From Methanobacteriota archaeon (GTDB lineage: Archaea > Halobacteriota > Methanomicrobia > Methanomicrobiales > Methanomicrobiaceae): a DNA stretch of 64,000 nt. The stretch covers positions 1-64,000 of the forward strand of contig JAENZA010000005.1 in the NCBI GenBank assembly GCA_016841485.1, read 5' to 3'. Position numbers and translations under genes: made by a program. Of the stretch, positions 1 to 64,000 are shown piece after piece (the stretch's first letter is position 1; every line of letters starts with the position of its first letter). Under the pieces are notes generated by a model, which saw nothing but the letters and a program-made list of their open reading frames with translations, was not told where the DNA came from and did not search any database.

Positions 1-328
1 GCATGCCGCCCGCACCGCGTACCATGCACTCGAGTGCGAGGCGGCGCAGAAGGCTGCCGCCGATCCCTCTCCTCTGCCGGCGCCGGGACGTGCCGAGATT
101 CATGATATGGCCGTAGGTCTCTTCTCCGGTATGTTCCATCCCGCCACAAACGAACCCGGCAATATCGTCATCCTCGACGGCCACAAAGAAGAGTTCCTGG
201 TAATATTGCAGTGCATCCCTGAATCCTTCCCCGTCCCACGGGTCGGTGAAAAGGTCCTGTTCCAGAGCCACAACCGCTGGAATATCGAAAGCGGTGGCCC
301 TCCTGAGTATATATGTAGTAGAGTTCAT
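1..328 (-). CDS. rimI: Ribosomal-protein-alanine N-acetyltransferase-like GNAT (RimI), truncated by window edge
   Basis: Reverse strand reads MNSTTYILRRATAFDIPAVVALEQDLFTDPWDGEGF...GTSRRRQRRGIGGSLLRRLALECMVRGAGGM; GNAT acetyl-CoA loop RRRQRRGIGGSLL; frame open to position 1. Confidence 0.8.
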   Translation of the reverse strand, partial: MNSTTYILRRATAFDIPAVVALEQDLFTDPWDGEGFRDALQYYQELFFVAVEDDDIAGFVCGGMEHTGEETYGHIMNLGTSRRRQRRGIGGSLLRRLALECMVRGAGGM

Positions 329-406
329 ATTGCATTGATCGGGATACTCATATTACGCTTTACAGCCAATAAATAACGCACCCACATCCCGGGCAGGCAC
401 AGATCC

Positions 407-1669
407 ATGGTAAAGATATTCAGTTTCCGGGCACTCCGGCCAGAACCCGCCGAGGCGCAGAACATTGCCTCCGTTCCGTATGATGTCGTCTCGACGGCTG
501 AATCACGGGAGATCCTTGAGAAAAACCCGAAGAGTTTCCTTCGCGTCATCCGTTCCGAGGCGACGCTGGGGGATGTCGACCCCTCCGACCCGTCGGTCTA
601 CAGGGCGGCAAAAGAGCACCTTGACGAGATGGTTGCTGAGGGGCTCCTTTCCCGTGACGCAGAACCGGGCATTTATCTCTACCGCGTCAAGCAGGGCGGC
701 AGTATCTACACGGGCTTCGTCGCGAATGTCAGCGTCGATGATTATCTGGAAAACAGGATCAAACGCCATGAACACACCCGGTACGACAAGGAAGAGGACC
801 GGACGCAGCATATCACCAACACCGGCACTCACACGGGGCTTGTTGTTCTTCTCTACCGTGACCCCGGTGAGATCTTCAGGTATGTCTCCTCTCTTGTTCC
901 CGAGGGCGAACCGGACGGCGTCGTCAAGACCGATAGCGGTGTTGTCCACGAGGTCTTCAGGGTTGCCCACCCGGAGGCGATTGCACAGCTCACCGGTCTC
1001 TTCGAAGACGTGGACGCCCTCTATATCGCCGACGGCCACCACCGGGCCAAGTCATCGGTGAATGTGGCAACCCGCCGTCGTGAGGAAGGTACCTGCACCC
1101 CTGAAGTGGAGCGCTTCATGGCGATCATATTTGCCCAGAACCGCGTGAAGATCCACGGCTACAGCAGGCTGGTAACCGATCTCGGTGAGTACACCCCGGA
1201 GAGTTTCATGGAAGCGCTCTCCGGTCTCTTCGAGGTACGGCCGTATGGGGAGATCGATGATACGGTCTTTTGCATCCCCCCGCTTCGTGAGTCCGCAGAG
1301 CGTCTGCATGTGATGCACATGTACCTGGGCGGGGCATGGTACGAGCTCTCACGTCCGGTGGACCCGGCTCTCGACCGCATCGCCGCCCTCGACGTCTCGG
1401 TTCTCCAGAAGGAAGTGATGGAGGGCATGCTCGGGATCACCGATCCCCGCGGCGACCCGCGGCTCCAGTATCTCGGCGGTGCACGCCCGCTTGCCGATCT
1501 GAGCGAAAAGGTCGATTCCGGGGAGTTTGCCGTTGCCTTCTCCATGCAACCGGTCGATGTCGAGGACGTGCTCTCCATCGCCGACGCCGGCGGGGTCATG
1601 CCGCCGAAATCGACATGGTTCGAACCGAAACTTCTCTCGGGTCTCGTCCTTCATACGATCAACGAATAG
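407..1669 (+). CDS. DUF1015 family protein
   Basis: 420 aa; MVKIFSFRALRPEPAEAQNIASVPYDVVSTAE...IADGHHRAKSS typical of the DUF1015 family. Confidence 0.85.
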   Translation: MVKIFSFRALRPEPAEAQNIASVPYDVVSTAESREILEKNPKSFLRVIRSEATLGDVDPSDPSVYRAAKEHLDEMVAEGLLSRDAEPGIYLYRVKQGGSIYTGFVANVSVDDYLENRIKRHEHTRYDKEEDRTQHITNTGTHTGLVVLLYRDPGEIFRYVSSLVPEGEPDGVVKTDSGVVHEVFRVAHPEAIAQLTGLFEDVDALYIADGHHRAKSSVNVATRRREEGTCTPEVERFMAIIFAQNRVKIHGYSRLVTDLGEYTPESFMEALSGLFEVRPYGEIDDTVFCIPPLRESAERLHVMHMYLGGAWYELSRPVDPALDRIAALDVSVLQKEVMEGMLGITDPRGDPRLQYLGGARPLADLSEKVDSGEFAVAFSMQPVDVEDVLSIADAGGVMPPKSTWFEPKLLSGLVLHTINE

Positions 1670-1951
1670 CGGATCAGAACCGCACAATTTTCCTTTTCTT
1701 CCCTCCGCCGCGCATAGTGCGCAGCATTGGCATTGCGAAACTGCCGTTCAAATGGCGCATGAAGATGATTTGAAAAATTTTAGAGCGTTTTTTGCCCGAA
1801 GGGTGCCCGTATTGGCGAAATGTTCCCAGTGAGCGTGGTATTTACGGCTGGTTTGCTCAAAAACCCCTTCAAATGGCGTAAAAATTGAGGATTTGGATAT
1901 GAATATTTATATGCAGTCAATCTAATAAGAACAATAGGAAGGATCTTCTTT

Positions 1952-2518
1952 ATGCAACAATATCTCTCCGCGGTGATAATTGGATCCTTATGTTTCTGCT
2001 GTACCTGTGGCTGTCTTGAGAGTGCTTCCGGTGCACCGGATTCGGGCATCGAAGGGATGGCAGGGGAGGGGACCACATCCTTTCTTCTGGGCGATGCGAT
2101 CGCCGCCCTCGATGCCGGTATCGCCGATTCACTGTTCTCCTTTTCCGGGTATTCATTGTATACTGTGGTAGGGAGCGGTGTGAACAGTGACGGTGCCGCA
2201 GAGAGCTGGTCGCTTCTGATCGTTCCCGAGGGTGACAACGAAACCCGTCTTCTCACCTTCACCGGGAACAGCTGGCAGGATGCCGTGTGGCCGGAAGAAC
2301 CCGGCAATGACACCGCAGCATGCTGTCTTGATGACATTCTCATGCCGGAGGAACTTTACGCACAGAACAGGGGGGTATTAGAAGAGATGATGACAGGAAA
2401 CGGGGTTGATACGACCGATATCGAGCTTGCCGGGGGAGTCTACCATGTCCGGGCCCGGGACGTCTCCGATATGCGGGAGTTACGGTTTGATGCACGGACC
2501 GGGGAGCCGGTGCAATGA
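1952..2518 (+). CDS. Putative secreted lipoprotein, first gene of pilin-like cluster
   Basis: 188 aa; hydrophobic N-terminus with lipobox-like CCTCGC; stop overlaps start of next gene (ATGA); AT-rich TATA-like element near 1903-1912. Confidence 0.6.
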   Translation: MQQYLSAVIIGSLCFCCTCGCLESASGAPDSGIEGMAGEGTTSFLLGDAIAALDAGIADSLFSFSGYSLYTVVGSGVNSDGAAESWSLLIVPEGDNETRLLTFTGNSWQDAVWPEEPGNDTAACCLDDILMPEELYAQNRGVLEEMMTGNGVDTTDIELAGGVYHVRARDVSDMRELRFDARTGEPVQ

Positions 2519-3648
2519 GCAGGAGAGAGGAATACAACGAAGATGGTGTGCTGTCCATCGATTTTCTCGCAGGGTTTACCATCTTCATGATTGCCCTTAT
2601 CATGGTGATCTCCCTCCTGCCGGGAATTTTGGCAGGCATCGAGAGTGAGGGAATTGACTATGATGCGGTTGCCTACCGGACGTCGGTGATCCTGGTCGAA
2701 GACCCGGGATGGCCGTCGAACCCGGCATGGAACCAGCTGGATGAAATCCACAAGGCTGATATCGAGCGGATGGGGCTGTCGCTTTCAAAGGACACCCCGA
2801 ATATCCTCTCCCGGGAGAAGATCGACCTGTTCTTCCACCAGCCGGGCACCTTTGCCTTTGATGAGGGCGACTACCGGTCAAAGGTGATCTTCGGGGATAT
2901 TCCGTATCTCTACAACTTCTCGCTGAGGATTGATGGCGAATCGACGATGTCCGTCGGACAGGAGATCCCGGAGAGTAGCTATGGGTACCAGCGGCGGCTC
3001 GTGAAGGTAAAGGAAGACAGTTTTGCGCATATTGATTTCACCGACCCGAATCATGCCGACTACAGTGCGAATACCGTTGCGTGGAATGTGACGGACGGTC
3101 CCCACGAGGCGGACTTTGCCGTTGAGATGGACTATGGCGAACTCTATGACCGATCCATCAGCCCCGCTTACCGGATCGATCCCCGCAGCGAAGAGCTTGG
3201 ATTTGACATGCAGGGCATGATGGCCAATCTTGACATCGCTCAGCTCACGGACGGCATGAAGCTGGAGAAGGTCCGGCTCTATAAGGTCCTTGACGACGGC
3301 TCGTCCCAAGTGCTTCCATATAACTGGAACGACTGGAACAACGAGACCTATGTCTTCTATTTCGGTGATGCTTACGGTTCTGAAACGCCTTCAAAACTCA
3401 ATGGGTCATCGTCATTCCCGAAGCCGATCGAGAATAACACCTATATCAAGATGAAGCTGAACCCGCCCCTGCCGTTCTCTGATGAGATGACATCGGGATT
3501 GCGGGTGAACTTCACTTTCAGCTACAATTGGACCGGTAGTGCCCCGACCCTCTATTACCTCAGCGGCATCCACAAGTATGACTATAATCCAGTCAATGTC
3601 ACCCAACCGTCACTGAAGGACGGCGTGATGGAGGTGGCGGTATGGTAA
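2515..3648 (+). CDS. Archaeal pilin-like / pseudopilin membrane protein
   Basis: 377 aa; NEDGVLSIDFLAGFTIFMIALIMVISLL N-terminal helix followed by large exported-type domain. Confidence 0.65.
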   Translation: MSRREEYNEDGVLSIDFLAGFTIFMIALIMVISLLPGILAGIESEGIDYDAVAYRTSVILVEDPGWPSNPAWNQLDEIHKADIERMGLSLSKDTPNILSREKIDLFFHQPGTFAFDEGDYRSKVIFGDIPYLYNFSLRIDGESTMSVGQEIPESSYGYQRRLVKVKEDSFAHIDFTDPNHADYSANTVAWNVTDGPHEADFAVEMDYGELYDRSISPAYRIDPRSEELGFDMQGMMANLDIAQLTDGMKLEKVRLYKVLDDGSSQVLPYNWNDWNNETYVFYFGDAYGSETPSKLNGSSSFPKPIENNTYIKMKLNPPLPFSDEMTSGLRVNFTFSYNWTGSAPTLYYLSGIHKYDYNPVNVTQPSLKDGVMEVAVW

Positions 3649-4214
3649 TGAATGACGAGGGGCAGCTCTACACCATCGAGGGGATTACAGCGGGCATCAT
3701 CATGCTCCTGACCGCCTACATAGTCTTCTCCACCGGTTTCGTCTTCACGCCCGGCGATGCGCACATCGCCGACATGCAGCTCCAGCAGCTGGGGTATGAC
3801 GCTCTTCTGGTTATGGATACGCCGGTGTCTGACGGGGATGAGAGCAGGCTGCAGACGCTGATTGCGACATCGAACGTCGCAGACTTTACCAATGAGTTCA
3901 GTGCGAATCTGAGTATCGGAACGGGTGCCACATATATGGAAAATCCACCACACATCGTGGATACGCGGACTCAGTGGAATGCAACGATCTACTACCGCGA
4001 TAAGCAGAGTGATCAGGTTTATTCATATTCATTCGGACATTCGTCCGATGGCGGTGACTTTGTCACCCGCGAACCGGCGATCTCTGTGACGAGGTATGTG
4101 TACCTTGAGGATAAACCGAATAATCTCAATCTGATATCCTCAGAAGCAAACAGTAAAATGGACGACAATGAGGAACAGATGGTCCTGATGGAGGTGTTGT
4201 TATGGAGAGGTTAG
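3642..4214 (+). CDS. Archaeal pilin-like membrane protein
   Basis: 190 aa; NDEGQLYTIEGITAGIIMLLTAYIVFSTGF; overlaps neighbours. Confidence 0.65.
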   Translation: MVMNDEGQLYTIEGITAGIIMLLTAYIVFSTGFVFTPGDAHIADMQLQQLGYDALLVMDTPVSDGDESRLQTLIATSNVADFTNEFSANLSIGTGATYMENPPHIVDTRTQWNATIYYRDKQSDQVYSYSFGHSSDGGDFVTREPAISVTRYVYLEDKPNNLNLISSEANSKMDDNEEQMVLMEVLLWRG

Positions 4215-4606
4215 ACGACGAGGGGCAGTGGATTGTCCTGATGGGGGTGGTGGTCGCAACCGGTATGTTCATTCTTGCAATCATCATCAACCAGGCACCG
4301 ATGGTCGGGCAGTCGACGTCGGAGGCGGTGCTGGAGTTTCCGAAAAACGAGATACAGGATATCCGGTATCATCTCGCTCCAATAGCGGCATTGGGCAACG
4401 ACACGGATAATATGACTCTCGAGCAGAGAATCCGGGCCGATATGCAGGCCCTTTCAATGGGACGCAACAACGTGGTACTGGATTTTGACATCTACCGTGA
4501 TACGGGATTTGAAGATCTCTTCTACCGGTACAACGAGTTGGACATTCACTACAACAACGGGGTGACAACATATGATGAGGAATACTCGGTGCCGGTCCGG
4601 CTGTAG
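4202..4606 (+). CDS. Archaeal pilin-like membrane protein
   Basis: 134 aa; DDEGQWIVLMGVVVATGMFILAIII. Confidence 0.65.
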   Translation: MERLDDEGQWIVLMGVVVATGMFILAIIINQAPMVGQSTSEAVLEFPKNEIQDIRYHLAPIAALGNDTDNMTLEQRIRADMQALSMGRNNVVLDFDIYRDTGFEDLFYRYNELDIHYNNGVTTYDEEYSVPVRL

Positions 4607-4607
4607 G

Positions 4608-5054
4608 ATGCGACGACTCAACGAGGACGGGATCTCGACAATGACCGAGTATCTCTCGATCACCGCCATCGTCATCGTGATGTTCATCATCATGACGCTT
4701 GTCGTGAATGCGGCACTGGTGGAGGGCCCGTCGAACACGCTGAAGTACCATGCCTACGTGGACATCGGCAACGGTGTCTCCACGAGGATGGTGGAGATGT
4801 ACGCAATTGCGCCGCAGAACGGGGAGATCAGAACGATCTTCGACCTCCCGGACGATGTGGCGAACCAGGATTACTACGTCGAGGTCGATGCCGATACCGA
4901 CGAGGATGGGAAACGGTTCCAGCTGATACGGGTGACCGACGGGACGACGATGTCGGAAATTGCGATCGCCGGTATCGGGCGGACACGCGGGGTGACCGGC
5001 CGGACGAGCGGTGCCGGACAGAATGTGATTTACTATAATTCGGAGGGTGTCTGA
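4608..5054 (+). CDS. Archaeal pilin-like membrane protein
   Basis: Start refined to ATG 4608 (MRRLNEDGISTMTEYLSITAIVIVMFIIMTLVVNA), directly after preceding stop. Confidence 0.65.
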   Translation: MRRLNEDGISTMTEYLSITAIVIVMFIIMTLVVNAALVEGPSNTLKYHAYVDIGNGVSTRMVEMYAIAPQNGEIRTIFDLPDDVANQDYYVEVDADTDEDGKRFQLIRVTDGTTMSEIAIAGIGRTRGVTGRTSGAGQNVIYYNSEGV

Positions 5055-5869
5055 TGAAGAGAAATTGGGTGAAAGGAATGGATGATGACGGTGTCTCGGA
5101 GGCGATCGGGTTTATTCTCATCTTTACGATCGTCGTGCTCGGCATCTCGATTGTTACGCTCTACGGCTATCCCCTGCTGCAGAAGTCGCAGATAGGGTCG
5201 GATGAGCGGATTATGGAACAGAATATGATCACGCTGCAGAATGACCTGAAGATTCTCACGCTCTCCAACGTCCCCTACCGCGACACGACGATGGGCATCT
5301 CGGGAGGGTCGATCTTTGTGCTGGATTCAAACCAGACCGATGACGACAACCATAATTTCCAGGTTTGGTACGATAATGAGTCATATGCGCCTCTCAATGA
5401 GACATTCTCTCTCGGGGCCCTCCGTTTCATCTCTGCACAGGGTCAGGCGGCAATCTCCGTGGAGAACGGTGCGGTGGTAAAGCGGTACCAGGATGCCGAA
5501 GGGTCCACGATGGTGGCAGACCCGCGATGGTTCTATGACGAGACATATGATACGCTTGTGCTCTTCTTCACCGAGATTCAGGCTGACCGTGCCATGTCCG
5601 GTGACGGGATCGCAAACATCCAGATGAGTATGCTTGATCCACCGGAAGTTGTTGAAGATGTAACGTATGGCCCGGGATTAACCAGGCCTGTAGGGATCAC
5701 CTATCACAACGATGATGTCTTCAATTACAGCACCGCATGGGATAACTATCTGACCGGATCAACGATCCGGGATGGCGGATTCACCTATGATTCGGTACAG
5801 GATCGATATGAGATGAACGTCCACCGTCTCGTCATCAAGAAGTACACCGTAAAGATCGAAAGGGTCTGA
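5054..5869 (+). CDS. Archaeal type IV pilin-like protein (DUF7289-like)
   Basis: 271 aa; MDDDGVSEAIGFILIFTIVVLGISIVTLYGYPLLQKSQ resembles archaellin/type IV pilin N-termini. Confidence 0.7.
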   Translation: MKRNWVKGMDDDGVSEAIGFILIFTIVVLGISIVTLYGYPLLQKSQIGSDERIMEQNMITLQNDLKILTLSNVPYRDTTMGISGGSIFVLDSNQTDDDNHNFQVWYDNESYAPLNETFSLGALRFISAQGQAAISVENGAVVKRYQDAEGSTMVADPRWFYDETYDTLVLFFTEIQADRAMSGDGIANIQMSMLDPPEVVEDVTYGPGLTRPVGITYHNDDVFNYSTAWDNYLTGSTIRDGGFTYDSVQDRYEMNVHRLVIKKYTVKIERV

Positions 5870-5887
5870 AAAGACCTTCTTTTTTTT
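5863..5887 (+). terminator. Hairpin plus T-tract terminator-like element
   Basis: GGTCT-gaaa-AGACC perfect 5-bp stem followed by TTCTTTTTTTT, then A7, between convergent genes. Confidence 0.5.
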
Positions 5888-5905
5888 AAAAAAATCGGGA
5901 AAATA

Positions 5906-6232
5906 TTAGAGATAGTTATTGCGCTGCAGCCACTCGACCTGGGGTCGGGTGTAGCGGTAGATAATATCGGCTTTTTCATCCTGGAAGTCCCACGGGACAA
6001 CGATCAGGATATCCCCTTCACGAATCCAGACACGCTTTTTGATCTTCCCTTTGATACGGCCGGTACGGGTGATGCCGTCGAAACAGCGTACCCTTATGTG
6101 GTTTGCCCCGAGCATCAGCTCGGCCGTGGCAAAAATTTCCCTATTTCTTTTATTGGGCAACCGTACACGTACGATCGCCGGTGCTTCATTACTACTGGAT
6201 TTTCTCCTGCTTGGGTGCGCCAGACGTCTCAC
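5906..6232 (-). CDS. eif1A: Translation initiation factor aIF-1A
   Basis: 108 aa; VRVRLPNKRNREIFATAELMLGANHIRVRCFDGITRTGRIKGKIKKRVWIREGDILIVVPWDFQDEKADIIYRYT. Confidence 0.95.
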   Translation of the reverse strand: MRRLAHPSRRKSSSNEAPAIVRVRLPNKRNREIFATAELMLGANHIRVRCFDGITRTGRIKGKIKKRVWIREGDILIVVPWDFQDEKADIIYRYTRPQVEWLQRNNYL

Positions 6233-6449
6233 TCCTTCCTTATATATAATGCGCTCTTTTCATAAAAAACCTTCATGGTGTCCGCATGTATGTATGAGGG
6301 CTGTTTAAAGGGTGGTGAAATCCGGTATCTGGTCCAATGCGGGGAAATGCTGCCGTTGTATGCAGCTGAAAAATGGAAGGAATGAATTTGAGGCTGGGAG
6401 GGGTGGGGGGGACCCCGTCCCCGTTGGGGGATCAGGAGAGCACCGGTAA

Positions 6450-7940
6450 TCAGGTAACCGTGATCTCTTCGTTTCTGGTCCTTGAGTGGTCACCAAGGCG
6501 GTTGTGTACGGTTAGGGTCACCGTGTAGGTGCCCGGACTGGTAAAGGTATGGGCCGGGTGCTGCTCGTCCGACGTCGTCCCGTCGCCGAAGTCCCAGTGC
6601 CAGGTGGACGGGTTGTTGGTCGACAAGTCGGTGAAGCTCACGGCAAGGGGTGCCGGTCCTTCCTGAACATCGCTCTCGAAGTCCGTCGACCTCTTCAGGA
6701 TGAGGAAGAGGAATGCACTGAGGAAGATGAGCAGGAGCAGCCAGACCCACCACGGGATGCCGCCGGCAAAGGTGAGGCCGCTCATCATCGGGAAGAGTTC
6801 GGCAAGTTCACCGAAGGGTTCGGAGTCGCCCTCTTCACCGATCGTTACCGGGGTTTCGTCAGGTCCCGGGCCCGGTTTATCAGTTGGTCCAGGCCCCGGA
6901 CCCTGCGTCTCCGTCGGAGTGGGGGTGGGGTCGTCATCATCATCGTCATCGTCGCCACCCTTGTTGTTAAACGAGAGGGGGAAGCCTGCCACAAGCCCTT
7001 CCCCGATGATGTAGGTATTCTCTTCATCCGGCGGGGTGTTGTCTCCCAGGGCATTTGTATAGAGTGGATATGCAGGGGTGATGGTATAGTCGACCAGCTG
7101 TGGTGAAGCGTGGGCATCTGCCTGGAGGTAGAAGACGGGGACCTTATCCTCCCCTGTTGTAATCACATGGGTCGTATTCCATGAACCCCCTGAGCTGATA
7201 GTAACCGTAGCATTGCCGAGCTCCGTCCGGTTCGTTCCCATCCGATCTTCGTGGAGTTCATACCAGAAGGTAATGTCCGCGTTGATGTCATCTTCTGCGG
7301 GATTGTTCACGGTATAGAGGGCCTTCCAGGCGGTCCCGTTATAGGACTTCACGACGCTGATGACCGGTGAGACCGTCGTTTCAATATCAACCGTGTCCAC
7401 GGCGGTGAAGTTCAGATAGCTCTTGTTCACATAGAAGGTATGCGTCCCCTTGGAATCCGGCGGGTTTGGAATAGTGAGCCGAACCGAAGCTGTATCGTTT
7501 GCGGGGATGGAGAGAGGCGCCAGGGTATCGTTGCCTGACATCATCAGCTCAGCGCAGTTTGTCCCGTTTGTCAGGGTGATCCGTTCGGAGGGGAGGAAGC
7601 GGGCAACGACCGAGGTTGGATAGTCATAGTCGTTGTGGACGATGTAATTCCAGTTGTACTTGTCTATCCTCTCCAGGGTGACATAGATATCAAACGGTGT
7701 TTTTGCGACCGTGCGGGTGTCGGTACCTGGGGGGAAATGTATCGGTGTCCCGCCGATCGTCATCGAAATTTCATCGCTGCTCTGAACAACAACCCAGTCT
7801 TTGTAGACGGTCTGGTTTGCAGGAGCGACGGTATAGTATACCGCCCGGTACTCATCGACGGTGGTGTCGGCCGCCATTGCAGGGACGATGCCGAGAAGGG
7901 CAATCAGGAGAATGCAGCTGAGTAAGCGAAGCGCCTTCAT
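6450..7940 (-). CDS. Secreted membrane-anchored protein with C-terminal PKD domain
   Basis: Start refined to [23 protein letters not shown] signal peptide; D-rich and PTPT/GPGP linker; one TM; C-terminal [35 protein letters not shown]. Confidence 0.8.
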
Positions 7941-10933
7941 CGTGGGTCCACCCCCAGGTTGTATAGGTCGTTTATGCGCCATGCACCGGGTTCAAACTGC
8001 AGCTCGACCGACTGAGGCACTCCTTCCTCCAGGTCGGAGAAGTACCAAATGTACTCGTTGCCGGCGGATGTGTTCAGGAAGTCATCCCCTGACATCGCAC
8101 CGATGATCATGCCTTCGGGTTTGAGCCAGTAGAGCGATGCCTGCGGGATGGTGCCTGACTGTGAGGTGATGTTCATAATGACGGATGTTCCGTTAAGGGT
8201 GATGCTTCCGGTGACGACCCTGAAGTCATCGGTCCCTCCTCCATAATAATGGAGCTCGCCAAACTCGGACGTGCAGCCGAACAGGGTTGCGGTTCCTGCA
8301 AGGACGATATCTGTTCCCGGTGTAATGCCACTGACATCCAGTGTTCCACTGAAGTTCCCGTCACCATCTGCTGGGGGGTCAATGGTGTCCAGATACATCC
8401 ATCCTTCACCGTAGTAGGTGTCCATTTCTTTCTTCTTTTCCCAGTTGTTGCCGACAAGGTTGTCGCCTGCAGTGTCGTTGCGGACGAGGAAGATCTCAAT
8501 CTCTGATCCGGCAAAGTCGGAATTGTCGTGGTCGGGGAGGCCGACAAACCCTTCGAGGGTAAGAGTGCCGGCAACCGTGTTCCAGACCGCTGCGGTGATG
8601 ACGGGGTAATCCATTCCCCTGTTCGGCTTGTTGTCAAGGAGCACGCCGTCGTTTACGGTGACATTGTCAACCCCGCCGGTTACCCCGAGGTCGATGCCGA
8701 GATAGGAGTTGTTGTAGAGTGCGTTCTTCGAAAACGTGTTATTCAGACTCTGCCTGTTCTCCACTACAATGCCCGAATGTCCGTTCTCACGTATCACCGA
8801 CGACCGGACTCTCGTATCTGGTGCCTGGAGGATATTGATGCCGACCCCTTCGTTCATCTCAATGAGGGAACCGGTGATCTCCGGTCCGCTTCCTCCCCCG
8901 GTACCGGGGAGACTGATCTGTATGGCGTCTTTTTCATCCGTGTGGGCGATGATGCTGCGGTCGATATGCAGGGTGGATGCGGCTACATCGATTCCCGTAT
9001 GGCCTCCCGTGGGGTCCATGGCTGTCTTATAGACAAGAATATTTTCAAGCAGACATCCTTCTGCTCCGTCGACGAGGGAGATGCCCGTATGCTTGGTGAA
9101 GGCAATTATGCTGTCGCGGACCATGTTGTTTGAAGCATCATTGTTGAATTCGATGCCGCCTGTGGGGCTGTCTTTTGAGGTTGCATACTCCTCCTCTGCA
9201 GGCGTTGCATTTGCCGTCAGCCCGATGAGACAGCGCTCGATTGTGATGTCGGGGGCAATTGAGCTGATCACGGTACCGGCTGCGTATCCTGCGATATCCG
9301 AGACATACGATCCCTCGCCATTCAGTTCCATGAGCCCGTCGCCTTTGGGGGGGTTGAGTTCTATTTCAGGTTTGGCGACCGGGATAAAGAGGTCATCTTC
9401 ACCAAAGTGTTCGCGACCGTCAGGGCCGGTCCCGACTGGAACGGCAGTGGCTGTGCTGACGGCGATCATCCGGTGGTTCTCCGTGTCGTAGGAAACGTAG
9501 CCGGGGTTGGTATCACAGGGGGAAAGTGAGGTGTCAAACACCGTGCCGTTCAGCCCGAAGGGTCCGTCGAAGTGTACGATTCTGTAGGTGAGGTCCAGTT
9601 TCCACCACTGGCCGGTACCGTCATGGGTATTGGGGGGGACCGCCATGACAAACCGGCTCTCCTGGAACCCTTCAATAGCCTCGGCATTGGTGAGGAACCG
9701 GTGAAGGGAACCCTGGGAATCTTCGTCACCGATGTCGTTGACGATGACATCGTAGGAGAACCCGAAGTCCATTGACTCGTCTTGGTCTGCATAGGCGCTG
9801 GTATTGAGAAGTGCTACATGTTCATAGACGTCTTCGTCCCAGTCATCCGTCACCAACGGGTCCTGTCCGCCGAACTGCAGGACAAATTCGTGAGTGCCGG
9901 TTGCCGGATCGTAGGATACCTGGTAGGTCTGTTCTGCAAGGATGTCCTCCGGTCCTGCACCGGCCTCAAGTGGGCGGGTCGTAGTAAGGGAGGCTGCCTC
10001 TACGGCAATGAAGTAATCCGAGCCGTTGTCGACACTAAAGGAGTAGACTCCCTCTGAATCGGTGGTGGTTGACTCTATATATGTGTCAGCTGACGGGTCG
10101 AAGGCGAAATCCCCGTCATCCTCGAAGAGTCGTACCACTGCCCCTTCGATGGGTTCATCAGGTCCGTCGGCATCGGTGACCACGAGGTCTTCGTAGACGA
10201 TGCCGGTTACCGTAACCTGTTCCGCCATCTGATTGCCGGCAGCGAAGAGGTCAGGTTGCGGCACTCCCGATGCAGATGCTGAGCGAGCCACGGCATCATC
10301 CGAGGGTGTGTCTTCATCGATAGTGAAGACGAGGGTTGTCAGTGCATTGTCGCACTCCAGAGCCATTGTATAGGTGCCCGGCGCCAGGTCGACCTGAATG
10401 GCAAATCTGCCGTCCCCGGTATCCGGGATGATGTCCCCGGAGAAATTTTCGCAGGCATAGCTTAGCAGTCCTGCATCCCTGAGCGATTCGGAGACGGTAC
10501 CGTTTACCCAACCGTCGGCATACCATGCATTGATGGCACAGCAGCCCACGCAGAATGTGGTGTTCAGTCCACCGGCAGAAACGGTATACTCTCCGATAAT
10601 CACATGGTCAAGGAGAGGATATTCAGCCAGGCTTATGCCGTCTGCATAGACAAAGGTAATGTCGTGGTCATATCCTGCAGGATCGGTTACCGTCCCTGTG
10701 CTCACATTGCCGTCATAGGTGATGAGCACGGTGTTCCCCGGCACCCATGATTCTCCTGCATCGAGTCCGGTGGGGGGAACCGGGTCGGCCACTTCGGGTG
10801 GCCCGTAACTGTCGGTGACATTTGTATCACCGGTATCCCCCGCGGCAATGCCGGGGAGGGTGGCGATGAGCACGCACACAAGAAGCGTGATCATCACCCT
10901 GGATATTGGTCTTCGCTCTTTCATTTTCGTCAT
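7937..10933 (-). CDS. Large surface protein with SdrD-B/CnaB-like and right-handed beta-helix regions
   Basis: Start refined to [78 protein letters not shown]; later [34 protein letters not shown] beta-helix-like repeats. Confidence 0.75.
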
Positions 10934-11670
10934 CACTCCTCCTTTTTCTCCGGCTCTCTTCTGATGTACCAGACTACACAGACGATGCCCGCTACGAGGA
11001 CAAGTCCCCATAGTACGACAGACCATGAAAATCCTGTTTCAGGAAGAGGGAGCGGTGAAAATTCCGCACTTGCAAAGACGATCTCTCCGCGGGGGAGGGT
11101 TCCCGAGGTCCCGTCCTGGTAGACCAGGTTCTGGTCCGATGAGAACGTGACCGAGTAATCCTCTATGGGGAGATCTGATGCCACCGGTATGGCGATGTTT
11201 GTGAACAGGACTCCTTTCTGGGCAAGATCACCTGAATCAAATTCAAGGATATAGCTCATCTCCTCGCCGGGCTGGATGGGATACCAGATTTCATACCGGA
11301 TGGTGGTATAGTCGTCCCCTTCTGTCACATGGGACATCAGGAGCTTTCCATCCGAGGTAATTGCCCGGAGGTTCTCTACTTCTACCGCTTTTGGGGCAGA
11401 GGTGCCCGGAATGGAGAAGAAAAAAATCTGGGAGGGAGAAAATGTCTGAAGTCTGAATTCTCCGATGCCGGGGACGACCGGTTTGTCGATGACGTTTCTC
11501 AGCGTCACCATCGTCTTCTGGTGCACAGTGTCCCCTATTGTGACCTCCACATCATAGTGGGAGATCGTTTCGACGTCAATGGTCTGCGCCTGTGCAGCGC
11601 CTGTCATGAGTATGAGGCAGATGACCCCCACCACAAGGGTCATCCCCCACCTCGCCTTCCTGTTGTCCAT
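10933..11670 (-). CDS. Secreted, C-terminally membrane-anchored protein
   Basis: 245 aa; signal peptide, C-terminal TM VVLWGLVLVAGIVCVVWYIRREPEKKEE; ATGA overlap with downstream gene. Confidence 0.65.
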   Translation of the reverse strand: MDNRKARWGMTLVVGVICLILMTGAAQAQTIDVETISHYDVEVTIGDTVHQKTMVTLRNVIDKPVVPGIGEFRLQTFSPSQIFFFSIPGTSAPKAVEVENLRAITSDGKLLMSHVTEGDDYTTIRYEIWYPIQPGEEMSYILEFDSGDLAQKGVLFTNIAIPVASDLPIEDYSVTFSSDQNLVYQDGTSGTLPRGEIVFASAEFSPLPLPETGFSWSVVLWGLVLVAGIVCVVWYIRREPEKKEE

Positions 11671-11693
11671 AGGAAATCTTTGGTAATGTAGGG

Positions 11694-13670
11694 TTATTTC
11701 TTTCTTCGGATGACGACACCTGCGACCATGACCGCTGCGAAGAGCAGAATGAACATGCCTTCATAGTTTGCCGCCTTTGAGCCGCCAAACAGGGTGACGA
11801 TGGGCGAGGTGTGGTCATTGAGCGAATTGACCGGGTCCACACCGACGATATAGACGTCGCTGAGGCGGAAGTCGCCGCTGCCCGTCATGTTGTAGGCGAT
11901 GACAAACTGCTTTTCGGCCGTGATCTGGTCCCAGGCCTCGTAATCGCCGTTCCCGAATGCACCGGGCTGGAGCGAACCGAGGCTCCAGATCTGGCCGAGA
12001 TCATAGCCCGCCATTGGGTCTGTAACATTGGTGTAATCCCCGAACAGGGCCGAGCTGTTGACGTAATTACTCGAACCTTGATTCCATGAACTGTAATCGG
12101 CAAGGGACATGTTGGTCGGGATCATGTCGTAGATATAGGCGGTATCCGGGGTCGCCGTGCCGCCGATGTTCTCGACAACGATGTAGACCCTGAACTTGGT
12201 GTCCTCATCCGGGAAGGGCACGACGTGCTTGGTGGCCTTGATCAGGTAGTCGCCTACCACCCAGATACGCTGGGAGACGATGAAATCCGACCCGTAGGTC
12301 TCATTCCACTGTGTCTTGATTGAGTAGCTCTTCTCCCAGCCGTGGGTGTCGTTCTGCTGGAGTGCAAAGGTGGCGTTTGCCCATATGACCGGGACGCCGT
12401 CGTAGGCGAACTCGATGGTTTCGGTAGTGCTGAATTCGCCGGGGTTCAGGACCGTCGTCAGTCCTGTCAACGCGTAGAGGACGGTGTCGGATGATCCTGA
12501 GGTACTGCCGGGTGTCCAGCCGGAATCCTCGACATAAGCCCCGAAGTTGCCCTCGGTCGCCCATACGGCGTAGTCGGTCAGGACGTAGACGAGGCCTGCT
12601 GCCTGATTCGTGAAGGTGGCATTGCCTTTCCATGAACCGTCGACATGCTCCTTCGTCACCGCAACGAGTGCCTCACCGGTTGCATAGCAGTCATAGACCA
12701 CTGAACCGCTGATCAGTCCCTCGTCCTCTCCGCTTCCGGATTTTACCGCACTGAATGCGATCGTGGTAAACCCGAACGGTTCGTCGATGTTGCCGGTCAT
12801 CTCCTCATGGATGGCAGCCACATCATAGCTGGTGTTCACCCAGACGGTGGATCCCTGCGTCAAAGCGACACCGGTTACCTGCATCTGGCCCGGTGCTGTG
12901 CTGCCATAGAGGGCGGGGCCGTCCAGAAGCACGGAGGTTCCCTCTGAGGTGTCGTTGTTGGAGATCGGTCCGAGTGTGGTCCACGCATCTGAGCCGTAAT
13001 GGGTGTTGTTTGCGCTCAGGTAATGGTTGATCTCCATTGCCACCTCGTCACCGTCGGTGAAGAACTCGGAGTTGGTGGTCGCGTTGAAGTACACGGTCCA
13101 GGAAACGTCCTTGCCGGACACCACACGCGATGCATCGGTGTAGGTGTCGACGAGAATAAGGGATGTTTGTGCAAGCGACGTCCCGTCTACCGGGATCTCG
13201 TCAGCGAGGACGATATACGAAAGGCGGGCATACTGGCCAGCCCGAAGCTGGGGGATCTGGACCCAGAAGTTTGCATCGTCATCGCCCATCTCAGGGGCTG
13301 ATGCGGGCTTTGCGTCATAGACAAAGACCTCGGAACTCGCACTCTCAAAGGAGACATTGAGCCCGTTGGACCCGTAGGTCTCATCATAGTTGGTGAGGTT
13401 GATCGGCACCCAGATGTCATAGATGTCATCTCCTGCCGTTCCATTGTTGAGGATGGTAATCTCACCCGTCACCCCGGTGGTGTTGGTGCCGCCAATGATG
13501 AAGGTCGAGACATATTCGTTCATGGAGATTTCCAGCGGTGCTGCTGCGGCGCTCGCAGCCATGGCACCGACGACAACGAGCACCAGGAATACCTGTGCAG
13601 TCGTTCGTATCGATACCTTGCGTTCACTCTTTTCTGTTTTCTTCTGCGGTGTGTCATAATCAGATTTCAT
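11694..13670 (-). CDS. S-layer-like / surface protein with C-terminal TM anchor
   Basis: Start refined to MKSDYDTPQKK; many N-x-S/T sequons; C-terminus YEGMFILLFAAVMVAGVVIRRKK. Confidence 0.65.
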   Translation of the reverse strand: MKSDYDTPQKKTEKSERKVSIRTTAQVFLVLVVVGAMAASAAAAPLEISMNEYVSTFIIGGTNTTGVTGEITILNNGTAGDDIYDIWVPINLTNYDETYGSNGLNVSFESASSEVFVYDAKPASAPEMGDDDANFWVQIPQLRAGQYARLSYIVLADEIPVDGTSLAQTSLILVDTYTDASRVVSGKDVSWTVYFNATTNSEFFTDGDEVAMEINHYLSANNTHYGSDAWTTLGPISNNDTSEGTSVLLDGPALYGSTAPGQMQVTGVALTQGSTVWVNTSYDVAAIHEEMTGNIDEPFGFTTIAFSAVKSGSGEDEGLISGSVVYDCYATGEALVAVTKEHVDGSWKGNATFTNQAAGLVYVLTDYAVWATEGNFGAYVEDSGWTPGSTSGSSDTVLYALTGLTTVLNPGEFSTTETIEFAYDGVPVIWANATFALQQNDTHGWEKSYSIKTQWNETYGSDFIVSQRIWVVGDYLIKATKHVVPFPDEDTKFRVYIVVENIGGTATPDTAYIYDMIPTNMSLADYSSWNQGSSNYVNSSALFGDYTNVTDPMAGYDLGQIWSLGSLQPGAFGNGDYEAWDQITAEKQFVIAYNMTGSGDFRLSDVYIVGVDPVNSLNDHTSPIVTLFGGSKAANYEGMFILLFAAVMVAGVVIRRKK

Positions 13671-14028
13671 ATGACATTCCCCCTTTCTTTTATGAGCTGT
13701 CATATTGCCCGCATCGCAGGCGCCATGACCGGATACTACCAGAACTCCCCCCCGGGTGTTCTTATCCTAACAATGGATATACTCTATTTATTATTAACTC
13801 TTTGTATGGAAATCATTATATAGGGGGTTGGATTTGGCAAAAATAGTCCTGATAATTTTTGAAAAATGCCAGTAATTTGCCGTGGAATTATGATAAAACG
13901 CCGGTTTTACAATTAATTTGTAGGTTTATGCAAAGAACATTATTGCGGAATAAAAAATGGATGGAATGCCATGTATTTGGTGCTATGCGCGCAAAAACGG
14001 GGGATATTCCTGATGATCAGGACTCCTT

Positions 14029-14742
14029 TCACTCCTGGACAAATCCATGTCTGCCGATGACGGGAACAAAGCGGACGCCGCCCCTGCTTTCCACCCGGCC
14101 CCGGCCTTCCTCCACCGTTATAAGAACGAGTTCCTGTGTCTGGCGTTCACCGACCGGGGCAACGATTCTTCCGCCGTCCCTGACAAACGGATAGAGGTAG
14201 GTGGGGAGGACTGGTGATGCAGCGGTGAGAATGGCGGCATCATAGGGGGCATACTTTCCGGTGATGGTCGTCGCATCACAACTGAACACCCTGGCATTGG
14301 TCACCCCGGCGGTGAGCAGGTTTTGGCGTGCCAGGGCTGCGAGTTCAGGGACCCGTTCGACGCTGAACACCTCTTTTGCACAGGAGGCGATCACCGCTGC
14401 CTGGTAGCCCGATCCCGTTCCCAGTTCAAACACCCTGTCTGTCTTTGAGAGTGACAGAAGTTCACTCATGTAGGCAACGATGTAGGGTTGTGAGATGGTG
14501 GCATTATGGCCGATCGGAAGCGGACGGTCATGGTAGGCGGCATCCCTGAGGTGCGACGGAACAAAAACATGACGGGGAAGGCTTCCCATAGCCTCGAGTA
14601 CGGCGGGGCTTCGGATGCCCCGGGCCTTCAGCTGATGCCTGACCATCTCCCTGCGGCTGACATCCTCCCGCTCCCTGCGCCTGTCCACCATAGCTCCCGT
14701 TATCCAATCGTCAGAACCAACCCTGAACCTTGTGGTCGCCAA
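14029..14742 (-). CDS. pcm: Protein-L-isoaspartate O-methyltransferase (copy 1)
   Basis: MVRHQLKARGI...LPRHVFVP...ISQPYIVAYMSELL...VFELGTGSGYQAAVIA. Confidence 0.9.
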   Translation of the reverse strand: MATTRFRVGSDDWITGAMVDRRREREDVSRREMVRHQLKARGIRSPAVLEAMGSLPRHVFVPSHLRDAAYHDRPLPIGHNATISQPYIVAYMSELLSLSKTDRVFELGTGSGYQAAVIASCAKEVFSVERVPELAALARQNLLTAGVTNARVFSCDATTITGKYAPYDAAILTAASPVLPTYLYPFVRDGGRIVAPVGERQTQELVLITVEEGRGRVESRGGVRFVPVIGRHGFVQE

Positions 14743-14835
14743 GGGATGGACGTGTTAACGAATATCCCTGCCTTCTCTCAGCACGTTTGGAAACCGGTGC
14801 CTGTTCCGGGGGAAATGGTCGTGCACAGGAGGATT

Positions 14836-15513
14836 TCATCCCCCTTCCGCAAATCCGTGTTTCCCTATGACCGGAACAAACCTGACACCCCCCTTCCCCT
14901 CAACCCGTCCTTTCCCCTGAAGAACGGTGATAAGAAAGAGTTCCTGTACATACATGTCGCCGACCGGAACGACAATTCGCCCGCCATCGTTCATGTACGG
15001 GTAGAGATATTCGGGGAGGGCCGGTGATGCGGCAGTAAGTATGGCAGCATCATAGGGGGCATAGTCTGCGGCAAGGGTGGTTGCATCCCCTTCGAGGACG
15101 CGGACATTCGTTGTCCCGACGGCTGCCAGGTTCCCGAGTGCCACGGGGACGAGTTCAGGGACCCGCTCAACGCTGATGACTTCCTTTGTGCAGAAGGCGA
15201 GCACCGCCGCCTGGTAACCGGACCCTGTTCCCAGTTCAAAGACCCGGTCGTTTTTCGAAAGTTTGAGGAGCTCGCTCATATAGGCAACGATATACGGCTG
15301 GGAGATGGTGGCATCATAGCCGATGGGGAGGGGGCAGTCCTGATACGCGGCATCACGAATACGTTCGGGGACGAAGAGGTGGCGGGGTATGGTCGCCATC
15401 GCCCTGAGGATACACTGGTCGGAAATTCCCCTGGCAACGAGCTGATGCGTCACCATCTCCTTACGGGCGACCTCGAGGCGTGCTTCATTTTTATCCATCA
15501 TCATTTTTTCCAT
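14836..15513 (-). CDS. pcm: Protein-L-isoaspartate O-methyltransferase (copy 2)
   Basis: 225 aa, highly similar to copy 1; same motifs. Confidence 0.92.
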   Translation of the reverse strand: MEKMMMDKNEARLEVARKEMVTHQLVARGISDQCILRAMATIPRHLFVPERIRDAAYQDCPLPIGYDATISQPYIVAYMSELLKLSKNDRVFELGTGSGYQAAVLAFCTKEVISVERVPELVPVALGNLAAVGTTNVRVLEGDATTLAADYAPYDAAILTAASPALPEYLYPYMNDGGRIVVPVGDMYVQELFLITVLQGKGRVEGKGGVRFVPVIGKHGFAEGG

Positions 15514-15610
15514 GACATCTGCCTGCTATCGTAAAACCAGAGGGCAGATTGTCTTTGACAAAAAAGGTTGTGCCGGTGACTTTCAGAAGAGATGAGAGGG
15601 ATGAACCATT

Positions 15611-15850
15611 TCACTCCTCAGGAGCGTGGAAGCAGAACCAGCCGCCTTTCAGATTATATTTCTGTGCGACGGGACAGTCCATGCAGTTGCATCCTTTATT
15701 GACGGCGTCCTTCTTTGCCGAAACTCCCCGTGCACAGAAGAGTGCATGCGGTTCGGACTCCATGAGCTTGTTCTCCCTGAACGTTGGGCAGGTGCCGCAG
15801 TATTGTTTGCATATCTCCAGGTTTTCCGGTGTGTCGGGTACTTTCATCAA
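15611..15850 (-). CDS. Small cysteine-rich DUF2769 family protein
   Basis: MMKVPDTPENLEICKQYCGTCPTFRENKL...FCARGVSAKK...CNCMDCPVAQKYNLKGGWFCF. Confidence 0.85.
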   Translation of the reverse strand: MMKVPDTPENLEICKQYCGTCPTFRENKLMESEPHALFCARGVSAKKDAVNKGCNCMDCPVAQKYNLKGGWFCFHAPEE

Positions 15851-16002
15851 CTTCCACCTGTTTTTTTATATTTATTCCTAACAAGGACGTGTTCCATTCA
15901 CGTGTTCATTGCATAAATAATGTGTTCTCCCCCGTCCGAGAGACGAGAGCGTTACCCGGTGCTGAGGAAGGTTCAAATGCAGGGACTTATCTATCAGCAT
16001 CC

Positions 16003-16485
16003 ATGCCAACCGGTACCAGGTTCCCCGCTCTGTCGGCCCGCACGCTTGCGGGGACGAACAAGACGCTCCCTGATGCTGCAGCAGGAAAGGTCTCCCTGAT
16101 TGTTGTCGCCTTTGTCCGTGGCGCCCAGGAGATGATCAATTCCTGGGTACTGCCCTTTGAAGAGGAATTTTTACCGTCAGCGGATGTCGTGGTCTATGAA
16201 GTCCCCATGATCGAATCGTCCCTGTGGAAACCGGCACGGTCGATGATCGACGGCGGGATGCGTTCCGGCATTCCTCCGGAAAAACATGATTATGTCATCA
16301 CATCGTATGGGAGTGCGGCCGCCTACCGTGAGATTCTTGGCATGGAGGACCGCTCACTTGCCTATCTCTTTCTCCTTGACCGGGATGGCGTCATCCGCTG
16401 GGAGGGAAAGGGATTTGCCGACTCCGACGGGATGTCCCGCCTCCTGAAGACGGCAACAACTCTTATACATGCAAGAAGCGGGTGA
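16003..16485 (+). CDS. ATP10-like / thioredoxin-fold protein
   Basis: Internal start MPTGTRFPAL; KVSLIVVAFVRGAQEMINSWVLPFEEEF... LAYLFLLDRDGVIRWEGKGFAD resembles the ATP10 family. Confidence 0.5.
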   Translation: MPTGTRFPALSARTLAGTNKTLPDAAAGKVSLIVVAFVRGAQEMINSWVLPFEEEFLPSADVVVYEVPMIESSLWKPARSMIDGGMRSGIPPEKHDYVITSYGSAAAYREILGMEDRSLAYLFLLDRDGVIRWEGKGFADSDGMSRLLKTATTLIHARSG

Positions 16486-16587
16486 GGCATTCCCCCGGCA
16501 AATGATCCCTCATTGTATGTCCTGCAGGACGGATATTTAGTGGATCGTCGACGGCCTTTTTCTGCAATACCGGTGTCCGGGGAACCG

Positions 16588-16603
16588 TTCCCCGGGGTAC
16601 GAA
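16588..16603. promoter_or_regulatory. Candidate MsvR box (TTCcccGGGGTACGAA)
   Basis: Right half TACGAA and left TTC at the 6-N4-6 spacing of the reported MsvR motif TTCGTA-N4-TACGAA, 48 bp upstream of the start at 16651. Confidence 0.35.
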
Positions 16604-16650
16604 CAGAAGGCTTTATTGTACACACTGATAATGCGGTACATACGAGGAGT

Positions 16651-17424
16651 ATGGCGCAGGGCGGTGGACTGAAAAGGGAAGGAGTGGGCCTGTACAGCAC
16701 CCGTGACTCGGTGTATCCCATAGAAAGCCCGGTAAAACAGAGCATTCTTTCGATGCTGGAAAGTGAGGGGCCACTTTCCTTCGATGAGATTGTTGGAAGG
16801 CTTGGGAAGGCCAAATCGACGGTTTCAGTGCACCTGAAAGGGCTTTCGGGAGACGGGGTGATCGACGTGCAGACCGACCCCGATGATGCCCGCAGAAAGA
16901 CCTTCCTCCTTTCGGGGCGTCATGTCGGGACACTCTCGGCAGAGGACTGCGTCCCCGCACGCAACCGCCAGTCCTCCGCTGCCGCTGAATTTTATGATGT
17001 CGGGTCCCTGTACCGCTTCATGTGCTGTCAGGTCCGCACCACGATGATGGAGGCGGGTATCAACATCGAGCCAATCCTGCTCTCTGCGGGGGAAATGGTC
17101 GGCATGTCCATTGCGGGGATGCTCGGCCGCGGTGATGTGTACGCCAATTGTGCCGCTCTCTCGAATTTCTGGAGAGATTATGGGCTTGGCACCATCTCTT
17201 TTGAATCATATGATCCTCTTGTCATCGTCACCACCGACTGCTTTGAATGTGCCGACCTTCCGAATGTCGGCCGGCCGGTCTGTGCATTCGGCAAGGGGGT
17301 TTTAGGTGCGGTATTCAGCGACCTTTACGGGCAGGACGTAACGGTAACCGAGACCCGGTGTTTTGCGATGGGGGATGAGATGTGCATGTTCGAAATAATC
17401 CCCGCCAGCAGGAAAGAACCATGA
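16651..17424 (+). CDS. msvR: MsvR-like regulator: ArsR-type HTH + V4R domain
   Basis: VKQSILSMLESEGPLSFDEIVGRLGKAKSTVSVHLKGL HTH; C-terminal V4R ending TRCFAMGDEMCMFEI. Confidence 0.75.
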   Translation: MAQGGGLKREGVGLYSTRDSVYPIESPVKQSILSMLESEGPLSFDEIVGRLGKAKSTVSVHLKGLSGDGVIDVQTDPDDARRKTFLLSGRHVGTLSAEDCVPARNRQSSAAAEFYDVGSLYRFMCCQVRTTMMEAGINIEPILLSAGEMVGMSIAGMLGRGDVYANCAALSNFWRDYGLGTISFESYDPLVIVTTDCFECADLPNVGRPVCAFGKGVLGAVFSDLYGQDVTVTETRCFAMGDEMCMFEIIPASRKEP

Positions 17425-17707
17425 ACCCATGCCCGTAGGGACTACCGGTGCTGGCTTTGGAAGAGGGCCGGCAGGAACCATCAGGTATTGAGGCAGTATC
17501 CTGCACGCCAGGACGCACCGGACAGCCGGGAGCAGGCGGGCAGGGCCCCCTGATGGGCATTTTCTTTGGAGAATAGTTTGTCTGGTGGTGTCTATGGTGG
17601 ATTCGAATGCGGCTGACGGAGATGATCCTGGCGGTACCGTATTCCCAGGGAAAAAAGGGGATCAAAAAGCTGTTGTTATGTAGTATCAGAGCTGAAAAAT
17701 TATTTCC

Positions 17708-19156
17708 ATGCAGGTTCTTCGGGAGCACCAGCACCTGATACGGTGGATACTCCTTGCAGCAGGAGTCATCACAACCGTTCTCTGGTTCATGGTGTTTCCC
17801 TTAAAGACACCTTTTGATATGGTGGATATTCTCATCGAGGGCCTCATCCTCTGTACGTTTATCGCCGCCTATTACTATGTGATCCGGCTTGAAAACCCGT
17901 TTCTGGAGGCCGGGTTTGGCATTCTCATCTTCGGGTACCTGATAGACCTTCTCGACGAATTCACCAAAGAACCTGACATCCTCAATACCCAGTTTGAAGG
18001 GGCGTTGAAGATCATCGGGGTTATTGTCATCGTTGCCGGCCTCTCATATGCCAACCGCCGCTTTGAGGAGAATATTGCCGCATCGAAGGAACGGGAGAGG
18101 AAACTGGAGGAGACGGGGACAAAGTTCCGTGATCTCGTGGAAAATATCTTTGATGTGCTGTGCGAGACCGATGCAGCCGGGACCATTCGCTACATCAGCC
18201 CGCAGGTGGAACAGATGCTCGGGTACACCCCGGAGGAGCTCACCGGCACATCGATGTACGAACTTATCCCCGAGGGAGAGCGGTCAGCAGCTCTCGATGC
18301 GTTTATCAGGGTCCGGCAGCAGGGGGCATCGTTTCAGCTGGCTGAGCATCCGCTCATCCGCAGTGACGGGACGGTCATCATTGCCCAGATGAACGGCACT
18401 CCTGTCGTTCAAGGAGCAGGGGACGGCGGATACCGGTTGGTCTGCCGGGATATCACCGGAAAGAGAGAGGCAGAAGATGCGCTGCGTCTCGCCAACAGCA
18501 AACTCAATCTGCTCTCAAGCATCACCCGGCATGATGTACTGAACCAGCTTACGGTCCTTCTTGGCTATATCGAGATAATGGGGGAGGTGGAAGATACCGG
18601 GGAGAGGGACCTCTACCTGGAGAAAATGAATGCCTCGGCATGTTCCATCAGGCAGCTCATTGAATTTACCCGGGATTATCAGGATATCGGCGTGCATGCT
18701 CCGGCCTGGCAGAATGTCGCAGCCAAGGTTAGCACTGCAGCTGAAATGGCGGGGACGGACATTGTGCATACGGACGCATCGGTATATGGCCTGGAGATCT
18801 ATGCAGACCCTCTTCTTGAGAAGGTCTTCTATACACTGTTTGAAAATTCCCTGCGTCACGGGGGGATGGTCACTGAGATTACCATCTCGGCCCGGCAGGA
18901 GGATGAAAGGTATGTTCTGTTGATTGCCGACGATGGGAAGGGCATCCCTGCGGCAGAGAAAGAATTGATCTTTCGCAGGAAGTACGGAGTCAATACCGGC
19001 TACGGGCTCTTTCTGGCACGGGAGGTCCTCTCGATCACGGGGATTTCCATCAGCGAAACGGGAACACAGGGTGAGGGGGCATGCTTTGCGCTCAGCATTC
19101 CTGCGAGAAACTGGCGATTAGGTGAACCAACCGCCAACGAGTTTCGCGATATATAG
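17708..19156 (+). CDS. Membrane PAS sensor histidine kinase
   Basis: N-terminal TMs; PAS FRDLVENIFDVLCETDAAGTIRYISPQVEQMLGYTPEEL; TRHDVLNQLTVLLGYIEIM; HATPase VFYTLFENSLRHGG, IADDGKGIP. Confidence 0.88.
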   Translation: MQVLREHQHLIRWILLAAGVITTVLWFMVFPLKTPFDMVDILIEGLILCTFIAAYYYVIRLENPFLEAGFGILIFGYLIDLLDEFTKEPDILNTQFEGALKIIGVIVIVAGLSYANRRFEENIAASKERERKLEETGTKFRDLVENIFDVLCETDAAGTIRYISPQVEQMLGYTPEELTGTSMYELIPEGERSAALDAFIRVRQQGASFQLAEHPLIRSDGTVIIAQMNGTPVVQGAGDGGYRLVCRDITGKREAEDALRLANSKLNLLSSITRHDVLNQLTVLLGYIEIMGEVEDTGERDLYLEKMNASACSIRQLIEFTRDYQDIGVHAPAWQNVAAKVSTAAEMAGTDIVHTDASVYGLEIYADPLLEKVFYTLFENSLRHGGMVTEITISARQEDERYVLLIADDGKGIPAAEKELIFRRKYGVNTGYGLFLAREVLSITGISISETGTQGEGACFALSIPARNWRLGEPTANEFRDI

Positions 19157-19198
19157 GATAGCAATCGGAAAAAAAGGCAGGTCTCCCGGAATACGGGA

Positions 19199-20836
19199 TT
19201 ATCTTCTTGATTTTTTATAGCCGCCGCGGGCGGGGGCGGTAAATCCGATGGTGTTTCCATTCGAGAGGGGAACGCCGCCAATGGACTTTCCGGTCATCTC
19301 CTCGACGACCATCTTTGCCAGATCGTCGGGAATCTCGACATAGGAATTTGATTCGTAGATGCTTATGGATCCGATATCCTTTCCATTGATGCCTGTTTCA
19401 CCGGCGATGGCCCCCACGATATCCTTGGGACGTATACGCTTGTCCTTGCCGAAATTGAGGTAGACCCGGGTCATTCCCGCTTCAACCCCGTGGTCGCGCT
19501 TTACATATTCCTCAGAGACCGGTTCGGGGTCGGAACCTGCTTCAATCTGACGCTTCAGCAGTGCTGCAGCAATTTCAAGGGACGTGTAATCGTCCATCAT
19601 GATCCGTTCGAGAAGCGCTGCATACTTGTCAAGATCGCCCGCCTTGATGGTCTCCCGGATCTCTTCAGCAAGCGTCCTCATCCGCATCTCTTCGACGTCA
19701 TCGGCCGTTGGGATGGGAATCCGGGCGATCTGGATCTTCGCATATTTCTGGATGGTCTTGAGTTTGTAGAATTCCTTGGGGCCGACAAAGGTGATTGCAC
19801 GACCTTCGCGGCCAGCACGTGCCGTTCGTCCGATACGGTGGACGTAATATTCCACATCCTGTGGCACATCGTAGTTGATCACGAGTTCGACATCATCGAC
19901 ATCGATACCCCGTGCGGCAACATCCGTTGCGATGAGGACATCGATGGTGCCCTTCCTGAACTTTGCCATGACCCGGTCCCTCTGGACCTGTTTCATGTCG
20001 CCGTGGAGTCCCTCTGCGCAGTATCCTCTCGCCTGCAACTGGCCTGTAAGGGTATCGACCGCCCGCTTGGTGTTGCAGAAGATCAGTGCAAGATTCGGGT
20101 TGTAGATATCGAGCAGACGGGAGAGGATTTCGAGTTTATCGCTGTTGCGAAGCTCGATGTACTGCTGTTCGATCTGCGGGACGGTGAGGGTCTTGTGGGG
20201 TACCTTCACCATCTCGGGTTTGGTCTGGTACTGTTTTGAGATCTCGAGGATCGGCCGCGGAAGCGTTGCCGAGAAGAGGACCGTCTGGCGATCCTTTGGG
20301 GTTTCCCTGATGATGGTCTCGATGTCATCCCTGAATCCCATGTCGAGCATCTGGTCTGCCTCATCGAGTACGATCATTTTGATGGTGTCGAGCCGGAGCG
20401 TTCCCCGGTTGATGTGGTCCAGTACACGGCCGGGAGTTCCCACGACGATGTGCGCGCCGAATTTGAGCGCCTTGAACTGGCGTTCGATCGGCTGTCCGCC
20501 ATAGACGGGGACGACGTGAATCTTTTTCTCGTAGTGTGCCAGGCGCCCGAACTCCTCTGCCGTCTGAATGGCCAGTTCACGTGTGGGAGAAAGCACAATA
20601 ACCTGTGTTGCGCCGATTTCCGCATCAATGATCTCAATTGCGGGGATACCGAAAGCTGCGGTTTTCCCCGTCCCTGTCTGTGCCTGACCGGTCACATCAC
20701 GTCCTGAGAGTAGAGTAGGTATTGCAAGTAACTGAATCGGGGTGGGCTCCTCAAACCCCATATCTTTGATAGCCCTGAGAATGGTCGGGGATATATTAAA
20801 TTCGGAGAAGGAATAGGTGTCTTCCATTCTGTACAT
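19199..20836 (-). CDS. deaD: DEAD-box RNA helicase with DbpA-like RNA-binding C-terminus
   Basis: AQTGTGKT, DEADQMLDMGF, SATLP, HRIGRTARAGREG; C-terminal GMTRVYLNFGKDKRIRPKDIVGAIAGETGI. Confidence 0.95.
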   Translation of the reverse strand: MYRMEDTYSFSEFNISPTILRAIKDMGFEEPTPIQLLAIPTLLSGRDVTGQAQTGTGKTAAFGIPAIEIIDAEIGATQVIVLSPTRELAIQTAEEFGRLAHYEKKIHVVPVYGGQPIERQFKALKFGAHIVVGTPGRVLDHINRGTLRLDTIKMIVLDEADQMLDMGFRDDIETIIRETPKDRQTVLFSATLPRPILEISKQYQTKPEMVKVPHKTLTVPQIEQQYIELRNSDKLEILSRLLDIYNPNLALIFCNTKRAVDTLTGQLQARGYCAEGLHGDMKQVQRDRVMAKFRKGTIDVLIATDVAARGIDVDDVELVINYDVPQDVEYYVHRIGRTARAGREGRAITFVGPKEFYKLKTIQKYAKIQIARIPIPTADDVEEMRMRTLAEEIRETIKAGDLDKYAALLERIMMDDYTSLEIAAALLKRQIEAGSDPEPVSEEYVKRDHGVEAGMTRVYLNFGKDKRIRPKDIVGAIAGETGINGKDIGSISIYESNSYVEIPDDLAKMVVEEMTGKSIGGVPLSNGNTIGFTAPARGGYKKSRR

Positions 20837-21430
20837 ATTAGTGCCGAGAGTTCTTTATATGTGGTATTGGGGTGATGGGGATTTCGAAACCTTCTCCCAG
20901 GTCCGGGGGCGTGGCGTGACCGCGTCAATGGGCCATTGGATGCTGGGAAGGAGACAAAGTGAAGGGAGCATGGCGGTCTATGAAGCATGTGCCATACCTG
21001 CCGACTGTATTCGGAAGGGAGAGGACCTCATTTCCGTAATTCATCACTGGCAAAACGGGTGGTTGTGCCTTCTGTCGACCCGGCATGGGCGGGTGCGGCA
21101 CCCTTCTTCAGAGGAGGAACCGGCACCCGGGAGCCAATATTCCCCTGGCTGCCATTTTTTGACCATTCACCCCTTCAATGGGCATAATTGAAGGAGTAGT
21201 CCGGGCCTGTGAAAAAATTCGGCACATGCGTATCGGCGGTGCCTTTTTAGGGTGAACATACTGCGTCTATGGTGGTCGGCGGGTCTCTGATGGCTGATCC
21301 TTTCATGACCTGAAAGGGGGTTGTTTGCCCAAAAGTGACTTCTGGGGGGTTAATTTATGCACAATGCTGTCATTGCCTCTCTGATACTGCGAAAAAACGG
21401 ATATTTATACAAAAAATCGCCTCAATTCCT

Positions 21431-21474
21431 CCAGAATGGACAAATTTCGTTCGATAATTGTGAAGAAATTCTGG
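21431..21474. repeat. Inverted repeat in AT-rich leader (CCAGAAT...ATTCTGG)
   Basis: Perfect 7-bp arms, 30-nt loop, in AT-rich noncoding DNA upstream of 21717. Confidence 0.5.
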
Positions 21475-21716
21475 ATATTTTTTTGGCCGATTTCTGCATA
21501 TTTTAGAGCTTTATTATGCGTTAAATAGTAATTATATCATCATATGTGTCTTTAAATTCAATGCAGGCTGATATAAATTGCTGGATTTTGAATCGGGGTG
21601 ATTATAATTTGCCAAAATTGATTCTATCTGATTATCATCAAGGAATATTTTAAATCCTGAAGATGTATTCTATTTATAGCAATTAGCCTCCAAGGCGGCT
21701 CCCGGAGGGGGGTTGA

Positions 21717-22181
21717 ATGGAAACAGCCAGCAAAGTAATGAACACTATTGGTGCAGCATCCGGGAACGTCCCGGTGCCGTATCCGGAAACGCTTACGGAT
21801 GATGAGATCGAGACGACATTCAAGGAGAGTGGAGCCTGGGGACTGTATACCAGCGTGGACCTGAAGGAGTGCAACCCCGCCACTATTCGTGATGCGGGGA
21901 AGATCCGCGAGTTTGTCATCGAACTGTGCGACAGAATTGATATGAAGAGATTCGGCGAACCCACCATTGTTCATTTCGGACCGTGCGAGAAGGTTGCCGG
22001 GTACTCGCTGGCCCAGCTGATCGAAACATCACTGGTCTCCGGTCACTTCGCGAATGAAACCAATGCTGCATATCTTGACATCTTCAGCTGCAAGGAATAC
22101 TCGCCACGGGTTGTCGCGGAGTTCTGCAGGACTTTCTTCGAGGCCTCATCGGTTACCACCCACATCCTGTTCCGCGAATAA
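21717..22181 (+). CDS. S-adenosylmethionine decarboxylase-like protein
   Basis: 154 aa; GYSLAQLIETSLVSGHFANETNAAYLDIFSCKEYSPRVVAEFCRTFFEASSVTTHILFRE aligns by eye with the SpeH core. Confidence 0.6.
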   Translation: METASKVMNTIGAASGNVPVPYPETLTDDEIETTFKESGAWGLYTSVDLKECNPATIRDAGKIREFVIELCDRIDMKRFGEPTIVHFGPCEKVAGYSLAQLIETSLVSGHFANETNAAYLDIFSCKEYSPRVVAEFCRTFFEASSVTTHILFRE

Positions 22182-22243
22182 GCGGGCACCTTATTTTTTG
22201 GCCTGATACCCGGAGTCATAGGACCCTGCATGACGGGCCGCGA

Positions 22244-23866
22244 TCAAATCGCTTCAATTCTTCTGAACCTGAAGACAATTCTCCAGTTCTGCTGTTCACG
22301 AAGGGTCAGTTCGTTCATTTCCTGGAGGAGATTGCAGAGCTCCTCCATACTGTGGGCATGGCGGACATTACTGCGTATGGCGGTCAGGTGCCTGACGACG
22401 TGGGCATACCGTTCGGCATTGCGGAGATACTCCCGCTGAAGCCTGACGGCGGCGATGGCAGAACCCACTGCCGGGAGGGTGATCGTGAGATAGGCAAGGG
22501 CAAGTGCTGTGTCTAATCCCCCGTCAGCACCGATACTATGACCTAAACCGAGGGCGTGCATCACGGCAAAGATGAGGGTTCCCACGAAGAGGGTTTCGCC
22601 GAGGATAAGCATCGTAAGGTAGGTTCTGCCTGCATGGGCACTCGCCTTTTCGTAAAACCTGAGGCGGTTGCTGACCCATGCAGAACGGAAGAACTTCTTC
22701 ATGGGGGCAAACGGGATGTCAAGACGGCAGTAGGAGATCGGCCGTGTCTCCATGATTGATTCAAATGCAATCACCATCCAGTCATTCGGGCGGTTTGACA
22801 GGCTCATATGCGGCGGGGTGTCGGGAGATTCGCAGTGGATACAGACAATGCAGAGGAAAAATGCAGCCCTGATTCGTTCGGCAAGGAAGTTATAGTCAAT
22901 CCATTTCCTGTGAAAATCTCCGTACCGGGAGGCGGTCATCAGGATGATGATGCACAGGATCTCCACCACCTCGAGCCAAATAACCCAGGTTTTCTCCGGG
23001 AAGAAGAGGGTCTGGAGGGTGATGGTAGCCACAGCGAGTGCCGCAAGCAGGGAGACGCAGGTGCCGGTCAGGGTATAGTAGCGCCGGTACCGCCGTGCCA
23101 GAAGCTGTGTCCGTGTAAAGTACGGGAGGAGGGTAGCTGATGCCGGTTCTATGACATCTTCGGGGAGGCCTGCCTTCTCCGCTTCCATCCTGAGCAATTT
23201 CCGGTACCTCTGGAACGTTGCAAGGTAGGCTCCCCCGGGGATGCTTTCCCTGTTGTATTCATCGAGCTGGGTGTAGGTCTCGAAGATGCGGTCATCATGT
23301 GGAAGTTCATAAGTTTCGCCGTTCTCAGGGTCGATGGCCACGACCGTTGTACCATGGATCTCTGCAAGTTCGAACATGCTCCCCGGGTGGTATGCCGTTG
23401 CCCCTGGTTCCCATTCACCGACAAGGATGACGAGGTTTGCAAGGTCGATTATTCCGTCATCGGTAGGATCGTAGCCGCGAATGGCCTCTTCGGGGATGAC
23501 CGGTGCGATATCAAAGGAGACCTCTCCTTCAAAGGGGAAGAATTCCGGTTCCTCATTTCCTTCTTCTGCGATCAGCAGTACCTCCGGAGGGTGGGAAATA
23601 TGGTCCCAGATACTGTCATCGAGCAGTGTTTCCAGAACGGCATGTTCGGGCCCGGGACGAAACGGCAGGACAAACCGGTAGGTATGATCGGTCTTTTTCA
23701 GAATGGACTCGAGACGATGAATCGTCGCTTTTATTCCCTTCAGGACCCGGGCCGTCTCAAAATGGTGTTCACTGATTATAAGCCCCGTCTGGATAACAAT
23801 CGAGAGGGCATGGTCATGGGTGATTTCGGTCAATTCACCGTCTCCGGTCCCTGTCATCTTCGTCAT
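22244..23866 (-). CDS. SLOG-like N-terminal domain + SLATT/DUF4231-like multi-TM protein
   Basis: N-terminal Rossmann-like LANLVILVGEWEPGATAYHPGSMFELAEIHGTTVVAID; four predicted TMs; LEVVEILCIIILMTASRYGDFHRKWIDYNFLAERIRAAFFLC. Confidence 0.6.
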   Translation of the reverse strand: MTKMTGTGDGELTEITHDHALSIVIQTGLIISEHHFETARVLKGIKATIHRLESILKKTDHTYRFVLPFRPGPEHAVLETLLDDSIWDHISHPPEVLLIAEEGNEEPEFFPFEGEVSFDIAPVIPEEAIRGYDPTDDGIIDLANLVILVGEWEPGATAYHPGSMFELAEIHGTTVVAIDPENGETYELPHDDRIFETYTQLDEYNRESIPGGAYLATFQRYRKLLRMEAEKAGLPEDVIEPASATLLPYFTRTQLLARRYRRYYTLTGTCVSLLAALAVATITLQTLFFPEKTWVIWLEVVEILCIIILMTASRYGDFHRKWIDYNFLAERIRAAFFLCIVCIHCESPDTPPHMSLSNRPNDWMVIAFESIMETRPISYCRLDIPFAPMKKFFRSAWVSNRLRFYEKASAHAGRTYLTMLILGETLFVGTLIFAVMHALGLGHSIGADGGLDTALALAYLTITLPAVGSAIAAVRLQREYLRNAERYAHVVRHLTAIRSNVRHAHSMEELCNLLQEMNELTLREQQNWRIVFRFRRIEAI

Positions 23867-24123
23867 TGTGATACACCCTTGTGTTCCGTACCGCCGCTTT
23901 CTCGGGAAAGGCGACCAAAAACCCCGGTGCCCTCTCCCTCGAAAGGGTAAGCAATTTTCTGCGGTAGGGTGGCCCGTCTGCCGGCAATGACCCGTTTTCG
24001 GCAGGTCTCTTCTGGTATGTAACCCCTTATGCTACATAAAATGCAGGACGTTTTCTACCAGGGGGTGCAGCACCTTTTTTCCGGGATGGACGGCGTTAAA
24101 CGGGACATCCGGGTGCAAATTGC

Positions 24124-24411
24124 TCACCCTCCTGCAACAGGGGGGAAGAGGGCGATGATATCCCCGTCTTCGATTATTGTATCGAGTCCCTCTATAAAAT
24201 GGATGTTTCTCCCGTTTTTCAGGATATTGACATATTTTCTGAGGTCCCCCGTCTCAGTGAACAACATTTTCCCGAGACCGTCGTACCGGGTGGTGATCAC
24301 GTCCAGCACCATGCGTATGGTTGCTCCCCCGGCAATGTTGAGGACAACGGTGGCGTCCGCCACCTCACGAAAGGTTGCGAATGTTTTTACGGTGATGGAT
24401 ACGGTTTGCAT
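24124..24411 (-). CDS. moaD: MoaD/ThiS-family ubiquitin-like protein
   Basis: Start refined to MQTVSITVKTFATFREVADATVVLNI; C-terminal ...DIIALFPPVAGG. Confidence 0.85.
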   Translation of the reverse strand: MQTVSITVKTFATFREVADATVVLNIAGGATIRMVLDVITTRYDGLGKMLFTETGDLRKYVNILKNGRNIHFIEGLDTIIEDGDIIALFPPVAGG

Positions 24412-24506
24412 GGTCGCAATTGTTGCAGGAGGGGTGGTGGCAGACCGTTCGGGAGGGCCGTTCATCCCCCCGTGGCGACCTGCAACGTGTGTTTCTTCCC
24501 GATTTT

Positions 24507-26291
24507 TTAGTGAATGCCCAGTTCCTTCAGTTTTCCGGTGGTCGGTACGCCTGTTTCATCCCATCCGCGTACGGCGTAGTATTCCTTCAGGAGTTCGTCA
24601 CGGTGCCAGACCATGCCCTTCGGGGCACCTTCCTGCAGCGGTTCGCTGAGCAGGCGTTCGGGGAGGGTGTCTGCATCCATCCCGATGCCTCTGTCGAGAT
24701 TGAAGAGTTTCTGGAGGTTCCAGATGCGTTCCCCGGCTGTCATCACTTTTGCCGCATCGAATGGTATGCCGGTGGCCGCGGTCATGAGGTCCGCATAATC
24801 GTCGGCATTGAGAGAGAACACGGTGAATAGGCACATGCCCAGTGCATCAATTGCGGCTGTGAGGTCCTGGTAGGTTCTCACCCATTCAGGTTTGTTCACC
24901 GTCTCGTACGGGTCGATTTTCTCCGGTGACCCGAGGACTTCAGGTGAGATCAGGTATGCGTATACGTGGTCGCCCCCCCGCACGGAGGTCGCATAGGCAA
25001 GCCCCTGTCCCTGGAGTCCCCTCGGGTCGTAGGCGGGTAGTTCCTGCTTTTTCACGCTCATCGAGAGTTCCGGGTGACCGTAGCGCTCGGCAAACCGGTA
25101 AGACCCGTCTGCAAGTTCCTCCCCGATGCCTTCCCGTGTTGCCATCTGCCTGAGCACGGCAAGCATGCCGTCGGCATCGCCGAAGCGGATGGGATGGTCC
25201 ACGTATCCCTTCTCTGCCATCTCCATCAGGCAGGCGATGGTGGCACCGGCAGAGACCGCATCGAGGCCGTATTCGTTGCAGATACTATTCGCCTTGGTGA
25301 CCGCTATCAGGTCATCGATGCCGCAGTCCGGGCCGAATGCCCAAATGGGTTCATACTCCGGCCCTTCACCGGTTTTGCCCTCGATCTCATGGACTCTTCC
25401 GCACCGGATGATACAGGCATAGCACCCCTTCGCCTTCTTGAAGATGGTTTCTTTTATCGTCTCGCCGGATACCTTCTCCGCCTCCTCGAAGTGTGCGGTC
25501 TGGAAATTATTGGTGGGGAGGATGTAGTTTTCGTTGATGATGTTGACGAGAACGGCGGTGCCGTAGTCCTGGATGGACTTTGAGACGCCCTCCGCTTCGA
25601 TTTTCCCCCGGATGCGGTCCTTGATGAGGTTCAGGCTATCTTCGTCGGCGACACCGATCTTCTGCTCTCCCCGTACTGCAATGGCCTTGAGATTCTTCGA
25701 CCCCATCACGGCCCCGCACCCGCCGCGTCCAGCCGCCCGGTATTTTTCATTGATTACGCAGGTGATAAGCGAGAGCTGTTCCCCGGACGGCCCGATGCAG
25801 GCGACCCGTATCTTTGTATCATCATGCTCCTGCTGGATGATATCCGTCGTCTCACCGGTCGTCCTGCCCCAGACGTCTGCGGCGTCAAAGAGGGAGACCT
25901 CTCCGTTATCCAGGAAGAGATATACCGGTTTGGGGGCCTTTCCGGTGATGACAGCGGCGTCAAATCCCGCTTTTTTCATCTTCCAGCCGAAGACTCCGCC
26001 GCTGTTGGAGCTGATGGCGCATCCCGTCAGTGGGGAGAGGGTTGATATTTCATACCTGCTTCCGAGCGGTATACCCGTCCCGGTCAGGGGTCCGGTGGCG
26101 AACACCAGGGCATTGTCCTCACTCAGGGGATCGGTTCCGGGAAGCACCATGTCGGTGAGGAACCTGATTCCAAAGCCCCTGCCGCCGATATATTCTTCCT
26201 TCATTGATTGCGGGGTTGGTTTGACCTTTACCGTTCCCGCACTCAAGTCGATATACGCAATATTGCCTGCATATGCATCCATTACACTCAC
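24507..26291 (-). CDS. aor: Aldehyde:ferredoxin oxidoreductase
   Basis: 594 aa; AGNIAYIDLSAGTVKVKPTPQSMKEEYIGGRGFGIRFL...RAAGRGGCGAVMGSKNLKAIAVRG. Confidence 0.92.
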   Translation of the reverse strand: MSVMDAYAGNIAYIDLSAGTVKVKPTPQSMKEEYIGGRGFGIRFLTDMVLPGTDPLSEDNALVFATGPLTGTGIPLGSRYEISTLSPLTGCAISSNSGGVFGWKMKKAGFDAAVITGKAPKPVYLFLDNGEVSLFDAADVWGRTTGETTDIIQQEHDDTKIRVACIGPSGEQLSLITCVINEKYRAAGRGGCGAVMGSKNLKAIAVRGEQKIGVADEDSLNLIKDRIRGKIEAEGVSKSIQDYGTAVLVNIINENYILPTNNFQTAHFEEAEKVSGETIKETIFKKAKGCYACIIRCGRVHEIEGKTGEGPEYEPIWAFGPDCGIDDLIAVTKANSICNEYGLDAVSAGATIACLMEMAEKGYVDHPIRFGDADGMLAVLRQMATREGIGEELADGSYRFAERYGHPELSMSVKKQELPAYDPRGLQGQGLAYATSVRGGDHVYAYLISPEVLGSPEKIDPYETVNKPEWVRTYQDLTAAIDALGMCLFTVFSLNADDYADLMTAATGIPFDAAKVMTAGERIWNLQKLFNLDRGIGMDADTLPERLLSEPLQEGAPKGMVWHRDELLKEYYAVRGWDETGVPTTGKLKELGIH

Positions 26292-26441
26292 CGATCCTCA
26301 ACTACCAATTTATGGTATTTAAGGATATTGTGTCAGGATTGGTTTTTTCCCGCTGCCGGCACAAAAACAAGGTTTCTTCAACAGGCATGGATTTGGGAAA
26401 TATCAAAGAGAAAAATGGGGAATTAATGAAGATTTGCTTCT

Positions 26442-28337
26442 TTAGTCATAGATCCTGTGTTCGGCACTCTGCAGGATTTTCTGCAGCATCTCCGGATAGG
26501 ATATCCTCGCAAGGGCGGCCATCTTGGCCAGGTGCCCGTCCCAGCACCAGCCGGGGTTCGGGTTGACCTCGAGAAGACGGGGAGTGCCGTTATGGTCAAG
26601 GCGCCAGTCAAAGCGTGCATAATCCCTGCATTTCAGTCTCCCGAAGAGCTTCAGGCAGCTTGCGACAAGGAATCTCTGCACGTCTTCGGAGAGGTGTGCC
26701 CGGACAGACCTGAGGTTCCAGTAAGGCGAGGACGGGTCCCATTTCGCCTCATACCCGCATATCCGTGGATAGGAAGAGGGAAGGGCCGAGTAGTCCTCCT
26801 CGATTATTGGGAGCACCTCATACATGTCGGGAAGATTGCCGATGATCCCGACACTGACATCACTCCCCGAAAGGAATTCCTCGACGAGGATGGAGGTATC
26901 CTGACCGCAGCGCGCCCTGACATCCATGATTGCCTCCTGAAGTTGTGCTATGTCGGTACAGACACTCTTCATGGTGATACCGACGCTGGAGTCCCCAAGG
27001 TTCGGTTTGACGATGACCGGAAACCTGAGCGGCTGTTCGATGAACGAACTGTCGGCGGGGTTGATAAGAAAAGCCTTCGGGACAGGGATGTCAAGTTCAT
27101 GCGCCGCACCGCGTACCAGGGATTTGTCGTAACAGTAGGCAAGGCACTGTGGGCCCCCGCCGGTGTAGGGGATACCGAGCGTCTCAAGGACTGCCGGAAT
27201 ATGGAGTTCCTTGAGCGGGTCGTTGAAGAATCCCTCATCGCAGAGATTGAAGACGAAGTCGGTCTTCTTTCCCTTCTGCTGAAGGGCTCTGACAAGCGAG
27301 GCATGGTTGTCGACATAGGTGAAGGAATACTCATCGATGGCCGAAAGGGCCTTTTTGAGCTCCTCTATGGTGTGAAAATCATCCTCGTCAAAGACGCACG
27401 AAGGCCGGACCCGGTCCTTCAGACGGGGGTCGCCCATAACGACGGTGATGTTTCGTTTCGCGGAGGTAACCTGTTTTCTGCGGGTCCATGCCTTTTCCAC
27501 CCGTGACGTGATGACCAGGCGCCTGCCCATCATGCCGAGATCATGGTTTTTCCGGGATTTTGGAATGAGGGGGTCGTGGAAGGCGATGTCCCGGTAGCCG
27601 CACTCTTCAAGCATATCCCGGATGCGTTCCCGGCTATACAGGCGCTCTGCATAGAACTGATCGGCAAGCACCCCTTTTCTGACATGGGTGATGACCTCGC
27701 GGGAGATCAGTTTTTCCCCGTCCTCCGAGAGGCTGCGCTCACGGCATACGAAGTAGTTCTGGTCTATCCATTCCCAGCTGCGGGGTTCATAATGGTCCCT
27801 GAGATAGGCGCCGTCTGCGATATCCAGGAGGAGACCTCCCCCCGGTTTTACCACCCTGAACACTTCTTTGAGGATGTTTTTGTCATCCTCATATGATTCG
27901 AAGTAGCCGAAGCTGTTGCCAGGAATGAGAACATGATCGAACGTATCGGTCTGAAAGGCAAGTTTTCGTGCGTCTCCTTCCCGAAAATTCACGTTAAGTC
28001 CTTCGTTTTTCGCCTGCTTCTTTGCCCGGGTGATGAGGTAATGCGAACGGTCAAGGCCGGAGACTGTGGAAAATCCCCGTCGTGCAAGCTCCAGTGAGTG
28101 CCGTCCCTGGCCGCAGCAGAGATCAAGGATACTGTCGCCGGGCTGAAGGTCGAGGGCGCCGGAAAAGAGATCGACTTCTTCTGCGGTAATGCAGGTATCC
28201 TCAATGACATCACCGTCCGTACGGAGGTAGTTTGCATTGAAAATTTCCCTCCACCAGTCGGCCCTGACATAGCTCTCCAGGCTTTCTACAGGGCCAATAT
28301 AACTGGTTATTTTAGATTTAGGCGCATTTTTGCTCAT
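26442..28337 (-). CDS. Fusion: class I SAM methyltransferase + D-alanine-D-alanine ligase-like ATP-grasp
   Basis: ILDLCCGQGRHSLELARRGFSTVSGLDRS; then FPVIVKPNLGDSSVGITMKSV, EEFLSGSDVSVGIIGN, CRDYARFDWRLDHNGTPRLLEVNPNPGW. Confidence 0.85.
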   Translation of the reverse strand: MSKNAPKSKITSYIGPVESLESYVRADWWREIFNANYLRTDGDVIEDTCITAEEVDLFSGALDLQPGDSILDLCCGQGRHSLELARRGFSTVSGLDRSHYLITRAKKQAKNEGLNVNFREGDARKLAFQTDTFDHVLIPGNSFGYFESYEDDKNILKEVFRVVKPGGGLLLDIADGAYLRDHYEPRSWEWIDQNYFVCRERSLSEDGEKLISREVITHVRKGVLADQFYAERLYSRERIRDMLEECGYRDIAFHDPLIPKSRKNHDLGMMGRRLVITSRVEKAWTRRKQVTSAKRNITVVMGDPRLKDRVRPSCVFDEDDFHTIEELKKALSAIDEYSFTYVDNHASLVRALQQKGKKTDFVFNLCDEGFFNDPLKELHIPAVLETLGIPYTGGGPQCLAYCYDKSLVRGAAHELDIPVPKAFLINPADSSFIEQPLRFPVIVKPNLGDSSVGITMKSVCTDIAQLQEAIMDVRARCGQDTSILVEEFLSGSDVSVGIIGNLPDMYEVLPIIEEDYSALPSSYPRICGYEAKWDPSSPYWNLRSVRAHLSEDVQRFLVASCLKLFGRLKCRDYARFDWRLDHNGTPRLLEVNPNPGWCWDGHLAKMAALARISYPEMLQKILQSAEHRIYD

Positions 28338-28593
28338 TAATTTGCCTTATAAAAAATATGATATCTCCGTTCAGATAATAAAGCTATCTGGGGCGTTAAA
28401 AAATTCATCCTATTAAAGTCTTATGAGGGGTTCTCGGCGGCGGTGTATCGGGGGGATAAGCCTTACGCGCACTGGTCAGGTCAGGAAGGGATGCCCCCCC
28501 GTCTCCCTCCGGACCCTTCTGTCATGGCGGGGAGATCTGTGCATCCCCGGTGGCTCCCTTAGATTCATAACGATGCATGGACTATAGAAAACT

Positions 28594-29268
28594 ATGCCGC
28601 ACCTGTCCCGGACACCTTTAGGGGGATACATCACGCTCTTCCTGCAGGTGATGATAATCCTCATCATCGTCGACAGTGCAATGGCGAGGAACTACTCCTA
28701 TGTCTTCGGCGGAATTGTCGTCCTTCTCCTGACCCTGGTCCCGATGATGATGGATCGGCAAATCCATATAACGATCCCCTGGTGGCTGACCTTTCTTATT
28801 GTCCTCTCCCTGTACATTCACATCGGCGGTCAGTACTTTGAATGGTACACCTCGTTTTACCCCTATTATGACAAAATTGCACACCTGATATCCGGGACGA
28901 CCGTCGCCCTCATTGGCTTTACCCTGGTGCTCCTCCTAGACCAGTACACTGAGAACAACTTCAACCGACCGGTGATCATCTTCATGATCATCATGTTTAC
29001 GGTGGCATTCGGCGGCTTCTGGGAGATCTTTGAATATACCGTGGATACGTTCCTGGGGGTAGAGATGCAGCATGGGCTCGACGACACCATGCTGGATATG
29101 ATCTTCGTCCTTGTCGGGGCGGTTGTTGTTGCTGCCCTTGGTAATTTCTATCTGCGGAGGGTTTCAAAAAAGACCCTCTCCCGTCTCTTTCTGGGAAAGC
29201 CCGACCTGGTGGAGAAGGTCTATGGATGCATATCCGATCTGCCCCAACAGAGGAGAAAAAAGGACTGA
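28594..29268 (+). CDS. DUF2238-like multi-TM membrane protein
   Basis: 224 aa; several TMs, conserved-looking YYDKIAHLISGTTVALIGF and GGFWEIFEYTVDTFLG. Confidence 0.6.
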   Translation: MPHLSRTPLGGYITLFLQVMIILIIVDSAMARNYSYVFGGIVVLLLTLVPMMMDRQIHITIPWWLTFLIVLSLYIHIGGQYFEWYTSFYPYYDKIAHLISGTTVALIGFTLVLLLDQYTENNFNRPVIIFMIIMFTVAFGGFWEIFEYTVDTFLGVEMQHGLDDTMLDMIFVLVGAVVVAALGNFYLRRVSKKTLSRLFLGKPDLVEKVYGCISDLPQQRRKKD

Positions 29269-29283
29269 CCTTGGGGGCCGGGA

Positions 29284-31557
29284 TTACACCTCATAGGCCA
29301 TATGAACGAGGTTTGCACAGATCACCCGGAGCATGAGCTTCCCCGGTGAAGGAGGGATATGCCGTGAGAACGCTTCCCATTCAGCCTCAATTTCCTCTAT
29401 GGCTTTTTTTGAGCAGTCTTCGAGAGCACCCGATATACGTACCAATTCGATACCTTCCCGGAGGACGGTTGCATCCGTCCTGAGTTCCGGGGTGCAGAGG
29501 ATGGCGCATAAACGGTCGGATCGTTTCCGGTCGAGCATATCGAGCGCACGCAGAATGACATAGGTCGGCTTGCCGTTTCTGAGATCCTCCCCGGGACTCT
29601 TCCCCCATGTCGGATCACCGGAAAAGTTCAGTACATCATCGATGATCTGGAAACTTATGCCCATGGTCCTGCCGAAGTGCAGGCATGCCGCACGGGTCTC
29701 TTGAGGTACTTCCTTTAGGATACAGGCAAGCTCGGCGACGCCTTCGGTTGCAGAGGCGGTTTTGTAGGCATACATCTGGAGCACCTGCTCATCGAGGCGT
29801 TCGTCTCTCCACCTGCTCAGAGTCGCGGGGGAGAGGTTTTTTGACCAGAATATGTCCTGCCCCTGGCCGAGATGGGCCCGAAGAGACGTATCGGTCATCA
29901 GCCGGAGCACCCGGTGCTTCTGGTCCGGGGTCAGGTCGCTGCACGAGGAGACAATGTTCTGGGGAAAGAAATACAGGGTACTGGCCGCATTGATGGCAAT
30001 ATCCGTCCCGTACCGCCGGTGGATGGCCTCGTCTCCCCGGCGGAGGAGGGATTCATCCTCGATATCATCGATGATGAGTGCCGCGGAATGCAGGAGTTCG
30101 GTCATCACGAAGAGCTTCTCCGTCTCTTCGGTGAACCGGACCCCCACCGCATCGGCGATGAGGATGCCGAAGATCGGGCGCCAGTGTTTTCCCTGGCGTG
30201 AGAGGAGGTCCCAGACGGGCCGGGAGATGGTCTGTGTAAACGGCGTGTAGTCGATGACGGGCTGGGATTCCCCGAAAAGGGCTGTGCACCACTTCTCGTC
30301 TATCTCCCGGGGGAAGAGCTGTTCGAGACGTTCATTGATCTTTGGCTCAAAACGTCCGACAAAATCGGATACATCGGCAATGAACCCGTATCCGCAGAGT
30401 TCCAGCTGGCCGCGTCCGGATATGTCATCTGTTCCTATGCGGCCGGAGACACGTCCCGACCCTTCCCAGAGCCCGCCATCCATCCCGATGATCTCGATCT
30501 CCTGCTCATCGATATCGGGGGTGAACCGCAGGGCCGCGTCAAGTGCGGGAATGGAAAATTCCCACTCGACGGGGTAATGGATGTGCGTCCGCGGGCTCTC
30601 CCATATACGCAGGGGCCTTACCGTTATCTCAGACTGCCAGGTTGCATTTCCATCCTTTGAAAAGAGGATGCAAAACGTCGAGACCGTCTCTTTTGACCGG
30701 AGATTTCGCCGGTGCATGAGCATCAGGTTGCGGCCGTCATCCAGCTGTATCCCGCACCAGTCCCAGCCGAGGGGATGGTAGCAGGGTTCGCTCTCTTCAT
30801 CCGCATGATCGATATCCTCTTCATCCAGAAACCACGTCGTCCCGCCCGACTGATAATCGCACCACGCCTCTCCGGAGACGGGCACCCCGCCTGCGATCCC
30901 CTGGAGCTTCAGGCGCGGGCAGGTAATATACTGCATCCCGATCTCATCCGGCGGGGCAAGGGTGGAGAGGTCGGTGAAGGGCATTTGCGGGACCATTGCG
31001 CATGAAATGGTTTCTCCATGCGTTGTGTCACGGAAGGTTGCGATGATCTCATCATCCACAAAAGAGATCCGGGCATCGTCCCACGTCACAGAGAAGGGGG
31101 TGCTCTCGATCTCCATCGTCGTCCCGGGGCAGGTGATGGGGGGGTAGAGGCCGTGTTCGGCAATTTCCCGCCGGATGGTATCACTGACGTACCTGCTCAC
31201 CCCGAGTTTGTCAGGGAAGGCATCGAGCTGTCCGAGGTACCATGTATGCAGCGGATTATCCAATCGCATTTCCCTGTGGTGAACCCCTGTCATGGTGTCA
31301 ACCACGGAGCAGAGATACATCGCACCGGGTATACTCTTTGCCTCACCGGGAATATTCCCGCCTTCCGGGAGACGAAGAGAAAAGGAACAGATCACGAAAT
31401 TTCGCCGTTCTATACCCTCACCCTCAAAAAACCCCTGCACATACCACCACCGGACAAAGGGCCCGTTCTCCTCCGGGGCCACCCGACAGACGATATCCGC
31501 TGGAAACCCCGGTGATCCGGTCCTCTCCGTATCTATTCTTGCCACCTCATTCCACAA
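29284..31557 (-). CDS. Fusion: CrtC/AttH lipocalin-like domain + polyprenyl synthase
   Basis: N-terminal CYHPLGWDWCGIQLDDGRNLMLMHRRN; C-terminal ALIIDDIEDESLLRRG (DDxxD) and FQIIDDVLNFSGD (second Asp motif). Confidence 0.8.
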   Translation of the reverse strand: MWNEVARIDTERTGSPGFPADIVCRVAPEENGPFVRWWYVQGFFEGEGIERRNFVICSFSLRLPEGGNIPGEAKSIPGAMYLCSVVDTMTGVHHREMRLDNPLHTWYLGQLDAFPDKLGVSRYVSDTIRREIAEHGLYPPITCPGTTMEIESTPFSVTWDDARISFVDDEIIATFRDTTHGETISCAMVPQMPFTDLSTLAPPDEIGMQYITCPRLKLQGIAGGVPVSGEAWCDYQSGGTTWFLDEEDIDHADEESEPCYHPLGWDWCGIQLDDGRNLMLMHRRNLRSKETVSTFCILFSKDGNATWQSEITVRPLRIWESPRTHIHYPVEWEFSIPALDAALRFTPDIDEQEIEIIGMDGGLWEGSGRVSGRIGTDDISGRGQLELCGYGFIADVSDFVGRFEPKINERLEQLFPREIDEKWCTALFGESQPVIDYTPFTQTISRPVWDLLSRQGKHWRPIFGILIADAVGVRFTEETEKLFVMTELLHSAALIIDDIEDESLLRRGDEAIHRRYGTDIAINAASTLYFFPQNIVSSCSDLTPDQKHRVLRLMTDTSLRAHLGQGQDIFWSKNLSPATLSRWRDERLDEQVLQMYAYKTASATEGVAELACILKEVPQETRAACLHFGRTMGISFQIIDDVLNFSGDPTWGKSPGEDLRNGKPTYVILRALDMLDRKRSDRLCAILCTPELRTDATVLREGIELVRISGALEDCSKKAIEEIEAEWEAFSRHIPPSPGKLMLRVICANLVHMAYEV

Positions 31558-31754
31558 AAGTCGTCATTGCGGGATATAAGAGTTAGGAATATGTAATCAG
31601 AAAGAACTGGAATGGCATTCTGGAAAGAGAGGTGAATGATTTCCTCCCGGTTTCACTGGTGGTTCGGAGGGCCGGATCGGGGGATATCGATGGTCTCTGC
31701 AGAAGAACGTCGTATCTCTTCCTCTGGCCATCCCGGCCACCTCCACCCCTCCCC

Positions 31755-34463
31755 TCAGGGGGCCGGGTGGTAATCACCGGCCCTCGTCTGAGGGGGGAGG
31801 AGCCGGACGATGCCGCTGCCCCCGTCAATCTCGACCCACTGTCCGTCTTCAAAGAGGTCCGTCGCCCGAAATACCCCCACCACACAGGGAATGCCGTATT
31901 CCCGAGCGATGATGGACCCGTGCTGCAGCAGTCCTCCCACCTCAAGAACGACCCCTCCGGCCGTGAGGAAGAGCGGGGTCCATCCGGGATCAGAGGCACT
32001 GATGACCAGGATGTCGCCCGGATGAACCTCTTTTTCGGCAGGGTGGTGAAGCACCCTGACCTGGCCGCGGGCGGTACCGGCGGAGACCCCGTATCCGCGA
32101 AGGTCACTGCCGTCCGCGACCTGTGCGGGAGAGTGCAGAATACGGCCGGTGGAGTCGATGACCGGCGGATAGCGGCGGACCGCATCCATCATTTCATACC
32201 ATCCTCTGTTCTCTGCGACCGTCCGGTGCATCATCATGTCCGGGTGGTCGAGCGCGGACTGGAGGTCCTGAAAAGAGAGGCAGAAGACGTCCTCTGTCGC
32301 ATGGATCTGGCCCCGCGATGCGAGACGCTCTCCTGCTGCAAGGGCCCGCCTGCGTACCCGTGATGTCACGAGGACAAGGTAGTATTTGTGGTCTTCCCGG
32401 ACGCCCCCGAAGGTATCGATGAGGGCATACATCCGCAGAAAGAGCTGTTCCCAAAGCCTGCCCTTCTTCCTGCAGAAGGTTTGCAGGAGGCGGCAGGCCT
32501 CCTCACGGCGGCGCCGTTCCTCTTCAAACCGTGCGGCCGGGCCGTCCCCCTGTCGTGAGGCCTCTGCGTAGTTTCGCAGCTGTGCAAGGATCTGTCGGGT
32601 TTGTCCGGCATATCCCGGTGACGCCGGGTCGATCTCCCGTGGCCCCCGAAAACCGTAGGTCTCCATAAAACGGGTCCATTCCGCCATGAATGCATCCGGC
32701 ATCTCCTCACGTTCTATTCTGTCAGCGAGAATGGTTGCGTCCTCAAAGACGGCCGGCCCTGCATGACGGGAAAGCCGGGAGAGGGAGAGGGCCATCTCGG
32801 TTGTCCGGTTATTGGGAAGGGCCCGGTCAACCCTGTCGGCAAGGGCCCGGCAGTCATCCGGTGCCTTCGCGAACATCCTGCGGATCACCATGCGGGCACA
32901 CTCGGAATTGATGAGGGTTGATCCGGTCTTCTCCTTCACCCACCAGACGATCAGGCGTCCCGCCCCCTCACAGAAATCAGTAAATGACAGGTCCTGCGTC
33001 TCGAGGTCGTCGAGGGCCGCCATGAATGCATCGGCAGATGCCCGGCATTCACATGATACCGCTTCCGGGGAGACAAACCCGTGTGCGGCATGGAGCAAGA
33101 GGTCGCGTGACTGCCAGAGCGATGCGGCCGTAATCCCGCGGAGAAGCGGGGGCCGTGCCGGACTCCTCCATTCCCGCGGGTCACAGGCCTGGATGATCCC
33201 GGCGGAGGATGCGTCCAGGCCACCGAACAGGAGGGCGATCATTTCCGGGTTCATAATCCAGAGAAGGTTGGAGACGTTGAGGTACATCCGTCCCTCCACC
33301 ACCTGGGCAATCCCGTTGGCGGCATCGCGGCCGACGCGGGGGTGACCGGTAAGCGCCTCAAGGGTGTAGCCCAGGACAAGGTCCATCCAGGATGACCCCA
33401 GCGGTGAGAGGGCACCCTGCATCCCGTGTTCGACCAGGGTCAGGTCCAGGTACATCCGTCCGGGCGAATCCCCGTGGGTACGCAGGATCTCCGGCAGAGG
33501 GATGAGGGTTGTTATCGGGCGGGCCTGGAGGAGCAGGATCTCCCCGTTCTGCAGGGCCCATTCGACATCGACGGGACACCCGTACAGCTCCTCCACCCGG
33601 CAAACGAGGTCCCGCAGGAGAACGGCATAGCGTGTCTCCAGGCAGAATTCATCGCTGCGGTAGTCATGGCGTTTCCGGACCTCTCCGTCGGGATCAAGAA
33701 AGAGGGCCGTCTCCTTTACCCCCGTCTTTCGTGTAAGAAACGTGGTCCCGCGCCTGGGCAGCACCAGCTCGTCGGGGGACGTCTGTCCCGAGACGATGCT
33801 CTCTCCAAGGCCCCACCCTGCGTTGATGACCACCTCTTCCCTGCTGTTGGTCACCGGGTTTGCTGAGAATGCGATGCCCGAGACGTCGGCAGGGATCATT
33901 TCCTGGACGATGACGGCCATCTGCGGTGCTTCGGGGCCGCAGCTGTTCCCTGGACGATAGGAGAGCACCCGCTGCTCAAAACAGGAAGCAAAGACTTCGC
34001 GTATTGCATCCTCAAGCCCTGCCGTCGGAACGCCAATCTTCGTCCGGTAGAGCCCTGCAAACGATGCCTCCCCGAGATCCTCGGCGGGCGACGACGAGCG
34101 GACCGCCCAGAGGCCGGTGCCGGGACCAAGGCGTCGGAGCGACTGTTTGAGGGCCTCCTGCTGGACAGGTGAAAACAGGAGGGTCTTGGAATGGTCCTGC
34201 AGTGCCTGCACGATGGAGTCGGGGACGGCATCTTCAGATGCCGCGAGGGTGCGCCAGGCGTCCGTTTCCCTGAGTGATGCAGACCACGGATCAAAGAACG
34301 TGGTGGGGAGCACACACCCGGGAGGGACCGGAAGGCCTGCCCTGCTCAGCCGCATCAGGGAGTATGCCTTCCCCCCTGCCTCCTCGATGGGTATGGGTTC
34401 ATCTTCCCCTGGGAAAAAGACCGGTTTCCTGTTCGTTTGCATCCGTCGTTCTCCTTGCACCAA
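31755..34463 (-). CDS. PEP/pyruvate-binding phosphotransferase (PEP synthase / rifampicin phosphotransferase-like)
   Basis: GGKAYSLMRLSRAGLPVPPG; AVRSSSPAEDLGEASFAGLY; C-terminal GGLLQHGSIIAREYGIPCVVG swivelling-His motif. Confidence 0.88.
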   Translation of the reverse strand: MVQGERRMQTNRKPVFFPGEDEPIPIEEAGGKAYSLMRLSRAGLPVPPGCVLPTTFFDPWSASLRETDAWRTLAASEDAVPDSIVQALQDHSKTLLFSPVQQEALKQSLRRLGPGTGLWAVRSSSPAEDLGEASFAGLYRTKIGVPTAGLEDAIREVFASCFEQRVLSYRPGNSCGPEAPQMAVIVQEMIPADVSGIAFSANPVTNSREEVVINAGWGLGESIVSGQTSPDELVLPRRGTTFLTRKTGVKETALFLDPDGEVRKRHDYRSDEFCLETRYAVLLRDLVCRVEELYGCPVDVEWALQNGEILLLQARPITTLIPLPEILRTHGDSPGRMYLDLTLVEHGMQGALSPLGSSWMDLVLGYTLEALTGHPRVGRDAANGIAQVVEGRMYLNVSNLLWIMNPEMIALLFGGLDASSAGIIQACDPREWRSPARPPLLRGITAASLWQSRDLLLHAAHGFVSPEAVSCECRASADAFMAALDDLETQDLSFTDFCEGAGRLIVWWVKEKTGSTLINSECARMVIRRMFAKAPDDCRALADRVDRALPNNRTTEMALSLSRLSRHAGPAVFEDATILADRIEREEMPDAFMAEWTRFMETYGFRGPREIDPASPGYAGQTRQILAQLRNYAEASRQGDGPAARFEEERRRREEACRLLQTFCRKKGRLWEQLFLRMYALIDTFGGVREDHKYYLVLVTSRVRRRALAAGERLASRGQIHATEDVFCLSFQDLQSALDHPDMMMHRTVAENRGWYEMMDAVRRYPPVIDSTGRILHSPAQVADGSDLRGYGVSAGTARGQVRVLHHPAEKEVHPGDILVISASDPGWTPLFLTAGGVVLEVGGLLQHGSIIAREYGIPCVVGVFRATDLFEDGQWVEIDGGSGIVRLLPPQTRAGDYHPAP

Positions 34464-34784
34464 ATGCTGTTCCGGCGTTTAACCCCTCTCCATCCGTGCT
34501 CGAAGGTTATAGATGCAGGATTGCAGCCTTGTGCATGGCAGGAGATGCGGTGAATCGGAAACCGGTCTCCTGCCCTGTATCTCAGGATGTCTATGCCCGG
34601 ACACAATGAAGGTGCCGGGTTCTCCTTTGCCCTGAGGGGAAGGTATCTCCTCCTCCTCCTCCTTTCATCACCATGTCTGGAGAAGCGAGCGGGTTCCTGC
34701 GTACGGTATCCCTCTCCGGAAAACCCGCCGGCATCCGACCGGAGACATTTTCATATGCCACGAGAATTCTCATGGTGATCGGAA

Positions 34785-35600
34785 ATGCAGAACTATCTCA
34801 GAGAATTGATCCTCAAGCATTGCCGGGCGATGGAGATCCCCATGGTGGGGTTTGCCGGGGTCGGGCGATGGGAACACCCGCCGTTTGTCCCGTGGATGCC
34901 GGAGGAGTTTTACCCGCAGTCGATCTTTCCCGAGGCCCAGTCGGTCATCGTGATCGGCCTTCCGGTCGACCTCCCGGTCCTCGAGACAGCACCTTCCATC
35001 TATTACCACGAGCTCTATACCACCGTCAATACCCTGCTTGACCAGTATACCTACCGCCTGGCTTCTTTTCTCAATGAGATGGGATACCCGTCCGTTTTTG
35101 TCCCCCGGGACGGGTACGGCGGCATCGAAGTCCTGCTCGAAAACCCCGTCGCCTTCTTCTCCCACCGCCATGCCGCCTACCTCGCCGGGCTGGGAACATT
35201 CGGGGTAAGCAACATGCTTCTGACCCCCGAATACGGGCCGCGGGTGCGCTTCGGGTCGGTGCTGACGGCCGCCGCCCTTCCCGAAGACCCTATCATGGAA
35301 GAGGACCTCTGCACCCGGTGCATGGCGTGTGTGGAACGGTGTCCTGCACGTGCGCTCGAAGAAGGCGAGTATCCCGCCACCCTGACCGATAAGAAGGCCT
35401 GCACCGCAAACAGTGAACGCCTGTATAAAAAGCGCATCGCCCCCTGCGGGATCTGCCTGAAGGTATGTCCGGTAGGAAGGGACCGGACCCATTTCCATCG
35501 TGAAGATATCGGGATGTATACGGACCGGGACGGGTATCCTGTCCATCACCGTGCCTGGAAGCATGTCCGTTCCTACGGAGGCAAAAAGGGCCTGCGATAG
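34785..35600 (+). CDS. 4Fe-4S protein, epoxyqueuosine reductase-like
   Basis: CTRCMACVERCPARAL and CGICLKVCPVGRD; GLGTFGVSNMLLTPEYGPRVRFGSVLT. Confidence 0.75.
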   Translation: MQNYLRELILKHCRAMEIPMVGFAGVGRWEHPPFVPWMPEEFYPQSIFPEAQSVIVIGLPVDLPVLETAPSIYYHELYTTVNTLLDQYTYRLASFLNEMGYPSVFVPRDGYGGIEVLLENPVAFFSHRHAAYLAGLGTFGVSNMLLTPEYGPRVRFGSVLTAAALPEDPIMEEDLCTRCMACVERCPARALEEGEYPATLTDKKACTANSERLYKKRIAPCGICLKVCPVGRDRTHFHREDIGMYTDRDGYPVHHRAWKHVRSYGGKKGLR

Positions 35601-35693
35601 AGGGGGGACCGGTCCCTCCAGGCCCGATCCGCTGCGGTGCCCGCCGTTCATCCCGAAACACGGAAGAGCGGGCGCCGGAGAGCGGGGGCGGGG

Positions 35694-36254
35694 CTATCTC
35701 CCCTGAGAAGTATGATTCCTTGCAAGTCGCATCAGTTCTGAAAAAAGAAGGTCCCTGACCTCCTGAAGAATGAACGCCTCGTCCATGTGGATAGAGCAGC
35801 TATCCTCTGTCAGGAACCTTGCCGGGGAGACCTGGATGGCATACGTGTTGGCCGTCCGTTCCCAGAACCAGTCGGCACTCCCGAACTGGATATAGTCCGG
35901 GTCCAGGCGTGCGATCGCCCGGAGATCCTGGCAGAGAAGGTGACCCCGCCGGCTCTCTTCGATGCAGAAGGCCATGTAGGCGATACGATAGACCACCTTT
36001 CTGTAGGGTGGCGCATCGGCCGGTAGTCGTTTGGTATTGTGGGTGTCCGGCTGGCCGCTGTGGACAAAATGGCCGTAGCAACTCTGGATGGTATAGCATG
36101 AGGGAACCCCTGCAAAGGCCCGGACCAGGGGCATCAGTGGAGGGTCTATCTCCCCGTTTCGTATGACCGATGCCAGGTCAGCGAGAGCTGCCTCGCGTTC
36201 CCGGGCGAATCCCGGGGAGGCGATCATGGGCCGGGGAGGGGTAAACGTCTCCAT
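35694..36254 (-). CDS. Conserved-type hypothetical protein
   Basis: 186 aa ORF; PSCYTIQSCYGHFVHSGQPDTHNTKRLP; no confident family. Confidence 0.5.
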   Translation of the reverse strand: METFTPPRPMIASPGFAREREAALADLASVIRNGEIDPPLMPLVRAFAGVPSCYTIQSCYGHFVHSGQPDTHNTKRLPADAPPYRKVVYRIAYMAFCIEESRRGHLLCQDLRAIARLDPDYIQFGSADWFWERTANTYAIQVSPARFLTEDSCSIHMDEAFILQEVRDLLFSELMRLARNHTSQGR

Positions 36255-36431
36255 GCAGGTGAAAATAGTTTCTCCATCGATAAATAGATGGGGTGTGGCG
36301 ATGGTGTGCTGAAGAACGCGGTGGTAATAGAACGGGTGATGCTGTTCTGTCGGAGGGAAATGGGGCGGTGTATCGGGTCCTGGACCTGCCGTATCTCCCC
36401 GGTGGGGAGGTCAGGTTCCCTCTCGGCCGCA

Positions 36432-37286
36432 TTATACGCGTACGCTCTCCTCTTTTCTCCACCATATCTTCACATGATGCGAGTGGCCGGGGATGGCAAG
36501 AGTGGTTCCGTCCCGTCCGGTATGGTCCTGAATATACTGCCTGAGCACGTCTCTTTGCGCGTCCGTTCCGGCAAGGACCTGGGGAGCGAAGTACTCCACC
36601 GCCGCATCCGGTGATGGGAAGGAGTAGGTATGGGAAAAGGGCGTTGAATCGATATTGGGGTATATACCCATGGAATAAAGCACATTATACATGACGTCGC
36701 ATTTCGGCGGTGTGGCAAACTCCCTGCCATGGAGTTTCGGCCACAGGGCAAGGGACATCATCTCCCATGGGGTGAGGCCTGCAAACCAGTAGATGGCCAC
36801 ATAGTCCGCGGAGGCATCGTTCATCTTCGCTATGGCATCCCGTATGTCCGGGACACTCAGGGAATTTTTGGCAAAGACGATGTCATACGGCCCCGTAAGG
36901 TCGGTGGTGCTATCGACCTCCTCCCAGAGTTTCTGTACCGCGTCCACGTTGTCTACGCCTTCGGCCGCAATATTCTCTTCCAGGACGCTATACATCCCGC
37001 CGGCCGGTTCGACGGCGGTGACATGGCGAACCCTGCGAGCGAGGGGGATGGCGATCGCTCCCGGTCCCGCCCCGATGTCCAGCACCCGGGATTCGGCCCG
37101 CAGCGGAAGGCCGTCGAGAATGGGACGCACACGGGTGTCCCGGTGTTCCTGTGACTTCCGGTAGAAGTCCCGGGCTGCGTCCTCGCTGTCCCAGTAGGCA
37201 GCCCCCGTCTGCTCCATGCTGGCATCCCGGTACCTGCTCCATTGCCTCTTCCATTCTTCGTTCCAGTCCGTCCCTTCCGGTTCCAT
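36432..37286 (-). CDS. Class I SAM-dependent methyltransferase
   Basis: Start refined to MEPEGTDWNEEWKRQW; SRVLDIGAGPGAIAIPLARRVRHVTAVEPAGGM. Confidence 0.8.
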   Translation of the reverse strand: MEPEGTDWNEEWKRQWSRYRDASMEQTGAAYWDSEDAARDFYRKSQEHRDTRVRPILDGLPLRAESRVLDIGAGPGAIAIPLARRVRHVTAVEPAGGMYSVLEENIAAEGVDNVDAVQKLWEEVDSTTDLTGPYDIVFAKNSLSVPDIRDAIAKMNDASADYVAIYWFAGLTPWEMMSLALWPKLHGREFATPPKCDVMYNVLYSMGIYPNIDSTPFSHTYSFPSPDAAVEYFAPQVLAGTDAQRDVLRQYIQDHTGRDGTTLAIPGHSHHVKIWWRKEESVRV

Positions 37287-37603
37287 CGTCTCTCTCCTCA
37301 GCATGGTATGGCGTAGGTGGTTCACCTCCCTCCCCATATGCATCGTCTTTTTTAAAAATACCGGCGAATCAGGTTGCCGGAGGGGTGCCTGCATGTCTTG
37401 GTTACGGTGCCTATGGCAGGATGAAGTGTGAGAATATATATATGTGCGTATAATTTCCGGACCTGTGCACACGCATGAAAATGAGGGACAGGTGCGGTCT
37501 GTGACGGCCCGTCCATGATCGTCCGGACTACCATCTGAAAAAATAGACATATCCGGCATTATTTTGCTATTTCCGTTGCAAACGGATACTGAGTTGAATA
37601 CGC

Positions 37604-38797
37604 GTGATCATACTGGATGAACCCTATGTGTCCCGTTATCTTGTGGATACGATCATTGCGATGGACCTTCCCGTTCTCAGAAATGCGACATCGGAGAGGC
37701 TGAATACGGACGGCCGGATGCATCTCGTCGATGATGATGAATTCGTCCGACTGATAAAAAAGGGCAAGGACGCCCGGATGTATACCAACTCGGAACATGC
37801 TATCGGGTGGATAGCAGGGCACCTGGAGGGGACGGAGATTGCCCGGGTCATTGCGCTCTTCAAGGACAAGGCGGCGTTCAGGGAACGTATCCGGGACCTT
37901 TACCCCTCGTTTTTCTTTTGTGAGGTGCCCTTCGGTGCACTGGATGACCTCGACGTTACGACGCTTCCGAAGCCGTTTATCATCAAACCGGGGGTCGGCT
38001 TTTTTAGTGCCGGGGTGTACATGGTCGGGACCGATGAGGAATGGGGCGGCGTCCTGGAGGCCATCAAAAAGGAGACGAAAGAGATCTCAGAGAACTATCC
38101 TCCCGAGGTCTGTGATGCGGGGGCCTTTCTCATTGAAGAGTATATCCCCGGGACGGAGCTTGCGGTGGATGCGTACTTCAATGCCGACGGGAAACCGGTG
38201 GTCCTCAATATCCTCACTCACCTCTTCTCGTCCGATGATGATGTGGACGACAGGGTCTATCTGACCTCGCTGCAGACGATCAGGGACTACCTTGAGCCGG
38301 TCAAAGACCTGCTTTGCCGGATTCAGGTGCTGACGGGCGTCAGGAACTTCCCCCTGCATATCGAACTGCGGATGGATTCCGACGGGTCCGTCGTGCCCAT
38401 CGAGGTGAACCCGATGCGGTTTGCCGGATGGTGCACGACGGACATCGCGGACCACGCATTCGGCATCAATGTCTACCGGTCGTACTTTGATGGTACTGAA
38501 CCGGACTGGAAGCGTCTGCTGGAGGAGGACAACGGCGATGTCTATGCTCTCCTGGTCGTACAGCCTTCCGCAGATGCAGACCCCGGGGTAATAGACGGGT
38601 TCGATTACGATGCCTTTGTTGCCGGATTTACCGCGCCGCTTGAAATGCGGCCGGTTGACTATCCTGAGCATCCGGTCTTCGGATTTTTATTTGCCCGCAT
38701 GGAAAACGGCGTCCTGGCGGAAGCGGAGGCCTTCCTCCGGTCTGACCTGAAGGACGTTATCCGCTACAGGGACGAGAGCCAGAGCGCAGGTCGGTGA
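37604..38797 (+). CDS. ATP-grasp domain protein
   Basis: 397 aa, GTG start; LPKPFIIKPGVGFFSAGVYMV, FLIEEYIPGTELAVDAYFN, LHIELRMDSDGSVVPIEVNPMRF. Confidence 0.82.
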   Translation: MIILDEPYVSRYLVDTIIAMDLPVLRNATSERLNTDGRMHLVDDDEFVRLIKKGKDARMYTNSEHAIGWIAGHLEGTEIARVIALFKDKAAFRERIRDLYPSFFFCEVPFGALDDLDVTTLPKPFIIKPGVGFFSAGVYMVGTDEEWGGVLEAIKKETKEISENYPPEVCDAGAFLIEEYIPGTELAVDAYFNADGKPVVLNILTHLFSSDDDVDDRVYLTSLQTIRDYLEPVKDLLCRIQVLTGVRNFPLHIELRMDSDGSVVPIEVNPMRFAGWCTTDIADHAFGINVYRSYFDGTEPDWKRLLEEDNGDVYALLVVQPSADADPGVIDGFDYDAFVAGFTAPLEMRPVDYPEHPVFGFLFARMENGVLAEAEAFLRSDLKDVIRYRDESQSAGR

Positions 38798-38864
38798 AAA
38801 AGGGCATATCGCAGGCTCTTTTCTCCTTTTCTCCTCCTGCGGCCTTTCATACGGTTCTCTGGTA

Positions 38865-39449
38865 TTAATTGCCGTATTCTGATTTTGCCGAAGCTATCCT
38901 GCCCCACTGGACGGCCTTTTCACAGCAGATGCCGGCAAGGATGGAGAAGACAATCAGGTAGAACGTTACGACGGCGGTAAAGGCACCGCCGAAATAGTAG
39001 ATCATCAGGGGTATGAAGGGGAGTTTTACTGATCGCATATAAAGAAAGACGCCGGAAAATGCGATGCGCATCCCCTTTTCCTGGAAGTCGGCAAGCATCG
39101 AATACCAGACATAGACCGGGCCGGTTGCAATAATGCCCGCCACCATTGCAAGAAGCCATCCCTTGATGCCCGATTCATAACCAAGATGGCGGGCGATGGC
39201 CTGGGGACGGATGAAGAGGTCAACGAGAAAGATCAGGACGAATACCAGGGCAAGGACCGGCAGGATCTGGAGCATAATGCCGATAAAGGTCTGTACGGCT
39301 GCCATGAAGGTTTCATAATCGAGGAGTGCGGTTACCAGGTAGAGCCCGACCACAACTGCCAGGAAGATCAGGGTGAATTTCGAACCCCCGGCTCCCTTCT
39401 GCAGGCCGGGGCCGTTCCCCTTCCTTCCGTCCCCCTGCATCCGGTTCAT
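38865..39449 (-). CDS. Permease, C-terminal half of an ArsP/DUF318-like split transporter
   Basis: LGYESGIKGWLLAMVAGIIATGPVYVWYSMLADFQEKG. Confidence 0.65.
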   Translation of the reverse strand: MNRMQGDGRKGNGPGLQKGAGGSKFTLIFLAVVVGLYLVTALLDYETFMAAVQTFIGIMLQILPVLALVFVLIFLVDLFIRPQAIARHLGYESGIKGWLLAMVAGIIATGPVYVWYSMLADFQEKGMRIAFSGVFLYMRSVKLPFIPLMIYYFGGAFTAVVTFYLIVFSILAGICCEKAVQWGRIASAKSEYGN

Positions 39450-39874
39450 ATCGTCACCCGCATCAGGGTGAGGGTGGCCTGCGTGAGGACGGCAATGATA
39501 ATGGCAAAGAAAAATCCGCAGACATTACGCGTAATCGCAAACCGCCCTCCGAGAAGATTGATCTCGACCGGCAACTGGATGACGCCCACCGTCACCCAGG
39601 CAATGATAAAGGCTGTAACAGCGGTGAGGCTGATGCCGATGTTCAGGAGCTCTCCTCCGATGACATAACTGGTGACCGGATTTCCTGCGGCAACACTGCC
39701 GATCGTGGCCCCTGCGATTGGATCGGCAACGGGATTTCCGGTAAAGACCAGTTCATACATCTCCGGGGGGATGACCGTCAGGGCAAGGCTGATGAGGAGA
39801 ATGATACCGAGGATCTGGGGGATGATCTGCAGAAATGTCCTGTATGTCTTGAAGGCGCTGCTCCGCACGTCCAT
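39446..39874 (-). CDS. Permease, N-terminal half of an ArsP/DUF318-like split transporter
   Basis: VFTGNPVADPIAGATIGSVAAGNPVTSYVIGGELL; ATGA overlap with next gene. Confidence 0.65.
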   Translation of the reverse strand: MDVRSSAFKTYRTFLQIIPQILGIILLISLALTVIPPEMYELVFTGNPVADPIAGATIGSVAAGNPVTSYVIGGELLNIGISLTAVTAFIIAWVTVGVIQLPVEINLLGGRFAITRNVCGFFFAIIIAVLTQATLTLMRVTI

Positions 39875-40123
39875 ATAAGGGATACTTAGGTGCGAGCCCT
39901 CAAAATAGGTGGGTACAACGGCGTGGTCCGGTGGGATCTCTAAGAGTACGACCCACGTGATACTCCATTGTCCTTACCGGTCGTTGCCCGGTCATGAAAG
40001 CCATGCGTCGTGTTGTGCCTGTGTATGGCGGGCCGGGCTCCTGATCCTGAGAGGGTGAGAGTCGCCATCCCCCCTTGATGCCGACTCTCCTCTCCCCTGG
40101 TCGCGATAAAAAAAGGCTGGTGT

Positions 40124-40579
40124 CTACCAGACTTCCGGGAATGCCATGTTCGTATACATGTCTTCCAGGCGTGCCTTGTGGTGCGACTCCATGTTTGCAA
40201 GGTTGGTGAAGATCTCCTTCTGCTGGGGTGTGGTGCTCAGGTTGGCAAGTTCCTGGTACATGTCCCTGGAGAATTCCTCCTTTTTGATGGCAAGTGTAAT
40301 GCCGTCGGCAGGCTTCATCTTCGTCGTCATGGTCGGCAGATCGAGGGTCTCGGATATCTTGTAGTCCTTTGCCTCGTCGAACTCAAGGGCGGTGATGGGT
40401 TTTGTAAGGAACTCCTCAAGGGTCTCCCGGTGTTTGCGTTCCTCCTCTGCAAGCTCGCCAAAGATCTTCTTCAGTGTTTCATCCTTCGTGCAGCCCTCGA
40501 TCTCACGGTAGAATGTGTAGGATTCGACTTCCTTTTCGATTGCTCCTGATAATATACTCCTGTACTCTTCTTTTTTCAT
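40124..40579 (-). CDS. Rubrerythrin/ferritin-like protein
   Basis: EKEVESYTFYREIEGCTKDETLKKIFGELAEEERKHRETLEEF; second EFSRDMYQELA...ANMESHHKARLE. Confidence 0.85.
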   Translation of the reverse strand: MKKEEYRSILSGAIEKEVESYTFYREIEGCTKDETLKKIFGELAEEERKHRETLEEFLTKPITALEFDEAKDYKISETLDLPTMTTKMKPADGITLAIKKEEFSRDMYQELANLSTTPQQKEIFTNLANMESHHKARLEDMYTNMAFPEVW

Positions 40580-40802
40580 TGGTATCCCCCCAAAAGAGGA
40601 TGAGGTAGTAGTGCTGGTGATGATATAAAAAATATTGCCGGCCGCGACGGCCTCCCGGAGAGTGCGGTATACGTCATGCCCGGGAGGCCGGTTCTGCGCT
40701 GTCCAATTCCCTCCTATCGGCCATGGGGCACATTCTGCCCGAAAACATGGATTTTTGGCGCTGGTAAAAGCCTTAAAATCGTTTTATTGAGGGTAGCGGG
40801 AG

Positions 40803-40850
40803 ATAATTGGCGTTCATATATGATTTGAACGGTAAATATTCGCCAATTAT
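40803..40850. repeat. Nested inverted repeat upstream of ablA
   Basis: ATAATTGGCG...CGCCAATTAT perfect 10-bp arms enclosing CGTTCA...TGAACG. Confidence 0.7.
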
Positions 40851-41032
40851 TAAATTAATTGGGTTATATTTCTTCAATCTACGTATTGCAGGCAAAAATG
40901 CGTCTATATCACTCTCCCCTGCCGTTGTGCATCCCGTTCCGGGATCTGAAGATGGTCCGGGCATATGCCTCAAAATGGGCGTATTTTTGCGTTATTCGCC
41001 AAATTTTTGCGTTTTTTCCTGAAGACTTATAA

Positions 41033-41070
41033 GGGTTTGTCCAGATAGACTTATGGACCAGGGCAAACCC
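41033..41070 (+). repeat. Leader hairpin upstream of ablA (GGGTTTGTCC...GGAC..CAAACCC)
   Basis: GGGTTTG/CAAACCC outer arms and GTCC/GGAC inner arms, 14 nt before the ATG at 41084. Confidence 0.55.
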
Positions 41071-41083
41071 AGGAACCATTTTC

Positions 41084-42397
41084 ATGCATGTGTACTCATC
41101 AAACCAGAAAATAATCGCAGAACGCATCGATCCCGAAACTCTCAAATCAAACTGGAAAGACTGGAAGTGGCAGACCGGGCATTCCATACGTGACATGTCC
41201 ACCTTCGAACGTCTCCTTGGCATCGAGTTCCCCGATGAACGCCGGAAAGAACTTGAAGAGACCATCGCACTGTTTCCTCTCTGTATCACTCCATATTACC
41301 TCTCTCTCATCGAGGCGGGTGACTATGACAACGATCCCGTGTTTATGCAGGCATTCCCGTCCGTCTCGGAACTGATCGTCGAGGATTACGATATGCCTGA
41401 TCCCCTTGCCGAGGACACCGACAGCCCCGTCCCCTGTATCACCCACCGGTATCCCGACAGGGTGCTCTTTCTTGTAAGCAATGTCTGCGCCATGTACTGC
41501 CGGCACTGCACCAGAAAACGCAAAGTCGGGGATATCGATTCAATCCCTGATGCATCGGACATACGAAAGGCGATTGCATACATTGCCGCTCATCCGCAGA
41601 TCCGCGATGTTCTCCTTTCCGGCGGCGACCCGCTGATGCTCCCTGATGAGTATCTTGACTGGATCCTCTCCGAACTCTCCGCAATCGAACATGTTGAGGT
41701 GATCCGCATCGGGACACGGGTGCCGGTCGTGCTGCCGTACAGGATTACGGATGAACTTGTAGACGTCCTGCGTCGCCATCATCCGCTCTATATCAACACT
41801 CATTTCAACCATCCGCGGGAGATCACCGCATCCTCAAAAGAGGCTCTGAAAAAACTCGCCGATGCGGGCATTCCTCTCGGGAACCAGACGGTGCTTCTAG
41901 CCGGCGTCAATGACTGTCCGCGCATCATGAAGAGCCTTGTCCATAAACTCGTCCGCAACAGGGTGCGTCCCTACTACCTGTACCAGTGCGATCTCTCCGA
42001 AGGGCTTGCTCATTTCCGGACCCCTGTGGGAAAAGGCATCGAGATCATCGAGAGCCTTATAGGGCATACCAGTGGGTTTGCCGTCCCGACCTATGTCATC
42101 GACGCCCCCGGTGGTGCGGGGAAGATCCCGGTAATGCCCAACTACCTGATCTCGTGGTCGACGAACAAAGTGGTCTTGCGCAATTACGAGGGCGTCATCT
42201 CGACATACCGTGAACCCGACTGCTACCGCAATGTCTTCTGCGACCGGAAGTGCGAGCAATGTACCCTGCAGCTCAAACTCGACGATGCCGACGAATCGGA
42301 ATCGGTGGGGATTGCAAAACTGCTCAGCGACTATGACGAGACGATCCTCCTCGTCCCGCAGGACAACGAACGTATGGACCGCAGGGATGACGACTGA
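41084..42397 (+). CDS. ablA: Lysine 2,3-aminomutase
   Basis: Radical [39 protein letters not shown]. Confidence 0.95.
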
Positions 42398-43244
42398 CTG
42401 CATAACAACGATCGGGTCGTCGCTGATCCAGCACGGGCCGCTCAACAACCGTATCTACCTGATGAAACTCTCGCGACCGGATGCTGCTAAAATCGTCCCG
42501 AAACTCGATGATCTCGCATCTGCCGAGGGATATTCGAAGATCTTCGCGAAGGTTCCTGCTGGCACCGTTAAGGAATTCCTTGCCTCAGGGTACCGCATTG
42601 AAGCCCGCGTTCCCGGATTTTTCCATGGCGTTGAGGACGGGTTTTTTCTGGCGAAGTATTTCAGTCAGGACCGTCGGGAATCCGCGGAACCCGGAATCGG
42701 ACAGGTGGTGGCTGACGCCCTTGCGTGTGCCGGGAACCCCGGCGCCGCTAAGCCTTCTCCTGCATGGCACAGTGCAGAAGCAGGTCCTGCCGATGTGGGG
42801 GACCTCGCAGCGCTTTACGGGCAGGTCTTCGAGACCTATCCGTTTCCGATTGCAGACCCGGCCTATATCAGGGAGACGATGGACGATAATGTCCGATATT
42901 TTACGATCAGGGATGAAGGAACTCTGGTTGCCGCCTCTTCTGCGGAGATGGACATGCCATCGATGAATGCCGAGATGACCGATTTTGCCATCCTCCCGCC
43001 ATTTCGTGGACGGGGAATGTCGTCATCTCTTCTCCGGGATATGGAAGGAGCGATGGAACAGGAGGGGATACGCACCGCCTATACCATCGCCCGTGCCGGG
43101 TATCCTCCGGTCAATATCCTTTTTGCCCGTGCCGGCTATCGCTTTGGAGGGACGCTTGTCAATAACACCAGCATATGCGGCTCCTTTGAGAGCATGAACG
43201 TCTGGTATAAGGCCCTTGCCGACAGCCGCCGTGACAGGGCATGA
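42387..43244 (+). CDS. ablB: Beta-lysine N-acetyltransferase
   Basis: Start refined to [10 protein letters not shown] overlapping ablA; GNAT fold [21 protein letters not shown]. Confidence 0.9.
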
Positions 43245-43299
43245 ATTCGGGCAGGATTTCGTGAAAATTGTCTGCGGTCCGCCCTGTTTCACCGGTCGA

Positions 43300-43884
43300 T
43301 CACCCCTGCACACGGTAGGGTGCGACCGCCGTTTCCCAGATCTCTTTTGCCTCTTTGGAAGGATACCCGAGAAATGCCCTGGTATAGAATCCGTAGAGGA
43401 GCGTCGTTACCAGTCGTGTCAGTTCTTTGCAGTCGGCATCTGCCCGAATTCTTCCGTCCTCCTGCATCTGCATCAGAAAATGGTGCAGGATGTCCGCGTC
43501 CTTACGTGCATCCTCCTGTAAAAAATTTTTCAGGTTCGCATTGGTTATGGAAAGAAACATCAGTTCGAGCGAGAGGGTAAACCCGGCGCCAAGTGAAACT
43601 TCGACCGTCCTAAACAGTGCATCGAATACATCGAGATCAGTGGCAGTCCGGAATTCCTCCAGGAATTCCACCTCATATTTTCCCCGCGAATATTCGGCAG
43701 CCTGGACGAAGAGGTCCTCTTTTCCGGCAAAATAGGTGTAGATGGCGCCCTTGCTCACTCCCACGCCATCGGCGATATCGGCCATCGTCGTTTCCCGGTA
43801 GCCCTTCTTCATAAAGACTTCGAGAGCTGTCTCAATGATACGTCGCCTTGCCTCTTCCTTGTACTCCGGGACTACCTTTGGCAT
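43300..43884 (-). CDS. TetR family transcriptional regulator
   Basis: RRRIIETALEVFMKKGYRETTMADIADGVGVSKGAIYTYFAGKEDLF. Confidence 0.92.
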   Translation of the reverse strand: MPKVVPEYKEEARRRIIETALEVFMKKGYRETTMADIADGVGVSKGAIYTYFAGKEDLFVQAAEYSRGKYEVEFLEEFRTATDLDVFDALFRTVEVSLGAGFTLSLELMFLSITNANLKNFLQEDARKDADILHHFLMQMQEDGRIRADADCKELTRLVTTLLYGFYTRAFLGYPSKEAKEIWETAVAPYRVQG

Positions 43885-43923
43885 ATGTTGTGTTCTTTGC
43901 GTTCTTTTCCTATAACTATATCG

Positions 43924-43967
43924 TGTTCACAAAAATGACCATAAATATTAATAATGAACATGTTTCA
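43924..43967. promoter_or_regulatory. Candidate TetR operator region
   Basis: TGTTCA (43924-43929), TGAACA (43955-43960) and TGAACATGTTTCA (43955-43967) around an ATAAATATTAATAA A/T-rich element in the divergent intergenic region. Confidence 0.45.
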
Positions 43968-44042
43968 CTCTTACTCGGATCAAGCAGGAGATAACAACCA
44001 TAATAAGAATCCGGGTCATTGACACAATCAGGAGAGGAATAT

Positions 44043-45260
44043 ATGAAGCTGAAGGGAATCGTTGCCGTACTCTGCATTGCGGCGCTCTGTATCGTCCCGG
44101 CACTTGCCGGGCTCAATGAACCTACGGTGATCATCACCGATACGGAAGTGACGCCCGCGGTGCTGATGCCCGGTGATACCGGGGTCATTACGGTAACACT
44201 GAAAAACACCGCGAAGGCGTCGCTGACCACGACCGCCACCACCCAGACGACGACAAGCACCGAGGTCAACCCGACCATCAACAGCGTCTATCTTGACGGC
44301 GGCAGGGATATCAAGGTCCTGGGCGGAAACTCTCAATATTCGGGTGATCTTGGTCCCGATCAGTCCATCCGGCTTTCGTTTTTCATCAGGGCTCCGGAGA
44401 CGGACGGCATTTATTTCCCTACACTGCGGGTACGGGTGCAGGGCGCAGAGAGCCTCCTCTACCCGATACCGGTCAATGTGAATGTGCCGGTCTCGGTCAT
44501 AAAGAAGCCCATGCTTCTGATCAGCCAGTCCGGGCCTGAGTATGTCGAACCAGGTGACGAGGTTACGGTGACACTCATGGTCTATAACAGCGGGCAGAGC
44601 CCGGCGGATGATATATTCATCCGCGTCTCGGAGGAGGACCCCTCCCTTGCCCCGAAGACCTCGGGGTCATTTCATGTGGAACGGCTCGATTCGAACGCAT
44701 CGACGGACCTCGTACTCTCCCTGATCACCGATACCGACCTCGAACCCGGCATCCGCGAACTTGCGCTGGATGTGGGCTATTACACGGTGGACGGTGTGCA
44801 GGTCGCCCAGGCCGATGCCGTCTCCCTCGACATTCGTGGCCGTGCAAAGCTTGGCATTGCCTCGATAAAGACCGACCCGGTCCGGGTGATGCAGGGGGAC
44901 CAGTACGACCTCATCATCCGCCTTGAAAATACCGGCACCGGTGATGCGACCTCCACGAAGGCGGAGATAGACCTCCCGTTTTCAGGCAATAAGGAATCGT
45001 TTATAGGGAAGATCAAACCGGATAACGACGCTCCGGCGGTCTTCACCCTTGATGCGGACGAAGCCCGCGATTATGACTATACCCTGACCGTCACCTATGA
45101 GGACGACTGGGGGGCGCATACGGAGAAGTTCCCCCTGACCATGCCTGTCCGGTCGAAAGGAGACGGCGGAATGATTATCTTTGGTGTGGTCCTGATTGCC
45201 CTCGTTGCGGCCGGAGCCTGGTACTACTTTGTCTATCGGAAAAAGGAAGAACAGGACTGA
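44043..45260 (+). CDS. COG1361-like secreted, membrane-anchored protein of ABC export system
   Basis: Start refined to MKLKGIVAVLCIAALCIVPALA; TPAVLMPGDTGVITVTLKNT; C-terminal TM. Confidence 0.8.
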   Translation: MKLKGIVAVLCIAALCIVPALAGLNEPTVIITDTEVTPAVLMPGDTGVITVTLKNTAKASLTTTATTQTTTSTEVNPTINSVYLDGGRDIKVLGGNSQYSGDLGPDQSIRLSFFIRAPETDGIYFPTLRVRVQGAESLLYPIPVNVNVPVSVIKKPMLLISQSGPEYVEPGDEVTVTLMVYNSGQSPADDIFIRVSEEDPSLAPKTSGSFHVERLDSNASTDLVLSLITDTDLEPGIRELALDVGYYTVDGVQVAQADAVSLDIRGRAKLGIASIKTDPVRVMQGDQYDLIIRLENTGTGDATSTKAEIDLPFSGNKESFIGKIKPDNDAPAVFTLDADEARDYDYTLTVTYEDDWGAHTEKFPLTMPVRSKGDGGMIIFGVVLIALVAAGAWYYFVYRKKEEQD

Positions 45261-45266
45261 GCATTA

Positions 45267-46481
45267 ATGTTTGAGAACCTCGGGGTCTCGGTCTTTCTTG
45301 CGGCGCGGGCCCTGCAGCGGGGCGGCAGGGGCAGGGTCCTGATGAATATCATCGTCATCGCCTTTGTCTTTACCAACATGATCTTCCTCCCCTCGGTCAT
45401 TTCAGGCGCGGTGGAGTCGTACAATGTCCAGACCATTGACTTCATGACCTCGGATATCGTGATTCAGCCGCGAGAGGACGAACGGTACATCGAGGATGCC
45501 GATACGCTCCTCAACCGGATCAACAGAATCCCTGGGGTCGTCCGGGCATCCGCACGTTTCTCCATGCCGGCATCGGTGGATTTCGAGGAGAATACGGTCT
45601 CCATTGAAGTCAAGGCCTTCGACCCGCGTGATGAGGTGGAGGTCACCAAGATTCACGAGTATATGAATGACGGGAATTACCTCGGCAGCGGGGACCGTGA
45701 CGAGATCCTTCTCGGGGTGCTTGTGACCGGCCATGAGGACAAATCGAAGGATTTCTATGATTCGCTCGGCGGTGCAGCCGTCGGGGATGTGGTCACGGTC
45801 AGGTACGCAAACGGAGTGGTCCGTGACTACAGAATAAAGGGAATCGTCCAGACGAAATCCTATATCGCCGACTACATGGCGTTTGTGACCGCGGATGAGA
45901 TGGACGGCGTCCTCGGGGGAACTGAGCCGAACACCCGGGCGACCGAGATCCTCGTCAAGGCGACCGATGACGCCGACCTGGATGCCCTCAAACGCATGAT
46001 TCTCAGTTTCGGGGTGGGAGAAGAGGTGAAGACCTGGGAGGACGCGACCTCGGATATTGTCGGCGAATCCGTCGAATCCTTCAACATCATCAATAATATC
46101 ACCATCATAGGAAGCCTCATCATCGCAATTGTGCTCATCTTCATCCTCATGACGATCAAGACCTTCAACAACAGAAAGCAGATTGGCATCCTAAAAGCGA
46201 TCGGGATAAAAAAGAGTGTCATCATCAATTCCTATGTGATGCAGGTGATCTTCATCTGCACCTTCGGGGTGATCCTCGGTCTCTTGATCATCGAGGGCAT
46301 GGTGCTCTACTTCACCGCATTTCCCATCGAGTTTCCGGACGGGACGGTCACCCCGATTGTGGATGTGAGCATGCTCATCGAAAATACCATCATGCTCTAC
46401 ATATCCTCGGCGATTGCCGGGTTTATTCCTGCATGGCGGATAACGAACGAAAATATCCTTGATGCGATGAGGGGTGCCTGA
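45267..46481 (+). CDS. MacB/FtsX-type ABC transporter permease
   Basis: Four TMs; IKTFNNRKQIGILKAIGIKKSVIINSYVMQ. Confidence 0.9.
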   Translation: MFENLGVSVFLAARALQRGGRGRVLMNIIVIAFVFTNMIFLPSVISGAVESYNVQTIDFMTSDIVIQPREDERYIEDADTLLNRINRIPGVVRASARFSMPASVDFEENTVSIEVKAFDPRDEVEVTKIHEYMNDGNYLGSGDRDEILLGVLVTGHEDKSKDFYDSLGGAAVGDVVTVRYANGVVRDYRIKGIVQTKSYIADYMAFVTADEMDGVLGGTEPNTRATEILVKATDDADLDALKRMILSFGVGEEVKTWEDATSDIVGESVESFNIINNITIIGSLIIAIVLIFILMTIKTFNNRKQIGILKAIGIKKSVIINSYVMQVIFICTFGVILGLLIIEGMVLYFTAFPIEFPDGTVTPIVDVSMLIENTIMLYISSAIAGFIPAWRITNENILDAMRGA

Positions 46482-47170
46482 TGATCTCCGCACACAACCT
46501 GAAGAAGGTCTACAGGATGGGCCTTGTGGAGGTGCATGCCTTAAACGGCGTCTCTCTCGATATCAGAACCGGGGAATTTATCGGGATCATGGGGTCATCC
46601 GGCTCCGGGAAGTCTACCCTCCTGCATATGCTCGGACTCCTGGACGATCCCACCGAAGGGGAGATCATGATCGGCGGTCAGGATGTCCTGGAATTCTCCG
46701 ACAGCCGGAAAGGCCGTTTCCGGCTCAATAATTTTGGGTTCATCTTCCAGGATTATGCCCTGGTACCGGAGCTCACGGCCATTGAGAATGTCATTCTTCC
46801 CTCCATCGCCCGGGGGACTGCCCTCCCCGATGCCTATGCAGCCGGCTGTGAATACCTGGATCATGTGGAGCTCTACGAGAGGAGGGATCACCTTCCTGCC
46901 GAACTGTCAGGAGGGGAACAGCAGCGGGTGGCCATCGCCCGCGCACTGGTGAACAGCCCCGACGTTCTCTTTGCCGATGAACCGTGTGCCAATCTCGACA
47001 GCGAAAATTCACGGGTGGTGCTCGACCTCTTCAGGCAGATAAACAGGGATTTTTCCCAGACAGTGATCATGGTCTCTCACGAGGACTGGCATAAGGAGTA
47101 TTTTAACCGGGTAATTAGGCTCCGGGACGGGAAGATCGAACGGGAGGAGACCATCAGGCATGACGGCTAA
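46481..47170 (+). CDS. ABC transporter ATP-binding protein (LolD/MacB type)
   Basis: GSSGSGKSTLLHMLG, ELSGGEQQRVAIARAL, LFADEP. Confidence 0.95.
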   Translation: MISAHNLKKVYRMGLVEVHALNGVSLDIRTGEFIGIMGSSGSGKSTLLHMLGLLDDPTEGEIMIGGQDVLEFSDSRKGRFRLNNFGFIFQDYALVPELTAIENVILPSIARGTALPDAYAAGCEYLDHVELYERRDHLPAELSGGEQQRVAIARALVNSPDVLFADEPCANLDSENSRVVLDLFRQINRDFSQTVIMVSHEDWHKEYFNRVIRLRDGKIEREETIRHDG

Positions 47171-47202
47171 TGGAAGAAGAGGATAGGGGATGGAAAAAAA
47201 GG

Positions 47203-47712
47203 TTATCGCTGGATTTTCTCGATGGTCATTCGGCATGAGGGGTCGCCCATGCACATATGCCTGTCCGAGGTGAGGCGGTAATCAGGGTTCAGGCTCTCCG
47301 TTGCCGCCGTGACATAGGCATTGCAGTGCTCGCACGTCTGGCGCGCCTCCGTCCTGAATCGTTCGGTGTTTGCAGCCATCGGGCATTCTTCGGTAATGAC
47401 AGTCGCCGCATCACCAGCCTCCGGGATGACCCGGCCACGCAGGTGGGGCCCCAGCACGATCGCTGAGATCTCACTGAGCGTTTCAGCTACCTCCACACCG
47501 GAATTGACACGGTATCCAAGGACTTTCGCGATATCCGCCTGTTTTTTCCCCATCTCCCGCCAGATCTCAGTTTCTACCTGGTCCATCTCCCTGCGCCGCT
47601 CCGGCACAACATTTCTGAATGCCTGGCCATAGGCGAACGGCACCATGTCTGCACACCGGGTCGCAATATCCCAGCGTCGTTCTGCCGGGATCTGGTTGAG
47701 TTTCTGTACCAT
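47203..47712 (-). CDS. Hypothetical Cys-containing protein
   Basis: 169 aa; ITEECPMAANTERFRTEARQTCEHCNAYV...MCMGDPSCRMTIEKIQR. Confidence 0.55.
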   Translation of the reverse strand: MVQKLNQIPAERRWDIATRCADMVPFAYGQAFRNVVPERRREMDQVETEIWREMGKKQADIAKVLGYRVNSGVEVAETLSEISAIVLGPHLRGRVIPEAGDAATVITEECPMAANTERFRTEARQTCEHCNAYVTAATESLNPDYRLTSDRHMCMGDPSCRMTIEKIQR

Positions 47713-48259
47713 CTCTTCTTCACCTCCCGGAAGGTCCTGACGACAGGCTGCGTCCCTTTTTTAGGGGGGTAGAATCCGGTTCTGTTGAAGACCGATACAA
47801 GGTGATTGGTTTTCCGGGACCGCGCTGGTGCCTGTCGATGTTCCTCCCGAAGATCACCCTTTCAGCGGATTCTCCGGCATTAAAGGTTGTGGTCAACTTT
47901 TATGAATGAACAGAAAAATGCCGCATTCTGTTGTTTATATCCCGAAAATCCGGTGATTATAAAGATAAGTGGAATGCGGGCCGTTCTTTGGGATGTCGGA
48001 CGAATTCCATGTTGTAAAGAAGTAATAGTAAGAAAAAACGATGAAATTTCCTGATGTATGCCCGTATTGTCTCCGCTCTATCGTCCGCTGCTCCTAACCC
48101 CTGCATCTCGTATCGTCGTCATCTTCGGATGGTTCGCTCTGCCCGGGCGGTTGGGTCATTGGTGTGGCAATGGCAGGAAAAGAGGTATATGCACAGGGCG
48201 CTGAGATAGAAATCAGGCGCCCGGGCTGGTCTGCAGGCGGGGCCTGAATGTGATCATCT

Positions 48260-48688
48260 ATGAGTGGCACGACCAGTGACTGTATTGATTTCAGCCTGAA
48301 ATTTGCGATGGCCGGCGGCATCCCCGCCCTCATCGAGGCAACGAAACGACAGATGACCGCGTGCGGTGTTCCGGATGCACGGGCAGAGAAGCTCTGTATC
48401 GTTATTGAGGAAATTTTTCTTGATATCCTTGAGAACGGGTACCCCCTCCATCGTGGGTACCTTGCCCTCTCGTGTTCCTATGAAGAAGGAGAACTATGTA
48501 TACGCATTACAGATCACGCCCGGCCACGGAATATTCTCCATGAGGACTCCCCGCTGTTCTCCCTCATCCAGTCCGCTGTCGATGAAGCGACCCATCTCCC
48601 AGCCGATGAAGGGAATGTGTATGAGATGAGGGCGTGGATTGCGTCGGAACCCTCTGCGGGGTGGGCTGTCCCGGCAGACAAGAGGTAG
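48260..48688 (+). CDS. RsbW/anti-sigma-type HATPase-like protein
   Basis: 142 aa; EKLCIVIEEIFLDILENGY ...GELCIRITDHARPRNI. Confidence 0.65.
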   Translation: MSGTTSDCIDFSLKFAMAGGIPALIEATKRQMTACGVPDARAEKLCIVIEEIFLDILENGYPLHRGYLALSCSYEEGELCIRITDHARPRNILHEDSPLFSLIQSAVDEATHLPADEGNVYEMRAWIASEPSAGWAVPADKR

Positions 48689-48774
48689 CTGTGGGTACCA
48701 TGTTCCATGCATGCGCCGGTATGCGCTCTCATTCGGCAATACTATTATTGTATCCCCTTGTCATACCAGAGTCC

Positions 48775-48999
48775 ATGGACCCGATCCTGAAGGCGCAAAA
48801 AAGTTTTAATGGCGTGCAGATCATTTTCCTCTCCGGCGAAATCACCCATTCCGTCCTTTATAGTTATGAAAACATGATCGAGATGGAAATCAATGTGTCA
48901 AGCCTCCTGGAGCATCCGGAGTATTATGGCGTCAACCCTGACGGTCGCATTGTACGGACGGATTTCTGTAAAATGGATCTGCACTCCTGCGAAGAGTGA
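48775..48999 (+). CDS. Small hypothetical protein
   Basis: Internal start MDPILKAQKSFNGVQIIFLSGEITHSVLY; small ORF in a plausible coding position. Confidence 0.35.
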   Translation: MDPILKAQKSFNGVQIIFLSGEITHSVLYSYENMIEMEINVSSLLEHPEYYGVNPDGRIVRTDFCKMDLHSCEE

Positions 49000-49047
49000 T
49001 CCCTGCACCGGTCTGGTAATGGGACGGATGCCCTCTTAGCGGCCTCC

Positions 49048-49731
49048 TTATGGTGCCGGTTCCGGGATATCCTCTTCCTTCTCCTCGTCCTTGAATCCCT
49101 CATAGATTCTGTCGACGAATTCGACACGGGTGGCGATGAGGATCTCGTCGCTCTCTTTTACCGTCGGATTCTCATTGTACAGGAGAAAATCGCTGTTTCT
49201 GTAGACGCCGATGAAGGCACTGTTTTTGGGGAGTTTAATCTCCGAGAGCTCCGTTTCCTCGAACTTCTTGCCTGCAATCGCGCTGATGAAACGGACATCC
49301 CCCCGCATCATGGTCGAAAGCTCAATGGTGTCGATGCCGCGGAGCGTATGGAAGATACTGTTGGACGTCGTCTGCGGCGAATTGACGACATGGTGGAACC
49401 CGAGCCGCTTGGCAACCGTCATGAATCCCACGTCTTCGGTCGTGATGATGATGTCGGGGACGTTGAAGACCTTGGCGATGAGGCCGATGATGATGTTGTC
49501 CTGGTCATGGTCGGTGCAGGCGACGATTGCATCCGCCTTCTCGATTTCCGCCTTCTCCAGGATGTCAGGTCTGGTCCCCTCGGCATTGATCACGGTGCAG
49601 TCGAGGGTCTCGGACAGCTCTTTTGCAAGAGCGTCGTTTCTTTCAATCAGTATGACTTCCGAACCGGTCCTGATCAGTATTTTCGCCAGGTTGATACCGA
49701 GGGCCGTGCCCTCAACGATGATGACCCGCAT
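49048..49731 (-). CDS. trkA: TrkA potassium-uptake NAD-binding subunit
   Basis: MRVIIVEGTALGINLAKILIRTGSEVILIERN; RCK_N/RCK_C layout. Confidence 0.9.
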   Translation of the reverse strand: MRVIIVEGTALGINLAKILIRTGSEVILIERNDALAKELSETLDCTVINAEGTRPDILEKAEIEKADAIVACTDHDQDNIIIGLIAKVFNVPDIIITTEDVGFMTVAKRLGFHHVVNSPQTTSNSIFHTLRGIDTIELSTMMRGDVRFISAIAGKKFEETELSEIKLPKNSAFIGVYRNSDFLLYNENPTVKESDEILIATRVEFVDRIYEGFKDEEKEEDIPEPAP

Positions 49732-49736
49732 AGTTG

Positions 49737-51164
49737 TTACCTCTTAACCCATGTTCGGGGGAAGAACAATATAAAGAGTGGTACGATCTCGATCCTCCCG
49801 AGCAGCATATCGACGATCAAGACCCCTTTCAGGAGGTCAGGCATCGATGCACTGGTGATGCCGCAGGAGAGGCCGACGGTCCCCAGTGCACTTGAGACCT
49901 CGAAGAGGGCGTTATCGAGTCCGAAGCCGTAGAGCATGAAGAGAAAACTGGAGACCACGAGGACCATTGAGTAGAGAAAGACGAAGGTGAGGATGTTGTA
50001 GACCATCTCGCTCTCAATCACTTCGTCGCCTATCTTCAGCGGAGTGAGGGCTTCCCTGGGAAGGAAATACCTGATAAAGACAAGATGCACGACCTTCAGG
50101 AGGATCACCAGCCTGAGGATCTTGATGCCGCCAGCCGTTGATCCGACCGAACCTCCGACCCACATCAGGACGGTAAGGACTGCCTTTGATCCCTCCGGCA
50201 GCATATTGATGTCGACCGTTGCAAATCCGGCCGTGCTCAGGGCGGAGAATGCCTGGAACACGGTGACCGAGACCGCCTCCCCGAACGGGAGGCTCCCCGC
50301 GAGGGTAAAGAGCATGAGAAGAATGCCCACGAGAGCGAATATCAGGAAATACCTGAACTGGATGTCGGTGAAAAAAGCCTTTTTATCCTCGAGCATTTTG
50401 GGATAGAGGCTGAAATTGAATGCTCCCATCAGGCAGCTGATGGTGATGAGAAACGGAATGACAAACTCGGAAAACCCGGCCACTGACTCGGCCCTTGTGG
50501 AAAAGCCGCCTGTGGAGACGGAGGAGAGGGCATGGCAGACTGCATCGAACGGAGACATGCCGCCCAGAAGCAGGATAAAAAACGAGATGGCGGTGAGTAC
50601 GCAGTAGATCTTTACCAGCAGGGTAGCCGTTGCCATGACCGTCGGCCGGGCCTTATGTTCCCCTGCATTAACGGCATAGAGACGATAGGCGCTGATGCCG
50701 GGGGTCACGAAGACCATCAGGATGATGATGACCACCCCGATGCCGCCTACCCACTGGAGCCATGAACGGGCAAAGAGAAATACCGGTCCGACATCTGCAG
50801 GGGCAACGGAGAGGCCGGTGGTCGTCACCCCCGACACCGCCTCAAAAAATGCATCCAGAAAGGGCATGCCTGTGGAGAGGGCAAAGGGGATTGCACTTAA
50901 CAGAGCACTGAACGGGAAGATAAGGGCTGCAATGACGAGAGATTCCTTCCATTCAAGGTCCTCATCAGGGAGTAGCCGGTCAAAGAGATAGCCAAGGACA
51001 ATGATCGTGGCCCCGACTACCGCGTATGTGGCGGCAATCGAAAAATCCCTGAAAAATATTGCCACAATGAGCGGAACCAGCAGCGCCGCCCCCGCCCCCA
51101 TCATCAGTACCGCGAGGTACTTCAGGACGACCAGAGGTTTGACGGGGGAGACCAGTTCGTACAT
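49737..51164 (-). CDS. trkH: TrkH potassium transporter
   Basis: FEAVSGVTTTGLSV, ALSSVSTGGFST, LSTAGFATVD, ALGTVGLSCGIT selectivity-loop repeats. Confidence 0.93.
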   Translation of the reverse strand: MYELVSPVKPLVVLKYLAVLMMGAGAALLVPLIVAIFFRDFSIAATYAVVGATIIVLGYLFDRLLPDEDLEWKESLVIAALIFPFSALLSAIPFALSTGMPFLDAFFEAVSGVTTTGLSVAPADVGPVFLFARSWLQWVGGIGVVIIILMVFVTPGISAYRLYAVNAGEHKARPTVMATATLLVKIYCVLTAISFFILLLGGMSPFDAVCHALSSVSTGGFSTRAESVAGFSEFVIPFLITISCLMGAFNFSLYPKMLEDKKAFFTDIQFRYFLIFALVGILLMLFTLAGSLPFGEAVSVTVFQAFSALSTAGFATVDINMLPEGSKAVLTVLMWVGGSVGSTAGGIKILRLVILLKVVHLVFIRYFLPREALTPLKIGDEVIESEMVYNILTFVFLYSMVLVVSSFLFMLYGFGLDNALFEVSSALGTVGLSCGITSASMPDLLKGVLIVDMLLGRIEIVPLFILFFPRTWVKR

Positions 51165-51333
51165 GAAATAATCGTATTACGGAGAGAAAGAAGATAACCT
51201 TTCACCCGTGCTCTTCAGGCATGTTGCCGGGTATCCGGTGACACACACCCGTTCTGCGGGTATAATCCCGGTGCACCGGGACTTGTCCGTGGGATCGTTG
51301 TACAATGGTTCATTTTCCTGTGATAAGACCTCC

Positions 51334-51684
51334 TTACGTGATCTCGTATTCAGTGGCCTCTTTTTCGAGGAAATACCCGAGAACGGTCCTGATGACGACA
51401 ACCACCGCAAGCATGATAAGTTCCTCCTGGGTGGGGGCGAGGATGGTTCCAAGGATATCTGCTGCAATAAGAAACTCCAGGCCGAAGACGATCTTGTTCG
51501 TCAGGTTTATCCGGATCTGGTTATACCGGATGTCGATCTTTTTAAATTCAAGGAGAAGCACCCTGGCGGTTGCCTTGACGCCGCCATAGATGATGAGGGA
51601 TGCTCCGACCACTTCAAATAAGAACGTGAGTGCCTGGAGAATAGTATAGAATACGGCATACACATCGATGGCCAGAAGACTCAT
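51334..51684 (-). CDS. DUF1622 membrane protein
   Basis: 116 aa; EVVGASLIIYGGVKATARVL ... NLTNKIVFGLEFLIAADILGTI. Confidence 0.85.
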   Translation of the reverse strand: MSLLAIDVYAVFYTILQALTFLFEVVGASLIIYGGVKATARVLLLEFKKIDIRYNQIRINLTNKIVFGLEFLIAADILGTILAPTQEELIMLAVVVVIRTVLGYFLEKEATEYEIT

Positions 51685-51773
51685 ATTCAGAGAATGGCAT
51701 GAACACTATAAAAATGTCGCCCTCCCGGAGGGCAGTTCGGCGGCCGTTTACCCTCAGGGACATTTCTGTATCC

Positions 51774-52334
51774 TCAAAGCCCGAAATATTCCAGTCCTGC
51801 GAGTACTGCTGCAATCAGGATGCAAAACGGAATGACAACATACCACGGGTTGATCTTCAGGGCATCGGGTATCGTCATTGACTTAAAGACCCCTTTGGAA
51901 AGAACCTTCTCATCGAGAGTGGGATAGGCTGCGGCAAAGAGGCCCGAACCGACCAGAATGCCCGTGACCCCCCCGAAAAGGGCGTCGAGTGCGCCGTGGC
52001 CCACCGCCCCTGCGACGGTGCCGGGGCAGTAGCCGAGGACGGCAAATCCCATGCCGAAGATGATGCCCCCGATGACGGTGGAACCAATCGAGCCGGGCTT
52101 CGGGTGGAGCTCGACCATCCCCCTGCTTTTCATCGCATAGACGCCGATCATTCCCACGACCACCGCGACGAGCATCACCTTGATGACCGTAAAGTCCGTC
52201 AGGAGGAGCTGGCCGAGGATTACGTTGTACTCGGTCACCCCGCCGATGTAGAGGAACCCTCCGAAGCAGAGTCCGATAAGGAGGCCGATCGCGAGTTGCA
52301 GCCGGTTATTTTCATGCAGGTCTTCAAACATCAT
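51774..52334 (-). CDS. YeeE/YedE family sulfur transport protein (half 2)
   Basis: GSTVIGGIIFGMGFAVLGYCPGTVAGAVGHG. Confidence 0.88.
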   Translation of the reverse strand: MMFEDLHENNRLQLAIGLLIGLCFGGFLYIGGVTEYNVILGQLLLTDFTVIKVMLVAVVVGMIGVYAMKSRGMVELHPKPGSIGSTVIGGIIFGMGFAVLGYCPGTVAGAVGHGALDALFGGVTGILVGSGLFAAAYPTLDEKVLSKGVFKSMTIPDALKINPWYVVIPFCILIAAVLAGLEYFGL

Positions 52335-52344
52335 GTTCTCAACC

Positions 52345-52854
52345 TCACCACAGCACCCCGTAAATTATGAACGCCGACACAATGCCCGACAGGAAAAAAA
52401 CGATCACGGCAATCCAGCTGGATATTGCAAGCTGAAGTGCACCGCTGATCCCGTGCCCGCTGGTGCACCCTCCCGCCCAGCGCGAGCCGAGCCCCATGAG
52501 AATGCCCCCTGCAAAGGCGACCGCGAGGCGCAGCCCGGTATCATATCCGAAGGCGTCGCCGAAGAGCGTCGGCACCCATTCGAACGAAAATCCTCCCACC
52601 GCCACCGAGGTGATGAAAGCCCCGATAAAGACTCCTGCGACCAGCATCCATTCCCAGTCGACGACGGGAGCAAACTTCTGGTAGTAGGGTTTCTCCTCCG
52701 TCTTCTTTCCCCGGAAGACGCGTTCGATCATGCCGCTCGTCCTCGTGTACGCGGTCGAACAACCGAGCGGTTTGTTCGAGAGCAGAAATGCAATCCAGCT
52801 GAGGATGCCGATGCCGGCTCCCGCAATATATGGTGTCCAGTCCATTGTTCCCAC
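52345..52854 (-). CDS. YeeE/YedE family sulfur transport protein (half 1)
   Basis: FAGGILMGLGSRWAGGCTSGHGISGALQLA. Confidence 0.9.
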   Translation of the reverse strand: MGTMDWTPYIAGAGIGILSWIAFLLSNKPLGCSTAYTRTSGMIERVFRGKKTEEKPYYQKFAPVVDWEWMLVAGVFIGAFITSVAVGGFSFEWVPTLFGDAFGYDTGLRLAVAFAGGILMGLGSRWAGGCTSGHGISGALQLAISSWIAVIVFFLSGIVSAFIIYGVLW

Positions 52855-52876
52855 CTCTTATCTGCTTCCTGACCCC

Positions 52877-54247
52877 TCACTTCGGCATAAGCCCTGCGGC
52901 GATGTACCCCGTGATCCCGCCGGCGGCGTTATAGACGTCGGTAAAGCCCTTCTGCTTTAGGAGGCTGCAGGCAAGGCTCGACCGGTGCCCGGTCCGGCAC
53001 ACTGCAATCGTGGGGCGGTCGGGGTCAAGTTCACCTGCCCGGGTCCTGAGATCCATGGCCATGATGTTGACGGCCCCCGTAATGTGCTGCTGTTCGTATT
53101 CGTCCCTGGACCTTACATCGAGAAGAACGATGTCGGGATCCTTGATTTTCTCATGCACCTCGGACGGGGAGAGCTGGTGGATGTGATCGGTGGTGTAGCC
53201 TGCGGTCACCCATGCATGGGTCCCTCCTTCGAGGTAACCGATCGTCCGGTCGAGGCCGACCCGCCGGAGTTGTATGACTGCCTCCCTTGCCTGGGCGGGG
53301 CCTTCTGCGACGAGGAGGATGTCCCTGTCCGGCGGCAGCACCCAACCCGCAAAGGTGGAGAAGTTGCCGCCCATGTCGATGTGATAGCTGTCGGGGATGT
53401 GCTGGCCACCGAAGGTGGCATAGTTGCGGATACTTACCACGATGGTCTCTGCATCCTTCATCCGCTCATGGAACTCGGCCGGTTTCATTGCCCGCAGCGG
53501 AGGCAGGGTCCGCACGAGTGCCGGCCCCTTTCGGTTGATGTCGCTGCACCGGGCGAAGTGATCGGGTGCCGGCGGCATATCGACGGTCAGTGAGTGGATA
53601 AACTCCTCCGTGTCCCCGATACGCAGCGCCGGGTTGTAGGTGTTCTCGTATCCGATGGTCGATAACCGCATCGCACCCATCGCCTTTCCACAGAGGGACC
53701 CCGCACCGTGTGCCGGAAACACCATGCATTCGGGAGGCAGGGTCATGACCTTCGTGTGGAGGTTGTCATAGAGCTGGCCTGCCAGTTCACGGGCCTTTCC
53801 CGGAAAGAGGTCGGGACGGCCAACATCCCCGACAAAGAGCGTATCACCGGTAAATGCCGCGACCGGCGTATCTCCGCGGGAGGTGTCGGAGACCGCATAG
53901 ACGAGGCAGTCGGGGGTGTGTCCGGGTGTCTCAAGGACCCGGAATACCATGTCTTCCATGGTGAAGATGTCGCCGTCGGACAGCGGCACATGCTCGAAGG
54001 TGCAATGGCCTGCGGCAGGGGCATAGATTTTTGCCCCCGTCTGTTCGGCAAGGTCCATATGGCCCGAGACAAAATCCGCATGAAGATGCGTCTCGAGAAT
54101 ATGCGTTATCCTGAGTCCCTCGGCCTCTGCGGCCTCGAGGTAGCGGTCCACGTCACGACTCGGGTCCACGATGGCACAGGTCGTGGTGCCACCGATAAGA
54201 TATGAGCTGTGGGCGATTTTTTCAATAAAGAACTGTTTCAGCAACAT
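52877..54247 (-). CDS. CstB-like MBL-fold persulfide dioxygenase with two rhodanese domains
   Basis: THLHADFVSGHMDLAEQTG; first rhodanese lacks the catalytic Cys loop; second has CRTGHRS. Confidence 0.85.
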   Translation of the reverse strand: MLLKQFFIEKIAHSSYLIGGTTTCAIVDPSRDVDRYLEAAEAEGLRITHILETHLHADFVSGHMDLAEQTGAKIYAPAAGHCTFEHVPLSDGDIFTMEDMVFRVLETPGHTPDCLVYAVSDTSRGDTPVAAFTGDTLFVGDVGRPDLFPGKARELAGQLYDNLHTKVMTLPPECMVFPAHGAGSLCGKAMGAMRLSTIGYENTYNPALRIGDTEEFIHSLTVDMPPAPDHFARCSDINRKGPALVRTLPPLRAMKPAEFHERMKDAETIVVSIRNYATFGGQHIPDSYHIDMGGNFSTFAGWVLPPDRDILLVAEGPAQAREAVIQLRRVGLDRTIGYLEGGTHAWVTAGYTTDHIHQLSPSEVHEKIKDPDIVLLDVRSRDEYEQQHITGAVNIMAMDLRTRAGELDPDRPTIAVCRTGHRSSLACSLLKQKGFTDVYNAAGGITGYIAAGLMPK

Positions 54248-54277
54248 AATACTCGTCCCGGATTACAATGCTGAGTC

Positions 54278-56086
54278 CTATAAGATGAAGAATATATAAA
54301 CTAATCCCGTCGCAATGAAGAGGAAGAGTACGGTCATTCCCCCTCCCGCCCGCAGGTAATCGGCGTTGCGGTACCCTCCCGGGGTCATCAGGAAGGCATT
54401 GACCTGGTGGGTCGGGAGGATGAACGAATTCGAGGCGCAGATGGCGACCAGGAGGGCCAGGCCGCGGGGGTCAAGGCCTGTCGAGGTGCCGATGATGATC
54501 ACGAGAGGGACGAGGAGGACGGTCGCCGCCACATTCGACATGAAGAGGGAAAAGAAGGTGGCAAGCGCCGCAATGCCGAGGAGGATGAGGAACGGATGCG
54601 CCATCGAAAGCAGGTCCATCATCACATCTGCGAGAAAGGCTGCCGTTCCGGTCTGGTCCATGGCGATGCCCAGCGGGATCAGTCCTGCAAGGAGAAAGAC
54701 GGTCCGCCAGTCGATGGCCCGGTATGCCTCACCGATGGTAAGCAGCCGGCCGAGGATCATCGCGATGGCGCCGGTTAAAAGACCGAGTGCGATCGGGACA
54801 CCGGTGAAGGTGAGCGCAATGCCCCCTCCGAGGCAGAGGAGGGCAAAGGGCCCTCTGGATGACTTGACCCCCTTCTCTTCCGGAACGGTACTCAGGACGA
54901 ACTCCGGTCCCTGCCCGATACGGTTGATCTTCTCCCACGGCCCGTAGACGACAAACGTGTCCCCCTGAGCGATGGGGATGTCAAAGAAGTCCTGCCGGTG
55001 TTCCCCTTCCTTCGTGAGCGACAGGATGATCTCAAGCCCGTGCTGTTTGCGAAATGAGAGTTCACGGAGTGTCTTTCCGGTGTAGGGGGAGTGGGGGCGC
55101 ACGATGATCTCGGCAAATCCCGCGTGTTCCTCGCCGACCTCTTCGGTCATACGTTCCTGGTTCCCTACGGGGACGAGTCCGTAGTCCGTGGAAAACCGCT
55201 TCGCATCTTCAGGTGTTCCGAGGAGGGAGAGTACCTGTCCCTCCGCAAAGACCGAGTACCGCCACGGTGCATAGAGAATGTCCCTCCCTGTCCTGACCGC
55301 CAGAAGATGGAGGGAATACCGGGATTTAAGGGAGACGTCCTCCCTGCTTGTGCCAACGAGCGGGCTCTCCTTTGGAACGATATAGTGGTGCAGATTCCCC
55401 GGGAGTTGCCAGGTCTCGATGATCTCCTGCTGGCCGGCAGGGCCGGTTGGTTCACCCTCGCCTGACGGGAGCACATACCTGCCCAGCAGGAGGAAGTACA
55501 GGATGCCTGTCCCCAGCAGCACAAGGCCAATCGGGGTGACGGCAAAGATGCCGAACGGTTCGAGGTTCCCCTGGGCGAGGAGATCGTTCAGGAGAATGAG
55601 GGGGGAGGATCCCACCATCGTAATAGTCCCGCCGAGGATTGCCATGAATCCCATCGGCATGATCAGGCGGGAACGGGGAATCCTGGTCTTTTTGGAAATG
55701 CGCAGGATGGCAGGGAGAAAGAGCGCCGCCGACCCGATATTCTGCATGAATCCCGAGAGCAGACCTACAACCGCGGAGATGACGGCCATCAGTTTCTTTT
55801 CGCTTGCGCCTGCAACTAGTACAATCTTTCGCGCAAGCAGGATCATGACCCCGGTCCTGTCCACTCCATAGCCGAGGATCATCACCGCCATCACCGAGAT
55901 GACGGCGTTGCTTGCAAACCCCGAGAATGTCTGGGCAGGGGAGATGAGACCCAGCCATCCGAGCGTGAGCATGATGATGATCGCAATCACATCGACCCTG
56001 AGTTTGTCAGTGACAAACAGGATGACGGTTGCAGCAAGGACAAGGAGGACAAGAAATATTTCAGGTGTCACATTGGTTACCACCAT
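54278..56086 (-). CDS. SLC13-family permease with TrkA-C (RCK_C) domains
   Basis: Start refined to MVVTNVTPEIFLVLLVL; GYGVDRTGVMILLARK, RCK_C-like segments, LLVAICASNSFILPTHQVNAFLMTPGGYRNADY. Confidence 0.88.
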   Translation of the reverse strand: MVVTNVTPEIFLVLLVLAATVILFVTDKLRVDVIAIIIMLTLGWLGLISPAQTFSGFASNAVISVMAVMILGYGVDRTGVMILLARKIVLVAGASEKKLMAVISAVVGLLSGFMQNIGSAALFLPAILRISKKTRIPRSRLIMPMGFMAILGGTITMVGSSPLILLNDLLAQGNLEPFGIFAVTPIGLVLLGTGILYFLLLGRYVLPSGEGEPTGPAGQQEIIETWQLPGNLHHYIVPKESPLVGTSREDVSLKSRYSLHLLAVRTGRDILYAPWRYSVFAEGQVLSLLGTPEDAKRFSTDYGLVPVGNQERMTEEVGEEHAGFAEIIVRPHSPYTGKTLRELSFRKQHGLEIILSLTKEGEHRQDFFDIPIAQGDTFVVYGPWEKINRIGQGPEFVLSTVPEEKGVKSSRGPFALLCLGGGIALTFTGVPIALGLLTGAIAMILGRLLTIGEAYRAIDWRTVFLLAGLIPLGIAMDQTGTAAFLADVMMDLLSMAHPFLILLGIAALATFFSLFMSNVAATVLLVPLVIIIGTSTGLDPRGLALLVAICASNSFILPTHQVNAFLMTPGGYRNADYLRAGGGMTVLFLFIATGLVYIFFIL

Positions 56087-56324
56087 ATCATACCAATATC
56101 TCCAGATGGGCGCATAGTGCAATAAAAGATATGGTGTCCCCTACGCCTTCTTCGGCAGCGGTTTAGTGAACATGAAAAGGTCTGGTTACGGTGGTGATGA
56201 TTTACTGTCTACGGACCTGTCTCTCAGGTTGGGCCTGCCGGATATCCGGGCCCTCTATTTCGTCGATGAGATGGTTTATCGAATCCGATGAATTAGTTAA
56301 CTTGATGCAGTCATAGAGTATCAT

Positions 56325-56528
56325 ATGGGTTTTAATATCTTAAATGCCGAAAAACTGAAGAATCTGGATATATGGGATATGGCATGTGTGAAAGGGTCTG
56401 TCTTCTTTTTCACCCTTTTTCTTGCATCTGTTCTCCCTGTGCTCCTCTCGTTCGAATGGTATTGGTATCTCATCCCTGTACTGCTCCTTGGGGCCCGTCC
56501 GGTGTACCATTGGTTTGGAAAGCAATGA
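56325..56528 (+). CDS. Small two-TM membrane protein
   Basis: 67 aa; two hydrophobic stretches; no family. Confidence 0.35.
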   Translation: MGFNILNAEKLKNLDIWDMACVKGSVFFFTLFLASVLPVLLSFEWYWYLIPVLLLGARPVYHWFGKQ

Positions 56529-56654
56529 GAAGAACCGGTATGGCATGCTTCCTGTTCTGGTTTCATTCCCCCATTCTGGAAAATAGCTATATGGCATTCC
56601 GTCCATCTGCATCAATACTGACATCATCCCGGATGATGGAACCAGGTGATATGG

Positions 56655-58616
56655 ATGGACGAGAAACCAAAACCGGTGCTGGTCGAAAAAAAACTTGAGA
56701 CCTGCGAGATAGACCGGGCACGAATGAGCCTCATGGACCCAAAACTCATAGAGGAGAAGGTCAAGGAACGGACGATCGACGAACTGGCACAGGAGATGCT
56801 CCGGCACACCCTGCGCGAGGGCATCGAGACGGTGTGGGACCGGTACGAGATGCAGCAGCCCCAGTGCACGTACTGTGCGAGCGGCCTTTCATGCAGCCGC
56901 TGTGCGATGGGGCCGTGCAGGATCATCCCGGAACATAACCGCGATCGGGGCGTCTGCGGTGCGGACCGTGACCTCGTCGTTGCGAGAAACCTGCTCGACA
57001 CCATCGCAACGGGAGCCGCAGCCCACTCGGACCACGGCCGCGACATCGTCGAGACGCTGTACAAGACCGGGAAAGGGACCGCCCAGGGGTATGAGATATC
57101 CGACCCGGCAAAGCTCAGGCGTATCGCCGGCGAACTCGGTGTTGCGACGGAGGGGAGACGTGATGAGGACGTCGCGGTCGATGTCGGCCTCGGGCTTCTC
57201 GAGGAGTTCGGGACGGTGAAAAACGAGATTTGCTTTTCGAAACGTGCTCCCGAACAGACCCGGGCCATATGGGACGCCGCGGGCATCCGGCCGCGGAGCG
57301 TCGACCGGGAGATCGTGGAGGCCATGCACCGCGTGCACATGGGCGTCGGGGCAAGCTACGTGAATATCCTTCTGCACGGCCTGCGGACGGCCCTCGGGGA
57401 CGGGTGGGGCGGCTCGATGATGGGCACGGAAATATCCGATGTCCTCTTCGGCACGCCAACGATTAACCAGTCGAAGGTGAACCTCGGTGTCCTGAAAGAG
57501 GACTATGTGAATGTGTCCCTCCACGGCCACAACCCGATGCTCTCTGAGGTGGTCGTCCGGGCATCGGAGGACCCCGACATCCAGGCGCTTGCGGAGAAGA
57601 TGGGGGCCAAGGGCGTCAACCTGGTCGGCCTCTGTTGCACGGGCAATGAACTCCTGATGCGAAAAGGGGTCCCGATGGCGGGCAACCACTTCAACCAGGA
57701 GCTCGTGATCACCACCGGTGCCCTCGAGGCGATGATCATCGACTACCAGTGCATCTTCCCCTCGCTGCCGCGGACGGCAAGCTGTTATCACACGAAGATC
57801 GTCTCTACGAGCGAGAAATCGAAGGTGGTCGGTTCGTATTACTACGACTTCAAACCCGAGAATGCCTATGAAACAGCAAAGGCCATCCTGAAGATGGCAG
57901 TCAACAACTTCCCGAACCGGGTACAGGAGAAGGTCATCATCCCCGGCAAACCGGTCGACCTGATGGCCGGGTTTTCAGTGGAGGCCATACAGGGGGCACT
58001 CGGTGGGACCTTCCAGCCGCTCATCGACGCCATCGCTGCAGGCAAAATTCGGGGAGCGGTCGGCATCGTCGGCTGCAACAACCCGAAGGTGAAGCATGAC
58101 TACGGGCATGTGACCCTTGCAAAGGAGCTGATAAAACACGATATCCTCTGTGTCGAGACAGGATGCGCAGCGATTGCATCAGGAAAGGCGGGGCTCCTCA
58201 TGCCCGACGCCGCATTCCTCGCCGGACCGGGGCTCAGGGAGGTATGCAAGGCCCTCGGCATCCCGCCGGTCCTGCATATGGGCTCGTGCGTGGACTGTTC
58301 ACGCATCCTCGTCCTCCTCGCGGAGCTTGCAAAAGCGCTGGGGGTCGGCATCCACCAGCTTCCGGTGGCGGGTGCCGCACCCGAGTGGTATTCGCAGAAG
58401 GCGGTCTCCATCGGCTCCTATTTTGTCGCCTCGGGGGTGTATACCGTCCTCGGGGTGATGCCGAAGATCACCGGCAGCCAGAACGTGGCGGAGCTGCTCA
58501 CCGGCGGGGTGGAAGGGGTGGTCCAGGCGAAATTTGCCGTGGAACCGGACCCCGAAGCGGCGGCGAAACTGATCATCTCGCATATCGACGGGAAGAGAAA
58601 GGAGCTCGGCCTGTAG
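56655..58616 (+). CDS. cooS: Anaerobic CO dehydrogenase catalytic subunit
   Basis: QCTYCASGLSCSRCAMGPCRIIPEHNRDRGVCGADRDLVVARN; VGLCCTGNELLMRKG; GSCVDCSRI. Confidence 0.95.
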   Translation: MDEKPKPVLVEKKLETCEIDRARMSLMDPKLIEEKVKERTIDELAQEMLRHTLREGIETVWDRYEMQQPQCTYCASGLSCSRCAMGPCRIIPEHNRDRGVCGADRDLVVARNLLDTIATGAAAHSDHGRDIVETLYKTGKGTAQGYEISDPAKLRRIAGELGVATEGRRDEDVAVDVGLGLLEEFGTVKNEICFSKRAPEQTRAIWDAAGIRPRSVDREIVEAMHRVHMGVGASYVNILLHGLRTALGDGWGGSMMGTEISDVLFGTPTINQSKVNLGVLKEDYVNVSLHGHNPMLSEVVVRASEDPDIQALAEKMGAKGVNLVGLCCTGNELLMRKGVPMAGNHFNQELVITTGALEAMIIDYQCIFPSLPRTASCYHTKIVSTSEKSKVVGSYYYDFKPENAYETAKAILKMAVNNFPNRVQEKVIIPGKPVDLMAGFSVEAIQGALGGTFQPLIDAIAAGKIRGAVGIVGCNNPKVKHDYGHVTLAKELIKHDILCVETGCAAIASGKAGLLMPDAAFLAGPGLREVCKALGIPPVLHMGSCVDCSRILVLLAELAKALGVGIHQLPVAGAAPEWYSQKAVSIGSYFVASGVYTVLGVMPKITGSQNVAELLTGGVEGVVQAKFAVEPDPEAAAKLIISHIDGKRKELGL

Positions 58617-58706
58617 AGGAGAAGAGGGATGGGTGACAAAAAATCAGGGATACAGAAGGCGACACGGTACTTCCGGACCCACCGGGCACCGTCTCGGGGC
58701 GATGGC

Positions 58707-59537
58707 ATGCGCATCGTCATCGCCGGCAAAGGCGGTGTGGGAAAGACCACCACCTGCGCCATTCTGTCATCCATCTTTGCCGACGGTGGCATGAATGTCC
58801 TCGCCGTTGACGAGGACCCGCAGCAGAACCTCGCCTTCTCCCTCGGGTATCCCCCGGACCGGGCATCCGAGATCATCCCGCTGGCGAAGAATGCTGCCTA
58901 TATCGAGGAGAAGGTCGGCGTGCGCCCCGGGTCCGGGTGGGGCGGGGTGCTCCGGCTCAATCCACAGGTGAGCGACGTGGTGGAGCGCTACGGCATCGCC
59001 ATCGACGACCGCATCAGCCTGCTGGTGATGGGAAGCGTCTCCACCGCGGCGGGGGGCTGCCTCTGCCCGGAAAACGCCCTTCTGGGCAGTGTCCTCCGGT
59101 ACATCCGCCTGCGGCGAAATGAGGTGATCCTGATGGATACCCAGGCCGGGGTCGAGCATTTCGGCCGGGCGATGTCGGATGGGTTTTCCCAGGCGGTAGT
59201 GGTCACCGAACCCTCCTTCAATGCGTACAGCGTCGCCGAGCACTCCGCATCTCTTGCCCGTGAACTCGGCATCCGGCATGTGCACCTGGTGGTAAACAAG
59301 GTTCGCTCGGAGTCGGATATCAGGAAAATCGAACGTCTCTCCGGGGGAGGGATGAAATTCACCTCGGTTCACTATCTCCCCTACAATGAAGAGATCATTG
59401 AATCAGAGCCTGATGTACGAAGGATCGGTTCGGCAAAGACGGAAAATCCCGTTGCAGAGTCCCTCCGGGATCTCTACCTCGATATATGCGCTGCAGCAGA
59501 AAAGAGTGAAAAAAAGATTATATCGAGGCCTTCCTGA
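58707..59537 (+). CDS. cooC: CooC-type Ni-insertion/maturation ATPase
   Basis: MRIVIAGKGGVGKTTTCAILSSIFADGGMNVLAVDEDPQQNLAFSLG, immediately downstream of cooS. Confidence 0.88.
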   Translation: MRIVIAGKGGVGKTTTCAILSSIFADGGMNVLAVDEDPQQNLAFSLGYPPDRASEIIPLAKNAAYIEEKVGVRPGSGWGGVLRLNPQVSDVVERYGIAIDDRISLLVMGSVSTAAGGCLCPENALLGSVLRYIRLRRNEVILMDTQAGVEHFGRAMSDGFSQAVVVTEPSFNAYSVAEHSASLARELGIRHVHLVVNKVRSESDIRKIERLSGGGMKFTSVHYLPYNEEIIESEPDVRRIGSAKTENPVAESLRDLYLDICAAAEKSEKKIISRPS

Positions 59538-60270
59538 ACAGGACGGCCCCGATGACGATCATCACGGCAGTACATCCCCCGAGCACACCAAGGCAGGTGA
59601 GGGGACCGATGGCCGAGGTGCCCAGGAGCCCGTAGCGGATCCCCTCGACCCCGTAGGTGAGGGGATCGAGGTAGGTCACCACCCGCAGCCATTCGGGGAG
59701 GCTTTCGATGGGAAAGAGGGCCCCGGACAAACCGAATATCGGGAAGATGACGAAGTTCATGATCAGCTGGAAGCCATGCATGTCCTCCATCTTCGAGGCG
59801 ATCGCGATGCCGAAGGCGGCAAAGCAGATGCCGATGAGGAGCATGAAGACAAAGGCGATTAGAAATCCGGTCATGCCGGAGAACTGCAGCCCGATGACGA
59901 GCGAGAGAACGAGGATGATCGCTCCCTGTATAAGGGCGGTCGTGGCCCCGCCGAGGGTCTGGCCCAGCATGATCTCCAGGCGGGAGACGGGGGCGACCAG
60001 GGTCTCTTTTAAAAATCCGAACTGCTTGTCCCAGATGACCTGTATCCCTGAGAAGACCGAGGTGAAGAGCACGCTCATCGCGATGATGCCGGGGATGATG
60101 AATTCCATGTACCCCGCTCCTCCCTCCCCCGGTATCTGGACCACCGAATTAAGCCCGAATCCCAGCGCCAGGAGGAAGAAGAGCGGCATTCCCAGACTGC
60201 CGACGATCCGGCTCTTCGAACGCAGGTAGCGTTTGATGTTTCTCAGCCAGAGGGTGTAGACGATATCCAT
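59518..60270 (-). CDS. ABC-2 type permease (DrrB-like)
   Basis: GVQIPGEGGAGYMEFIIPGIIAMSVLFTSVFSGIQVIWDKQFGFLKETLVAPVSRLEIMLGQ-type sequence. Confidence 0.9.
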   Translation of the reverse strand: MDIVYTLWLRNIKRYLRSKSRIVGSLGMPLFFLLALGFGLNSVVQIPGEGGAGYMEFIIPGIIAMSVLFTSVFSGIQVIWDKQFGFLKETLVAPVSRLEIMLGQTLGGATTALIQGAIILVLSLVIGLQFSGMTGFLIAFVFMLLIGICFAAFGIAIASKMEDMHGFQLIMNFVIFPIFGLSGALFPIESLPEWLRVVTYLDPLTYGVEGIRYGLLGTSAIGPLTCLGVLGGCTAVMIVIGAVLFRKASI

Positions 60271-60272
60271 GC

Positions 60273-61256
60273 CTACCGCCTCCCTGCCCGGTGCATCATG
60301 CGCATCCGGGCCATGGTGCCGGCCTCCTCTTCCCGGATGGTCTTGCCGGTGTAATAGAGGAAGACGTCTTCAAGGGTGGGCTTGCGGATGGAGACGGAGG
60401 AGATCTCCAGTGCGTGGGTTCCGAAAAGGCCAATCAGTTCGACGATATGGGTCTCCGCGTCCCGGAGGTGGATGGTGACCTGCCCGTCGTGGAGTTCGGT
60501 CTTGATGATCCATTCTGCGGTCATGATCGCGGGGATGGCCGCGGCATCCGGTGATACGATGGTGACGACATCGCCCCCGATCCGGTCCTTGAGGCGGTCC
60601 GGGGTATCCATCGCGATGATCGTGCCATGGTCGATGATGGCAATCCGGTCGCAGAGGCGGTCCGCCTCGTCCATGTAATGGGTCGTGAGGATGATGGTGA
60701 CCCCCTTCTCCGTATTCAGCGATTTGATGTAATGCCAGAGGTGGTTTCTCGTCTGCGGGTCGAGCCCGAGGGTCGGTTCATCGAGGAAGAGCACCTTCGG
60801 CTCGTGCAGGAGTCCCCGGGCGATCTCGAGCCTTCGCCGCATGCCGCCGGAGAAGGTCTTGACGAGACTGTCTTTTCGATCCTCCAGTTCGACAAGCCGC
60901 AGAAGCGTCGAAATCCTTTCTTCCCTGACTTCGCGGGGGATCCGGTACAGCCTCCCGTGAAAGTCCATGTTCTCCCATGCCGTCAGCTCCTCGTCGAGGC
61001 TCTGGTCCTGGAAGACGATGCCGATGGATTTTCTGACGCCGTCCTGGTCGTCTGTTATATCGACGCCGTTTACCAGTGCCATGCCTGCGGTCGGTTCGAG
61101 AAGCGTTGCCAGCATGGAGATGGTCGTGGTCTTGCCGGCGCCATTGGGCCCCAGAAGGCCGAAGATCTCTCCGTCTGCTATGTCAAATGAAATGTCGTCG
61201 ACGGCGACAAAGCCGTCAAACTCTTTGGTAAGTCCTTCAACGTGTATCGCTGTCAT
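60273..61256 (-). CDS. ABC transporter ATP-binding protein (DrrA-like)
   Basis: Start refined to MTAIHVEGLTKEF; GPNGAGKTTT, FSGGMRRRLEIARGL, LFLDEPTLGLDPQTRNHLW. Confidence 0.93.
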   Translation of the reverse strand: MTAIHVEGLTKEFDGFVAVDDISFDIADGEIFGLLGPNGAGKTTTISMLATLLEPTAGMALVNGVDITDDQDGVRKSIGIVFQDQSLDEELTAWENMDFHGRLYRIPREVREERISTLLRLVELEDRKDSLVKTFSGGMRRRLEIARGLLHEPKVLFLDEPTLGLDPQTRNHLWHYIKSLNTEKGVTIILTTHYMDEADRLCDRIAIIDHGTIIAMDTPDRLKDRIGGDVVTIVSPDAAAIPAIMTAEWIIKTELHDGQVTIHLRDAETHIVELIGLFGTHALEISSVSIRKPTLEDVFLYYTGKTIREEEAGTMARMRMMHRAGRR

Positions 61257-61740
61257 GATGGGCGAGGTTCCTGAGTTGTGCTGTGCAATCGTTGAGTATT
61301 CGTGTCGCTGCTTCTGTTTTTTCAGGCGGGATGCCTTCGATGGCATCACGCATCTGCCAGAGGGCATCGCCAAGGTTTGTTCTTTCCTCTCCGAAGACTT
61401 CCATGTGCAGGTCCCGCAGGAGAAGGAACTTATCCCGCTGGTGGTGGCGGTGTTCCCTGACCTGCCGGAGGATGCCCCTGCCCTGTTCGGTGGTCTGAAA
61501 GATGTTCTTCGAGCGGGGTCCCGTCTCCACGACGGTGATGAGCCCCTCCTCCTCGAGATGCGTGATAATGGGATAGAGGGTCCCTTTGCTCGGGACCCAG
61601 GCGCCGTGCGTCTTCTCCTCGATCTCCTTCAGGAGATCATAGCCGGACTTCGGCTCCCTGCAGAGTGCATGAAGGATATAGAGGGCGAGAAAGCCCCGCT
61701 CCTTCCCGTGTGGTGAGGTGAATGACAGTAGACCTTTCAT
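61237..61740 (-). CDS. PadR family transcriptional regulator
   Basis: LYILHALCREPKSGYDLLKEIEEKTHGAWVPSKGTLYPIITHLEEEGLIT. Confidence 0.92.
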   Translation of the reverse strand: MKGLLSFTSPHGKERGFLALYILHALCREPKSGYDLLKEIEEKTHGAWVPSKGTLYPIITHLEEEGLITVVETGPRSKNIFQTTEQGRGILRQVREHRHHQRDKFLLLRDLHMEVFGEERTNLGDALWQMRDAIEGIPPEKTEAATRILNDCTAQLRNLAHHDSDTR

Positions 61741-61903
61741 GGTATGGTGGATGCTCCTCTATAGTTCGGTATTGAACCGTTCGTTTCCGCACTATATTGT
61801 TCTCACCTCACCAATAAGGATTCTCATCCGTCAACCGGGGAGGCCGGTACCGGGGCGACGGCCAGCCCCATGGTCCGGGAAAAAAGAGAAAGTTCAGGTA
61901 TTT

Positions 61904-62827
61904 TCAGGATTCGGGCGGGATCAGGACGGCATCGATGACATGGATGACGCCGTTGCTGCATTCGACATCGGTGATGATGACATTGGCACCACCCACGGTT
62001 ACGCCGTCTGCGGTGTCGATGACCAGTGCGCTGCCCTGCAAGGTCTCAATGGTATCCATGGACCCCACATCAGATGCCATGAACCGGCCGCCCGCCACAT
62101 GATAGAGGAGGATGTCGGTGAGCTGGCCCTGCGGGTCCTCAAGCAGCGCCTCGACCGTTCCTGCGGGGAGCGCTGCAAAGGCGTCGTCTGTGGGCGCAAA
62201 GACCGTATAGTCCATCGTCTCGTCGCTCAGTGTCGGACCAAGGCCTGCCGCCTGGACTGCGGCAACGAGGGTGGTGAACCGCCCGTCGGCGACCGCCGTC
62301 TCCACGATGTTATCTTTCGGCAGCATCACGGCGTCGATGACGTGGATGACGCCGTTGCTGCAGACGATGTCTGCTGTTACGACCTTTGCTCCGTCGACCA
62401 TCACGCCGTCCGTCGTGTCAAACCGGAGCCGTTTGCCGAGGAGCGTCATCGCATCCGGTTGTGATGTCACGTCGTCTGCCATCAGTTCTCCTGCTACCAC
62501 ATGATACAGCAGAATATCCTTCAGATCTCCCTGCGGGTCCTCGAGAAGGACAGCGATCGTCCCCTCGGGAAGTTTTGCAACCGCATCATCGGTCGGTGCG
62601 AAGACGGTGAACGGCCCTTCCCCGGAGAGCGTCCCCGTCAGGCCCGCGGCCTCGACCGCCGCGAGGAGCGTGGTAAATGACCCTGCGTCCTGAGCGGTCT
62701 CTATGATGTTTTTTGGTGCCGGTGTCGGTGTTGGCGTTGGTGTTGCCTCCGGGGGTTCGGTCGTACACCCGGCGACGAGCACAGCGGCCACCACTAGCAT
62801 GACACCCAGCAATTTCAGTGATTTCAT
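61904..62827 (-). CDS. Lipoprotein with two fasciclin (FAS1) domains
   Basis: Start refined to MKSLKLLGVMLVVAAVLVAGC lipobox; PTPTPTPTPAP linker; two FTVFAPTDDAVAKLP / YTVFAPTDDAFAALP repeats. Confidence 0.93.
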   Translation of the reverse strand: MKSLKLLGVMLVVAAVLVAGCTTEPPEATPTPTPTPAPKNIIETAQDAGSFTTLLAAVEAAGLTGTLSGEGPFTVFAPTDDAVAKLPEGTIAVLLEDPQGDLKDILLYHVVAGELMADDVTSQPDAMTLLGKRLRFDTTDGVMVDGAKVVTADIVCSNGVIHVIDAVMLPKDNIVETAVADGRFTTLVAAVQAAGLGPTLSDETMDYTVFAPTDDAFAALPAGTVEALLEDPQGQLTDILLYHVAGGRFMASDVGSMDTIETLQGSALVIDTADGVTVGGANVIITDVECSNGVIHVIDAVLIPPES

Positions 62828-63011
62828 TTCATACACCCCCATCCTGTGATGGGATAGCCGGTAATGGATGTTCATTGACTTAATGTTGTTGGGGAGAGGT
62901 GAATGAATATATTAGAAATGAAGGACTATCCTGCCATCTTCGATCGCGGTTCCGTCCGGGTATATCTGTGGAAACAAAGGCCCGAAAATGGAAGAAAGAA
63001 GAATTCTCGGG

Positions 63012-64000
63012 TCACGCATACCGGAAGAGGTCGGGTCCCATGGAAATCTCAAAGCGTGCCCCTTTCCCTTCCACTCCTGTCTCATGGATGGCGATGCCGG
63101 TGATGTCGAGTATGGCCCGTACCAGGAAGAGGCCGTAGCCGGTGTTGCGGCCGAAGCCGCGGGCGAATATCTTTTCCTTGATGTGTGGGGTGACTCCCTT
63201 CCCGTCATCCTCCAGGACGATGACACCCCCGGTTTCTGTCTGGTGAAACGCGATGGCGATCCTGGTCACGTGGTCGCCGTGGCGCAGGGCATTGTCGATG
63301 AGATTGACAAAGACCTTGGTGAGCAGCGGGTCGGCATACACCTCGACCGGGCCTATGTCGGAGATGATCTCCACCGAAAGATGCCCGGCCTGTGATGCGA
63401 CATCCCTAATGATGTGGTCAATGCGCTGCCACCGTGGGGCAAGCACTCCCATGTTCTGGTAATCACTGGTAAACGATATCTGGGTCTCAATGGTTTTGGC
63501 AAGCGACTCAATCTTCCCGATATATGGCGGCACCCCTTCCGGGGGGACAGTCTTCATCAGTTCAAGATAGCCGAGAAGGGCCGTGAGATGATTCAGGATG
63601 TCATGGCGTGTCACATCGGAGAGAAGGTTGAGCTTTTCATTCGCCTTCTGCAGGGCTTCCCGGTAATTTCTGATATCGGTGATGTCGATCATAGAGGCGA
63701 TGATAAAGACCGGTGTGCCATCAGAATTTTTGACAACCTTTGCCGAGAGATGGATAACAAAAGGTGTGCCGTCCTTCTTTTCAACCTCAAATTCTCCGAT
63801 CATGGAACCGGTTTTACAGAAGTGGTCCAGGAGTTCCGGCCTACTTTCTCCGGCGATGCCGATGACCCTGCCTCTCTGCCCGATCACTTCCTCTTTGGCA
63901 TCATATCCCCACATTCTCAGGAAGGCACGGTTCACATAGGTGAGATTTCCGTCCGGATCGAGAATCGAGATGGCGGTAGGGGAGGACTCGATGGCGTTCT
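63012..64000 (-). CDS. PAS sensor histidine kinase, N-terminus beyond window edge
   Basis: Frame continues past the listed M (NAIESSPTAISILDPDGNLTYVNRAFLRMWGY); TRHDILNHLTALLGYLELMK; HATPase DNALRHGDHVTRIA, EDDGKGV. Confidence 0.88.
   Translation of the reverse strand, partial: NAIESSPTAISILDPDGNLTYVNRAFLRMWGYDAKEEVIGQRGRVIGIAGESRPELLDHFCKTGSMIGEFEVEKKDGTPFVIHLSAKVVKNSDGTPVFIIASMIDITDIRNYREALQKANEKLNLLSDVTRHDILNHLTALLGYLELMKTVPPEGVPPYIGKIESLAKTIETQISFTSDYQNMGVLAPRWQRIDHIIRDVASQAGHLSVEIISDIGPVEVYADPLLTKVFVNLIDNALRHGDHVTRIAIAFHQTETGGVIVLEDDGKGVTPHIKEKIFARGFGRNTGYGLFLVRAILDITGIAIHETGVEGKGARFEISMGPDLFRYA

Follow-up and report, generated by a model that had tools for sequence, protein, structure and literature searches.

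A double-lipocalin domain of the AttH/CrtC superfamily fused to a trans-prenyl-diphosphate synthase in Methanomicrobiales

The stretch of DNA analysed here (64,000 nt, positions 1 to 64,000 of contig JAENZA010000005.1 of the Methanobacteriota assembly GCA_016841485.1, hereafter called the window) contains a gene in which a lipocalin-like domain precedes a polyprenyl synthase. This raises the question whether a single polypeptide may both synthesise and modify an isoprenoid, as was predicted in the initial annotation.

A single open reading frame encodes both domains

The gene had been placed correctly at positions 29284-31557, and it reads on the minus strand, where position 31557 down to 29284 forms a single open frame of 757 codons; the plus strand across the same interval contains many stops. 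The start codon is uncertain, with a TTG or the GTG codons at positions 5, 26 and 40 of the frame as alternatives, and inspection of the start region revealed neither a clear ribosome-binding site nor an ATG close by. The exact choice of start leaves the domains unaffected, since similarity to relatives begins at approximately residue 33. The window comes from a draft assembly of 288 contigs (completeness 91%, contamination 3%). Independent assemblies of many genomes contain the fused frame uninterrupted, which excludes chance and confirms that the lipocalin-synthase fusion is real and conserved. The AlphaFold model of the whole protein (mean pLDDT 85.8, pTM 0.84) consists mainly of beta strands up to approximately residue 390 and is all-alpha from approximately residue 396. 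The gene thus encodes an AttH/CrtC-superfamily lipocalin fused to a prenyl-diphosphate synthase with intact motifs, with the following features:

29284..31557, minus strand: fused AttH/CrtC-type lipocalin and trans-prenyl-diphosphate synthase, 757 aa, TTG start, uncertain
30373..31470, minus strand: N-terminal double-lipocalin domain, residues ~30-395 (Pfam, AlphaFold/Foldseek)
31441..31452, minus strand: RWWY (residues 36-39), with W37 aligned with CrtC W110 (alignment)
30856..30858, minus strand: D234 (in GEAWCD), aligned with the CrtC catalytic acid D268 (alignment)
30757..30765, minus strand: W265-D-W267, aligned with CrtC W283/W285 (alignment)
29287..30372, minus strand: C-terminal trans-prenyl-diphosphate synthase domain (residues 396-757), type-III GGPP-synthase-like (Pfam, fold, alignment, tree)
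30055..30069, minus strand: first Asp-rich motif DDIED (residues 497-501), followed by an RRG motif
29626..29640, minus strand: second Asp-rich motif DDVLN (residues 640-644)

The C-terminal domain resembles type-III GGPP synthases

The C-terminal part had been described as a trans-prenyltransferase with both Asp-rich motifs, and this description was borne out by a match of residues 442-688 to PF00348 (polyprenyl_synt; E 2.9e-52, 177.8 bits against a gathering threshold of 27), with DDIED at D497-D501 and DDVLN at D640-N644. These two motifs as well as RRG, YKTAS and GKPTY are all present and conserved, including the diphosphate-binding lysines of KT and GK, and a Foldseek search of the C-terminal half against the PDB returned GGPP and polyprenyl synthases (1wy0, 4jyx, 2dh4, 6v0k).

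Alignment of the chain-length residues together with the overall similarity gave the signature of type-III (eukaryotic-type) GGPP synthases. Between the first Asp-rich motif and helix F the sequence can be aligned with that of human GGPP synthase, with LYF and AHLGQGQDIFW in register, and the best matches of the segment following the first motif are GGPP synthases, namely those of human and yeast and the domains found in fungal bifunctional terpene synthases. The residues kept in this segment presumably correspond to Y107, F108 and H139 of yeast GGPP synthase. The second motif of eukaryotic GGPP synthases is DDxxN, and with the human (2q80) and yeast (2dh4) enzymes the window protein shares this type of second motif, DDxxD with RRG, and the aligned IN-A-YF and H-GQG-DI-W residues; it differs from them by its lipocalin fusion and by its position in a separate clade, to which stand-alone synthases of haloarchaea and Streptomyces also belong. 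In a tree of 48 synthase domains, all fusions and these stand-alone enzymes were separated from the methanogen IdsA proteins (support 100/99), and the archaeal IdsA equivalog NF040698 was reached with 109 bits versus the 468 bits of its cut-off. The organism encodes a separate IdsA on another contig.

A single shared clade of fusions was rejected, as the fused synthase domains form two clades, next to which the stand-alone synthases of haloarchaea and Streptomyces are placed. The haloarchaeal stand-alone synthases (L074-L087) belong to the same subfamily as the fusion and are distinct from methanogen IdsA; no obvious lipocalin gene lies beside the synthase in the four haloarchaeal loci viewed. 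The second motif is weaker in the group B fusions described below and in several verrucomicrobial copies (DDIQS, NDIHC, NDIVD), which may therefore make a different product.

The N-terminal domain is an AttH-type double lipocalin with partial conservation of CrtC catalytic residues

The initial assignment of the N-terminal part to CrtC/AttH holds at the level of the superfamily, by Pfam and by fold, with the qualification that the domain is AttH-type and far from photosynthetic CrtC. Pfam PF17186 (Lipocalin_9) matches residues 264-390 (E 4e-24, 85.7 bits against a gathering threshold of 26.2). The double-lipocalin fold was recovered by Foldseek against the PDB, with the AttH protein NE1406 (2ich) as first match (E 1.9e-16) and kievitone hydratase (7a0t, E 5e-12; also 7a0q) among the best matches after it. 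2ich was also found by sequence alone with a profile of the fusion (E 2.5e-28), and it is the closest match of the domain in both fold and sequence. The CrtC N-terminal model PF07143 did not match the window protein at E 0.01 in the Pfam search, unlike its relatives, which do match this model. An HMM of the fusion N-domain reached Roseobacter CrtC at E 0.03 and stand-alone AttH-type proteins at ~1e-33 to 1e-45.

AttH-type proteins are free-standing, unlike the window domain, and several of the bacterial AttH-type genes sampled directly follow ABC/FtsX-type permease genes. Kievitone hydratase, which hydrates a double bond in a prenyl group (PMC5805349), shares 12% identity with the window domain and is a secreted fungal isoflavonoid enzyme without a synthase domain. 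The carotenoid 1,2-hydratase CrtC (PF07143), represented by the enzymes of Rubrivivax gelatinosus and Roseobacter litoralis, has the superfamily fold in common with the window protein, and its targets are terminal double bonds of prenyl chains (PMC12402844); unlike the window protein it is not fused to a synthase, its sequence is very remote, and no carotenoid cluster surrounds the window fusion.

The positions required for CrtC catalysis can be located in the alignment. CrtC activity is largely or entirely abolished by mutation of D268, W110, W283 or W285 (PMC12402844), and alanine mutants of H239, W241, Y266 and D268 are inactive or nearly so (PMC4717167), with a spacing in Roseobacter litoralis CrtC of H-29, W-27, Y-2, D, W+15 and W+17. 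When the window protein is aligned with this CrtC, D234 takes the position of D268, W37 that of W110, and W265/W267 those of W283/W285. The signature named in the initial annotation, GWDWCGIQLDDGRNLMLMHRR, was found at residues 264-284, and it includes two residues that matter, since its two tryptophans are those aligned with W283 and W285. The remaining three positions are not kept: Y266 is replaced by W232, and there are no His or Trp equivalents of H239 and W241. D234 is conserved in every fusion examined from archaea, Verrucomicrobiota and Tolypothrix, and the lipocalin retains an invariant core in archaeal and bacterial fusions alike. The acid, WxW and WWY are also present in stand-alone AttH-type proteins, and they thus represent a feature of the superfamily rather than proof of hydration. 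Judged by these residues, hydratase activity of the lipocalin domain is plausible.

Most relatives carry a DHxWG motif, which is replaced by DYQSGG or DCQAGG in the clade of the window protein, a clade with a long branch in the tree of N-domains. The D of this motif occupies the CrtC D268 position and is kept in this clade, while H239 and W241 lie 27-29 residues before it; an equation of the His and Trp of DHxWG with H239 and W241 was therefore ruled out by the published numbering and the Roseobacter litoralis spacing (PMC12402844, PMC4717167).

The fusion is sporadically distributed in archaea and bacteria

Whole-genome searches detected the fusion, intact or broken, in 15/232 genomes of the class, spread over three Methanomicrobiales families. 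Group A comprises the copies of families f1 and f4 (the window, L004, L018, L020, L047-L050, a broken copy in G072 and a remnant in G098), and group B those of family f6, with 28-46% identity to the window protein in the aligned pieces. The fusion was also present in 4/287 genomes of one verrucomicrobial class, in one further genome from a wider search of the phylum (G890), and on plasmids of Tolypothrix and Streptomyces canus. A plasmid protein of Nitrosomonas stercoris contains the synthase with a strongly diverged N-terminal half, and its gene (L091:7368-10873) adjoins a flavin monooxygenase-like gene. The search for the same fusion that the initial annotation had suggested thus returned copies from archaea, Verrucomicrobiota, Tolypothrix and Streptomyces, and no description of this architecture was found in the open-licence full-text literature searched. 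The N-domain tree is compatible with a single origin of the fusion, albeit with a small sample of stand-alone proteins.

Both domains are under purifying selection, with dN/dS in the window's clade of ~0.09-0.14 for the synthase and 0.19-0.53 for the N-domain, which evolves approximately twice as fast as the synthase. In the trees, L020 (family f1, from another genus) nests among the f4 copies, and the synonymous distance between L020 and L047 (0.6-0.7) is smaller than that between the window and L018 (0.9-1.1), even though the latter two belong to the same genus; this suggests that the fusion, together with the partner gene described below, was transferred between families. The copy in G072 (L056, 9820-11281) has an internal deletion removing approximately residues 340-573, the first Asp-rich motif included, and only a remnant is left in G098. 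These broken copies indicate that the gene pair is an accessory trait and the locus dispensable.

A fragment with 61% identity on another contig of the window's assembly (G000 contig C144, L058) was rejected as a second copy of this organism, since it is ~91% identical and collinear with the f4 genome G098 and has the same internal deletion; it is most likely a binning contaminant. In this fragment and in L057, the deletion remnant consists of the start of the rifampin-phosphotransferase-like partner gene joined directly to the fusion's end. In G027 (contig C1; L017, L018, L019), an 18.7 kb stretch with the gene pair occurs three times at contig ends with 99-100% identity, representing either recent tandem amplification or an artefact of long-read assembly.

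A phosphotransferase-like gene accompanies the group A fusions

Directly upstream of the fusion lies a gene for a protein related to rifampin phosphotransferases:

31755..34463, minus strand: PPDK_N (ATP-grasp) and PEP-utilizers (swivelling His) protein, 902 aa, upstream of the fusion (domains, profile matches)

The His motif GGLLQHGSIIAREYG is retained in this 902-aa protein. Among solved structures, 5fbs and 5hv1 come closest (E ~1e-73), both entries of Listeria rifampin phosphotransferase (Rph); the ATP-grasp and His domains are held in common with these, and the middle, substrate-binding domain does not align, leaving the rifamycin-binding domain unrepresented. The protein scores 336 bits with the Rph model NF041857, versus a cut-off of 999 bits. 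A partner of ~900 residues is found directly upstream of the fusion in the same orientation, at ~125-250 bp, in 9/9 group A genomes, whereas a strong match (>900 bits) occurs in 1/223 of the remaining genomes, G024; the search detected no fusion in that genome, and its homologue (L119) is followed by two tandem alpha/beta hydrolase genes. A Fisher test of the association gave p 2e-15, which, the genomes being related, describes a fixed gene pair rather than a probability. The methanogen group B fusions occur without this partner gene.

Other lineages have other partners. The Tolypothrix plasmid gene (L089:9370-13899) encodes a 1509-aa single chain that combines sulfotransferase, glycosyltransferase, CrtC, Lipocalin_9 and polyprenyl synthase domains; genes for a DevC-type ABC exporter adjoin it. 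The fusion in G890 is flanked by genes for a GT28-type protein and for HMG-CoA synthase. At two verrucomicrobial loci a squalene-hopene-cyclase-like gene (L005:9011-10978 and L066:2419-4071) overlaps the 3′ end of the fusion; its DxDD site reads DADTT or EADTA, close to the DxDTT that bacterial drimenol synthases have (PMC9128629). In the genome of the window, the search for a squalene-hopene-cyclase-like gene yielded weak repeat matches alone, on contig C49. Each of these partners either decorates a hydroxyl group or belongs to isoprenoid metabolism, which is the best circumstantial argument that the intermediate is an alcohol.

Proposed function and alternative explanations

We propose, with a probability of roughly 0.45 for the reading as a whole (its steps depend on one another, and the last is loosely formulated), that the fusion is a bifunctional terpenoid enzyme, which makes GGPP and hydrates or cyclises it by acid catalysis in the lipocalin domain, and that the product is then phosphorylated by the partner in the window's clade. 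The C-terminal domain would condense IPP with allylic diphosphates, and on the type-III signature a C20 chain, GGPP, is its likely product. This chain or a derived alcohol would be handed over to the cavity between the two lipocalin barrels, where D234 could protonate a double bond, with the resulting cation stabilised by W37, W265 and W267 and quenched either by water, to a tertiary alcohol, or by ring closure; we consider the chances of such protonation evenly balanced. A C20 substrate would be within reach of a CrtC-type fold, since C12-C20 terpenes serve as in vitro substrates for hydration by CrtC (PMC12402844). More tentatively, and at slightly worse than even odds, the rifampin-phosphotransferase-like partner would move phosphate from ATP to the hydroxyl of this product or of a related substrate, a role which glycosyl-, sulfo- or cyclase partners may take over in other lineages. 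The earlier prediction of synthesis and modification in one polypeptide is therefore favoured by the fusion, the folds and the retained acid and tryptophans, and weakened by the replacement of H239, W241 and Y266 and by the occurrence of the conserved residues in AttH-type proteins at large; the shared D and W positions may be structural, which would argue against hydration or cyclisation. Also counting against the proposal are the loss of DHxWG and the long branch of the window's clade, the presence of the phosphotransferase-like gene in G024 without a fusion, and the group B fusions that lack this gene.

The main rival explanation is a non-catalytic lipocalin that binds lipid as a cradle, taking up or shielding the long prenyl product and passing it to the phosphotransferase-like protein, a glycosyltransferase or a cyclase. 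Lipid binding is common among lipocalins and AttH-type relatives have no known reaction, and the missing H239/W241/Y266 equivalents, the loss of DHxWG in the window's clade and the faster evolution of the N-domain would all fit such a role. However, the acid and the three tryptophans needed for CrtC catalysis are kept even in this fast-evolving clade, and kievitone hydratase and CrtC, the two relatives of this fold whose activity is known, are both enzymes; we regard a cradle as rather unlikely. Alternatively, the N-terminal domain may act as a cyclase or an isomerase and not as a hydratase, with protonation leading to a cyclic terpenoid as in the fungal bifunctional proteins, whose synthase domains resemble that of the window protein; the acid mechanism of CrtC has also been described as analogous to that of squalene-hopene cyclase (PMC4717167). 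The documented members of the fold with tested activity are hydratases, though, and the separate cyclase-like gene adjoining the fusion in Verrucomicrobiota would then be redundant, which makes this explanation improbable.

The sporadic distribution and the broken copies in G072 and G098 could also indicate that the protein is an ordinary chain-length synthase and its lipocalin a passenger in decay. This is very improbable given the purifying selection on the lipocalin, the invariance of its core across archaea and bacteria, and the presence of IdsA in the same organism.

Under the preferred reading of a bifunctional enzyme, the closest functional parallels would be the fungal PvCPS, fusicoccadiene and stellatatriene synthases, which likewise combine chain synthesis and modification in one polypeptide and have a related GGPP-synthase domain; the other domain of these synthases is a terpene cyclase of alpha-helical fold, in contrast to the beta-barrel lipocalin of the window protein. 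If the domains act in series, a single protein would both assemble a prenyl chain and introduce a tertiary alcohol (or a ring) without a cofactor, representing a beta-barrel counterpart to these fungal enzymes. It would also imply a Methanomicrobiales terpenoid other than the ether lipids, and provide a test of the role of the large family of AttH-type lipocalins. The recurrent fusion probably marks an undescribed terpenoid pathway. Doubtful, by comparison, is the wider proposal of a new class of prenyl synthase/hydratase-type enzymes that make undescribed hydroxylated and headgroup-decorated (phosphorylated, glycosylated, sulfated) C20 isoprenoids in methanogens, Verrucomicrobiota, cyanobacteria and Streptomyces. 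The recurrence of partners that decorate alcohols makes the hypothesis directly testable.

Other genes near the fusion

Two further loci were noted on the minus strand of the window. The gene at 26442-28337 encodes a methyltransferase fused to an ATP-grasp domain of the D-Ala-D-Ala-ligase type and is conserved in L004 and L018, and at 24124-26291 an aldehyde ferredoxin oxidoreductase gene adjoins that of a SAMP1/MoaD-like ubiquitin-fold protein.
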